A DNA stretch of 41,628 nucleotides from Planctomycetaceae bacterium (GTDB lineage Bacteria > Planctomycetota > Planctomycetia > Pirellulales > Pirellulaceae). The notes below the pieces were generated by a model. The model made no database searches and was not told the origin of the DNA. It saw only the letters and a list, made by a program, of their open reading frames with translations. Location of the stretch: the NCBI GenBank assembly GCA_005778405.1, contig SXOA01000049.1, positions 1-41,628 on the forward strand. The letters run 5' to 3'. A program made the translations under genes and the position numbers. Below are positions 1 through 41,628 of the stretch, piece after piece. Positions within the stretch are counted from its first letter, which is position 1, and each line of letters opens with the position of its first letter.

Positions 1-979
1 CGGCCCGCATCAGGCCGGTGTTGCCTTCCTGAATGAGGTCCAGGACCGACAAGCCCCGGTTGCGATACTTTTTGGCGATAGAAACCACCAGCCGCAGGTT
101 GCCGGCGGACAGGACCCGCTTGGCGGCATCGTAATGCTGGCGATAGACTTCGGTCCGCTCAATCCGCCGCTGAAGTGTGACGGGGGTTTCCAGCGTGATC
201 CGCATCAGGTGGACCAGTTCTTTCCGCAGATCTTCGTAGGTGCGACCGTTGGCGGAGCCCGCGACCTTGGCCTCGCGGATTTGAATCTTGAGGGTCTGCA
301 TCCGGCTCAGGATGCCGGTCAGCTTTTCAAAGATTGGCTGCAGGCGGTTGTTCCGCAAGTTCATTTCCTCAATCAGGCGGACGGCTTTGTTCCGGCGGCG
401 GACGAGCCGTTCCCAGGCGGCGCGGCGGGCGGGAGCCTTTTCGCTGCGGCTGACGGCCAGGCGATAGTCGGCATGGTTGGCCTTGAGCAGGTGCCGGAGC
501 GTGGCGACGTTCGGCCAAATCCGCTTCATGATCCGCTTTTTCTCGGCGGTGTTTGTGACCGAGACCTCAATCGTTCGGTCCAAACGGAGCTTGCTGTCGC
601 GGACGAGTTCGAGAAATTCCACGGCTCCTTGCAGGACATAGTCGGTCGCGAGCATGCTATGGCGGAAACGGCGGCGGGTCCGCTCGATTTGCTGAGCGGC
701 GGAGACTTCCTCAAACCGGTTGAGCAGCGGGATGGCTCCCATCTGCATCAAATACATGCGAACGGGATCGTCGGTGGCGTCGACTTCGTTGTCGTCGCCG
801 TGCTCATCAGACACTTCTTCGTCATGGTGCGAATCGGTGAAGTCCACGTCACCATCGACGGGCACGAACGAGTCGTCGGCGTCTCCTCCTCCCAATCGGT
901 CCTCGCTGTCGAGCAGATTGCCCCCTTTGCGTTTGGTGCTCTTGGGTGCCTTCGGGCTGCTTTGAAAACTCTTGGACAT
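1..979 (-). CDS. rpoD: RNA polymerase sigma-70 factor, primary (RpoD/SigA) type, C-terminus cut by window edge
   Basis: This encodes the first ~326 residues of a sigma-70 factor that directs RNA polymerase to promoters. An acidic N-terminal tail (about residues 15-60) is followed by region 1.2, with [18 protein letters not shown] helical, basic non-conserved region comes next. At the window edge lies region 2.1-2.2, with [16 protein letters not shown] and then [14 protein letters not shown], which is the core-binding signature. Regions 2.3 to 4 lie outside the window. The start is the ATG at 979-977, preceded by GGAGG (990-994) at 10 nt spacing. Region 1.2 and the long non-conserved segment argue for a primary or group 2 factor rather than an ECF factor. 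The gene is downstream of, and co-directional with, a large membrane-protein gene, but a 417-bp gap suggests its own promoter. Family assignment is secure; calling it the housekeeping sigma is inference. Confidence 0.92.
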
Positions 980-1396
980 AGGCAGGGTTCCTCCAGCTTG
1001 GGTGCCGACTCGCGATGGTGTCCGTCAGTGCGGATACCCAAAAGCAAGGAAGGTGCCACGGGGCGATGCGAGGCGAATCCAGGGTGCTTAACACGTTGCT
1101 GGTGAACGACTTGCGGCTGGAAAAGAAGGCGAAATGCGGAGGATGGCTTGTTGCCCTGCCGCCACAGCGTTGCCGCGCGTCACCAAACAATGGTAGAGGC
1201 CAACTTCAAGAGGAAAAGAGCTGTCCTCCAAAAGTTCAGCCGGAATTCAGCAGAAAGTTCCGAGAAAAATGGTTGTGCGGGCTGCCTCCGGGTGACGTGC
1301 CGGGAGTGGTCAATGCCCTTCGCAGCAATCACTTCGCGAATTGTCCAACAACAACTGCCGCATCGTTCCCTGACCGTCTTGGAAAGACGGCCCACT
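980..1396. other. intergenic region upstream of the sigma-70 gene
   Basis: This 417-bp gap separates the end of the large membrane-protein gene from the sigma gene start. Apart from the GGAGG ribosome binding site at 990-994 I see no convincing gene, hairpin terminator or consensus promoter. It probably carries the sigma-gene promoter and 5' leader, but that is inferred from its position only. Confidence 0.5.
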
Positions 1397-4300
1397 CTAA
1401 ATCGAGGAGCGGGCGACCGGTTCGAGAACGCCCCGCAGCCATTGCCAGAGGTCCGGGAAGGTCTGGCTGAGGAGCGCCACGCCGCCGAGGATGAACGCCG
1501 GCGCGATCATTTGGATCATCGACCAATTGATGGAGATCTCCTTGGGATTCGTCCCAACCAGATGACTGAGCAGCTCATTGCGATCAAATTTGATGTAATA
1601 CCACGCCATTACAGCGCCAATCGACGCCAGCATGATGGAAGCCGAAAGCCGCAGCAGCGGTTCCTGGCTAAAGGGAAACGTTTGAGCGCTGAGGAACAGC
1701 AGGCAAGCGGTGACTGCCAGACCGAAACCCAAACGAAAGATGTGGTGAAAGAACTGGCGAACATAGAGCTCAATCTCAAGGGCACAGAGTCTTTGTTCGA
1801 CCTGCAGGCGACCAACCTCATCGGGCCGGATTTCCACCAGTTTCTGCTTGGCCTTGGCCAATTCGTTATCCGTTTCCGTGGGCCGGCTGGTCCAAAAGAG
1901 CTCCTGCAAGCCGATCCGCTTTTCCGGAAGGAGATCGAAGATTTTTGTCCAGGATTCGGGCCAACGCTCTCGGAGGGTTTTAGTGAACTCCTCCAAGTGC
2001 CGCGCCAAGCATTTTAGAATTTGGATGAGTTTGAAGATCCGCAGGCACCAATAGCCGCTCGCGACCAACAGAATTGCCGTGGGAAAGTTGAAGGGAATGG
2101 CAAAATGATCGGGGCTTTGCAAATGCCAGCCCAAGAATCCCAGCCAGCCGATGGCCGCCGCCACGCTCAGGACATCGAGAATCACCGGGCGGTCCCGTCG
2201 CCAGCGGCTGAGCAGGGGGAAGAGCAGGGAGTAGCGGACTTCTTCCAGGCGCTGGTCGCTCGTCAGCGTGTTCGTTCGGAAGAGATCGGGCCTGTGGATG
2301 GTGAATCCCGGACTGAGCAAGTGCATTTGCAGGAGCATGCCGTACGCCAGAATGATCAAGGCAACCGCCAGGACCTGGGCGGTCATCGCCGGCGAGAGCC
2401 CATTCCACATATCGCTCGTGAGCTTGAACCAGAGAAAACTGTTCGGATGCTTGCCCCAAGCTTGTTGTTGCCAGATTGCCGCCCACACGTGAATGACGAC
2501 AAGTGCCAGAGTAATCGTCAGTCCCACGGCTCGGGCGGCAAGCAGGTGCCAGCTCAGATTGGAACTCGCCGCGGCCGGGGATCTGCCGGTCAGATGCTGG
2601 AAGGCGCTCCGCAAGTCAAGGCAGAGGCCCCCACAGGCGCGGCACCAGTCGACCAGCAAGCAGAGCGTCAAAATGCTGGCCACCAAGTAGCACAGCACGC
2701 ATTGAATGACGGTCAAGTAATCGCCAAAGGCGGGCGCGCCGACCCAGCGATGGAAAACGTAAAACAGGGATCCAAACATGATCAGCACATACAAGAAAGC
2801 GCCGGTGAGATAACAGCGGAAAACGAACACCAGTGATTTGGATTCCGGCGGTTGGTCGTCGGCCACCACCAGGACTTTGGCCCAGTTGCCGACTGGTTGT
2901 GGGCTGAGCAGTGCCGTGCAATAAATGGCGGCCATGACCAGCCACAACAGACTGGCGATATAGAGCGACGGCGGAATGCGGCTGCGGATTCGCAAGACCG
3001 GCAACAGCGTCTGACTGGGCAGTTCATCAATGCGCAGGTTCAGCGTGTACTCGGCCTTGTCGAGCTTGTCCGTGGCCTCGACGGTAATCGGGGTGATGCC
3101 CTGGGGGGAAATGCGGGAGATCCAGACCGGCGGCCGCAGGCGGGTCTTTCCTCCCGCATCATATCTTTGAAAGGGCATGCTGTAGCCCAGCGGCAATCCA
3201 CCCGGCCAACCGGCACGTTTCGAGTTGGAAAGTACCAGCAGGTTGTCGGTGTCCCGTTTGACTTCCCCCTCTTCGACGTGCTGATACTGCCCGCGCTCGA
3301 GACCGCGCAAAAACAGGATCGCGTTATAAAGTCCGTAATTGGACTGGCTGGACATCACGGCGCTGCGGGAATTCCCCGCCCGGTGTTCCCCAAAGGGGAA
3401 GCACCAATCCTGAGCTTCGGGATGCAGCGGATGGGTCGACGAGACCAGCGTGCCATGCATAATCGAGCGGTACTCGGAATGCAGATGCAGCAGATCGGAA
3501 GTGACGAGCATGATTTGCGCATCCGGGCATTGTTCTTTGATGAGCTCCGCCAGGAAAATGGGATCCCGCGGGTCGGACGACGAAATGCCGACGTGTTTGA
3601 TCCCTTCGTTGCGAATTGTCGTCAGAATCTGGCTCAAGATCAGCTCGACGGTGGGAGCTGTCACCTTGGGCGTCTGCATGGGAGGGACGTCCCTCGCCGT
3701 GGTCGTGTCATCGAACGGAATCGGCAGGCGAGAGCTCTCCGGACCGAGACTGGCCTGACTCGCGCGTTCACGGCGGCGGGTCTCGGCATATCCGGAACGA
3801 ACCTTGGAGATATTGACGGGAAAGCGGAACTCCAGGATGTCGGCAATCGGCTCCGCCGCGGGCTCCTTGGCGGCGGGACCGGCCGCGATCTCTGGTTCCG
3901 GCGCGGGCATGGTCTGCTGCTCGACGACTTTTTGGCGAGTTTCGAGATCCCCCTGAACGGCGCGCCCCTCGTGGAATTGCGACGACGTGTCCGTCGAAAC
4001 GCTCGATCCATAACCGGTCCCAGTTTCCACCAGCCAGGCGATGCGGACCTTCTTCGACCAAGTACGATCCACCACATGTTGGATCAAGGCTTGCTTGAGG
4101 ACAGCGCCGGAAAGCACCGTCGAGTGCAGCTCGACCTTGGGCCCAGCCAAATCACGAAAGCGTTGGATGTCGATCGAAACGGCCGTTCCCGTGATGACCT
4201 GGAATTCGGCGGCGGTGATCTTGTCCTCTCGCGCTTGCCGGATTGCCAGGGCCAGCGAATCGGCCGCCCCCGTGAAGAGCGGGCCGGCAATTCTAATTGT

Positions 4301-4984
4301 GGACAGCGAGTTGGGAGCCGGACAGGGAGCCAGTTTGCCGAGCGTGGTGATCTGCTCCATCGCGGCCAGGAAGGCTTCTTTGTGAATGCCGCTGGTGGGA
4401 GTTTCTCCGATTAGATAGACCACCAGCAGGTCGGTCCGCCGCTCAGGATTCTCGCAGGTGCCGAGCGAGGTGCCATTGCGGCGGTAGAGCAGCACCGCCG
4501 GCTCCGTACGGTGCGCGTCGACCTTGGCTGGCGAACCCCAGGGAAGATAGAAATGGTCCGGTACATAGCCATCGGCTCCTAGCGCTTTGTGCAACGTATC
4601 GAGCTGCAAGTCGAAGCGATAGTTCGTGGCGGTTTCAATCGGATCCGCCACCATCACAACCAGGAATTCCAGCAGGCCGACGCGGCTCTTGATCCGCGTG
4701 GCAAGTTGATCCAGCGCTTTGTCCTGTACGGGAGGTGGATACGAATTCGCAGCCTTCGGCGACGTGGTTGGCAAACCGAGAAACTCCCGCAGCGGGCTCT
4801 GCATGCGGAATTCGGCGTCCGCATCTGGGTCACCGGTTTCAGATCCCGAGCGGATGGCTGGAGGCGGTGGGGCGTCAGTGATCACGGCGGGTTGATTCCC
4901 GCGCTGAACCAGAAACGCTCCTCCCAGCAGCGTCACAATCAGGAGCCACATTGGCGAGGTTGGCCTCGGCTTGAAATCGGACAT
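1397..4984 (-). CDS. large polytopic membrane protein of unknown function with a big extracytoplasmic domain
   Basis: A 1195-residue protein I do not recognise. Residues ~12-26 form an N-terminal anchor or uncleaved signal. Residues ~30-660 are soluble and probably periplasmic; they contain alternating alpha/beta-looking segments (for example HVGISSSDPRDPIFLAELI and AQIMLVTSDLLHLHSEYRS, reminiscent of a periplasmic-binding-like fold) and a Pro/Ala/Glu-rich stretch around residues 360-380. The C-terminal half has about ten hydrophobic helices, near residues 672-692, 722-742, 752-776, 812-837, 865-886, 933-954, 967-989, 1081-1103, 1111-1132 and 1155-1176. A charged cytoplasmic-looking loop (~990-1080) separates the last three from the rest. 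No enzyme motif was found. The gene stands alone, 196 bp downstream of the dehydrogenase gene on the same strand. A receptor or sensor role is only a guess from the architecture. Confidence 0.8.
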   Translation of the reverse strand: MSDFKPRPTSPMWLLIVTLLGGAFLVQRGNQPAVITDAPPPPAIRSGSETGDPDADAEFRMQSPLREFLGLPTTSPKAANSYPPPVQDKALDQLATRIKSRVGLLEFLVVMVADPIETATNYRFDLQLDTLHKALGADGYVPDHFYLPWGSPAKVDAHRTEPAVLLYRRNGTSLGTCENPERRTDLLVVYLIGETPTSGIHKEAFLAAMEQITTLGKLAPCPAPNSLSTIRIAGPLFTGAADSLALAIRQAREDKITAAEFQVITGTAVSIDIQRFRDLAGPKVELHSTVLSGAVLKQALIQHVVDRTWSKKVRIAWLVETGTGYGSSVSTDTSSQFHEGRAVQGDLETRQKVVEQQTMPAPEPEIAAGPAAKEPAAEPIADILEFRFPVNISKVRSGYAETRRRERASQASLGPESSRLPIPFDDTTTARDVPPMQTPKVTAPTVELILSQILTTIRNEGIKHVGISSSDPRDPIFLAELIKEQCPDAQIMLVTSDLLHLHSEYRSIMHGTLVSSTHPLHPEAQDWCFPFGEHRAGNSRSAVMSSQSNYGLYNAILFLRGLERGQYQHVEEGEVKRDTDNLLVLSNSKRAGWPGGLPLGYSMPFQRYDAGGKTRLRPPVWISRISPQGITPITVEATDKLDKAEYTLNLRIDELPSQTLLPVLRIRSRIPPSLYIASLLWLVMAAIYCTALLSPQPVGNWAKVLVVADDQPPESKSLVFVFRCYLTGAFLYVLIMFGSLFYVFHRWVGAPAFGDYLTVIQCVLCYLVASILTLCLLVDWCRACGGLCLDLRSAFQHLTGRSPAAASSNLSWHLLAARAVGLTITLALVVIHVWAAIWQQQAWGKHPNSFLWFKLTSDMWNGLSPAMTAQVLAVALIILAYGMLLQMHLLSPGFTIHRPDLFRTNTLTSDQRLEEVRYSLLFPLLSRWRRDRPVILDVLSVAAAIGWLGFLGWHLQSPDHFAIPFNFPTAILLVASGYWCLRIFKLIQILKCLARHLEEFTKTLRERWPESWTKIFDLLPEKRIGLQELFWTSRPTETDNELAKAKQKLVEIRPDEVGRLQVEQRLCALEIELYVRQFFHHIFRLGFGLAVTACLLFLSAQTFPFSQEPLLRLSASIMLASIGAVMAWYYIKFDRNELLSHLVGTNPKEISINWSMIQMIAPAFILGGVALLSQTFPDLWQWLRGVLEPVARSSI

Positions 4985-5180
4985 GTTGGTTCTGGATTCC
5001 TGCTGTTACTTGAACGCGGCGAGTCTCTACTATTAAAGTCGCTTTTCGCGCCTAAAACCGGGCCGAAATTCACAAAAGATTTTTTTGCGGCCTTCGGAGG
5101 ACAGGAGAGTGGACTTTGCCGCCGGCCAAAGTTTTAAGATATCTGAGCGGCTTGGACCCCCGGGCCGGCAATCCCCAGAA

Positions 5181-5912
5181 TTAGGCGATACTGTATCCGC
5201 CATCCACCGGCAAAATGACACCGGTGATGAAGGTGGCGGCTGAAGAGCACAGGAACAGGGCCGCTCCGGCCACGTCTTCCGGCTGTCCCCAGCGTGCGAG
5301 CGGAGTCCGGTCGATGATTGCCTGGCGGCGGACAGGATCCGAAAACAGCGGCTCCGTGAGTGGCGATTCAATCCAGCCCGGCGCGATGGAGTTGACCCGA
5401 ATGCCATCGGCGGCCCAGGCAATGGCCAGGGATTTCGTGAGCTGCGCAATGCCTCCCTTACTGGCGCTATAGGCCGGCGCAACTCCGCTGCCGAAGTAGC
5501 TCAGCATCGAGGCCGTGTTGAGAACACACCCACGGGACTCCTTTAGCAACGGCCGTGCAGCCGTGCAAAGCCGCATCGTTCCCGTGAGATTGACATCGAG
5601 CACTTCAGCGAAAACGGCCGGATCGTGCTCGACCCCGCCGCGACGAATGACGCCGGCGCAGTTGACCAGCACATCCAGCCGCGGGAGCGTGGCGACGAGT
5701 CGAGCGACCTGCTCAGCGCTGCGAACCTCAAGGACCTCATTGCGAATCGAACCGTAGGACGGACCAGTACTCCGTCCTACATTCGCCGCTTGAACTTCGG
5801 CCTGAGAAACGCCGGTGGCAAGAACCTGAACTCCCTCGGCGGCAAAGGCCAGCGCGATGGCCCGTCCAATGCCACTGGTGCCGCCGGAAATAAGGACCTG
5901 TTTACTGGTCAT
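5181..5912 (-). CDS. short-chain dehydrogenase/reductase (SDR) family oxidoreductase
   Basis: A 243-residue classical SDR, the usual length for the family, expected to be a cytosolic NAD(P)-dependent oxidoreductase. The Rossmann nucleotide-binding motif GGTSGIG lies at residues 10-16. NCAG is at 84-87, N108 is the structural Asn, serines at 135/138 are candidates for the catalytic Ser, and YSASK gives Tyr148 and Lys152. The C-terminus GVILPVDGGYSIA is typical of 3-oxoacyl-ACP-reductase-like and sugar/polyol dehydrogenase SDRs; the substrate cannot be told. The start overlaps the end of the upstream PDZ-protein gene by 11 bp, so translation is probably coupled. Residues 45-53 are encoded by a perfect 10-bp palindrome that looks like an in-frame insertion in the variable region between beta-2 and beta-3. 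Confidence 0.9.
   Translation of the reverse strand: MTSKQVLISGGTSGIGRAIALAFAAEGVQVLATGVSQAEVQAANVGRSTGPSYGSIRNEVLEVRSAEQVARLVATLPRLDVLVNCAGVIRRGGVEHDPAVFAEVLDVNLTGTMRLCTAARPLLKESRGCVLNTASMLSYFGSGVAPAYSASKGGIAQLTKSLAIAWAADGIRVNSIAPGWIESPLTEPLFSDPVRRQAIIDRTPLARWGQPEDVAGAALFLCSSAATFITGVILPVDGGYSIA
5754..5780. repeat. palindromic repeat inside the SDR coding frame
   Basis: GTAGGACGGA (5754-5763) and its perfect reverse complement TCCGTCCTAC (5771-5780) flank a 7-nt spacer. The element lies within codons 45-53 of the SDR gene, where family members are variable in length. It looks like a dispersed palindromic element that was inserted in frame, but no second copy exists in this window to confirm that. 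Confidence 0.6.
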
Positions 5913-7401
5913 CCCCGCGCTTCTTAAGCGTCACCTCCGCGGTGTTCTTCGCTCCGTTCCGCTCATAGGCCACGCGAACCTTCTCGCCCGCCTTGAGGCC
6001 ATAGATTGAGATGGTCAAGTCGGCAAAATCCTTGATGGCGGTGCCGTCGACGCTCTTAATGACGTCCCCTTCCCGCAGCCCGGCCCGATAGGCACCAGAG
6101 TCGGGAAAGATGGATGTCAGCACGAGCGGCGAAGTGCCGATGTCGGCATTCACCCCCATCATTGCTTCGCCGCGGGCCTGCACCTGCAAATTGGGCCGGC
6201 GTTCGCGGAGGTTTCGGAGCCCTTGCCGCGTCACGGCGGTGTCCCGAACCTGCAAATTGTTGAGGCTTGGGAGATCCTCCATGTGCCTCAGCGCGGCATC
6301 CGTGATTTTTGCACCATTGAGCGTAATGTTCCAGATCTCCGGCACATCCTTCAGCACTTTGAGTCCGTCATCGCCGCCGCGCCATTGTTTTCCGAGCATC
6401 AGCGAAGCGGATGTCTGAACCTCTCCCTCGTCAAAGCCAATGATGCCACCACCACCGCCGAAACCGAAATCGACGATCCTGATGTCGGCCCCATCCACAA
6501 TCTCTACCGCCTCGACGAGCGCGGGGGGAGGTGCGAGAACCTGAATATCGGCCGCCACGGGATCTTTCGCCGGTTCGGCCAGCTCTTTGAATTCTTCCAA
6601 CAACTGAGCGGGTTCGCCAGCCTTCACATCGGCTGGCTTTTCGGCGGCGGGCGGTTCTTCGACGGGGGGATCGACTCGAGGCGCTTCTTCGGGAATCGCC
6701 TCGCGGATTTCTATGTCCGGCGGCAGCTCGTCGCCGAGTTTAGCCTTCCCACCGAAGATTCGACCAATCAAGCCGAATATCCCCGCGTCGGCCTCAGGGG
6801 GAGCGGGGACCGGTTCAACAATGGGAACAACCTCGATGGCCTCTTCAATGAATACTGGCCCGCCCATCGCGATCGGTCCACCGACGAAAATGCCACCTCC
6901 ACCGAGTTCCATTCCATCTCCGGCAAACACTGCTCCGTTCTTCTGGAGGCTGGCCACTGCCCGGTCATGGCGAAAATGCTTCTGGCGAACATGCATCTCC
7001 GCGGCCATCGTTCGCAAGCCAGGTTTGCCTTTGGCACTGAGCTTGTCCAGCACACCCGTGATCTGAGCCAGCGTCTTCTCATCGCTGGTCATCGCAATCC
7101 GCTCGAGCGAAGCTCCGCTTCGCCAGGCAGTCTCGGCGCTCTCGCTGACGATTCCGCTCGCCAAAACATCCACGGCAGCCGGTCCCGCTTGGGCCAGCTT
7201 TTCCGCGGCCGCTTCGCGAACATCAAAGGATTCAGAATCAAGTTCCGCGAGCCATGTCTGCAACTGCTGCGGGGAGACTTTGGGGGCTACCGGAGAGAGA
7301 GGTGCGTCCTGTGCAACGACTGCCGGCGCTCCGCTCACCAGTGCGATGCAAATCCCACATCCCAAGGCCCGCTGCCACAACCTGTGTGTGAAGCGACTCA
7401 T
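5902..7401 (-). CDS. exported PDZ-domain protein with LRR-like and acidic Pro-rich segments
   Basis: A 499-residue exported protein with no catalytic motif. The ATG at 7401 is chosen because it has GAGGG just upstream and gives a signal peptide (residues ~1-31, ending near APAVVAQ); an in-frame upstream ATG would bury that signal. Residues ~40-150 are helical and HEAT-like (FDVREAAAEKLAQAG). Residues ~180-310 are Gly/Pro/Glu-rich and probably disordered. Residues ~340-405 resemble leucine-rich repeats (WNITLNGAKITDAALRHM). Residues ~410-497 form a PDZ domain, recognisable from GAYRAGLREGDVIKSVDG. PDZ domains bind peptide C-termini and often occur in HtrA-type proteases, but there is no protease domain here. 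It is the first gene of a pair with the SDR gene, overlapping it by 11 bp. Function is unknown; an envelope scaffold is plausible. Confidence 0.85.
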   Translation of the reverse strand: MSRFTHRLWQRALGCGICIALVSGAPAVVAQDAPLSPVAPKVSPQQLQTWLAELDSESFDVREAAAEKLAQAGPAAVDVLASGIVSESAETAWRSGASLERIAMTSDEKTLAQITGVLDKLSAKGKPGLRTMAAEMHVRQKHFRHDRAVASLQKNGAVFAGDGMELGGGGIFVGGPIAMGGPVFIEEAIEVVPIVEPVPAPPEADAGIFGLIGRIFGGKAKLGDELPPDIEIREAIPEEAPRVDPPVEEPPAAEKPADVKAGEPAQLLEEFKELAEPAKDPVAADIQVLAPPPALVEAVEIVDGADIRIVDFGFGGGGGIIGFDEGEVQTSASLMLGKQWRGGDDGLKVLKDVPEIWNITLNGAKITDAALRHMEDLPSLNNLQVRDTAVTRQGLRNLRERRPNLQVQARGEAMMGVNADIGTSPLVLTSIFPDSGAYRAGLREGDVIKSVDGTAIKDFADLTISIYGLKAGEKVRVAYERNGAKNTAEVTLKKRGDDQ

Positions 7402-7720
7402 AGCTGCCCTCTTTCGAAAGTCCCATGCCTGCCAATCATCAATCCTATGCCAAGAGGACGCCGCATGTCGAGAGAAAATGCACGTGCCGGCACATCGCAA
7501 AGCAGGACTCCCTTGCCGTCCCTTCCCTTCATTCGTCCGCCTGTAACAATTACCGCCGCCACAACCACTCCTATCTGCACAGTCGGCTGAGTGAATAACT
7601 TTACCGCCTGGGAACCAGCCGGTAGACTAAAGGGGCTAGTGTGAAAGATGGTTTTGCGTGCTGTAATTGCTTGTGCTGCACGGACTTTGGTTATTGGTCC
7701 CTGGCAAAGGAAGTAGGCGG
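7402..7720. other. divergent intergenic region between the PDZ gene and the TPR/ExbBD operon
   Basis: This 319-bp gap lies between two divergently transcribed units, so it should hold both promoters. The visible signals are the ribosome binding sites at each end (GAGGG before 7401; GGAAG before 7721). No clear -35/-10 pair, operator or RNA gene was recognised. Confidence 0.45.
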
Positions 7721-10700
7721 ATGAGACACTTGCTTGAAGCGAAATGGGCAGTTTGGGGACTGGTGCTGGCGGCGAGTCTTTCGGCGGGACCGCTGGAGAT
7801 TGCCCAAATGTCCGCCCAGGAAAAAGCCGCGGCCTCCTCGGAAGAAGCCAAAAAAAGCTTTGCCGACGCGGCAACGCTGCAAAACAACAACGCTTTCGAC
7901 GTGGCGATCGAGGAATGGGAGAAGTTCCTCAAGAACTACTCCAAAGATCCCCTCGCTCCCAAGGCCCAGCATTACCTGGGGGTCTGCCAACTGCAACTCA
8001 AACAATACGACAAAGCCGCGGCTGCCTTTCAGGCGGTTATTGCGAACAACCCGAAATTCGAGCTCATCGAAGATAGCTACATCAATCTGGGCTCCAGCCA
8101 GTACGCGATGGCTTTGGCCGGCACGGCGGATATGTATGACAAGGCGGCGGAAACATTTGCCGCCTTGGTGAAACAGTTCCCCATGGGAAAGTACGCGGAT
8201 TCCGCGCTGTTCTATCAAGGCGAATCGCAATATGCCGTTGGCAAAAAGCCCGAAGCAGCCGCGGCTTATGCGGCGCTGCTCAAGCAGTTTGAGAAAACGA
8301 AGCACCGGGGCGACGCACTCTATGCGCTCGGCGTCGCTCAGGAAGAGCTCGGCAAATTCCCCGAAGCCGGCGCAACTTTTGACATCTATCTCAAGGAATT
8401 GCCGGAAAGCCCGCTCGCCAGCGAAGTCCGGATGCGGAAGGCCGAGACGGTGTTGCAAGCCGGTAACTTCGCCGTTGCTGAGAAGATGTTCGCGGAGGTT
8501 GCCGCAGTGAAGGATTTTCCGCAGGCGGACCACGCGATCTTTCGGCAGGCCTACTGCGTGGCCAAACAGGATAAGTTCGCCGATGCCGCGGGACTCTATG
8601 CGCGCGTGGCCGAGTTCCCGAAGTCGGTTTATCTGCCGGAGGCAACGATGGCCGCCGGCCGCTGCTTCTACCGGGCGGACAAGTTCGAAGAGGCCGCGGC
8701 ATGGCTCGCGAAAGCAGCCGCGGCGGGGACGAAGGATTCCGCCGAAGCGGGGCACTGGCTCTGCCGCATCCAAATCCGCGGCAAGAAATTTGCCGAAGCC
8801 GCCGATCAGGCCGGCAAACTGATTGCGGTCGGCGGTGACAGCCCGTACCTGGTGAACCTCAAACTTGACCAGGCGGACTCGCTGTACGAAATCCCCGCCC
8901 GCCGCGCCGAATCACTGGCGCTGTATGCCAAACTGGCCGCGGACCATCCCAAGCACGAAGTCGCCCCCCAGGCTTTATACAATGCCGCTTTCACGGCCCT
9001 CGAACTGAAGAGCTACGACGAGGGCTTGAAACATGCCACGGCGTTTCTTTCTGGATATTCGCAGGACAAGCTGCTCCCCGATGTGAAGTACGTTGCCGCG
9101 GAGTGCAATCTGCAACTCAAGAAGTACCCCGAGGCCGAAGCGGGCTATAAAGAAATCGTCGCGGTGAGCCCGCAGCACGCGGACGCAGATCTGTGGCGCG
9201 TACGGCTGGGACTGATTTCGTATCTACAGAAAAAGTATCCCGATACGATTGCCGCGCTCGGCCCGGTGGTCGCCACGCTCAAGTCGCCGGATCTTTCCGC
9301 GGAAGGGCAGTTCTTGATTGGGGCCAGCTTGTTCTATACGGACAAGTTCGCGGAGGCTGAAAAGGCCCTCGCCGCCTCCGTCACTGCCAATCCCAAATGG
9401 CGGCAGACGGATGAGGCTCTGTTGCTGGTCGCCCGGGCTCAGCGAAAGCTGAACAAGGCGGCCGAAGCGAAAGCCACGGTCGCGAGGTTGATTGCCGACT
9501 TTCCATCGAGCAGCCTGCTCGACCAGGCCCATTATCGGCTGGGGGAATTCAGCTACGGAGCCGATGACTTCAAAACGGCGCTCGAGGAATATGAAATCGT
9601 CATCACCAAGTCGCCCGATTCCGCCTTTGCTCCCTTCGCGATTTATGGCAAGGCCTGGTCGCAACTCAAAACCAAGGCATTCGCGCCCGCTGCCGAAACT
9701 TTCACGGCGCTGCTCACCAAATATCCGCAGCATCAGTTGGTCAATGACTCCTACCTGGGCCGCGCGATGAGTCGCCGCCAGGCGGGCCAGTTGCCCGGCG
9801 CGATTGAAGACCTGGACGCATATCTCAAATCCAATCCCGATGTGGAGAAAAAATCGGACGCGCTCTATGAAAAGGGGCTGGCACTCGTCGCGCTCAAGAA
9901 GTTTCCCGAAGCCGTAACGACACTCGACACGCTGCTCAAGGAAAACGCCAAATACACCGGTGCCGACAAGGTCCTTTACGAAGCCGGTTGGGGGGTGAAA
10001 TCGCAAGAGAAGCACGCGGAAGCCGTGCCGTACTTCGCCCGGTTGGCAAAAGAATACCCGGCCAGCCCGCTAGCTGCGGAGGGGCTGTTTCATGTCGGTG
10101 AAGATCAGTATGACAAGAAGGACTATGCCCAAGCGGCAGCGTCTTATGCCGCCTGCGCCGGCAAGAATCCGGCGGGGGACCTGGGCGAAAAGTCCCTCTA
10201 TAAACTCGGCTGGGCCAATTACCAGCAGAAGCAGTATGCGGAAGCCCAAAAGCAGTTTGAGGCCCAGGTTGCCGCGTTCGCTCAAGGCCCGCTCGCCGGC
10301 GATGCCGTCTTCATGAAAGCCGAATGTCTGTTCCGCCAGGAAAGGTACAAGGACGCTTTGCCGGCCTATGAAGCCGCTGCCAAAGTAAAGGCTTCAGCGC
10401 CTGCGATGGAAATCCTGACCCTGCTGCATGGCGGCCAAAGTGCCTCGCAGGAAAAGCTGTGGGACAAAAGCATCGAATTGCTGTCGCAGCTCACCAAAAA
10501 GTTTCCCGAGTCTCCGCTGGTTCCCGAGGCAACTTATGAGCTCGCCTGGGCCAGGCAGAATGACGGCAAGCCGGACGAAGCTCTCAAGGACTACGAGGTC
10601 GCCGCGACGAAGTCTCGCGAACAAGTGGGTGCGCGGGCCCGATTCATGATGGGTGAAGTCTATTTCGAGAAGAAACAGCACGCTGAAGCTGTCCGCGAAT

Positions 10701-10948
10701 TCCAGCGGGCCATGTTTGGTTACGGCGGAGAAACGGCGCCGGCGGAAACAAAAAATTGGCAGGCCAAAAGCGGTTTTGAAGCGGGCCGCTGCACCGAAGT
10801 GCGAATCGGCACCGAGCAGGACGCGGCCGCCAAGACCAAACTGATTGCCGACGCCAAACGGTTTTATACGTTCCTGGTCGAGAAACACCCCACGCACGAG
10901 TTAGCAGCCGAAGCCAAAAAGCGGCTGGAATTATTAGGAAAACTATAG
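7721..10948 (+). CDS. giant exported tetratricopeptide-repeat protein, first gene of the ExbBD unit
   Basis: A 1075-residue protein with a signal peptide (residues ~1-29). The rest is almost wholly TPR-type helix pairs of about 34-37 residues, such as AEEALSKYPEHQ-like units ending in FPxSxLxxEA. Repeats of this kind resemble YbgF/CpoB and BamD, which work in the cell envelope; YbgF is encoded beside TolQRA-Pal in Proteobacteria. The ATG at 7721 is chosen because GGAAG lies 7 nt upstream and the signal peptide begins there. It is followed after 69 bp by an ExbB/TolQ gene, then ExbD/TolR and a giant hybrid gene, so it is probably the periplasmic partner of a proton-motive-force-driven envelope machine. 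A 56-bp repeat begins at its stop codon. No enzyme motif was seen. Confidence 0.88.
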   Translation: MRHLLEAKWAVWGLVLAASLSAGPLEIAQMSAQEKAAASSEEAKKSFADAATLQNNNAFDVAIEEWEKFLKNYSKDPLAPKAQHYLGVCQLQLKQYDKAAAAFQAVIANNPKFELIEDSYINLGSSQYAMALAGTADMYDKAAETFAALVKQFPMGKYADSALFYQGESQYAVGKKPEAAAAYAALLKQFEKTKHRGDALYALGVAQEELGKFPEAGATFDIYLKELPESPLASEVRMRKAETVLQAGNFAVAEKMFAEVAAVKDFPQADHAIFRQAYCVAKQDKFADAAGLYARVAEFPKSVYLPEATMAAGRCFYRADKFEEAAAWLAKAAAAGTKDSAEAGHWLCRIQIRGKKFAEAADQAGKLIAVGGDSPYLVNLKLDQADSLYEIPARRAESLALYAKLAADHPKHEVAPQALYNAAFTALELKSYDEGLKHATAFLSGYSQDKLLPDVKYVAAECNLQLKKYPEAEAGYKEIVAVSPQHADADLWRVRLGLISYLQKKYPDTIAALGPVVATLKSPDLSAEGQFLIGASLFYTDKFAEAEKALAASVTANPKWRQTDEALLLVARAQRKLNKAAEAKATVARLIADFPSSSLLDQAHYRLGEFSYGADDFKTALEEYEIVITKSPDSAFAPFAIYGKAWSQLKTKAFAPAAETFTALLTKYPQHQLVNDSYLGRAMSRRQAGQLPGAIEDLDAYLKSNPDVEKKSDALYEKGLALVALKKFPEAVTTLDTLLKENAKYTGADKVLYEAGWGVKSQEKHAEAVPYFARLAKEYPASPLAAEGLFHVGEDQYDKKDYAQAAASYAACAGKNPAGDLGEKSLYKLGWANYQQKQYAEAQKQFEAQVAAFAQGPLAGDAVFMKAECLFRQERYKDALPAYEAAAKVKASAPAMEILTLLHGGQSASQEKLWDKSIELLSQLTKKFPESPLVPEATYELAWARQNDGKPDEALKDYEVAATKSREQVGARARFMMGEVYFEKKQHAEAVREFQRAMFGYGGETAPAETKNWQAKSGFEAGRCTEVRIGTEQDAAAKTKLIADAKRFYTFLVEKHPTHELAAEAKKRLELLGKL

Positions 10949-11002
10949 TAGTCCTCTCACTCGGTGAGCGGACATGTCTGCCCACGGAGTGTGCAGGCTA
11001 CT
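10947..11002. repeat. 56-bp double-hairpin dispersed element, copy A
   Basis: The element reads AGTAG, a ~21-nt hairpin centred on CTCACTCGGTGAG, CATGT, a second ~20-nt hairpin centred on CACGGAGTGTG, then CTACT, so the ends are inverted repeats. It matches the reverse complement of copy B (28650-28705) at 50 of 56 positions. Its first two bases after A are part of the TAG stop codon of the TPR gene. It lies between the TPR and exbB genes and could act as a processing or attenuation hairpin. Confidence 0.85.
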
Positions 11003-11017
11003 CAGAAAGCAATCCCC

Positions 11018-11947
11018 ATGATGCAATTCGCAGCTAATTCCCGCATCAAGCTCGCCGTCTATCTGGCCGCTGCCGTACTGGCCTTTGCCGTCCTGTATGC
11101 CGTGCCTAGCAAGCATCAGGCGCAGGCTCAAACTGGATCTGCTCCCGCCGCTGCCGACGGCGGACCCAGCGCGACTCCGGCTCCCACGCCAGCCAGCGGC
11201 GCAACCGATGAACAGCCGGCGGCGAAAAAGAAGGATGATTCGATCGATCTCTTAGGCCTGACGATCGCCGGCGGCATTTTCATGATTCCGATTTTTGGCA
11301 TGTCCATTCTGGCCGCGACGATGACCATCGAGCGATTCATCGGCCTGCGGAAAGAGCGCGTGCTGCCGGAAGGGCTGGTCACCGGCCTGGGTTCGCTCGG
11401 CGGAGCACAAGGCAACTTCGACCCTCGCAAGGCCTATCGCCTCTGCCAGCAATTCCCCTCCTCCGCCGGCAACGTCATTCGAGCCATGCTGCTCAAAGTG
11501 GGCCGGCCCATCTCGGAAATTGAAAGCACCTCCACGCAGGCCAGCCAGCGGGAAGCCGACAAGCTGTACGCCAACGTGAAGTGGATCAACATGTCCGCGG
11601 GCGTATCGACGATGCTGGGACTAATTGGAACGATCCAGGGGATGATCATGGCGTTCCATCAAATGACGGTGATGGAGCAGGGGGTCGACCGCACGTCGGT
11701 ATTGGCCGGTGGCATTTATACGGCCTTGGTGACGACCTTCGCCGGACTCGCCGTCGCGATCCCGTGTGCCTTGTTTTCGCATTACTTCGAGGGGCGAATC
11801 ACCACCATCTTCCATCAAATCGATGAGCTGGTGTTCAGTCTGCTACCGCAGTTTGAACGCTACGAAGGCCGCGTCCGCTTCAGCCGGCAGGGTGTCGAGG
11901 ACAATGGGTCGGTGGAAGAAAAGTCGGCGGTCGCTGTACCGAGGTAG
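11018..11947 (+). CDS. exbB: MotA/TolQ/ExbB-family proton channel subunit
   Basis: A 309-residue inner-membrane protein of the ExbB/TolQ family, which with ExbD/TolR forms a proton-conducting motor. An extra N-terminal hydrophobic segment (residues ~10-29, RIKLAVYLAAAVLAFAV) and an Ala/Pro-rich linker (~35-75) precede the usual three helices. These are near residues 83-112 (LTIAGGIFMIPIFGMSILAA), 193-215 (STMLGLIGTIQGMIMAF) and 232-258 (YTALVTTFAGLAVAIPCAL). The GLIGTIQGMI and TTFAGLAVAIP stretches are the family signature. The start is ATG-ATG at 11018/11021; the ribosome binding site is weak, so either is possible. The extra N-terminal segment, either a cleaved signal peptide or a fourth helix, is unlike E. 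coli ExbB. The ExbD gene follows after 71 bp. Confidence 0.92.
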   Translation: MMQFAANSRIKLAVYLAAAVLAFAVLYAVPSKHQAQAQTGSAPAAADGGPSATPAPTPASGATDEQPAAKKKDDSIDLLGLTIAGGIFMIPIFGMSILAATMTIERFIGLRKERVLPEGLVTGLGSLGGAQGNFDPRKAYRLCQQFPSSAGNVIRAMLLKVGRPISEIESTSTQASQREADKLYANVKWINMSAGVSTMLGLIGTIQGMIMAFHQMTVMEQGVDRTSVLAGGIYTALVTTFAGLAVAIPCALFSHYFEGRITTIFHQIDELVFSLLPQFERYEGRVRFSRQGVEDNGSVEEKSAVAVPR

Positions 11948-12018
11948 CAAGAATAGTAGCCGTCACGCGCCCACGCAAAGCCGTGAGCGTGCCACCCGGC
12001 AGGAACACGTTGCACTCT

Positions 12019-12441
12019 ATGGCCATTCAACTCAACAAGGGGCGAGCGAACAGCCTGCTCGATCTGACCCCCATGATTGACATGGTATTCAACCTGCTTA
12101 TTTTTTTCATGGTGATCACGAACTTTGCCCAGGAAGAGCGCAGCATCCCCGTGCAGCTTCCCGCCGGCAGCGAGGCGATGCCCCTGACCGCCAAGCCGAA
12201 GGAGATTTTTGTCAACGTTGACCAGACCGGCCGGTACTTTGTCCAGAGCAAGCTGCTGACAGAGCAGGAGTTGGGCAAACTCCTGGTCGACTCCGCCATC
12301 AACAATCCCACCAGCCAGGCGGTCCAAATCCGGGCCGATGAGCGGGCCCCATGGAAATTCGTCGCCCGGGCACAGTACCTCTGTAACCAGGCCGGCATTC
12401 ACGACTATTCGGCGGTGATGGACAGCGAGAGCAAAGAGTAA
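12019..12441 (+). CDS. exbD: ExbD/TolR-family proton channel subunit
   Basis: A 140-residue protein of normal family length. One N-terminal helix (residues ~17-38, in DLTPMIDMVFNLLIFFMV) carries Asp21 in the PMIDMVF motif, equivalent to the essential membrane Asp of ExbD that takes up and releases protons. The rest is the small periplasmic domain, ending VRARAQYLCNQAGIHDYS-like, which dimerises and contacts peptidoglycan or the TonB-like partner in known systems. The ATG at 12019 is chosen because it begins the conserved cytoplasmic tail; an upstream in-frame ATG at 11983 would add 12 unlikely residues. AGGA lies rather far upstream. The giant hybrid gene starts 3 bp after its stop codon, so the two are very likely co-translated. 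Confidence 0.93.
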   Translation: MAIQLNKGRANSLLDLTPMIDMVFNLLIFFMVITNFAQEERSIPVQLPAGSEAMPLTAKPKEIFVNVDQTGRYFVQSKLLTEQELGKLLVDSAINNPTSQAVQIRADERAPWKFVARAQYLCNQAGIHDYSAVMDSESKE

Positions 12442-12444
12442 CAC

Positions 12445-15400
12445 ATGGCCAAACTTCGCCGAGTCATTCGCAAGATCCCCGCTCGGCGGGGCACTTATTT
12501 CGACGAGAAAATCTGGCCCGTCCAGATTGGCCTCGTTGTGCTCGGCGCGTTCTCGATGGGAGTGTCGGCGGCCTATAAGCAGTTCAGCAACGTGCCGTGG
12601 TACGACAACGCCCTCACCTACCTGATTCTGATTCCCTTGCTCGTCGCCGGTTTCATGGCGGCCTTTCACTTCGTGCAGGAGCAATGGCTCCGCCGCTCGA
12701 TGCAACTGTCGATTGTGCTGGCGGCCATTCTCCATGTGGCGCTGATCGTGCCGCTGAAGCAAACGATTCTGAATGTACTGTTCGATGACGACCTGGTGAC
12801 CGACAGGGAAGTCATCGAAACGCGAGCTCCCAAGATTGTGCAGGAGTACCGTGAACACCAGCTCATTCGCGAACAGGACCGCCCCCAGCAGGACTTTGAA
12901 AAGCCCGTCGAAACCAAGACGCCCGAGCCCAAGCCGGAGCCGGAGCAGATTACCCGCCAGGAAACCCGGCCCGAGCAGCCGCAAGCCCCGTCGCAGCCGA
13001 TTCCAGTCCCCGAATCGGTTCCCACCACCGACCCCAACGTCGTTCGCCGCCAGCAGCCAAGCGAAGCTGCCCCCAGACAGGCGGAGCAAGCATCGAAACT
13101 AAGCAAGCAGACTCGGCCCTCGGAAATGAAGATCAGCGAGCTGATCAAGACGGAGACCGTGCCGACCAGGCTCGCCGGCGTCGAAGCCAAACCCTCCACC
13201 GCCAAGATTGAGCGGCAGACTACCGAGCCGAACGTCGCCACCGCTGCCCTGCCGGAGCCGACGACCACGGTTCAGGCCGCCACGAGTCAGCTCTCCAAAC
13301 GGCAGACGCAGGAGAGCAAGGTGGCGGAAGATTCGGCCACTCCAACACTGAAGAAGCAGATTGCCACGCCGACGGAGACTCCCCGTTCGCAAGTCGCCGC
13401 GGCGGAGGCCCCACCAACGGCCAAGCAAACGGACTCGACGGCGCTCACCCCAGCGAATACCCAGTCCACCAAGAAAACCACTGCCAGCCCGGAAATTGCC
13501 CGCGTGACGGCGGAACCGACGCCGGAAGTTTCCGCGAAGGCTGATCCAACACCCAAGAAACGAGAGTTGCCCGCGGAGACGGCGCCGACCGTTGCCCAAA
13601 GCCCGGCCTCGACTCCAACTCGTCAGCCTCGCACGACGACCCGCTCCGATGTCGCGACAACGGCTCAGGCAGCGAAACCCCAAGCGATTTCCGAATCGGC
13701 ATCGGCGAGTGCCACGGAGATTGCACCACAGGCGAGTCGCGTGCAGCGGGCGACCACGCAGGTGACGACTGCCAAAGCGGCCGAGATTCCTTCCAACTCC
13801 CCCAGCTCGATCAGCCGCGACCAGCCAGCGTCTCGCGTGGCCCGCGCCCAGGCGAATGAGAATCCGACCGCTCAGACCAATCCGGCGGCAATGGCCACTC
13901 TTACCCGGAAGACCGGAGCGCCGAGCATCCCCAGCGCGACCAAGATTGAGCCGGCAGCCACAGCGCCGAGCACTTCAGCTTCCGCAACGACGGAAATCGC
14001 CGCGGCCAGCACCGCGACCCGCCGCCAGACGAATGCGGCTCCGCAAACTTCCGCCTCCACGGGGGAGCCGGTTCCGGCTCAGGTTGCCGCGACCAATCCG
14101 ATGGCAATCACCAGCCCCAGTGCGACCCGCCGGGCCACGTCTCAGTCGGAGTCTCCGTCGGAGTCTCCCTCCGCCACTCCTTCGCCGGCAGCCGTCGCAG
14201 CCACTCGCAGCACGAAGAGCGGCGTGGCCAACGTGGTGACGACCGCGGCTGATGTGCCGACCAACAGCGGGCCGCAGACCGCCCAGAGTGGAATTCCCAG
14301 TCCCTCTGCCTCCAGTGTTTCGCGCCAAACCGCCTCCACGAGCGCCGCGGCGAGCATGACCCAGCCGGCCCTGGCCGCGCAGTCCGCCAGTAGCGCGACG
14401 ACGGTTGCCGCCGCTGCCGGCTCGGCGCGTGCTCAGGCCAGCACGGTCCCCACGCTCAATCCCCAGCTCGCCGCGAGCGGCACGCCGTCGCGAGCCACCA
14501 TGACGGCTCCCACCGCGACATCTCCATCCAGCGTCGATAGCCCGGCCTCCGCGGTCGCATCCGCCACGAGCGCCAGCGAATCCGCTCAGCCGTCGAAAAT
14601 GGCTTTGACGCGGGCGACCGGCGGAACGGCTGGCGTCGGCAGCTCACCGAACATCGACCGTGCAACTGCCGGCGGAGATAGCCCGGCGCTGGTCGCCTCC
14701 GGCGCGGCGAGCCGCGCGAAGGCAACGCAGGAAGCAGCACCGGGAGACGCGCTCTCGCCAAGTGCCCCGGCTCAAATCGCCCGCAGCCGGGCCCAAGCCG
14801 CCATGCCGAGCGCTTCGCTGCAAGCCGAATCGGGAGTGGTCGCGACGACTACCGGCTCGCAGACCGTGACGGATTTGGCCGCGAGCGCCAGTGCCAGCCT
14901 GTCCCGAGCTGACGCCACGGCTGCTAAGGGTGATGTCACCGCGCCCAAAGGAGTTTCCGACGTGGACCTTGGTCCCACGCAGATCGTGGCCGAAACCGGC
15001 GGCGGCCGCGCGGCTGGTGGTGGCCAGCCTCAGATGAACTTTGAAACAGAGGCCGCGGAAAGTGCCCGCCGAGCTCCCGCTGGCGGAGCGCCGTTGATGT
15101 CGCTCGCGGGAGCCAAGGTGGACGCTTCGGTCGCCGGGCCGTCGGGTGATGCAGGCGGAACGCCTGCTTCCATCGACGCCGCAATGACCAGCGCAGCGCG
15201 GACACTGGCCGGCGGAGCATCGGTGACAGGTGGACCTTCCACTGCCCAGGAGACTGGTCCTCAGACCGCCGCCAATTCCGCGCTGCTTCTGGCCAAGAGT
15301 GATGTCAGCCGGGCCGACGCCGCGGATGGCTCTTCGGGCGGAGCGAGCGCCGGACAGCCGAGCGTGGAAGATGAAGAAGAAAAGGCCCGCCGCCTGGCTC

Positions 15401-17505
15401 GCGCTGCGGCCGGCGGCGCACCAGCACTTGCCATGAGCGGACCGATCAAGGCGGACATCGTCGCCTCGCCCATGGGCGCCGGCGGTGACGGCGGCGCACC
15501 GAAAATGGAAGTGGCGGCGGTGGACACAGCCGCCGCGCGGCAGAACCTTTCCGGCGGGGCACCAGCTGGCGGAGCGCCGTCTGCTTCCGCGGAACCGGCT
15601 GGGGCGGCTGGTGACGGCGGAGTTGCGGCTCCCGGCGCGGTAGCGGTCGCTCGGGCGGAAGCGGCGGAGTCGGCTCCCGGCTCGCCGGCCCTGGGGGGCG
15701 GTACTTCGTCTCCTTCCAAATCAGCAACCGGTCCCACGTTCACCGCCAGTGCCACGGCTGAGACGGTTCAAATCGCCGGCGCGCCGTCTTCCAGCGGCTC
15801 ACCAGCCGGCGCTGCGCTCGAGGCTCGCGGCACCGAGTCGGCTCGCGCCAGTGGCGGCGCTGCGGGTGCAGCTAGCGGCGGCGGCGCGGTGGCCGGCGAT
15901 GATGTCGCCATGGCTAGTTCGCTTGCTCCCGCCGGTCCCGGCCCAGGCCAGCGGCAGGCTGGTCCCGCCGGTGAAAACGGCCCAGCGGTCGGCGACCCTG
16001 TAACCAAAGGCGCGCCCTTGGCTCGCGCCGCGAAAACCGCCCCGGCAGCTGGCGGCACGACGGCGGAAGTTCCGGAAATCGGTCCGACTTCCGCGGTCGC
16101 GCAGGCGACGATGGACCACATGATGGGAGGCATGGGGAACATGCCGATGACTAAACAATCAGGGGGCGATGCCCTAGCGGTGAACATTGAAGCTCCCGAA
16201 GGGCCCGGCGGACTCGGCTCCGATTTCTCTCCCGAAGTGGGCCTGAAGACGCGGCAGTCGCGTACCGATAGTGTGCAAGTGCAGTCGGCCACCGCCCGCT
16301 TTGTCAAGCAGGCGGCCGGCGGATTGCCGAGCCTCTCCACCGCGGTCATCGTGGCCACTGAGCCCTTCATGCGGCGCTCTGGCCGCACCCCCGGCAAAGA
16401 ACCCGGCGGCGGCAAGGGAACCCTCGGCCCCGAAACCGAAGCCGCCATCGAGCTGGGCCTGGTGTTTTTGGCCCGCCATCAATTGCCGGAAGGAAACTGG
16501 AGCCTGCAAGGATTCGACGAGGCGACCAATGCCGTCTCCGCGGACGAGCGAAAGTTCATGCTGGTCAGCGACACCGGTGCCACCGCACTTTCCATTCTCT
16601 CGTTTCAAGGGGGGGGCTACACCCACCGCGAACACCAGTATAAGGACGTCGTCCGCAAGGGGCTCGATTATCTCGTTCGCAATCAGAAGGACAACGGCGA
16701 CCTGTTTGTGCCGCTCGACGACCGCTCCAATCAGAGCGTCTGGCTCTACAGCCATGCCCTGGGGACTATTGCTCTCTGCGAGGCCTATGGTATGACCGGC
16801 GACCCGGCTCTCAAGGATCCCGCGCAGAAAGCAATCAACTTCATCGTGGCGGCCCAGAACAAGGATTTGGGGGGCTGGCGGTACGCACCCGGCGTGGGGA
16901 CCGACACCTCCGTCACCGGCTGGATGATGATGGCCCTCAAGAGTGGCGAATTGGCCAATCTCGAAGTGCCGACCGATTCGTATGCCAAGATTTCCAAGTG
17001 GCTCTCCGTCGCTCAGGGAGGATCGGGGGAGCCAAACGTTTACCGCTATAACCCCTATGCCCCCGATACGGCCCAGCAGCGACATGGCCGCCTGCCGAGC
17101 AAGACCATGACCGCGGTCGGCCTGTTGATGCGGCAATACACGGGATGGAAAAAACAAGATCCCAACCTAATCGCAGGGGCGAATTACCTGGCCCAGCATT
17201 ATCCACAAGTCGGCACTGCCGCCGACCCGCAGCGGGACACCTACTATTGGTATTATGCCACGCAGGTGATGTGCCACATGGAAGGGGACTACTGGGAGAC
17301 CTGGAAAAGGCAGCTCTTTCCGCTGCTGCGGGATTCGCAGGTGCAAACCGGTGCCTGGGCCGGCAGTTGGAACCCCCGCGGAGCCGTCCCCGACCGCTGG
17401 GGCCTGCACGCCGGCCGGCTGTACGTCACCACCATGAACCTCCTTTCGCTGGAAGTCGAATACCGCAAGCTGCCGCTGTATTTGGATTTGCGGAAGCAGA
17501 AATAG
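12445..17505 (+). CDS. giant TonB-like hybrid: three membrane helices, ~1200-residue disordered linker, prenyltransferase/squalene-cyclase-like barrel
   Basis: A 1686-residue protein. Residues ~25-46, 57-76 and 87-105 are membrane helices. From ~116 to ~1320 the chain is low-complexity: first Pro/Glu/Thr-rich (PKPEPEQITRQE), as in TonB, then Ala/Ser/Thr-rich with a recurring Arg in short motifs such as TRRQT, VSRQT and LTRAT, and then Gly/Ala-rich with repeated AAGGAP and PAGGAP blocks. Residues ~1329-1680 form a helical barrel like the prenyltransferase/squalene-oxidase repeat family (GLVFLARHQLPEGNW, GLDYLVRNQKDNGD, DLGGWRYAPGVGTDTSVTGW). The DXDD acid motif of squalene-hopene cyclases is not seen, so cyclase activity is doubtful. 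It lies 3 bp after the exbD gene. I infer that it is the energised trans-periplasmic element of this ExbBD system, with the barrel as its distal head. Substrate and partners are unknown. Confidence 0.9.
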   Translation: MAKLRRVIRKIPARRGTYFDEKIWPVQIGLVVLGAFSMGVSAAYKQFSNVPWYDNALTYLILIPLLVAGFMAAFHFVQEQWLRRSMQLSIVLAAILHVALIVPLKQTILNVLFDDDLVTDREVIETRAPKIVQEYREHQLIREQDRPQQDFEKPVETKTPEPKPEPEQITRQETRPEQPQAPSQPIPVPESVPTTDPNVVRRQQPSEAAPRQAEQASKLSKQTRPSEMKISELIKTETVPTRLAGVEAKPSTAKIERQTTEPNVATAALPEPTTTVQAATSQLSKRQTQESKVAEDSATPTLKKQIATPTETPRSQVAAAEAPPTAKQTDSTALTPANTQSTKKTTASPEIARVTAEPTPEVSAKADPTPKKRELPAETAPTVAQSPASTPTRQPRTTTRSDVATTAQAAKPQAISESASASATEIAPQASRVQRATTQVTTAKAAEIPSNSPSSISRDQPASRVARAQANENPTAQTNPAAMATLTRKTGAPSIPSATKIEPAATAPSTSASATTEIAAASTATRRQTNAAPQTSASTGEPVPAQVAATNPMAITSPSATRRATSQSESPSESPSATPSPAAVAATRSTKSGVANVVTTAADVPTNSGPQTAQSGIPSPSASSVSRQTASTSAAASMTQPALAAQSASSATTVAAAAGSARAQASTVPTLNPQLAASGTPSRATMTAPTATSPSSVDSPASAVASATSASESAQPSKMALTRATGGTAGVGSSPNIDRATAGGDSPALVASGAASRAKATQEAAPGDALSPSAPAQIARSRAQAAMPSASLQAESGVVATTTGSQTVTDLAASASASLSRADATAAKGDVTAPKGVSDVDLGPTQIVAETGGGRAAGGGQPQMNFETEAAESARRAPAGGAPLMSLAGAKVDASVAGPSGDAGGTPASIDAAMTSAARTLAGGASVTGGPSTAQETGPQTAANSALLLAKSDVSRADAADGSSGGASAGQPSVEDEEEKARRLARAAAGGAPALAMSGPIKADIVASPMGAGGDGGAPKMEVAAVDTAAARQNLSGGAPAGGAPSASAEPAGAAGDGGVAAPGAVAVARAEAAESAPGSPALGGGTSSPSKSATGPTFTASATAETVQIAGAPSSSGSPAGAALEARGTESARASGGAAGAASGGGAVAGDDVAMASSLAPAGPGPGQRQAGPAGENGPAVGDPVTKGAPLARAAKTAPAAGGTTAEVPEIGPTSAVAQATMDHMMGGMGNMPMTKQSGGDALAVNIEAPEGPGGLGSDFSPEVGLKTRQSRTDSVQVQSATARFVKQAAGGLPSLSTAVIVATEPFMRRSGRTPGKEPGGGKGTLGPETEAAIELGLVFLARHQLPEGNWSLQGFDEATNAVSADERKFMLVSDTGATALSILSFQGGGYTHREHQYKDVVRKGLDYLVRNQKDNGDLFVPLDDRSNQSVWLYSHALGTIALCEAYGMTGDPALKDPAQKAINFIVAAQNKDLGGWRYAPGVGTDTSVTGWMMMALKSGELANLEVPTDSYAKISKWLSVAQGGSGEPNVYRYNPYAPDTAQQRHGRLPSKTMTAVGLLMRQYTGWKKQDPNLIAGANYLAQHYPQVGTAADPQRDTYYWYYATQVMCHMEGDYWETWKRQLFPLLRDSQVQTGAWAGSWNPRGAVPDRWGLHAGRLYVTTMNLLSLEVEYRKLPLYLDLRKQK

Positions 17506-17601
17506 GACGGCAGCCACGGTTCGCCATAAACCATCGCCCGGGTTAGTGTTCGCCGGCGCGAGAGATTTTCTGGTCGCTGGCGTCAGTAGTCTGGGATTAC
17601 C

Positions 17602-18615
17602 ATGCGTCCATTTGCCACTGTTCTACTCAGCCTGATCGGCGCACTCATAGGTTGCTCTGGCGGCCAGGACGAAGTCGTCGTTTACTCCGCCCTCGACCGC
17701 GAATTCTCCGAGCCGATATTGAACGACTTTGCCGAGACAACCGGGGTTTCGGTCGTCGCCAAATACGACATTGAAAGCACGAAGACGGTCGGCCTGACCC
17801 AAGCCATCATGGCGGAGACCAACCGCCCCCGCTGCGATGTCTTCTGGAATAACGAAATCCTCAATACATTCCGGCTGGAGGAAAAAGGGCTGTTGGCCGT
17901 GTACCATTCGCCGATAGCGGAAAGCTATCCCGAACATTTCCGCTCCAAGAACGGAACCTGGCACGGCTTTGCCGGGCGCGCCCGGGTGCTCCTCGTGAAC
18001 ACGAAGGTGGTGCCCGAAACCGAGCGGCCGAAATCGATCTATGACCTGGCGGACAAGAAATGGAAAGGAAAAGTTGGCATCGCCAAGCCGCTCTTCGGCA
18101 CCACGGCCACGCACGCCGCCTGCCTGTTCGCGGCCCTGGGAGACGACAAGGCCAAGGCGTTTTTTCAGAGCCTCAAGGACAACGAGATTCAAATTCGAGG
18201 CGGCAACAAGCAGGTCGCTGTGGCCGTTGGGAATGGGCAACTCGCTTTCGGCCTGACCGACACCGACGACGCCATCAGCGAAGTGGAGCGAGGATCGCCG
18301 GTGGTGATTGTCTATCCCGATCGCGACCAGTCAGAGTTGGGAACTCTTTTCATCCCCAACACGCTCTGCATCATCAAAGGAGCCCCTCACGAAGCCCATG
18401 CCCGAAGGCTGGTCGACTATTTGCTCGCCCCCACGGTCGAGGAGAAACTAGCCTTGGGCCCCAGCGCCCAGATCCCGCTCAATGCCGCCGTCAAGATCAA
18501 ACCGAGAGTGGAAACGCCGCGAACCGTGTACGCCATGCCCGTCGACTTCGCCGCTGCAGTCAATAAGTGGGACACGGCGGCGAAGTATATCCGCGATCAG
18601 TTCGCGGCGGAGTAA
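17602..18615 (+). CDS. ABC-type iron(III)/thiamine-like substrate-binding lipoprotein
   Basis: A 337-residue extracellular solute-binding protein. The signal peptide ends in a lipobox LIGC, with Cys18 as the lipidated residue. The mature domain opens with DEVVVYSALDREFSEPIL, typical of the FbpA/FutA/AfuA iron-binding family, and continues with CDVFWNNEIL, WHGFAGRARVLLVNT and a late PSAQIPL. Length is usual for this family. There is no permease or ATPase gene nearby, so the transporter must be encoded elsewhere or the protein acts alone. It sits 96 bp after the giant hybrid gene on the same strand and could be transcribed with it. Iron is the most likely ligand by family, but the binding residues cannot be confirmed by eye. 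Confidence 0.85.
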   Translation: MRPFATVLLSLIGALIGCSGGQDEVVVYSALDREFSEPILNDFAETTGVSVVAKYDIESTKTVGLTQAIMAETNRPRCDVFWNNEILNTFRLEEKGLLAVYHSPIAESYPEHFRSKNGTWHGFAGRARVLLVNTKVVPETERPKSIYDLADKKWKGKVGIAKPLFGTTATHAACLFAALGDDKAKAFFQSLKDNEIQIRGGNKQVAVAVGNGQLAFGLTDTDDAISEVERGSPVVIVYPDRDQSELGTLFIPNTLCIIKGAPHEAHARRLVDYLLAPTVEEKLALGPSAQIPLNAAVKIKPRVETPRTVYAMPVDFAAAVNKWDTAAKYIRDQFAAE

Positions 18616-18706
18616 GTCGGTACTTCCGATCGATGACGGCACTATCAATTCGTCAAGAAATCGGGGAAATTACGGCATTGGCGGGCGTCATTCGGTTAGG
18701 TGCCTT

Positions 18707-19738
18707 ATGAGAATCTCCATATTGCTGCTGGCATTGGCGGTCGGCGCGCCATTCGTGGCCGCTGATCAGCCTGCCCAAAGGAGTAAGCCCCAGCCGGCGC
18801 CCTTGGAAAAGCTGACCGTCAAGCATCTGCCCAATGCGCTCCTAGTGCATCCCAAGGTCATTTCCGGTGGACTGCCGGATGGGGACGAGGCTTTCCAGGA
18901 GTTGAAGGACTTGGGGGTCAAGACGGTCATCAGTGTCGATGGTGCCAGGCCGGATGTGGAGCTGGCGAAGAAGAACGGCTTGCGGTATGTCCATCTGCCG
19001 CATGGGTACGACGGTATTCCCGCGGAGCGAGTCGAGGAACTCGCCAAGGCGGTGCGCGATCTGCCGGGGCCAATTTACATCCACTGCCATCATGGCAAGC
19101 ATCGCAGTCCGGTAGCGGCCAGTGCGGCCTGTGTGGGCGCGGGCTTGATTGATCCCAAGGATGCGCGGCAGGTGCTGGTGGTCGCCGGCACCAGCGAGAG
19201 CTATCGCGGGCTGTATCAGGCGGCGCAAGAGGCCAAGCGGTTTGACGACAGGCTGCTCGACGCCCTCGGGGCCGAATTTCCGGCCGTCGCCAAACTTCCG
19301 CCGATGGCGGAGGCAATGGTCGACGTGGAGCACATCAATAACCATCTCAAGCTCTTTGCCGCCAACAAATGGCAGCCGATTAAGGACCAGCCGGCCTTGC
19401 AGCCCGACCATGAGGCGCTCCTGCTCCGCGAGCATTTCACGGAGCTATTGCGAACGAAGGAAATCATGGCCAAATCGGCGCGTTTTCAGGAACTGATGAA
19501 GGAAGGAGAAGCCGCTGCCCAAGACATGGAAACGGCTCTCAAGGACTGGATCACCGCTGGCCGGCCGGAAAAAACTCCGGAAACCTTGGCTCAAGGGATG
19601 GATCGGATTGGCAAGAATTGCACCGCCTGCCACAAGCTGTTCCGCGATGTGCCGCTGGGGGAAAAAAATAGAGTGGCACTGGCAGTCGAGCCGAACGCAC
19701 AGTCCATGCTTCTCGAAAGACATTCCTCGGCTCGATAG
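18707..19738 (+). CDS. exported dual-specificity-phosphatase-like / cytochrome c'-like fusion protein
   Basis: A 343-residue protein with a signal peptide (~1-19) and two domains. Residues ~45-180 resemble the tyrosine/dual-specificity phosphatase fold of the DSP/BLH-like type: HCHHGKHRS at 126-134 carries the phosphate-loop Cys127 and Arg133 (C-X5-R). Residues ~200-315 are helical and end in CTACHKLFR with haem-binding Cys305, Cys308 and His309. A C-X2-CH-X2-FR motif at the end of a helical bundle is typical of cytochrome c'. The ATG at 18707 is chosen because it starts the signal peptide. The last ~21 residues, from about 322, are encoded by a repeat element that also supplies the stop, so the native C-terminus was probably altered. 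A periplasmic phosphatase-haem fusion is unusual; its redox or phosphatase role is unknown. Confidence 0.85.
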   Translation: MRISILLLALAVGAPFVAADQPAQRSKPQPAPLEKLTVKHLPNALLVHPKVISGGLPDGDEAFQELKDLGVKTVISVDGARPDVELAKKNGLRYVHLPHGYDGIPAERVEELAKAVRDLPGPIYIHCHHGKHRSPVAASAACVGAGLIDPKDARQVLVVAGTSESYRGLYQAAQEAKRFDDRLLDALGAEFPAVAKLPPMAEAMVDVEHINNHLKLFAANKWQPIKDQPALQPDHEALLLREHFTELLRTKEIMAKSARFQELMKEGEAAAQDMETALKDWITAGRPEKTPETLAQGMDRIGKNCTACHKLFRDVPLGEKNRVALAVEPNAQSMLLERHSSAR

Positions 19739-19885
19739 CCAGTGCTGAGTCAGCGTGAAGCTGCCACCTCAAGAGTCTGCTGGCGAGGCTGCGTCATTTG
19801 GCGACGCTGCACTGGCTATCAAGCGACGGCTGTGTCTTGCGAAGTCGTTGAGTATTGTGCGTCGTCGCTTGACTGCCAGTGCCAC
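19673..19885. repeat. ~213-bp nested inverted-repeat element (MITE-like)
   Basis: GTGGCACTGGCAGTC at 19673-19687 is the perfect reverse complement of 19871-19885, and the similarity continues inward imperfectly for some 15 nt. A second perfect pair of 11 nt, ATAGCCAGTGC (19735-19745) and GCACTGGCTAT (19809-19819), lies inside. There is no transposase in it. It overlaps the 3' end of the phosphatase/cytochrome gene and stops just before the convergent PQQ-protein gene, so it could also serve as a bidirectional terminator hairpin. Confidence 0.7.
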
Positions 19886-19897
19886 ACTCACCACACC

Positions 19898-21241
19898 CTA
19901 CTTTTCTTCCAGGCAATAGAGGTGCTTCTCCCCGCGAAGAAACATTTGCTTGCCGGCGATGGCGGGGCTGGCGCTGACAGTCTCCGCGATGTGATTGAGC
20001 GCGAGCGTCCGGGGAATCTCGCCGCGGCTGACGACGATGGTGGTACCGTCGAGGTCCGTGACGTAGATGCGGCCGGCGGCGGCGACAGGGGAGGCATAGA
20101 TGTTGGAGATTCCGTCTAACCGAAAAGAACCGGGGCGGTCTTCTCCCGTGACGCCATCCACGCGCGAGAGAATCCCCTGGTAATGCGTGAGAAAATAGAG
20201 TGCGCCGTCATAATACAGCGGCGACGGAACGTAGGGCGTGCCCCGAAAGCGGTTCCAGATGATTTGCTCGGAGCCCGTGATGTCCCCCTTGGCCCCGTCG
20301 AGTTTGATCGCCATCAGGGCCCGCTTGTCATAGCTGCTGCCGGCGAAGACCATGCCGTCACCGGAGACCGGCGAAGCAACGACGTTCGACGAGAGCCCGC
20401 CACATTCCCACAGCACCTTGCCATTCTCCAAGTCATAGCCGCGGACGCGGCTGGTGCCGCTCACGATCAGTAAGGGCTTTCCGGCATATTCGATGATGAT
20501 GGGGGAGGCCCAGGAAGTGACTTCGTTTCGCTCCTTGCGCCACCGCTCTTTGCCGGTCCGTTTGTCGAGGGCCACGATGAACGACTTCCCTTCATGATCC
20601 CAATTGACGACCAGTGTGTTGCCATGCAGTGCCGGCGAACTTCCTTCGCCATGTCCATGCAGCGACTGCATCGCGCCGAAATCGGCCTTCCAAATCTGTT
20701 TGCCGCTGGCGTCCAGGCAATACAATCCGAACGAGCCGAAAAAGGCGAAGACATGCTCGCCATCCGTCACTGGCGAATTCGACGCCAGGCTGCCGGTGTG
20801 ATGCCCCTGCTCCTGGGGCAGTCCTTCGCGGAGCGTCTGTTGCCAGAGGACTTTTCCGCTGGCTCGGCTGACAGCGAGGGCGATGAATTTGTGGCGGTGC
20901 GTGACGGGGAGATTGTCGTGATTTCCCGGCGCGGTGCTGGGCCTCGGGGGCAGAGCCTCGCCAAATGGGATGGAGGTAGTGAGGAAAACTCGGTCCCCCC
21001 AAACCACCGGCGTGGAATGGCCTCGGCCGAGGATTTCGGTCTTCCAACGGATGTTGGTGCCGTCCGCTTCATTCCAGGTGAGCGGCGGATTGCCCGCCGG
21101 TGCTTCCCCCGTCGCCAGCGGCCCGCGCCACTGCCCCCAGTTCTCCCGAGCGGAATTCTTGGCCGCCGGCTCGGCACCCAAGGCGGCCGATGCAACCAGG
21201 AGCAGAATCGCGGTAAGCTGAAAGGCGCTGGGAGGCAACAT
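19898..21241 (-). CDS. exported PQQ-like beta-propeller repeat protein
   Basis: A 447-residue protein with a signal peptide (residues ~1-23, ending AALGAEPA). The rest is a PQQ/BamB-type propeller, seen in repeated blades such as GQWRGPLATGEAP, GKVLWQQTLREGLP, GKQIWKADFGAM, GKERWRKERNEVTSW and YDLENGKVLWECGG. Such proteins bind partners or are remnants of quinoprotein dehydrogenases; the quinone-binding residues of true dehydrogenases are not evident, so a structural role is likelier. The ATG at 21241 is chosen because GGGGG precedes it; an in-frame ATG at 21259 lacks a ribosome binding site. It is transcribed divergently from the YncE/phosphatase gene across ~110 bp, which suggests a shared control region. 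Confidence 0.88.
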   Translation of the reverse strand: MLPPSAFQLTAILLLVASAALGAEPAAKNSARENWGQWRGPLATGEAPAGNPPLTWNEADGTNIRWKTEILGRGHSTPVVWGDRVFLTTSIPFGEALPPRPSTAPGNHDNLPVTHRHKFIALAVSRASGKVLWQQTLREGLPQEQGHHTGSLASNSPVTDGEHVFAFFGSFGLYCLDASGKQIWKADFGAMQSLHGHGEGSSPALHGNTLVVNWDHEGKSFIVALDKRTGKERWRKERNEVTSWASPIIIEYAGKPLLIVSGTSRVRGYDLENGKVLWECGGLSSNVVASPVSGDGMVFAGSSYDKRALMAIKLDGAKGDITGSEQIIWNRFRGTPYVPSPLYYDGALYFLTHYQGILSRVDGVTGEDRPGSFRLDGISNIYASPVAAAGRIYVTDLDGTTIVVSRGEIPRTLALNHIAETVSASPAIAGKQMFLRGEKHLYCLEEK

Positions 21242-21352
21242 GGAAACCCCCGAAGGCATGGGATGTGTGAGACATTACGCGAACTGGTCGCCGGATGTTC
21301 GCAAGCCCGTAGTATCCACTTTTTTACTCCTCAACTGAAAGCCACTTTTAAC

Positions 21353-23863
21353 ATGAAGTCCACTTTCCTCATGCCTTCCGGCCTGCATTGCCTTGCCTTC
21401 GCCGTTGTACTTGCCGCCGGCGGTTTCGCGCTGGGCCAGGAGTCTAAGGAGCAAGAGAAGCGTGCGCCGGTCGTGCTGCCGGGAATGCAGGCGGGGGGGA
21501 AGATTCTCCTCCCCAACCAGTGGTCGCTTCGGCCGGCGGGGAAACAACTGAAAGTGGGAGATTTTCCGGTCAACATCGCCCTGCACCCCAAGGAGCCATT
21601 CGCCGCCGTACTCCACGCGGGATATGGGGACCATGAGGTGGTCATCATCGACGTCAAAGAGCTCAAAATCATCTCGCGGGTGAATATTTCCGAGACTTTC
21701 GTCGGGCTCGCATTCAACCCGGAGGGCTCGCAACTCTTTGCCAGCGGGGCAGAGGATGAGGTGGTGCATCGGTTTGCGTATGCCAAGGGCTATTTGAGCG
21801 ACCATCGGACCATTCGGATTGCCGATCCCAAGGAGAAGTTCGTGCCGGCCGGCTTGTCGTTGAGCAAGGATGGCAATCAACTCTTTGTCGCCAATCCGTG
21901 GGGAGACACTGTTGCGCTCGTGCCGCTGGCGGAGCCGGCGAAGATCAGCCATGTCAAGTTCACGGCGTCTGACTATCCTTACACGACTCTTCCTTCCGCC
22001 GATGGCAAGCGGCTGTATGTCAGCCTATGGGGGCGGACCAGCGTGGCGGTGATTAATCTGGAAACGAAGAAAGTCGATGCCGTTTGGGAAACCAATGCTC
22101 ATCCGACCGAGCTGCTGCTGAGTCAGAAGCAGGAGTTGCTGTATGTGGCTTGTGCCAACAGCAACTCGGTCTGCGTCCTCGAGACGGCGACCGGCAAAGC
22201 ACTAGAAGTCATCACCAGCAGCCTTTATCCTCGGGCGCCGGTCGGCAGCACGCCCAACAGCATTGCCTTGTCGCCGGATGAAAAGGTGCTGCTGATTGCT
22301 AATGCGGACAACAACAATGTGGCGGTCATCGATGTTTCGGAGCGGGGGCACAGCCGCTCGCTGGGATTTATTCCTGCCGGCTGGTATCCGACGTCGGTTC
22401 GCTTCAGCCCGCTAGATGGCAAGATTTACATCGCCAACGGCAAGGGACTGATGAGCAAGGCCAACAGCCGTGGACCCAACCTGGCCGCTCCGCCGCCGAA
22501 GGATGTCGAGGAGTACATCGGCGGTCTGTTTCGTGGCACCATCAGCCAGCTTGAGCCGCCGACACCGCAGCAGATGTCCCGGTATACCAAAGATGCTTTC
22601 GCCTGCAGCCCGCTCCGCGAAGATCAGGCCCCAGTCAGCAAGCCGAGGGACGCGGACAATCCGATTCCCGCGAAGGTCGGTGGGCAAAGCCCCATCAAGC
22701 ACTGCATCTACATCATCAAGGAGAACCGAACTTACGATCAGGTCTTTGGAGACATGCCTGAAGGAAACGGCGACAAAAGCCTGTGCATCTTTCCCGAGAA
22801 GGTGACCCCCAATCACCACGCCCTGGCCCGCCAGTTCGTGCTGCTCGACAACTTTTATGTCGAGAGTGAGGTTTCCGCCGATGGCCACGAATGGAGCATG
22901 GCGGCCTATGCCACCGACTTCGTCGAAAAGACCTGGCCGCTGATGTACCGCGGCAGCCGCGGGGGGAAGCTCAAGTATCCTTCCGAGGGAAACTTCACGA
23001 TTGCCGCTTCCGCTGGTGGCTACATTTGGGACCGCTGTGCGAAAGCGAAGGTGAGTTACCGGAGCTACGGCGAGTTCATCGCCAATGCCGAGAAGCCGGG
23101 CCAGCCCGCCAGAGCAAAAGTGAAATCGCTGGAGGGGCACTTCGACGAGCAGTTCCACGGCTATGACCTGGACTACCCAGATCAGAAACGGGCCGACCGG
23201 TTCATCGAGGAGCTCGCGCGGTTCGAGAAAGAAGGAGCCATGCCCCAGTTCATCGTCCTGCGGCTTCCAAACGATCACACCTATGGCACGTCGCCCGACA
23301 AGCCGACGCCGACCGCGATGGTGGCGGACAACGACCTGGCCCTGGGCCGCGTGATTGAGGCGCTGAGCAAGGGTCCGTTCTGGAAAGACACCGCCGTCTT
23401 CGTCGTCGAAGATGATGCCCAGAATGGCAGCGATCATGTGGATGCCCACCGGACCGTGGCCCTGGTGATCAGCCCTTACACCCGCCGCGGAGCCGTCGAT
23501 TCCAGCCTGTATTCCACCTCCAGCATGCTTCGGACGATGGAACTGATTCTCGGCCTGGAGCCGATGACCCAGTTCGATGCCTCCGCGCTGCCGATGTACA
23601 ACTCATTCCAGGCGAGAGCGGATATGACGCCGTATCAGCACTTGCCGTCCAACGTGGACCTGGGGGCCAGGAACCTGGCGACGGCTTACGGTGCGAAGAT
23701 GTCCCTGGCCTTTGATTTCAGCAAGGAGGACGCGGCTGACGACCTGCTGCTGAACGAAGTAGTCTGGCGAAGTGTGCGCGGAGCGAATTCACCGATGCCC
23801 TCGCCTGTGCGAGCAGGTTTTGTGTTCGGAGTGCCGGAGTGGGAAGAGGGAGAAGACAAATGA
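21353..23863 (+). CDS. exported bifunctional YncE-type beta-propeller / alkaline-phosphatase-superfamily phosphoesterase
   Basis: An 836-residue exported protein. Residues 1-28 form a signal peptide. Residues ~60-400 are a YVTN/YncE propeller with blades such as FPVNIALHPKEPFAAVLH, LFVANPWGDTVALVPLA and PNSIALSPDEKVLLIANAD. Residues ~440-800 form a phosphoesterase domain of the acid phosphatase/phospholipase C type: ENRTYDQVFGDMPEGNGD, DNFYVESEVSADGHEW, LPNDHTYGT and AVFVVEDDAQNGSDHVDAH, where the Asp and His residues are the expected metal ligands. The same two-domain arrangement is known as the YncE/alkaline phosphatase family. The ATG at 21353 begins the signal peptide, although the ribosome binding site is poor. 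Likely secreted or periplasmic; the phosphate substrate is unknown. Confidence 0.9.
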   Translation: MKSTFLMPSGLHCLAFAVVLAAGGFALGQESKEQEKRAPVVLPGMQAGGKILLPNQWSLRPAGKQLKVGDFPVNIALHPKEPFAAVLHAGYGDHEVVIIDVKELKIISRVNISETFVGLAFNPEGSQLFASGAEDEVVHRFAYAKGYLSDHRTIRIADPKEKFVPAGLSLSKDGNQLFVANPWGDTVALVPLAEPAKISHVKFTASDYPYTTLPSADGKRLYVSLWGRTSVAVINLETKKVDAVWETNAHPTELLLSQKQELLYVACANSNSVCVLETATGKALEVITSSLYPRAPVGSTPNSIALSPDEKVLLIANADNNNVAVIDVSERGHSRSLGFIPAGWYPTSVRFSPLDGKIYIANGKGLMSKANSRGPNLAAPPPKDVEEYIGGLFRGTISQLEPPTPQQMSRYTKDAFACSPLREDQAPVSKPRDADNPIPAKVGGQSPIKHCIYIIKENRTYDQVFGDMPEGNGDKSLCIFPEKVTPNHHALARQFVLLDNFYVESEVSADGHEWSMAAYATDFVEKTWPLMYRGSRGGKLKYPSEGNFTIAASAGGYIWDRCAKAKVSYRSYGEFIANAEKPGQPARAKVKSLEGHFDEQFHGYDLDYPDQKRADRFIEELARFEKEGAMPQFIVLRLPNDHTYGTSPDKPTPTAMVADNDLALGRVIEALSKGPFWKDTAVFVVEDDAQNGSDHVDAHRTVALVISPYTRRGAVDSSLYSTSSMLRTMELILGLEPMTQFDASALPMYNSFQARADMTPYQHLPSNVDLGARNLATAYGAKMSLAFDFSKEDAADDLLLNEVVWRSVRGANSPMPSPVRAGFVFGVPEWEEGEDK

Positions 23864-23986
23864 CAAAACTCGAATGGCGAATGCAAAACAGGCCACTGGG
23901 GATTTTCGGCGCCATTAGCTTTGGTATGATGGCGGGCGTTGGATGTGTCGCAGGATCGACAAACGATTTCACACAAGGAGAATCAA

Positions 23987-24061
23987 ATGGGTAAGGGAAA
24001 CAACAGCCAGAAGAACGACAAGAAGAACAAGAAGCCGAAAAAGGACAAGGCGAAAAAGTGA
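23987..24061 (+). CDS. 24-residue Lys/Asn-rich microprotein
   Basis: A very short frame, MGKGNNSQKNDKKNKK and then PKKDKAKK, ending in TGA. It has a strong ribosome binding site, AAGGAG at 23975-23980, with 6-nt spacing to the ATG. Lysine is about half of the residues, so the peptide should be disordered, highly basic and cytosolic, perhaps binding nucleic acid or ribosomes. A TATGAT hexamer at 23925-23930 might be a -10 box, without a good -35. Such tiny genes are easily missed; I believe it because of the start-site quality and the consistent composition. Function unknown. Confidence 0.72.
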   Translation: MGKGNNSQKNDKKNKKPKKDKAKK

Positions 24062-24068
24062 GAAAAAT

Positions 24069-24144
24069 CGAATGCCGAATTCCGAATGACGAATTTGGCG
24101 GAATACTCTTCTGCTTTCATTCGTCATTCGCCATTCGAATTTCG
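24069..24144. repeat. inverted repeat of the ATTCGTCATTCG type
   Basis: CGAATGCCGAATTCCGAATG starts the left arm (24069-24094) and ATTCGTCATTCGCCATTCG starts the right arm (24119-24144). The arms are imperfect reverse complements around a ~24-nt spacer. A related fragment, CGAATGGCGAATGC, occurs at about 23871-23884 before the microprotein gene. The element lies between the ends of two convergent genes and may serve as a terminator for both. Confidence 0.65.
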
Positions 24145-25629
24145 TCATTTGCTTCTCAGCCGCTCATCCGCCAGGTCCAGCTTATACAGCACCTGGTTGT
24201 AGTCGTACCTCGGCGTCTTGTGCTCGTTGCCTGAAAAGGTCGTCGTGTACGTTCCTTCGAAGAAGATGAAGCGGCCGCCATCTTTGTCGAATTCGGCGTG
24301 ATGGACCGGGTTGTAGAAGCTGTACTTGTCGTGGGTGACGACTTTGACCGCCTCCTTCCAGGGACCGGTCGGGCCGTTTGCCTCGGCGTACCAGATTTCG
24401 CCGATGAACGAGCTGCCGCCGTGCTGGCCAAAGAGGCAGACCCATTTTTTGCGGTATTCGTTCCAGCGGACGCTGCCGCGGTGGACCGCGACTTTCTTTC
24501 CGGTCTTGGCTTCATGGATTTGGAAATTGGCCTCTTCCTTCTTGAGGAGGCCCGTGGCCAGGAGTTTTTCTTCCGCGGCGGCATCGATGAGCGGGGTGTT
24601 TCTCTTGAACGCCCACACGACGTTGCCGCTCGCATCCCGTTCGACCTCCGGTTTCTCCAAGGTGCTGCCGGCTTTGAGGCAGGTGAAGGCTTCGTACTTG
24701 GAGAGGTCCGAGTAACCTTCCGCTGTGGCATAGGTGCGACAGTTGAAGAAGGGGTCGCCGAAATACGCGAAAACGACTCCGCAATCGTTGAACAGGATTG
24801 GATGGCCGTGCGGATGGAGGGGAGCATCGAGCGGGATGTCGGCGGCATGTTCGAATTCGTTCTTCTCGTCATTCCATATGCAGGTGCCCCGGCGATAGAT
24901 GGAGAGCGGCGGCTTGACCTTGATGTACGAGCCCATGAGCCGCTCTTTGCCCTTGGCGTCTTTCACGACTGTGACGCCGCCGATCCAGGTCGGTCCTTCA
25001 CCGGCCATCTTGCAGGTCGCCCGTGCGAAGCCGTCTTTGCCGGTGAAGTAAGTGAGGTCAATTCCCCTTTCGATATCGAGGCCGCTGGCCGGAGTCGCGC
25101 TGGTTGCTCCGGGGACATCGAAGAGTCCCAAGATGTAGGCGGGGCGGTTCGTGTCTCCCCAGAACCAATAGAGCTTGTCTTGGTACTTCGTCAGCAAGAC
25201 CGAGTCGCAGCCGGTCACTTTGCCGTTGAGCAGCGGCTCTTTGATGGGAACGTCTCGGCCGAGCAGCACGCTGTCCCGATAAATCCCCGAACCGGTAATC
25301 CGGTACAACCGCTCCGCAATATTGATCCGCTTGATCTTGAGCGTAGCATTGCCGCCGGGCTTCACGTCAAAGGCCTTCCCGGCAATCCCAAAGCCGTCCT
25401 TGGGTGCCTCATAGCCGTGGCTCTTCACGGCAAACCACACCCGCTGGTCCATCATCCCTGGTTCGTCAAACGCGATGCGGCCGGCGGAATCGGTGACGTA
25501 GGTCACGCCCGCGGTTGTCGTCAACTCGACGAGCGGAACCCCGCGGCCGGACTGGCCGTCGAGGACTTCTATCTCGAATGGCTTATCGGCAGCAAAACTC
25601 GACAGAAAGAGAACCAGTGTGTTCAGCAT
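24145..25629 (-). CDS. exported protein with N-terminal carboxypeptidase-regulatory-like and C-terminal propeller-like domains
   Basis: A 494-residue protein whose family I cannot name. Residues ~1-14 look like a signal peptide. Residues ~16-100 resemble a carboxypeptidase-regulatory-like beta-sandwich (FEIEVLDGQSGRGVPLVELTTTAG, then TDSAGRIAFDEPGMM). Residues ~105-490 have the alternating Trp/Tyr-rich strands of a five-bladed glycosidase-like propeller: KLYWFWGDTNRPAYILG, GPTWIGGVTVV, RGSVRWNEYRKKWVCLFG and FYNPVHHAEFDKDGGRFIFF. Such folds bind or cut carbohydrates, but no catalytic acid set can be assigned by eye. The ATG is supported by AGAGGG 6 nt upstream. It is downstream of a Gfo/Idh/MocA gene, which often acts on sugars, so a carbohydrate role is plausible but inferred. 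Confidence 0.78.
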   Translation of the reverse strand: MLNTLVLFLSSFAADKPFEIEVLDGQSGRGVPLVELTTTAGVTYVTDSAGRIAFDEPGMMDQRVWFAVKSHGYEAPKDGFGIAGKAFDVKPGGNATLKIKRINIAERLYRITGSGIYRDSVLLGRDVPIKEPLLNGKVTGCDSVLLTKYQDKLYWFWGDTNRPAYILGLFDVPGATSATPASGLDIERGIDLTYFTGKDGFARATCKMAGEGPTWIGGVTVVKDAKGKERLMGSYIKVKPPLSIYRRGTCIWNDEKNEFEHAADIPLDAPLHPHGHPILFNDCGVVFAYFGDPFFNCRTYATAEGYSDLSKYEAFTCLKAGSTLEKPEVERDASGNVVWAFKRNTPLIDAAAEEKLLATGLLKKEEANFQIHEAKTGKKVAVHRGSVRWNEYRKKWVCLFGQHGGSSFIGEIWYAEANGPTGPWKEAVKVVTHDKYSFYNPVHHAEFDKDGGRFIFFEGTYTTTFSGNEHKTPRYDYNQVLYKLDLADERLRSK

Positions 25630-25638
25630 GCTTTCCCT

Positions 25639-25710
25639 CTTATCTTCTTGCCGCCCATTTTCTTGCCATCGCCATTCTTAAGTGGCAAGAAGATGGATGG
25701 CAAGAAAAAA
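25639..25710. repeat. nested inverted repeats of the CTTCTTGCC type
   Basis: ATCTTCTTGCC (left, about 25641-25651) pairs with GGCAAGAAGAT (25684-25694). A second block, TTTTCTTGCCATC near 25658-25670, pairs with GATGGCAAGAA at about 25696-25706. They sit in the 106-bp gap between the Gfo/Idh/MocA gene and the propeller-like gene, both on the minus strand. It could fold into a branched hairpin, or be a remnant of a dispersed element. Confidence 0.55.
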
Positions 25711-25735
25711 TAAGAATAGGCAAGGGAGTTTTTAG

Positions 25736-26821
25736 TCAGTTCTTCTTCTTGCGTCCCTTTAACACCGGATCGCTCTTCAGCGGCAGTTGCACCGCTTTGC
25801 CCGTTTCGGCGGACTTGTAAATGGCGAGGATGATCTCCACGCTCCGCCGGCCTTCCGCGCCGTCGCTGAGGGGCTTTTTGCCCTTCTTGATGGCATCGAG
25901 CGCATCTTTGAAGAGGCCGGTGTGACCGTGGTGGCCGATGGCTTTGGGGTCGGCCGCTCCGCCGCCGGTTTGGGTCTTGCCCGCCATCTTGGAGAGAAGC
26001 TCTTCGTCGGCCTTGGTCTTCTTGGCGAACTCCCAGCGGATGATGTCTTCCTCCCGCATGGCGATGCTTCCCTGCGTCCCGTGGATTTCGATCCGCTTGA
26101 GCTCGCCGGGCCAGACCGCGGTGCTGGCTTCGATGGTGCCGAGTGCGCCGTTCTCAAACCGGAGCGCGGCCACTGCCACGTCTTCGACCTCGATCCGCTC
26201 GTGGGCAAGCATCGTCGTGTGAGCGGAGACTTCCGCGACCGGCCCCATCATCCAGGTGAGCAGGTCGACGCTGTGAATGGCCTGGTTCATCAGAGCCCCG
26301 CCGCCGTCGAGCGACCAGGTCCCGCGCCAGGCGCCGCTGTCATAGTACTGCTGCGTCCGGAACCACTTCACATAGGCGTCACCAAGCGTCAGCCGGCCGA
26401 GGCGCCCCTTGTCGATCGCTCCCTTCATGAGCTGCGAGCTGTGGTGAAAGCGGGACGGGAAGATCGTGGAGAGAACGACCCCGGCCTTGTCGCAGGCCTC
26501 GATCATCCGGTCGATGCGGCTGAGGGTGATGTCGAGCGGCTTTTCGACGATAACGTGCTTTCCCGCCTTGGCGGCAGCCAGGCAGGGTTCCATGTGCGCG
26601 CCACTGGGGGTGCAGATGGTGACGACGTCCACGGCCGGATCTTTAAGCAGCTTGTCGAGCGAGTGATAGGCCTTGCATTGCTGCTCCGCCGCGAACCTAT
26701 CCGCCGAAGCAGGCGTGACGCTGTAACAAGCGACAAGCTTCGCCCCCTTGATGTCCCCAATCGCCCGCGCGTGAAACCGCGAGATCATCCCGCAGCCGAT
26801 AATTCCAAAGCCGATGGTCAT
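25736..26821 (-). CDS. Gfo/Idh/MocA-family oxidoreductase
   Basis: A 361-residue NAD(P)-dependent oxidoreductase of the glucose-fructose oxidoreductase/inositol dehydrogenase family, usual length. The Rossmann motif is in IGFGIIGCGMISRFHA at residues 3-18. GKHVIVEKPLD carries the catalytic Lys of the EKP motif, and GGGALMNQAIHSVDLLTWMMG carries the conserved His/Asp of the substrate-binding domain. It lacks a signal peptide, so it is probably cytosolic, unlike many planctomycete members with a Tat signal. The ATG at 26821 is chosen because the Rossmann strand starts there; the upstream ATG at 26854 falls within a repeat hairpin. The substrate, probably a sugar or polyol, is unknown. Confidence 0.92.
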   Translation of the reverse strand: MTIGFGIIGCGMISRFHARAIGDIKGAKLVACYSVTPASADRFAAEQQCKAYHSLDKLLKDPAVDVVTICTPSGAHMEPCLAAAKAGKHVIVEKPLDITLSRIDRMIEACDKAGVVLSTIFPSRFHHSSQLMKGAIDKGRLGRLTLGDAYVKWFRTQQYYDSGAWRGTWSLDGGGALMNQAIHSVDLLTWMMGPVAEVSAHTTMLAHERIEVEDVAVAALRFENGALGTIEASTAVWPGELKRIEIHGTQGSIAMREEDIIRWEFAKKTKADEELLSKMAGKTQTGGGAADPKAIGHHGHTGLFKDALDAIKKGKKPLSDGAEGRRSVEIILAIYKSAETGKAVQLPLKSDPVLKGRKKKN

Positions 26822-26827
26822 ATTGTT

Positions 26828-26894
26828 AGTGGGGTAGGATTCCAGCCTGCCCAAAAAGAATTCATTGCTGGGCAGGCTGGGAGCCTACCCCACT
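26828..26894. repeat. long hairpin element, 26-bp arms
   Basis: Arms at 26828-26853 and 26869-26894 are reverse complements with 2 mismatches around a 15-nt loop; the outer core is AGTGGGGTAGG and the inner core CCAGCCTGCCCA. It begins at the first base of the protease gene stop codon and ends 6 bp before the next start. Both genes are on the minus strand, so it should affect transcription or translation of the downstream oxidoreductase gene. It has the look of a dispersed palindromic repeat. Confidence 0.75.
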
Positions 26895-28000
26895 TACTTC
26901 CCCTGCATCTGCTGAAGCTGCGGGGCCTCGAACATTTGTACCCAAAAGGCGGCCATGCTCAAGGCGTTGAGGCAGAAATGGACGACGATGCTCGGCAGGA
27001 TACGGTGCGTCCGCTGATAAATGTAACCCAGGCCGAGCGCGAGAAAGGTCAGCGGAATCCAGGCCAGACCGTGCGAGATGTGCATCAAGGCAAAAATGAT
27101 CGAGCTGAAACAAATCGGCAGCCACTGTTTCCAGGCAGGAGGGGGCAAGTCGTCCAGGAACACCAACGGCGCCAGCGGTTCGAAGGCGGAAGCCGGTGAA
27201 GCGTACGGATTGGCGGGATCAATCCACTGAATCTCCGCGGGTCGCTCGGGTACCGGCGGCAGAAACGTAATCCCGTCCGCGGGTGCTGGCAGTCCTCCGT
27301 TCTCGAAGACATTGGGATGCGAGGGGGCCAATCCGCCAAACAGAATATGCAGGGAATTGCCGGTATACGTCACCAGTTTTTCCAGCCATCCCTGGAGCAG
27401 CACACGAAAGGCCCACTCTTCGGAAAGCGGTGCCAAGATGGCCGCCGAAACGCAGAGCAAGGCAAAGAGTTGCAGATCCGGAGTGTTCGTCATCATCTCA
27501 ATCAGCGGATGCTTGTACGGCTCAAGCTGCGTTAACAGGCCCTGAATCGCAAAAACAATCGGAGCCAACATGCAGAACGCGGCGAGGCCAATGCAGATGT
27601 CACGCCCCGCTTCTTTCGGCACGATCCCCATGTCCCGCCAGGTGCAGCCTGTCCGCAGCATGATGATCGGGGTAACGATGAGCATCGTGGCGACCTTCAT
27701 GGCTCCGTCCGCCAGAATGGCCAGCATGTTCTGCTGCAACGTGAAGGGCTCCTTTTCGATCCCGGGTCCGCTTGCGGCGCCAAACTGCCCCTTCAGCAAA
27801 TAGCTGGAAACCACGATCGAGAGGCACAGCACCAGGATCATCAGGCCCAAATCAACCAGCCCCCACGGCACCTGCCGCCGCGGCTCGTACGCCAATAGCG
27901 GCTGGCCGCGGGACATTTTTACCAGCGCCAGAATCCACAGGATGAAAAAACCGAGGATGACGGCAATCGCGACCAGGCCAATGAACGGAGCGACAATCAT
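26894..28000 (-). CDS. CPBP-family intramembrane metalloprotease (CAAX/ABI type)
   Basis: A 368-residue polytopic membrane protein, helices at ~5-28, 47-68, 95-115, 134-155, 177-195 and around 295-350. The Abi/CPBP (Rce1-like) signature is intact: SEEWAFR with Glu194, Glu195 and Arg199; FALMH with His307; and HFCLN with His341 and Asn345. These residues form the zinc or glutamate catalytic centre in Rce1-like proteases. Between motif 1 and motif 2 is an unusually long Pro/Ala-rich hydrophilic loop (residues ~222-288), which most family members lack. Known bacterial members process peptides, serve as bacteriocin immunity proteins or anchor proteins; the substrate here is unknown. It is preceded by pgsA on the same strand with 24 bp between, suggesting co-transcription. 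Confidence 0.9.
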   Translation of the reverse strand: MIVAPFIGLVAIAVILGFFILWILALVKMSRGQPLLAYEPRRQVPWGLVDLGLMILVLCLSIVVSSYLLKGQFGAASGPGIEKEPFTLQQNMLAILADGAMKVATMLIVTPIIMLRTGCTWRDMGIVPKEAGRDICIGLAAFCMLAPIVFAIQGLLTQLEPYKHPLIEMMTNTPDLQLFALLCVSAAILAPLSEEWAFRVLLQGWLEKLVTYTGNSLHILFGGLAPSHPNVFENGGLPAPADGITFLPPVPERPAEIQWIDPANPYASPASAFEPLAPLVFLDDLPPPAWKQWLPICFSSIIFALMHISHGLAWIPLTFLALGLGYIYQRTHRILPSIVVHFCLNALSMAAFWVQMFEAPQLQQMQGK

Positions 28001-28024
28001 GGACTCATTCTAACGTCAGGGCGG

Positions 28025-28618
28025 CTACTTTCGCAGCGTCTTGGCCGCGAGGAAGACATATTCCAGCCCGCTATATACCGTCGAGATTACCGCCAGCCAT
28101 GCGGAGAGGTGCAGAGTCCAGTAGAGCCAGCCATTTTCCGCGGCAGAAACTTTGGATCCGCCTTGCCCGTACATCAACACTACCAGGCTGGCCCCGACCG
28201 CCAGACATTGAAAGACCATCTTCAGTTTGCCCGCCATCTTGGCGGAGAAGTCACCCCCTCCTTGTTCGACCATCGTCCGGAGCACGGTGACCAGCATCTC
28301 CCGCCCCATCACCACCACGGCCATCCAAGCATAGATTCCGGAGTCCTTTTCCGCAGCCAGGAAGATGAACGTGCCGCAGATCAGGATTTTATCCACGAAC
28401 GGATCGAAGACCCGGCCCAGCTTGGTGACCTGTTTGTACTTGCGCGCCCACCAGCCATCCACCCAATCCGTCCCCGCCGCGATGGCAAAGACAATGAGCG
28501 CCGGCAGATAGAATTGCAGCGGAATCAAGACGAACACCGCAATCGAAAGCGCGAGCCGCGCCGCGGTGAGCTGATTGGGGACGTTGAAGACGACGTTTTC
28601 AGGATTGGGAGTAGCCAT
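28025..28618 (-). CDS. pgsA: CDP-diacylglycerol--glycerol-3-phosphate 3-phosphatidyltransferase (PgsA-like)
   Basis: A 197-residue inner-membrane enzyme of the CDP-alcohol phosphatidyltransferase family, the usual size for PgsA. The full signature D-X2-DG-X2-AR-X8-G-X3-D-X3-D is present: Asp51, Asp54, Gly55, Ala58, Arg59, Gly68, Asp72 and Asp76. Several membrane helices flank it. PgsA makes phosphatidylglycerophosphate, the first step toward phosphatidylglycerol and cardiolipin. The ATG at 28618 is chosen because the conserved VPNQLTAARL follows; an upstream ATG lies in a repeat. PgsA is preferred over a choline or inositol transferase from the NQLTAARL start and size, but the substrate is not proved. 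It is 24 bp upstream of the protease gene. Confidence 0.88.
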   Translation of the reverse strand: MATPNPENVVFNVPNQLTAARLALSIAVFVLIPLQFYLPALIVFAIAAGTDWVDGWWARKYKQVTKLGRVFDPFVDKILICGTFIFLAAEKDSGIYAWMAVVVMGREMLVTVLRTMVEQGGGDFSAKMAGKLKMVFQCLAVGASLVVLMYGQGGSKVSAAENGWLYWTLHLSAWLAVISTVYSGLEYVFLAAKTLRK

Positions 28619-28649
28619 GCCCGTAGGATAGTGGGCCGGGCCAATAGAT

Positions 28650-28705
28650 AGTAGCCGGCACACTCCGTGTGCTGGCATGTCCGCTCACGGAGTGAGCGGA
28701 CTACT
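28650..28705. repeat. 56-bp double-hairpin dispersed element, copy B
   Basis: AGTAG, hairpin centred on CACACTCCGTGTG, CATGT, hairpin centred on CTCACGGAGTGAG, CTACT. It is in inverse orientation to copy A (10947-11002) and agrees with it at 50 of 56 positions; the differences largely spare the stems. It lies in the gap between lpxA and pgsA, both on the minus strand. Confidence 0.85.
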
Positions 28706-28733
28706 TTTCCTAACGCGGAGCGTGAGGAATACC

Positions 28734-29630
28734 TTACGCCGCATCGGCCTTTCGCCCAGGAGATTCTTCGCCAATCTCATCCGCGGTGGCCGGATCGGCA
28801 ATCTTAAGCAACGCCTTGCGGCTGATGCGGCGCTCTTGCACGAAGCCCCGTTTGCCGGTTTTGAGGAACTCGTGATAGAGTGCGGCGGGGCCGGTGGTGA
28901 AGTCGCGAGCAAGCTGCTCCAGGACCTCGCTCCAGCGAAGTCCCTGGCGATAGATGACGCGGTAGGCCGCCTTGAGTTGCAGCATGTCGTCCGCGGTGAA
29001 GCCGTTGCGGCGGAGGCCGATTTGATTGAGTCCGATGATCTGAGCCTGGGCTCCTTCGACCAACAGGTAATGCGGCACATCCTGGGTGATGCGGGTCTGG
29101 GCCCCCACCATCACGAAGCGGCCGATGCGGCAGAATTGATGGATGCCGACCCCCCCGCCGACATAAGCCCGGTCGTCCACTTGCACGTGGCCGCCCAGCA
29201 TGACGTTGTTGACCAGCACCACGTTGTTTCCCACTTGGCAGTCGTGGGCGACGTGGGCGGCGACCATAATCAGGTTGTTGCTGCCGATCTTGGTCACCGC
29301 TTCATTGGCATAGCCCCGGTGCAGAGTGGCGTTTTCGCGGATGCGATTGTTCTCGCCAATCACGAGCATTCCGCCGGGGTCCATCCTCTGCAAATGCTGG
29401 GCGGATCCCCCCAGGACGGCCCCCTCGCCAATTTCGTTCCCGCTGCCGAGAACTGTGCGGCTTTTGATGACCACGCGCGCATCCAACCGGCAGCCGTCGC
29501 CGATAATGACGCCGGGTTCAACGATGGCGAATGGTCCAACATGGACGTCGCTCCCCAACTGCGCGGAGGGGTCGACAATTGCGGTGGGATGAATGTAGGG
29601 CACAGTTTGGGTCTCACGTGGCAAGACCAT
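28734..29630 (-). CDS. lpxA: UDP-N-acetylglucosamine O-acyltransferase (LpxA)
   Basis: A 298-residue cytosolic acyltransferase, first enzyme of lipid A synthesis, using acyl-ACP and UDP-GlcNAc. The N-terminal two thirds form the left-handed beta-helix of hexapeptide repeats (IHPTAIVDPSAQLG onward). MVAAHVAHDC contains His126 and His129; His129 matches the catalytic His125 of the E. coli enzyme. GIHQFCRIGRFVMVGA and ITQDVPHY also match the family. Compared with ~262 residues in E. coli it is longer, mostly by a C-terminal tail. The ATG at 29630 follows AAGG closely; a GTG at codon 10 is an alternative. It supports a Gram-negative-type outer membrane in this organism. The other lpx genes are not in the window. 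Confidence 0.92.
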   Translation of the reverse strand: MVLPRETQTVPYIHPTAIVDPSAQLGSDVHVGPFAIVEPGVIIGDGCRLDARVVIKSRTVLGSGNEIGEGAVLGGSAQHLQRMDPGGMLVIGENNRIRENATLHRGYANEAVTKIGSNNLIMVAAHVAHDCQVGNNVVLVNNVMLGGHVQVDDRAYVGGGVGIHQFCRIGRFVMVGAQTRITQDVPHYLLVEGAQAQIIGLNQIGLRRNGFTADDMLQLKAAYRVIYRQGLRWSEVLEQLARDFTTGPAALYHEFLKTGKRGFVQERRISRKALLKIADPATADEIGEESPGRKADAA

Positions 29631-29819
29631 CCTTGGTCCGCCGGGCTCGTGGAAATGGCCAAATCCTTTGACCGCCTGGCCCGCGCAGGGTGTGCCTGAT
29701 GCGGGCAGAGGGGATTATCGCCATTTTGCCAATCGTGTCGATGCCGAAAAATTGGAGTGTGCTAGCGGCGTTTCGCTCCCCCCTCTGGCTGGCGCGTCGG
29801 GTTAGTAAGATGAAGCACG

Positions 29820-30386
29820 ATGCCTCTCTTTGATCGTCAAAAATGGGACGCGAAATACTCCGCTGCGGAAGCGGTGCCGCGCGAGCCGTCGGCAGTGCTT
29901 CGTTCACTGGATGCGCTGTTGCCCAAGAGCGGCCGCGCGCTGGATGTGGCCGGAGGAGCGGGGCGGAATGGCATATGGCTGGCGCAGCGGGGACTGGATG
30001 TGACGATTGCGGATGTTTCGCCGCAAGGACTGGCGCTCGCGGAACAGCGAGCGTTGGAAGCGGGAGTGAAACTCGCGCCGCTATGTACCGATTTGGAGGA
30101 CGCACCGTTTCCCCCCGGTCCCTGGGATCTCATTCTGTCCGTTTGCTATCTCTGGCGACCTCTGTTTGGCGTCTATCCGCAAGTGCTAGCGCCGGGTGGA
30201 TTGCTGGTGATCATCCAGCCGACGAAGCAGAACCTGGAGCGCCACCCCAAGCCACTGGCGGGGTTTCTGCTCAGCGATGGCGAACTGCCGAGCCTGGTGA
30301 GCGGGCTGGAAATCGTGCATTACCAAGAAGGTTGGCAAGCCGACGGCCGGCATGATGCTGTCGTCGTGGCGAGGCGGGCTCGCTAA
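29820..30386 (+). CDS. class I SAM-dependent methyltransferase (TehB-like)
   Basis: A 188-residue methyltransferase. Motif I DVAGGAGRNG lies at residues 42-51, with a following acidic strand TIADVSPQGL. A later strand, WDLILSVCYL, and the motif-like LAPGGLLVIIQ near residue 120-130 complete the Rossmann fold. Length is short but typical of TehB/UbiE-like proteins. The substrate cannot be told; the closest-looking family is tellurite-resistance TehB. The gene ends 4 nt inside the end of the convergent anti-sigma gene, whose stop codon shares CTAA with this one (30383-30386). No operon partner is evident. Confidence 0.88.
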   Translation: MPLFDRQKWDAKYSAAEAVPREPSAVLRSLDALLPKSGRALDVAGGAGRNGIWLAQRGLDVTIADVSPQGLALAEQRALEAGVKLAPLCTDLEDAPFPPGPWDLILSVCYLWRPLFGVYPQVLAPGGLLVIIQPTKQNLERHPKPLAGFLLSDGELPSLVSGLEIVHYQEGWQADGRHDAVVVARRAR

Positions 30387-31204
30387 CCAATCGGCTGGCG
30401 GGGAACGAACTGGTCGAGAGTGGTCCCCGAGTTATCCGGCACGGCGATAATGTAGAGAATTCGGTCTTGCTGCCAGGCACCGACATTCCAGCCACCAGAA
30501 ATACCGGGGACGGTGGAGTACGGCGTGGCGCTTACGGGATATTCCCTAGACGTGGGAATCGCGAGCACAGTGGCATTGCTCCCTCCACCACGCAACTTCA
30601 CCGAGTAAGCCGTGACAGGTCCTTGCCTGGAGGTGATGGAACTGCTGCCGGTTACCGACCCCAACACTCCACGGGGGAGAACCACGGTCTTGGTTGGCTT
30701 CGTCATGGTTTTCACGTCCACGCTTTGCAGCCAATCTTGAACCTGACTTGCCAGTTGGTCTCGAGTAATGGGTTGTTCATTGCGGGTCAGCGACTGAATG
30801 CCCCAAACCCCAAGCAGGACCAACGCCGCCATGCTCGCGAGACTGCCCACGACCGTTGTGGAGAACCAGCGGCGACTTTTTTTCGCGGGCACAACTTGAA
30901 TGTTGGCCGCTGACGAATCCTCGCGCACGGCCTGCTGGACACCGGCCAGCGGCTGGGCCTGTGCGGCTTGGACGGCTGCGAGCAAACGGGCTTCTAGTCC
31001 TACGGGCAAAACGACATCCTGCATCGCGCCACGGATCACTCGGCCATCTTGCTGGCTGTGCTCAAATTGCGCACGGACTTCCGCACGATCGCGACAGGCT
31101 GCCTGCAACTCCGCCAGATCGGCGGCGTGCTCGGGCAAGAACAGATCATCGCTGTCGGGCCGACAGGCGTCCATCTGTTCGCGAATTGTGGGGCGCTGGT
31201 TCAT
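30383..31204 (-). CDS. probable anti-sigma factor (single membrane helix) partner of the ECF sigma
   Basis: A 273-residue protein. Residues ~1-105 are cytosolic and helical (EHAADLAELQAACRDRAEVRAQF), with no zinc-binding HxxxCxxC motif. Residues ~112-135 form one membrane helix (TTVVGSLASMAALVLLGVWGI), and the rest is periplasmic, ending in a beta-rich WNVGAWQQDRILYIIAV. Position directly downstream of an ECF sigma gene on the same strand, 57 bp away, with one helix and a sensor domain, is the usual arrangement of an anti-sigma factor. The gene is named by context; without a ZAS motif the assignment is moderate. Confidence 0.72.
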   Translation of the reverse strand: MNQRPTIREQMDACRPDSDDLFLPEHAADLAELQAACRDRAEVRAQFEHSQQDGRVIRGAMQDVVLPVGLEARLLAAVQAAQAQPLAGVQQAVREDSSAANIQVVPAKKSRRWFSTTVVGSLASMAALVLLGVWGIQSLTRNEQPITRDQLASQVQDWLQSVDVKTMTKPTKTVVLPRGVLGSVTGSSSITSRQGPVTAYSVKLRGGGSNATVLAIPTSREYPVSATPYSTVPGISGGWNVGAWQQDRILYIIAVPDNSGTTLDQFVPRQPIG

Positions 31205-31261
31205 TTCTGTTGCAACGTCTCATTCTCTCGTTTCAAATCACAAATCTCAGATTTCGGATCC

Positions 31262-31900
31262 TCAACCTACAGCCGTCGTTCGCCGGGCACGTTTCACTTC
31301 GCGCTCCTCGTCTGCCGCGCTGAGCCGTTCTCGCAGCTTTTGCTTGGCCCGCGAAAGTCGGCTCATGACCGTGCCGATGGGAACCTCTAGCTCGTCCGCA
31401 ATCTGCTTATATGTTAATTCCTCAAAGTAGAACATGAGCAAAATCAGCCGCAGGTCTTCGTGCAAGTCACCCAGGACCCGCTGCAAGTCTTCGGCATCCA
31501 CCACGTTCAGTTCGGCCACCGGCTGCGGCACATCGGCCATGTCCAGGTCCGCCAGGGTGCTGGACATGGGGAACCGCTTCCGCCGCCATTTCAGGTAGCA
31601 ACTCCGCAAAATCGCAAACAGCCAGCCAGCCGCCCGTTCCGCCTCCCGAAGCTGGTGCAGCTTCTGCTGGGCAATCAGGAAGGCCTGCTGGGTCAAATCC
31701 TCCGCGTCCGCCGCCATACCCGTCAGCCGGTATGCGTACCGGTAGAGGGGAGCGTGGTGAGCGGCGATCAGCCCGGCTATGTCCACGACCGACCCAGCCG
31801 GCACTGACAAAGGAGTCAGTGTCTCTGGCACATTCGGTTGTGGGGTGTGTCCCACCCGACCATCCGGGGGAAGGTCAGGCGGGTGCTCTTTGCTGGGCAT
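31262..31900 (-). CDS. ECF-subfamily RNA polymerase sigma factor
   Basis: A 212-residue extracytoplasmic-function sigma factor. A Pro-rich N-terminal tail (~1-35) precedes region 2 (residues ~45-110, YRYAYRLTGMAADAEDLTQQAF, then AAGWLFAILRSCYLKWRRKR), and region 4 (~150-200, LILLMFYFEELTYKQIADEL and GTVMSRLSRAKQKLRERL) recognises the -35 element. It is a normal length apart from the added N-terminus. The anti-sigma gene follows after 57 bp, which contain an imperfect palindrome (AAATCTCAGATTT). These pairs usually respond to envelope signals; the signal and regulon are unknown. The start is the ATG at 31900. Confidence 0.93.
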   Translation of the reverse strand: MPSKEHPPDLPPDGRVGHTPQPNVPETLTPLSVPAGSVVDIAGLIAAHHAPLYRYAYRLTGMAADAEDLTQQAFLIAQQKLHQLREAERAAGWLFAILRSCYLKWRRKRFPMSSTLADLDMADVPQPVAELNVVDAEDLQRVLGDLHEDLRLILLMFYFEELTYKQIADELEVPIGTVMSRLSRAKQKLRERLSAADEEREVKRARRTTAVG

Positions 31901-32218
31901 GAACCCTGTCCCTGCTGGTAGAACCGCTGTAGCAACGGATTATTCCCGAAATTTGTCGGAAAGTCATGCGGATTCGGCGTAAATTGGCGAGAAAACTGGC
32001 CGTAACTCCTTTGCGGGCAGCAACCTATGACCTAAACTCTTTCAATTCCAATTTGTCGGGACGAATTAGGAAGCTGCCTCAATTTCGCCAAGTTTTTTGA
32101 CAAGGTGGGAATATCCACGGGCCGACTCGGCTCCTAACTCATAGCGAAACTGACAATGCAGGAGCGTCCTGCTGTCGAATATTCTGTTTTTTGGCGTTTG
32201 CCAAGAGGAAGAGAAACC
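31901..32218. other. divergent intergenic region between the ECF sigma gene and the PKAEE lipoprotein gene
   Basis: This 318-bp gap should hold the promoters of both genes. I see a TTGACA hexamer at 32097-32102 on the plus strand but no -10 box at a normal distance, and the ribosome binding site GAGGAAGAG before 32219. An ECF autoregulatory promoter cannot be placed with confidence. Confidence 0.45.
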
Positions 32219-32578
32219 ATGAAGAAGTTGTTTGCTTTGATGGCTGTTGCTGGCCTCGGACTGACCGTAATCGGCTGCGGCGAAGCACCTAAGGCCAAGC
32301 CGGCTCCTACCCCTGTCGTCAAGACTGACGAGCCCAAGGCTGAGGAACCGAAGGCCGAAGAACCGAAGGCCGAAGAACCGAAGGCCGAAGAACCGAAGGC
32401 CGAAGAACCGAAGGCCGAAGAACCGAAGGCCGAAGAACCGAAGGCCGAAGAACCGAAGGCCGAAGAACCCAAGAAGGAAGAGCCCAAGGCTGAAGAGCCC
32501 AAGGCTGAAGAACCGAAGGCTGAAGAACCGAAGGCTGAAGAACCCAAGGCTGAAGAACCCAAGGCTGAAGACAAGTAG
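32219..32578 (+). CDS. small lipoprotein made of PKAEE tandem repeats
   Basis: A 119-residue lipoprotein. The signal peptide ends in VIGC with Cys20 as the lipid attachment site. After a short Pro-rich spacer (~22-38) come 16 PKAEE-type pentads (residues ~39-118), nine PKAEE, one PKKEE, five PKAEE and a final PKAED. The protein should be an extended, charged rod rather than a folded domain, maybe an envelope spacer. The ATG has GAGGAAGAG upstream. Eight of the pentads are encoded by identical 15-bp units, so the length probably varies between strains. A strong rho-independent terminator follows at 32640-32683. Confidence 0.85.
   Translation: MKKLFALMAVAGLGLTVIGCGEAPKAKPAPTPVVKTDEPKAEEPKAEEPKAEEPKAEEPKAEEPKAEEPKAEEPKAEEPKAEEPKKEEPKAEEPKAEEPKAEEPKAEEPKAEEPKAEDK
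32333..32572 (+). repeat. 15-bp tandem repeat, 16 units
   Basis: The unit is CCGAAGGCCGAAGAA or close variants, each encoding PKAEE. Units at 32348 through 32453 are eight identical copies; later units use GCT for Ala, and one at 32468 encodes PKKEE. The homogeneous block indicates recent expansion by slippage or recombination. Confidence 0.95.
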
Positions 32579-32639
32579 TTCCCTTCGCGGCATCCTTCAG
32601 CTTCGCTGAAGCTGCGACGTGAATACCTGAACCATCCAG

Positions 32640-32683
32640 CGGGGAGGAGAGATCATCGGTCTCTGCTCCCCGTTTTGCGTTTC
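32640..32683 (+). terminator. rho-independent terminator after the PKAEE lipoprotein gene
   Basis: A stem of 12 paired bases with one mismatch joins 32640-32652 (CGGGGAGGAGAGA) with 32660-32672 (TCTCTGCTCCCCG) around a 7-nt loop, followed by TTTTGCGTTTC. It ends just before the convergent UbiD-like gene, which ends at 32719. A smaller hairpin, CTTCAGCTTCGCTGAAG, lies at about 32595-32611. Confidence 0.85.
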
Positions 32684-32718
32684 TTGGGCCACTCACCGAA
32701 CGGCAAGGAAGATGTCCG

Positions 32719-34572
32719 CTACAGCCACCTCGCTAGCGCCCCGCCCCGCGCCGCTAGAGCATCAATTCTCTTGGCCACCTTTGGATCGGGAATGAGCGGC
32801 GGAGCATGGTGCGGCTTGATGCGGGCGTCGATAAGGAGCGGGCCGGTGCAGCCCCAGTGCTTCTGCTCGGTGAATTCCCCGAAGCCGTGGATGTTGACGG
32901 CGGGGTTGCTACGGGTGAATGTGACCCAGAGGAAGTTGCCCAACGTGCGGGCGGTGAATTCGCTGTCGTCGACAAGAACGAAGAGGGGGATTGCGGATTG
33001 CGGATTGCAGATTGCAGAATCTTGAACATCAATCTTCAACCTGCAATCCGCGATCTGCAATCCTCCCCCTTCCAATGCCACCACTCCCGGCAGGCACATC
33101 CGCGGATTCTTCATCCCCTCCGGCAGCCGCAAGTCGCTGGGCAGTTCGGTGGCCAGAGTGCGGATCGATTTTCCTGCCGCGGCGATGACGACTTTAGAGC
33201 CTCTGTTGAGGCCGTCGCCGCTGTAGTCGAGGGTGTCGATGGTGGTGCGGGTGTGAAAGTGCAAGTCGCGCCTCCAGTCGACCCGCTCCAGCAGGTGCCG
33301 AAAGAAGGCCGGAATGTCGTTCAATTCCAGCCCGGAATTATCGAAGTGGTTCACGATCAGCAGATACTTGGCCAACGACATTTGTCCTTGTCCCAAGATT
33401 GCGCTCGCCTGCGTCAACAGTTCTTGCGGCCGGCCAACACTTTGATACGGCGTATACCGCTCACTTCCAATGGCCAGGAGCAGCGGATGAACGCCGGCGG
33501 CATCGACGGCATTCACGGCCTTCACTCCTGGAATCACCGTGGGAATGACCGGTCCCGTCAATTCATGGATGAGCTGGCCGAAGGTGGTGTCCTCCTGCGG
33601 CGGGCGGCCGACGACGGTGAAGGGCCAGACGGCGTCTTCACGGCAATAGACTTTCTCGACCTGGAGCACAGGAAAGTCGTGAGCCAGGCTGTAATAGCCC
33701 AGATGGTCTCCGAACGGCCCTTCCGGCAGCTGTTTGCCGGAGATCACGGTGCCGCTGATGCAGAAGTCGGCGTCGGCATAGATTGGTAGGTCGTCGCCCC
33801 GGCAAATCATGGGGATGCGATGGCCGGCCAAGGCCCCGGCGAAGGTCAACTCGCTCATTCCTTCCGGCAGCGGCATTACCGCGGCCAGCGACATCGCCGG
33901 ATGGCCGCCGACAAAGATATTCACCCGCAGCGGCCGCCCCGCTTGCACCGCGGCAGTGTGATGCACGCCGATTCCCCGATGAATCTGATAATGCAGCCCG
34001 ATTTCCTCGTCCGGCTGGTACGACCCGCCGGAAAGCTGCACGCGGTACATTCCCAGATTCGATTTCGCCAGGCCGGGCTGCGAAACGTCTTCGGTATAAA
34101 CCTGCGGCAGGGTGATGAAAGCCCCGCCGTCCCCCGGCCAGGAGAAAAGCTGCGGCAAGTCGCCGATGCGAATCTGCTTTCCCAGGATCGGGCCGCGACT
34201 TACCCGCTTTGGTTGCATCCGCCAGGCGGTGAGCGGCGCGGCGAGATACCGCGTTGGCTGCCGGAAGAAAGCAGTCGGATCAATCTTCAGCTCGATCGCC
34301 CGGCGGACCCGCTCGTACGTGTGGCGAAAGAGATAACGGGCCCTCTCCAGCGTGCCAAACAGGTTGCTCACCATCGGAAAGCGGCAGCCATTTATCTTGG
34401 CGAAGAAGATCGCCGGCCCCCCTGCCGCATACACCCGCCGCTGAATCTCCGCCGCCTCCAGCCGCGGGTCGATCTCCTCCTCCAGCCGCACGACATGCCC
34501 AGCCTTCTCCAGGTCAAGCAAATGGCGGCGGAGTGAAAACATGCAGGAGAATCTCGAAGATGATATGCTCAT
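32719..34572 (-). CDS. UbiD-family (prenylated-FMN) decarboxylase with an in-frame repeat insertion
   Basis: A 617-residue protein of the UbiD/MqnP-type decarboxylase family, which removes carboxyl groups from aromatic or unsaturated acids with prenylated FMN. The conserved PEGPFGDHLGYY block holds the active-site Glu region. Other family segments are LRRHLLDLEKAGHVVRL, AAGGPAIFFAKI and the late LFVLVDD and NPAVNIHGFG. Members are usually ~490-600 residues. Residues 504-526 are encoded by a 23-bp-armed inverted repeat that interrupts the stretch between VVALEGGG and LFVLVDD. The start at 34572 abuts a half-copy of the dispersed repeat; Met11 (34542) is an alternative and fits the family start better. 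The substrate is not evident and no UbiX-like gene is nearby. Confidence 0.9.
   Translation of the reverse strand: MSISSSRFSCMFSLRRHLLDLEKAGHVVRLEEEIDPRLEAAEIQRRVYAAGGPAIFFAKINGCRFPMVSNLFGTLERARYLFRHTYERVRRAIELKIDPTAFFRQPTRYLAAPLTAWRMQPKRVSRGPILGKQIRIGDLPQLFSWPGDGGAFITLPQVYTEDVSQPGLAKSNLGMYRVQLSGGSYQPDEEIGLHYQIHRGIGVHHTAAVQAGRPLRVNIFVGGHPAMSLAAVMPLPEGMSELTFAGALAGHRIPMICRGDDLPIYADADFCISGTVISGKQLPEGPFGDHLGYYSLAHDFPVLQVEKVYCREDAVWPFTVVGRPPQEDTTFGQLIHELTGPVIPTVIPGVKAVNAVDAAGVHPLLLAIGSERYTPYQSVGRPQELLTQASAILGQGQMSLAKYLLIVNHFDNSGLELNDIPAFFRHLLERVDWRRDLHFHTRTTIDTLDYSGDGLNRGSKVVIAAAGKSIRTLATELPSDLRLPEGMKNPRMCLPGVVALEGGGLQIADCRLKIDVQDSAICNPQSAIPLFVLVDDSEFTARTLGNFLWVTFTRSNPAVNIHGFGEFTEQKHWGCTGPLLIDARIKPHHAPPLIPDPKVAKRIDALAARGGALARWL
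32995..33063. repeat. inverted repeat inserted in frame in the UbiD-like gene
   Basis: Arms at 32995-33017 and 33041-33063 are reverse complements at 20 of 23 positions, with units GGATTGC and GATTGCAG. The spacer is 23 nt. Translated in the gene frame, it gives LQIADCRLKID and SAICNPQSAI, which do not look like UbiD-family sequence. The frame stays open on both sides. Confidence 0.8.
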
Positions 34573-34600
34573 AGTAGTCCGCTCACTCCGTGTGCGGACA
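34573..34600. repeat. half copy of the 56-bp double-hairpin element, copy C
   Basis: AGTAG followed by a 21-nt hairpin TCCGCTCACTCCGTGTGCGG and ACA matches the first hairpin of copy A and B; the second hairpin and CTACT are missing. It lies between the divergent start sites of the UbiD-like gene (34572) and the hypothetical gene at 34606. Confidence 0.75.
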
Positions 34601-34605
34601 GGGGA

Positions 34606-35136
34606 TTGAAATCATTGAGACTTTCCATTTCTTCTCGCCCCCAAGAGGACTATCCGCTCGTGCCCGACAATCTGCTCCCCTCTTCCGCGAACGAAGCCCG
34701 CTGGGCCGAAACCTGGCAAGATCTGGGTCATGGTGCGCCGACCCTGGCGGGGCTGGCGCGGGTCTGCAGTCTCAGCATGGCAACCGGCGGGGACAAAAGC
34801 GTGGCTCTGTCCATCGAGGCGAAAACGATCCTCTTCGCCGCCCGCAAGCGCGCGGTCATTGAAGTGAAGGGTGCGAACCGGGCTTTCGACGCTCCAGGGC
34901 GTATGCTGGCCGTTTATGTCGAGATCGATCCCGACCATACGCTCATTTTCCGCAGCCGCGAAAACCCGGCATTTACTATTCGCTTCCTCGCCGGCTTTCG
35001 GGAACTGTGCATGGCGGGACTGGTGATGCACCATATCTATCAGGAGTTTTCGCTGACCCGTGAGGGTTTGGAGGCCGCAGCGATGGTTTCCGAGGGGGAA
35101 GTAACGGCCTTGATGAGCCTGGCGACTGAGCTTTGA
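34606..35136 (+). CDS. hypothetical protein
   Basis: A 176-residue protein I do not recognise. It has no signal peptide or membrane helix. Residues ~60-150 look like mixed alpha/beta (VALSIEAKTILFAARKRAVI, LAVYVEIDPDHTLIF, FTIRFLAGFRELCMAG). The start is uncertain: TTG at 34606 or a later TTG/GTG codon (34615 or 34660) are possible, because no ATG lies before residue 58. The segment upstream is a half-copy of the dispersed repeat, so the real 5' end may have been disturbed. Sequence composition resembles neighbouring genes, which supports that it is coding. Confidence 0.6.
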   Translation: MKSLRLSISSRPQEDYPLVPDNLLPSSANEARWAETWQDLGHGAPTLAGLARVCSLSMATGGDKSVALSIEAKTILFAARKRAVIEVKGANRAFDAPGRMLAVYVEIDPDHTLIFRSRENPAFTIRFLAGFRELCMAGLVMHHIYQEFSLTREGLEAAAMVSEGEVTALMSLATEL

Positions 35137-35249
35137 CTCGCTTAATAGTGCAGTTGCGGCATGTTGCTTTACCCCTTCATAAGGTGGCAAGTCTAGCCTC
35201 GTAAATTACGCAGACTTTGCATTTTATCCTTTGCGCAAAGTCCAGCACC

Positions 35250-35277
35250 TTGACGTAGCCTGTGCGACCCTTACATT
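35250..35277 (+). promoter_or_regulatory. candidate sigma-70-type promoter for the small secreted protein gene
   Basis: TTGACG (35250-35255) and TACATT (35272-35277) are 16 bp apart, matching the consensus at 5 of 6 and 4 of 6 positions. Just upstream lies an 8-bp inverted repeat, GACTTTGC (35213-35220) and GCAAAGTC (35235-35242), which could be an operator or terminator stem. Confidence 0.4.
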
Positions 35278-35359
35278 CACCCATCTACGCGGCTTCATGG
35301 GAGAAGGTCCCACGGAGGGACGCGTAGGATTTGGTTGTTTCCTGAAAGGGTCTTTGGAC

Positions 35360-35611
35360 ATGAAGTATCTGATTATTGCGGCGGCGCTCCTGGCGTCGCT
35401 TGCCACTGCTGATCTTGCTCAGGCTCGCGGCCGTCGTGGCTGCTCAAGCTGTGGCGGATGCCCCGGTGGCGTATGTGCGTTGCCAGCTTCCCCGGCCAAG
35501 ACGGCCAACAACGAAGCCCCCAAGCCGGAAGCCGCCGTGGCTGCCGCTGCTGCGCCTGCTCCGCAGGTCACCGGCGTTGCATCCACTCGCCGCTTCGGCC
35601 GCCGCCGCTAA
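35360..35611 (+). CDS. small secreted Cys/Gly-rich protein
   Basis: An 83-residue protein with a signal peptide (residues ~1-22, ending LAQA). The mature part begins with a GRRGCSSCGGCPGGVC cluster of four cysteines and continues with an Ala/Pro-rich tail ending in RRFGRRR. The cysteine pattern might bind a metal or form disulfides. The ATG at 35360 is chosen because it begins the signal peptide; AAAGGG lies ~9 nt upstream. It has a candidate promoter upstream and a terminator after it, so it is probably monocistronic. No known family was recognised. Confidence 0.75.
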   Translation: MKYLIIAAALLASLATADLAQARGRRGCSSCGGCPGGVCALPASPAKTANNEAPKPEAAVAAAAAPAPQVTGVASTRRFGRRR

Positions 35612-35647
35612 GCGAATTTGCTAGCAGCCACTGGCTGCTTGTTACAC

Positions 35648-35680
35648 AGGAGAGCGAGGGACCGACTCTCCTTTCTTTTT
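35648..35680 (+). terminator. rho-independent terminator after the small secreted protein gene
   Basis: AGGAGAG (35648-35654) pairs with CTCTCCT (35666-35672), loop of 11 nt, followed by TTTCTTTTT. A second 7-bp hairpin, AGCAGCC/GGCTGCT (35623-35639), lies just upstream. The terminator may serve the plus-strand gene; the convergent gene ends at 35707. Confidence 0.75.
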
Positions 35681-35706
35681 GCGCCCGGGGTGACGGGATT
35701 CGATGC

Positions 35707-36963
35707 CTACCTCATCAGTTTTGCCCGCAATTGCCCAATCAGGCCGCGCAGCTCGCTGGCGGGTAGATACTCGCCACTGCGAATTTTTGCCGCGCGCTTG
35801 GGATTCTGCATCAAGCATTCCAGGGTCCGCGGACTCATCTCTGGTTCGAAGAGCCCCAGCAGTCGCTCGGCATAAGAGAGAGCCTTGGCATAATCCTGCA
35901 GGTCGATGCAGATCTCGATCATGCGGTCATAGTTCCCTGGGTCCTGCGGATCGGTCCGAATTCCCTGTTCCCCGAGCGACATGATTTGCTCGGGGGGTGC
36001 ATTGTTTTCCATCAGGTTCAGGATGTAGTTGTTGATCGCAAATGTGTTCCCCGGCAGCAGGCGATATCCCAGATCCGAGTGCAGCAGCATGTTGACGCTT
36101 TTGTCGCCAGCATGTGGGGCGCACATGTGGGCCTTGCCGTGCCCCGGCGAAAGCTCGATCGCCCGGCGGCAGAATTGTACCGCCTCCGGCTGCGGCCCGC
36201 GCGATTCCCAGTAAGCCAGAAAGAGCAGAAAGCAGAGCTGGGCGTTGTACGGATCGCGGCGGAGCCCTTCCAGGTAGACCTGCTTGATGTTCGGCAACTC
36301 ATCATCGAGCTCGTTCAGGGCCACCACAAAATTCGGCTCCCGCTGGCAAAGGCCCCACACGAGAGGGCCGCGAGTTCCCGCTCGCCGGTTATGGCCGGCG
36401 CAAATCTCCCCAAGCCGGGCCACTGCGGCAGCGCATGTGGGCCGGCCGAATCGCCACATGTGCCTTGTGGCCTCGGTCACTTCCCCCAAACAAGTGCGGG
36501 CAATGGTCTCCGCGAGCCGCAACAAAAACGTGGCGAAGTCGCTCTCGTGCACGACGGCGGCATACGGTTCCTGTCGCGAGGGGGCGAAAAACTGCAACTC
36601 CACTCGGTACGAGCCGTTGGCGATCATGGTTTCGCCGCTGATGAAAATGGTCCGGTCCTTTTCCTCGCGAAGCAGCGCCACGCTTTCCAGCAGCGATTCC
36701 GGTGAATCCTCCGGCCCGCGCGTGCTCAGGTTCCGCACCAGCATCAGGTCGCGGATCATCAGCTTGCTCAGCCCCACTCCCAGGTGCATTTCCTCCAGCC
36801 GGCTGTTTTGCGAAGCGAAAGGCAAGATGGTGATCAGCGGCAAGTTGCAGAGCCGCTGATATTCCCCATAGTCCAAGAACTGTGAAATCTGCACGGCCGA
36901 AAGCTGCGGAAAGAGCCGGGGTAGATGCGGTGGCCAGGTCGGCATCGGAGCAGCAAACGACAT
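35707..36963 (-). CDS. TPR-like protein with an N-terminal TolB/adenylate-cyclase-type module
   Basis: A 418-residue protein without a signal peptide. Residues ~40-140 (LPFASQNSRLEEMHLGVGLS and the following MIRDLMLVRNLSTRG, then GSYRVELQFFAP) resemble the alpha/beta module found in TolB-amino-terminal/FlgO-like and CadC-type proteins. Residues ~220-390 contain TPR-type helix pairs (YLEGLRRDPYNAQLCFLLFL, AVQFCRRAIELSPGHGKAH, YAKALSYAERLLGLFEPE). Such architecture often accompanies regulatory proteins, but the domain match here is only by eye. The start at 36963 has a weak AGG upstream; Met7 is an alternative. It is divergent from the TVP38/DedA-type gene. Function unknown. Confidence 0.75.
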   Translation of the reverse strand: MSFAAPMPTWPPHLPRLFPQLSAVQISQFLDYGEYQRLCNLPLITILPFASQNSRLEEMHLGVGLSKLMIRDLMLVRNLSTRGPEDSPESLLESVALLREEKDRTIFISGETMIANGSYRVELQFFAPSRQEPYAAVVHESDFATFLLRLAETIARTCLGEVTEATRHMWRFGRPTCAAAVARLGEICAGHNRRAGTRGPLVWGLCQREPNFVVALNELDDELPNIKQVYLEGLRRDPYNAQLCFLLFLAYWESRGPQPEAVQFCRRAIELSPGHGKAHMCAPHAGDKSVNMLLHSDLGYRLLPGNTFAINNYILNLMENNAPPEQIMSLGEQGIRTDPQDPGNYDRMIEICIDLQDYAKALSYAERLLGLFEPEMSPRTLECLMQNPKRAAKIRSGEYLPASELRGLIGQLRAKLMR

Positions 36964-37106
36964 AGATGCCTATGGTATCGCGCGCTGGATTGAAAGTGTC
37001 AGGCCACATCGTGCTAAGCGATGCCGCTGACATTGGGCCTTTCTCCCTCGCTGGCGCGACAGGCGGGTGTTAGGCTGAAAGAAACAGCCCCTTGATCCGC
37101 CATTGT

Positions 37107-37859
37107 ATGAACCAACCGCTAGAGCCGCCGGGAAAGTCGTGGCCCAGTTCGCTGGCCATTCGGCTGGCCGTGCTTGCAATCATCGTGGCCGGAGTCGCCG
37201 GCTTAATTTGTGCTTTCGGCGGCTCGCTCACGCTGGAATCTCTGGCGGCTCGTGAGTCGCAGCTTCGCGAGCTTGTCAGGGCTCATCCCGTCGCTGCGCT
37301 GACCGTTGCCTTCCTGCTCTATGCTGCCGTCACGGGGCTTTCCATTCCCGGTGCCACGCCCATGTCCCTCGCCTACGGCTGGCTGTTTGGATTCTGGACC
37401 GCGGTCGTCCTCGTCAGCTTCGCCTCGACAGCGGGCGCCAGCATCGCCTTTCTCCTGAGCCGCTATCTGATCGGCGGATGGGTGCAAAATCGGTTTGGCG
37501 AAAGACTGGCGGCGTTCAACCGAACGATGGAGAAGGAAGGAGCGTTCTATCTTTTCACGCTGCGGCTGGTTCCGGCTGTGCCGTTTTTTGTCATCAATAT
37601 GGTGATGGGACTGACCAAAATCCGGCTGCGGACGTTTTGGTGGGTCAGTCAACTCGGCATGCTGCCGGCGACGTGCACTTTTATCTGGGCTGGCGCGAGC
37701 GCGCCAAGTCTGTCCGACATCCAAGAGAAAGGTACGCAGGGATTGCTTAGCCTGAATATCGTCCTCGCATTGGCCGCACTAGGGCTGTTCCCCTTGGCGG
37801 CCAAATGGCTGCTCAAGCTCTGGCAGCCGAAAGAAACGGCTGCCGCTAAGGACGCCTGA
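37107..37859 (+). CDS. TVP38/TMEM64-family (SNARE-associated/DedA-like) membrane protein
   Basis: A 250-residue polytopic membrane protein, with helices near 22-45, 67-90, 95-120, 150-175, 185-205 and 215-240. The family signature is GLSIPGATPMSLAYGWLFGF followed by the FALRLVPAVPFFVINMVMG-like segment (here TLRLVPAVPFFVINMVMG), which form the re-entrant loops of the DedA/TVP38 superfamily. Recent work ties such proteins to lipid flipping, notably undecaprenyl phosphate and phosphatidylethanolamine; that role is not proved here. The ATG at 37107 is chosen over a TTG at 37092. It ends 9 bp before the convergent thioredoxin-like gene. Confidence 0.9.
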   Translation: MNQPLEPPGKSWPSSLAIRLAVLAIIVAGVAGLICAFGGSLTLESLAARESQLRELVRAHPVAALTVAFLLYAAVTGLSIPGATPMSLAYGWLFGFWTAVVLVSFASTAGASIAFLLSRYLIGGWVQNRFGERLAAFNRTMEKEGAFYLFTLRLVPAVPFFVINMVMGLTKIRLRTFWWVSQLGMLPATCTFIWAGASAPSLSDIQEKGTQGLLSLNIVLALAALGLFPLAAKWLLKLWQPKETAAAKDA

Positions 37860-37868
37860 GGCGAGTGA

Positions 37869-38327
37869 CTACTCCCCTCCCGCGGCTGCTCCCGCTTCTT
37901 TCCCTTTGGATTCCTTCTCAGCAGCGACCTTGGCCGCGGTTTGGGCATCGGTGGCTCGCTTGATAAGCTGCTCTACCGCCTCCTCGCTCGTCGCGCCGGT
38001 AATCTGCTCGCGATGCCACCCCTTGGCGGTCTTGGCATAAACAATGAGTTGCGGAATGCTGTTCCCCCGCATCAAGTGCGACGCCAGGGCTCCGCTTTCA
38101 TCCGTATTCACTTGCGCGAAGTTGACCGACTTGAGCTTTCCACTCTTTTGTAATTGGGGGATCACCGCCCCCTTCATCGTCCGGCAGCCGGGGCACCAGT
38201 CAGCACCGACAAGAACCAAAATGGGCTCCCCATTGATTTCAGCCTGCTTGTAAGCTTCGTCATAGGTTTGCGGACCGGCCGCCAAAAGTACGGTTTGCAT
38301 CATGAAACCAAGGGCCATTCCGGTCAT
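37869..38327 (-). CDS. exported thioredoxin-family protein
   Basis: A 152-residue thioredoxin-fold protein. Residues ~1-18 are hydrophobic, a likely signal peptide. The active site is WCPGC with Cys45 and Cys48, close to the WCGPC motif but with Pro-Gly swapped in order, and SIPQL carries the cis-Pro. The C-terminal tail (~125-152) is Lys/Ala-rich and probably disordered. Likely a periplasmic thiol-disulfide protein; the direction (oxidant, reductant) cannot be told from sequence alone. AGGAG lies 8 nt before the ATG. It is convergent with the TVP38-type gene. Confidence 0.85.
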   Translation of the reverse strand: MTGMALGFMMQTVLLAAGPQTYDEAYKQAEINGEPILVLVGADWCPGCRTMKGAVIPQLQKSGKLKSVNFAQVNTDESGALASHLMRGNSIPQLIVYAKTAKGWHREQITGATSEEAVEQLIKRATDAQTAAKVAAEKESKGKEAGAAAGGE

Positions 38328-38510
38328 TTTGCGAATCTCCTGGAAAATGCGAGCTTGGGAAAGTTAGTGAAAGGGCAGAGTATAGGTAAGATTTTTCGGA
38401 ATGTCAGCCAGGGACAACCGGTGATATGGGAAATTGTCATAATTGCCCAACGAATGACGCAACCTACGGCTCGACAAGCACTTGAAGCCACAATTCTCGC
38501 TTCGAATGAG

Positions 38511-38539
38511 CAGACAATCTGGGGGCTCCTCGCTATAAT
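38511..38539 (+). promoter_or_regulatory. sigma-70-type promoter for the second Gfo/Idh/MocA gene
   Basis: A perfect -10 box, TATAAT (38534-38539), lies 17 bp after CAGACA (38511-38516), which matches TTGACA at 4 of 6 positions. The predicted start of transcription, near 38546, is ~27 nt before the ATG at 38573. Confidence 0.6.
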
Positions 38540-38572
38540 TCGCTACCGCCAACTCTTCTCAGGCAGATTCAA

Positions 38573-39598
38573 ATGAAGCTTCGCGTCGGCATCGTGGGAC
38601 TGGGTGAATCCTGGGAAAACGGCCACCGCCCGGCACTGCGGACCCTCTCCGACCGTTTCGACGTCCGCTGCGTCTGCTGTGAAGTCGCCCACTTGGCCGA
38701 CCAGGCTGCCCACGACTTTCACGTTCAGCCTGTCGATGGTTTTCGAGCCCTCTGCGCCCGGCCGGATGTCGACGCGGTGTTGATTCTCTCGCCGCAGTGG
38801 TATGGCCCGCTGCCGATTCTGGCCGCCTGCGAAAACGGCAAATCAGTGTATTGCGGCGCCGCCCTCGACATTGCCGATCCCGAGGAAGCGAACGCCGTCA
38901 AGAAAAAAGTGGAAGAGTCGGGCATCGCCTTCATGGCCGAGTTTCCTCGCCGCCTTGCCCCAGCCACGCTCCGCCTGAAAGAACTGATCGTCACCCGCCT
39001 TGGCCAGCCGAAGTTGTTGTTCTGCCATCGCCGCTCTTCCATTGAGCCGGGAAGCGCCGTCCGTCGCCCGCAAAAACATTGCCCCACCATCCAGCGCGAG
39101 ATGATCGAACAGGTCGATTGGTGCCGTTACGTCGCCGGGACCGACCCGACTTCCGTCATCGGCATCCACCACGGCAGCGTGACGGAAAATGACGGCGAAG
39201 ATTACCAGATGATGAGTCTCGATTTTTCTCCCGTCGGTCAGCCGGGAACGGGTCCGATGGCTCAGATCAGTTGCGGCAGATACATGCCGACTTCCTGGCC
39301 GGAAGCGGTTGCCTTTCGTCCCCCTGCCGCACTGCAAGTCTGCTGTGAGCGAGGAGTCGCATTCGTCGATCTCCCTTCCACGGTCACTTACTTTGACGCC
39401 GCTGGACGGCACATGGAATCGCTCGACAGCGAGCGCCCCGTCGCCGAGCGGATGCTGATGCACTTCTATCGCGCGGTCACCAGCCTGGTTCGCAAAGTCA
39501 ACGACCTGGAAGACGCCCACACCGCCCTCTCCATCGTCCTGGCCGCCCGCGAAAGCTTCGCCACCGGCAAGCGCGTCGCGATTGCCCCTTCGCCCTGA
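38573..39598 (+). CDS. Gfo/Idh/MocA-like protein with a degenerate catalytic motif
   Basis: A 341-residue protein of the Gfo/Idh/MocA family by its Rossmann start (KLRVGIVGLGESWENGHRPAL at residues 2-22), the VDAVLILSPQWYGPLPILA strand and the overall length. The usual EKP catalytic triplet after GKxVxxEKPL is replaced by GAA (residues 95-97 in GKSVYCGAALD), so the catalytic Lys is absent. The C-terminal half contains IEQVDWCRYVAGTDP, near where the family has HxxD-like residues. It might be an inactive homologue, a binding protein, or an enzyme using other residues. A sigma-70-type promoter lies ~30 nt upstream, indicating a separate transcription unit. Confidence 0.85.
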   Translation: MKLRVGIVGLGESWENGHRPALRTLSDRFDVRCVCCEVAHLADQAAHDFHVQPVDGFRALCARPDVDAVLILSPQWYGPLPILAACENGKSVYCGAALDIADPEEANAVKKKVEESGIAFMAEFPRRLAPATLRLKELIVTRLGQPKLLFCHRRSSIEPGSAVRRPQKHCPTIQREMIEQVDWCRYVAGTDPTSVIGIHHGSVTENDGEDYQMMSLDFSPVGQPGTGPMAQISCGRYMPTSWPEAVAFRPPAALQVCCERGVAFVDLPSTVTYFDAAGRHMESLDSERPVAERMLMHFYRAVTSLVRKVNDLEDAHTALSIVLAARESFATGKRVAIAPSP

Positions 39599-39624
39599 CG
39601 AGTTCACTCTTATCCAGGGATCCG

Positions 39625-40824
39625 TCATCGCTCGCCGGGGTTCATCAAGCCCCCTTTCTTGGCCGCCTCGAATCGTGGTGGTTCAAATTCACCCGAAAGT
39701 TCGAATCCCGGTCCCGCGCCCCCGCCCGCGTAGACAACCTTCTTGCCAATGCCCCCTCCAATTCCCAGTCCGCGAATCTTCAGGTCGCCAATCTTGTCCT
39801 CGATCCGCACCGCAACCGCCGAGTCATAAACGGCGCACCTTTCCACGCTGACTAGCGCTCCGCCATACTCCCCTTCGCCTCCCCGCAGCCGCAAACAGAT
39901 TTCATTATCCCGGAAGAGGCAATTCTCCACCTTCACCTCGACATGGTTCTTCAGATTCAGCGCCGCCAGGTTGCTCACCTGCCCCGGCTGCTTCCAACCT
40001 TCGAACAGGCAATTGCGAATCGTCATCCGGCTGCGAGGGTTGGAAACCTTTTGCTTGGTGTCGACGGCATTCTCACCAGGCCGCTCCCCTTTCTTAAAAC
40101 CAGCGGCATCGCTTTCCAGCGGTCCGGTTCTGAACGTGCAATTCTCGACCAGCACGTCGTCCCACGGTCCTCTCCCTGGATCGAACTGGATGCAGTCCCC
40201 CGAAACCATGCTGATCTCGCAATTGCGAATCACGAGCATCGTCGGCTGGCCCGTGATGCCGTGGGCGTCCTTCTGGTCCTTAAACGTACCCGCCAGCACG
40301 TGATGGATTTTGCAAGACTCGATCACCACATTCTTCCCCACCACCAGTACTGCGTTGTGCCGCCCACTTTGAATCTCGCAGTTCCGCAGCGTCACATCGT
40401 CGGCCACAATCTTGACCAGTGTGCTCTCTCCCCAGGCTCCATCGACCAGCAAATTTTCGTAAACCCCCGGCCCCTTGATCGACAGCCGATCGACCTTCTT
40501 AGGATTCTCTCGGCAGCCGGCCTTGCCATCGGAGCCGATGGCATCCGCCGCGCACGAAATCTTCTCTGGTCGACACCAGCCTGACGCGCCAGCGAAGGAC
40601 ACCATTGCCAGCAGAACAAACGCCGTTGCCCGGAGCTTCTGCCGAAGACGAATGTGTTGGCAAACCCCCCGGGTAAAACAACAGACCCCCCCGACCCGTT
40701 CAGAAAGATGTGTTGGTAAACCCCCCTGGTTTACCAACAACCCCCCGCGCGAAGCGACGCCAGGACGGCGTCTTGCTTGGGGAGCAAAGGGCTGATTATT
40801 CCTGCGTTCTTTCCGCATTGTCAT
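39625..40824 (-). CDS. exported right-handed parallel beta-helix protein
   Basis: A 399-residue protein. Residues ~140-370 are pectate-lyase-like beta-helix coils, seen as repeated VxxxxxxIxNCxI rungs (DDVTLRNCEIQSG, VVIESCKIHHV, MLVIRNCEISMVSGD, VLVENCTFRTG, VKVENCLFRDN). Such folds bind or cleave polysaccharides; no catalytic pair can be assigned. The ATG at 40824 has AGGAG 7 nt upstream. The hydrophobic signal (residues ~66-80) is preceded by an odd 64-residue Arg-rich N-terminal region that is partly encoded by two palindromic repeats, so the true n-region may have been lengthened by insertion. It is divergent from the GlxC-like fragment. Confidence 0.85.
   Translation of the reverse strand: MTMRKERRNNQPFAPQARRRPGVASRGGLLVNQGGLPTHLSERVGGVCCFTRGVCQHIRLRQKLRATAFVLLAMVSFAGASGWCRPEKISCAADAIGSDGKAGCRENPKKVDRLSIKGPGVYENLLVDGAWGESTLVKIVADDVTLRNCEIQSGRHNAVLVVGKNVVIESCKIHHVLAGTFKDQKDAHGITGQPTMLVIRNCEISMVSGDCIQFDPGRGPWDDVLVENCTFRTGPLESDAAGFKKGERPGENAVDTKQKVSNPRSRMTIRNCLFEGWKQPGQVSNLAALNLKNHVEVKVENCLFRDNEICLRLRGGEGEYGGALVSVERCAVYDSAVAVRIEDKIGDLKIRGLGIGGGIGKKVVYAGGGAGPGFELSGEFEPPRFEAAKKGGLMNPGER
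40655..40739. repeat. two tandem-like palindromic repeats inside the beta-helix gene
   Basis: TGTTGGTAAACC (40711-40722) and GGTTTACCAACA (40728-40739) form a perfect 12-bp inverted repeat around CCCCT. A related, imperfect unit starting TGTTGGCAAACC lies 56 bp upstream (40655-40683). Both fall within codons ~29-57 of the minus-strand beta-helix gene, where they keep the frame open. Confidence 0.8.
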
Positions 40825-40942
40825 GGCGATTCTCCTAAACAAGACCGCCCGCATACTTTCGTACTTTTGGAAATGGTACAGTAGTACAGTTGGCACCGTC
40901 AAGCCCCTGCGTCCAGAATTCCGGAAATAGGCGGAGAACATC

Positions 40943-41374
40943 ATGTCGGGCTCGGTCCGCGTGAAGGGGAACGCCTCGGAATATGCCGGGGCATCTGGCC
41001 ACGGCGGCCTCGTCGTCATTGAAGGAAACGCCTCCTCCCGCTGCGGCATCTCCATGAAGGGGTGCGACATCGTCGTCGGTGGCTCCGTCGGCCACGTCTC
41101 TGCCTTCATGTCCCAAGCCGGCCGCCTCGTCGTCTGCGGCGACGCCGACCCCGGCTTCGGCGACTTCTTCAGCGAAGCCGTTTTCTACGTCCGCGGCAAA
41201 ATCCACAGCCTCGGCGCGGACGCCCAGGAAGAGCCGCTGCATGCGGCGGATATTGTTGCTTTGGGAGGTTTGCTGAAGCAGGCTGGTTTTGATGCCAATC
41301 CCCGTGACTTCAAACGGATCGGCTCGGCGCGGAGACTGTATCACTGGAATTCGGAGCATCAGGGAGAGTATTAG
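40943..41374 (+). CDS. N-terminally truncated GlxC/MgsB-like GXGXG-domain protein
   Basis: A 143-residue fragment of the GXGXG (glutamate synthase alpha-subunit C-terminal) family, closest to GlxC/N-methylglutamate synthase subunit B. VRVKGNASEYAGA, HGGLVVIEGNASSRCGI, KGCDIVVGGSVGH, MSQAGRLVVCGDA and SARRLYHWNSEH match the beta-helix and C-terminal tail of those proteins, which are ~220-230 residues long. The N-terminal ~80 residues are missing. Codons just before the ATG (GCG GAG AAC ATC) still read AENI, as expected of the family, but a TAG precedes them, so the homology is cut off at about 40931. A ribosome-binding-site-like GGAG lies near the ATG. An IS3-type element lies 113 bp away. It may be a pseudogene; no glutamate synthase partner is visible. 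Confidence 0.8.
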   Translation: MSGSVRVKGNASEYAGASGHGGLVVIEGNASSRCGISMKGCDIVVGGSVGHVSAFMSQAGRLVVCGDADPGFGDFFSEAVFYVRGKIHSLGADAQEEPLHAADIVALGGLLKQAGFDANPRDFKRIGSARRLYHWNSEHQGEY

Positions 41375-41487
41375 CTCATTCGATTGTTATCGCAGCGGAA
41401 TGATGCTTAATCGTGCCGAAGTCGAGTGTAAGGGTACTCCCAGTCATCATCGGTCAGTGGTGATGTCTGGAAAACGAACTGTGGTTG

Positions 41488-41628
41488 TGAGCTGCTTGGC
41501 AGATTTCGGACAGTGTTGTGGCTAAGTTGACAGGGTTAGTTGGGCTTCGAAGGTGGCTGGACTGAGGTAGTTCAGGGAGGAGTGTATTCGCTCGTTGTTG
41601 TAATAGGCCAGGTAGCTGGCGATTTCGC
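41488..41628 (-). mobile_element. IS3-family insertion sequence, right end (partial)
   Basis: The transposase 3' end runs into the window from the right edge. Its putative terminal inverted repeat starts TGAGCTGCTTGGCAGATTTC at 41488, consistent with IS3-type ends that begin with TG. The left end and the remaining transposase lie outside the window, so the boundary is not proved. Confidence 0.7.
41522..41628 (-). CDS. IS3-family transposase (OrfB), C-terminal end, cut by window edge
   Basis: The last 34 residues read EIASYLAYYNNERIHSSLNY and then LSPATFEAQLTLST, ending in TAG. YYNxxRxHSSLxYxSPxxFE is the hallmark of the C-terminus of IS3-family OrfB (DDE) transposases, including part of the region after the catalytic Glu. 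The catalytic DDE residues are outside the window. Whether the full element is intact cannot be judged. Confidence 0.9.
   Translation of the reverse strand, partial: EIASYLAYYNNERIHSSLNYLSPATFEAQLTLST

Follow-up and report, generated by a model that had tools for sequence, protein, structure and literature searches.

A conserved TPR-ExbB-ExbD gene unit of Planctomycetes ends in a giant protein that may act as a toroid-tipped force transducer

The window analysed here, a stretch of 41,628 nucleotides, corresponds to contig C33 in a genome of 6.1 Mb that is 92% complete. It carries four co-directional genes on the + strand, all of them with open frames at the positions that a sequence-only reading of this DNA had given. 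They encode a TPR protein of 1,075 residues (7721..10948), an ExbB/TolQ-family motor subunit of 309 residues (11018..11947), an ExbD/TolR-family motor subunit of 140 residues (12019..12441) and a fourth protein of 1,686 residues (12445..17505), hereafter the giant, which we predict to be a force transducer and whose orthologues stand in the same gene order. The intergenic gaps of 69, 71 and 3 bp in that reading are correct with ATG starts at 11018 (ExbB) and 12019 (ExbD); alternative in-frame GTG starts at 10964 (ExbB) and 11983 (ExbD, then 152 residues) would shorten the first two. A scan of positions 7400-17700 for promoters and terminators gave 4 promoter-like sites against 1.5 expected, none of which is on the + strand before the TPR gene. 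The organism-named best homologues of the giant are labelled Planctomycetales, Pirellulaceae, Pirellulales, Planctomycetes or Anatilimnocola. Further along the window, a protein encoded at positions 18482-19738 resembles dual-specificity phosphatases in one part and cytochrome c' in its C-terminal part, by Pfam matches that are weak and fall below the cut-offs in both cases.

The first protein of the unit is matched by Pfam TPR families down to 3.8e-60 and has a signal-peptide-like N-terminus, and it is likely to be the periplasmic partner in the unit. It passes the NCBIfam model for YbgF-like repeats (TIGR02795, 317.8 bits with a cut-off of 90.1) as well as the BamD model (TIGR03302, 176.9 with a cut-off of 81.4). 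An assignment to CpoB proper was rejected, as the equivalog model NF008068 gives 125 bits where 383 is the cut-off.

Both motor subunits belong to the families that had been proposed for them. The ExbB subunit is matched over the cut-off by PF01618 (MotA_ExbB, 4.8e-24) and shows the features of this family, namely two pore threonines (T205, T239/T240) and a proline in TM3 (Pro249); its sequence also has the extra N-terminal hydrophobic segment described earlier, and an Ala/Pro-rich stretch precedes the first channel helix. Among 77 aligned ExbB sequences, Thr205 and Thr239 are found in 77, Thr240 and Pro249 in 76 and Ser96 in 75. As described in the text of PMC12905483, residue types such as these have their place in the pore or in the network by which TonB or TolA docks, where the Ser and His of a Ser-3x-His-6x-Leu-3x-Ser motif common to TonB and TolA contact TM1 of ExbB/TolQ and are tied to a conserved Ser and Trp of TM1 and a Pro of TM3. 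Our own reading of the alignment is that Ser96 probably represents the TM1 Ser of this network; the TM1 Trp was not seen as conserved in the 77 sequences, and PDB alignments of ExbB did not credibly align TM1. The ExbD subunit is likewise matched over the cut-off (PF02472, 7.2e-24), and its essential proton-binding Asp (codon 12079..12081) aligns with the 'TPFID' of solved ExbD chains in the PDB. A salt-induced exbB/exbD pair has been reported in Rhodopirellula baltica, which on the information given in PMC2754498 is not mappable to the TPR-ExbB-ExbD-giant unit.

The giant begins with three hydrophobic helices, a number found exactly in 30 of 36 giants by hydropathy (the remainder have two or four). 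The first two are extra membrane helices at residues 24-42 and 57-75 (12514..12669), and a structural model of residues 1-129 (pLDDT 80, pTM 0.60) places helices at 24-44, 56-77 and 84-125. The last of these (12694..12819) carries the putative motor-docking motif A93-x-x-x-H97, which the sequence-only reading missed, as it did the conserved C-terminal domain described below. In an alignment of 98 giants of at least 840 residues, taken from 107 distinct giants with the window included, His stands at position 97 in 85 and Asn in 11, with a gap in the remaining 2, and position 93, four residues before it, is Ser in 72, Cys in 13, Gly in 8, Ala in 3 and a gap in 2. The exact form S-x-x-x-H is the commonest in the family (63 of 98), with the window showing A-x-x-x-H. 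Helix 3 is reached by 103 of the 120 database proteins closest to the window's giant; the His is present in 102 of these, and the residue at -4 is Cys in 52, Ser in 22, Gly in 18 and Ala in 11. Since the window has Ala at -4 and Ser is in the minority (22/103) among its closest relatives, only the His is a firm match to TonB/TolA, and, as judged from the alignments, the Ser at -4 is one of several small residues. The full Ser-3x-His-6x-Leu-3x-Ser (SHLS) pattern was not found, with Ala in 52 and Leu in 13 of the 98 giants at +7 and no Ser consensus at +11, and a PDB search with a profile of the giant N-terminus returned no TonB or TolA chain (best E 0.21, to an unrelated protein).

It is also important to consider how often such a helix occurs elsewhere. 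As a control, S-x-x-x-H was found in the helix of 6/6 TonB proteins from relatives. As a background, 78 proteins with a TM helix near the N-terminus were taken from the window and from stretches fetched from its own genome, which are not a random sample because the fetched stretches centre on motor and toroid genes. Six of the 78 show S-x-x-x-H; three of these are toroid proteins, and the others are a vWA protein, an orphan of 326 residues and a relative of ExbB. The orphan (L103:4710-5687, on contig C170 of the same genome) has no Pfam domain; its membrane helix contains Ser-Ala-Leu-Val-His, and it sits 3.6 kb before an orphan toroid transducer. Replacement of the docking His by Asn, seen in the giants at L067, L069, L072, L075, L091, L120, L121, L135, L138, L139 and L178, apparently reflects more than one independent change; columns of ExbB or ExbD co-varying with this change at position 97 were looked for and none were seen.

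Between the helices and the C-terminal domain lies a low-complexity linker at residues 131-1315 (12835..16389), whose 1,185 residues are 21% Ala, 12% Ser, 11% Thr, 10% Pro and 8% Gly. It has the character of a domain II of the TonB/TolA type, Pro-rich or low-complexity and able to span the periplasm, and across 96 sequences its length ranges from 344 to 1,811 residues with a median of 624. The TonB linker has about 100 residues, so the linkers of the giants are about 3 to 18 times as long. A linker of such length would be in keeping with the periplasm of Planctomycetes, which is reported to be enlarged and variable.

The C-terminal domain of the giant (residues 1316-1686, 16390..17502) is predicted to have an alpha/alpha toroid fold. 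Profile searches of the giant gave only a sub-threshold pectate-lyase match in Pfam (residues 1,372-1,420) and weak squalene-cyclase matches in NCBIfam, and no Pfam match to TonB_C or vWA. In the comparison of folds, the modelled tip shares the toroid with squalene-hopene cyclases and with GH76 and sugar 2-epimerases, the latter two sugar-acting enzymes, and it has QW-like motifs in common with this group; no TonB or TolA tip was among the matches listed, which is an absence only. An assignment of the giant to TonB or TolA proper was rejected, its tip having the toroid fold and no TonB_C match. A plain terpene cyclase was rejected too, as the DxDD motif of class II cyclases is missing from the window and present in just 1 of 47 aligned toroid domains. 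The residues that are invariant in the domain include W163, R164, Y165, D172, R282, D283, Y285-Y289 and R343 (domain numbering), and conserved polar and aromatic residues of this kind could mean an enzyme.

The sequence-only reading had made its proposal depend on the four genes being neighbours in related genomes. All 60 of 60 relatives had a match to the C-terminal domain of the giant, with paralogues counted, and 35 orthologue regions from those genomes together with the 80 best named of 585 GTDB loci gave a sample of 115 loci, planctomycete-labelled except for one titled 'bacterium' (e.g., Rhodopirellula baltica, Blastopirellula marina, Roseimaritima sediminicola). By the last 300 residues of the giant, 106 of the 115 are distinct, and 79 of these extend for at least 5 kb upstream. 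The order TPR-ExbB-ExbD-giant, on one strand and with the TPR gene first, is kept in 65 of these 79 loci, which supports the proposal. The remaining 14 comprise one ExbB-ExbD-giant locus beside a run of N, seven with ExbD only and six with no motor gene. Three of the 13 loci that are motor-less or hold ExbD only were traced in their own genomes, and all three keep parts of the unit elsewhere: in G033 and G041 TPR-ExbB-ExbD lie away from the giant, and in G018 TPR-ExbB are found elsewhere while ExbD remains with the giant. Among the 27 distinct loci with less than 5 kb upstream, all four genes are seen in 7, ExbB-ExbD in 3, ExbD in 5 and none in 12, of which 11 are cut at the giant itself.

The surroundings of the unit are less constant. 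The window's own flanks are mostly not kept, its SDR gene having a relative in 12 and its PDZ gene in 1 of the 115 loci, and four other flanking genes gave none in the 115. A divergent gene for an NAD-dependent nucleotide-sugar epimerase/dehydratase (Pfam GDP_Man_Dehyd, 3.3e-49) adjoins the TPR gene in 34 of the 59 distinct loci with 1.5 kb or more of sequence on that side (e.g., L079:10564-11844, and 33 other loci); in the window a different gene takes this position. None of the other flanking clusters occurs in more than 26 of 103 loci. The presence of the epimerase gene may point to a surface-polysaccharide or envelope theme, but favours neither a Tol-like role nor uptake.

The toroid domain also occurs outside the unit. 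The window's own genome has 10 further toroid matches, of which the five best were read and 5/5 have an S-x-x-x-H helix; one paralogue (contig C37) lies beside its own ExbB-ExbD pair and is without a TPR gene. In a sample of the phylum the domain is present in 144 of 199 genomes (E <= 1e-60). When 20 toroid regions, including two from the order to which the window belongs, were picked from the listed phylum matches, S-x-x-x-H was seen in 13, and motor genes stood beside the toroid gene in 3, as two ExbD-toroid pairs and one TPR-ExbB-ExbD-toroid unit, so that most wider-phylum toroid paralogues are not beside ExbB or ExbD. In this last unit, which belongs to the distant phylum member L225 (1138-9820), TPR-ExbB-ExbD are followed by a protein of 1,270 residues that joins a TM segment, a PD40 (TolB-type) propeller and a toroid, with Pro-3x-His in its helix. 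For a distant toroid protein, 107 of the 120 homologues listed out of 4,676 have S-x-x-x-H in an N-terminal helix, and most of the other 13 look like secreted forms with signal peptides. One of these, the probably secreted toroid protein P0134, has an ExbD-like periplasmic domain after the toroid in one frame. Motor units of other kinds are also present in the window's genome. On contig C7 (L186:4763-8755), a vWA protein with a Ser-3x-His helix is followed by TPR, ExbB, ExbD and ExbD, which looks like the published vWA transducer unit, here with the vWA gene first; on contig C8 (L188:5740-10080), ExbB-ExbD-ExbD are followed by one more small gene and by a DUF4159 protein that has several membrane helices and is perhaps a transducer of another type.

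We propose, with a probability of roughly 0.7, that the products of TPR-ExbB-ExbD-giant form a proton-driven machine of the envelope, the giant standing in for TonB or TolA, with helix 3 docking to the motor, the linker spanning the periplasm and the toroid gripping a partner. The sequence-only reading had already put the giant in the TonB/TolA position, and this placement is strengthened by the His of helix 3 and by two conserved ExbB residues, the Ser of TM1 and the Pro of TM3. ExbB and ExbD, which have the families and catalytic residues of the known motors, would assemble into the usual proton channel. The small residue-3x-His of helix 3 would then contact the TM1 Ser of ExbB and, through this Ser, the TM3 Pro; the residues are present in the sequences, and the contact is proposed by analogy with the solved structures of Ton and Tol complexes. 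Proton flow may pull or turn the giant, whose toroid may hold the TPR protein, or else a protein of the outer membrane or a glycan of the surface or wall. Such a machine would most likely have a Tol-like role and maintain the coupling of the outer membrane to the energised inner membrane, in bacteria for which TonB is optional and a search for canonical TolB gave no match. Compared with Ton (ExbB-ExbD-TonB), the unit has the same motor families and key residues, a docking-His helix, a Pro-containing low-complexity linker and a similar gene neighbourhood, but a toroid in place of the TonB C-terminal domain and two extra membrane helices. With Tol-Pal (TolQ-TolR-TolA, CpoB/YbgF) it shares the motor families and a YbgF-like TPR gene; it differs in having no TolA tip in the giant, and a TPR protein that is 1,075 residues long, below the CpoB cut-off and encoded first.

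Two alternatives to this proposal are contradicted, one by the conservation of the gene order and the other by the predicted fold. That the four genes are chance neighbours without a joint function could be argued from the 14 of 79 loci in which the full order is missing, but the order is kept in the other 65 while the most constant flanking family reaches only 34 of 59, and we regard this as the least credible explanation of all. It is also very improbable that the giant is a member of the published vWA class whose tip has been misread. The vWA-tipped transducers described for the PVC group, with TPR-tolQ-tolR-tolR neighbours (Williams-Jones et al., 2025; PMC12204202), do have the plan in common, i.e., TPR, tolQ, tolR and a protein made of a TM helix with Ser-His, a Pro-rich linker and a globular tip, and a vWA unit (L186) is present in the window's own genome too. 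However, the tip of the giant is predicted to be an alpha/alpha toroid and not a Rossmann-like vWA fold, and the unit has one tolR-like gene against two, three N-terminal helices, and linkers of hundreds of residues where domain II in the main text of PMC12204202 has about 100. This comparison also bears on the earlier description of the machine as undescribed, which stands for the toroid class and has to be qualified for the plan as a whole, since the sister vWA class was published in 2025. The words 'squalene' and 'toroid' do not occur in the main text of PMC12204202, and no title or abstract beginning among the literature searched (a scope that leaves most subscription papers outside) names a squalene-cyclase-like or toroid transducer, so that, as far as these searches show, the toroid transducer class is undescribed.

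The other alternatives concern what the toroid does. The same machine may have a TonB-like job, bringing large substrates such as polysaccharides and proteins through the outer membrane and on into the enlarged periplasm, which is a possible but doubtful explanation. As reported in PMC5394234, dextran and GFP are taken up into the planctomycete periplasm by a mechanism described there as unclear, and dextran was found in 0 of 816 CCCP-treated cells; the toroid fold is common to sugar-acting enzymes, and several toroid transducers per genome could serve several substrates. On the other hand, no linked outer-membrane receptor gene was seen among the annotated flanking genes, where the recurrent neighbour is a nucleotide-sugar epimerase, and the species in the uptake study, as that paper presents them, are not tied to these genes. 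Quite improbable in our view is a toroid that works as a leashed periplasmic enzyme of terpenoid or glycan chemistry, with the helices and motor genes serving only to place or regulate it. The many invariant polar and aromatic residues, the enzymes among the fold relatives, names like 'terpene cyclase/mutase family protein' in the databases and the epimerase neighbour all speak for it, but DxDD is absent from 46 of 47 aligned domains including that of the window, and an enzyme would have no need of a docking-His helix and a motor operon; unlike the toroid enzymes, the toroid of the giant is tethered to the membrane by a long linker and encoded next to a proton motor.

Within the proposal of a proton-driven envelope machine, a Tol-like role is our first choice, which taken by itself we put at somewhat less than even odds, and macromolecule uptake is ranked second because of the loss of dextran uptake under CCCP in PMC5394234. 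TolB_N (PF04052) was found in 0 of 40 genomes, the window's own included, by a search that finds it in the controls E. coli, Caulobacter and Bacteroides, which is a further difference from Tol-Pal. In these 40 relatives TonB_C was found in 24, Plug in 28 (27 over the cut-off) and OmpA-like domains in 39. Neither TonB_C nor Plug was found in 12, and five of these (G007, G011, G012, G021 and G023) have the full unit, so the unit, in contrast to Ton, seems independent of TonB receptors; single absences may be gaps, since the listed completeness of the 40 genomes runs from 78 to 100%.

In the textbook picture, TonB and TolA are the arms by which energy of the inner membrane reaches the outer membrane. 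We put forward as speculation, unlikely as it stands, the wider proposal that the toroid members form a phylum-wide third class of proton-driven force transducer, distinct from those with a TonB/TolA or vWA tip, and that the giants, whose linkers are long enough for an enlarged periplasm, drive protonophore-sensitive uptake of macromolecules into the planctomycete periplasm. For Planctomycetes, where a search of 40 relatives gave no canonical TolB, the unit would be a candidate envelope-coupling machine, and their macromolecule uptake, which is sensitive to protonophores, would become testable by gene deletion, for which Planctopirus limnophila offers the tools (PMC5394234). If transducers with an unrelated tip do form a widespread class, the motor would prove to be a power socket of general use.
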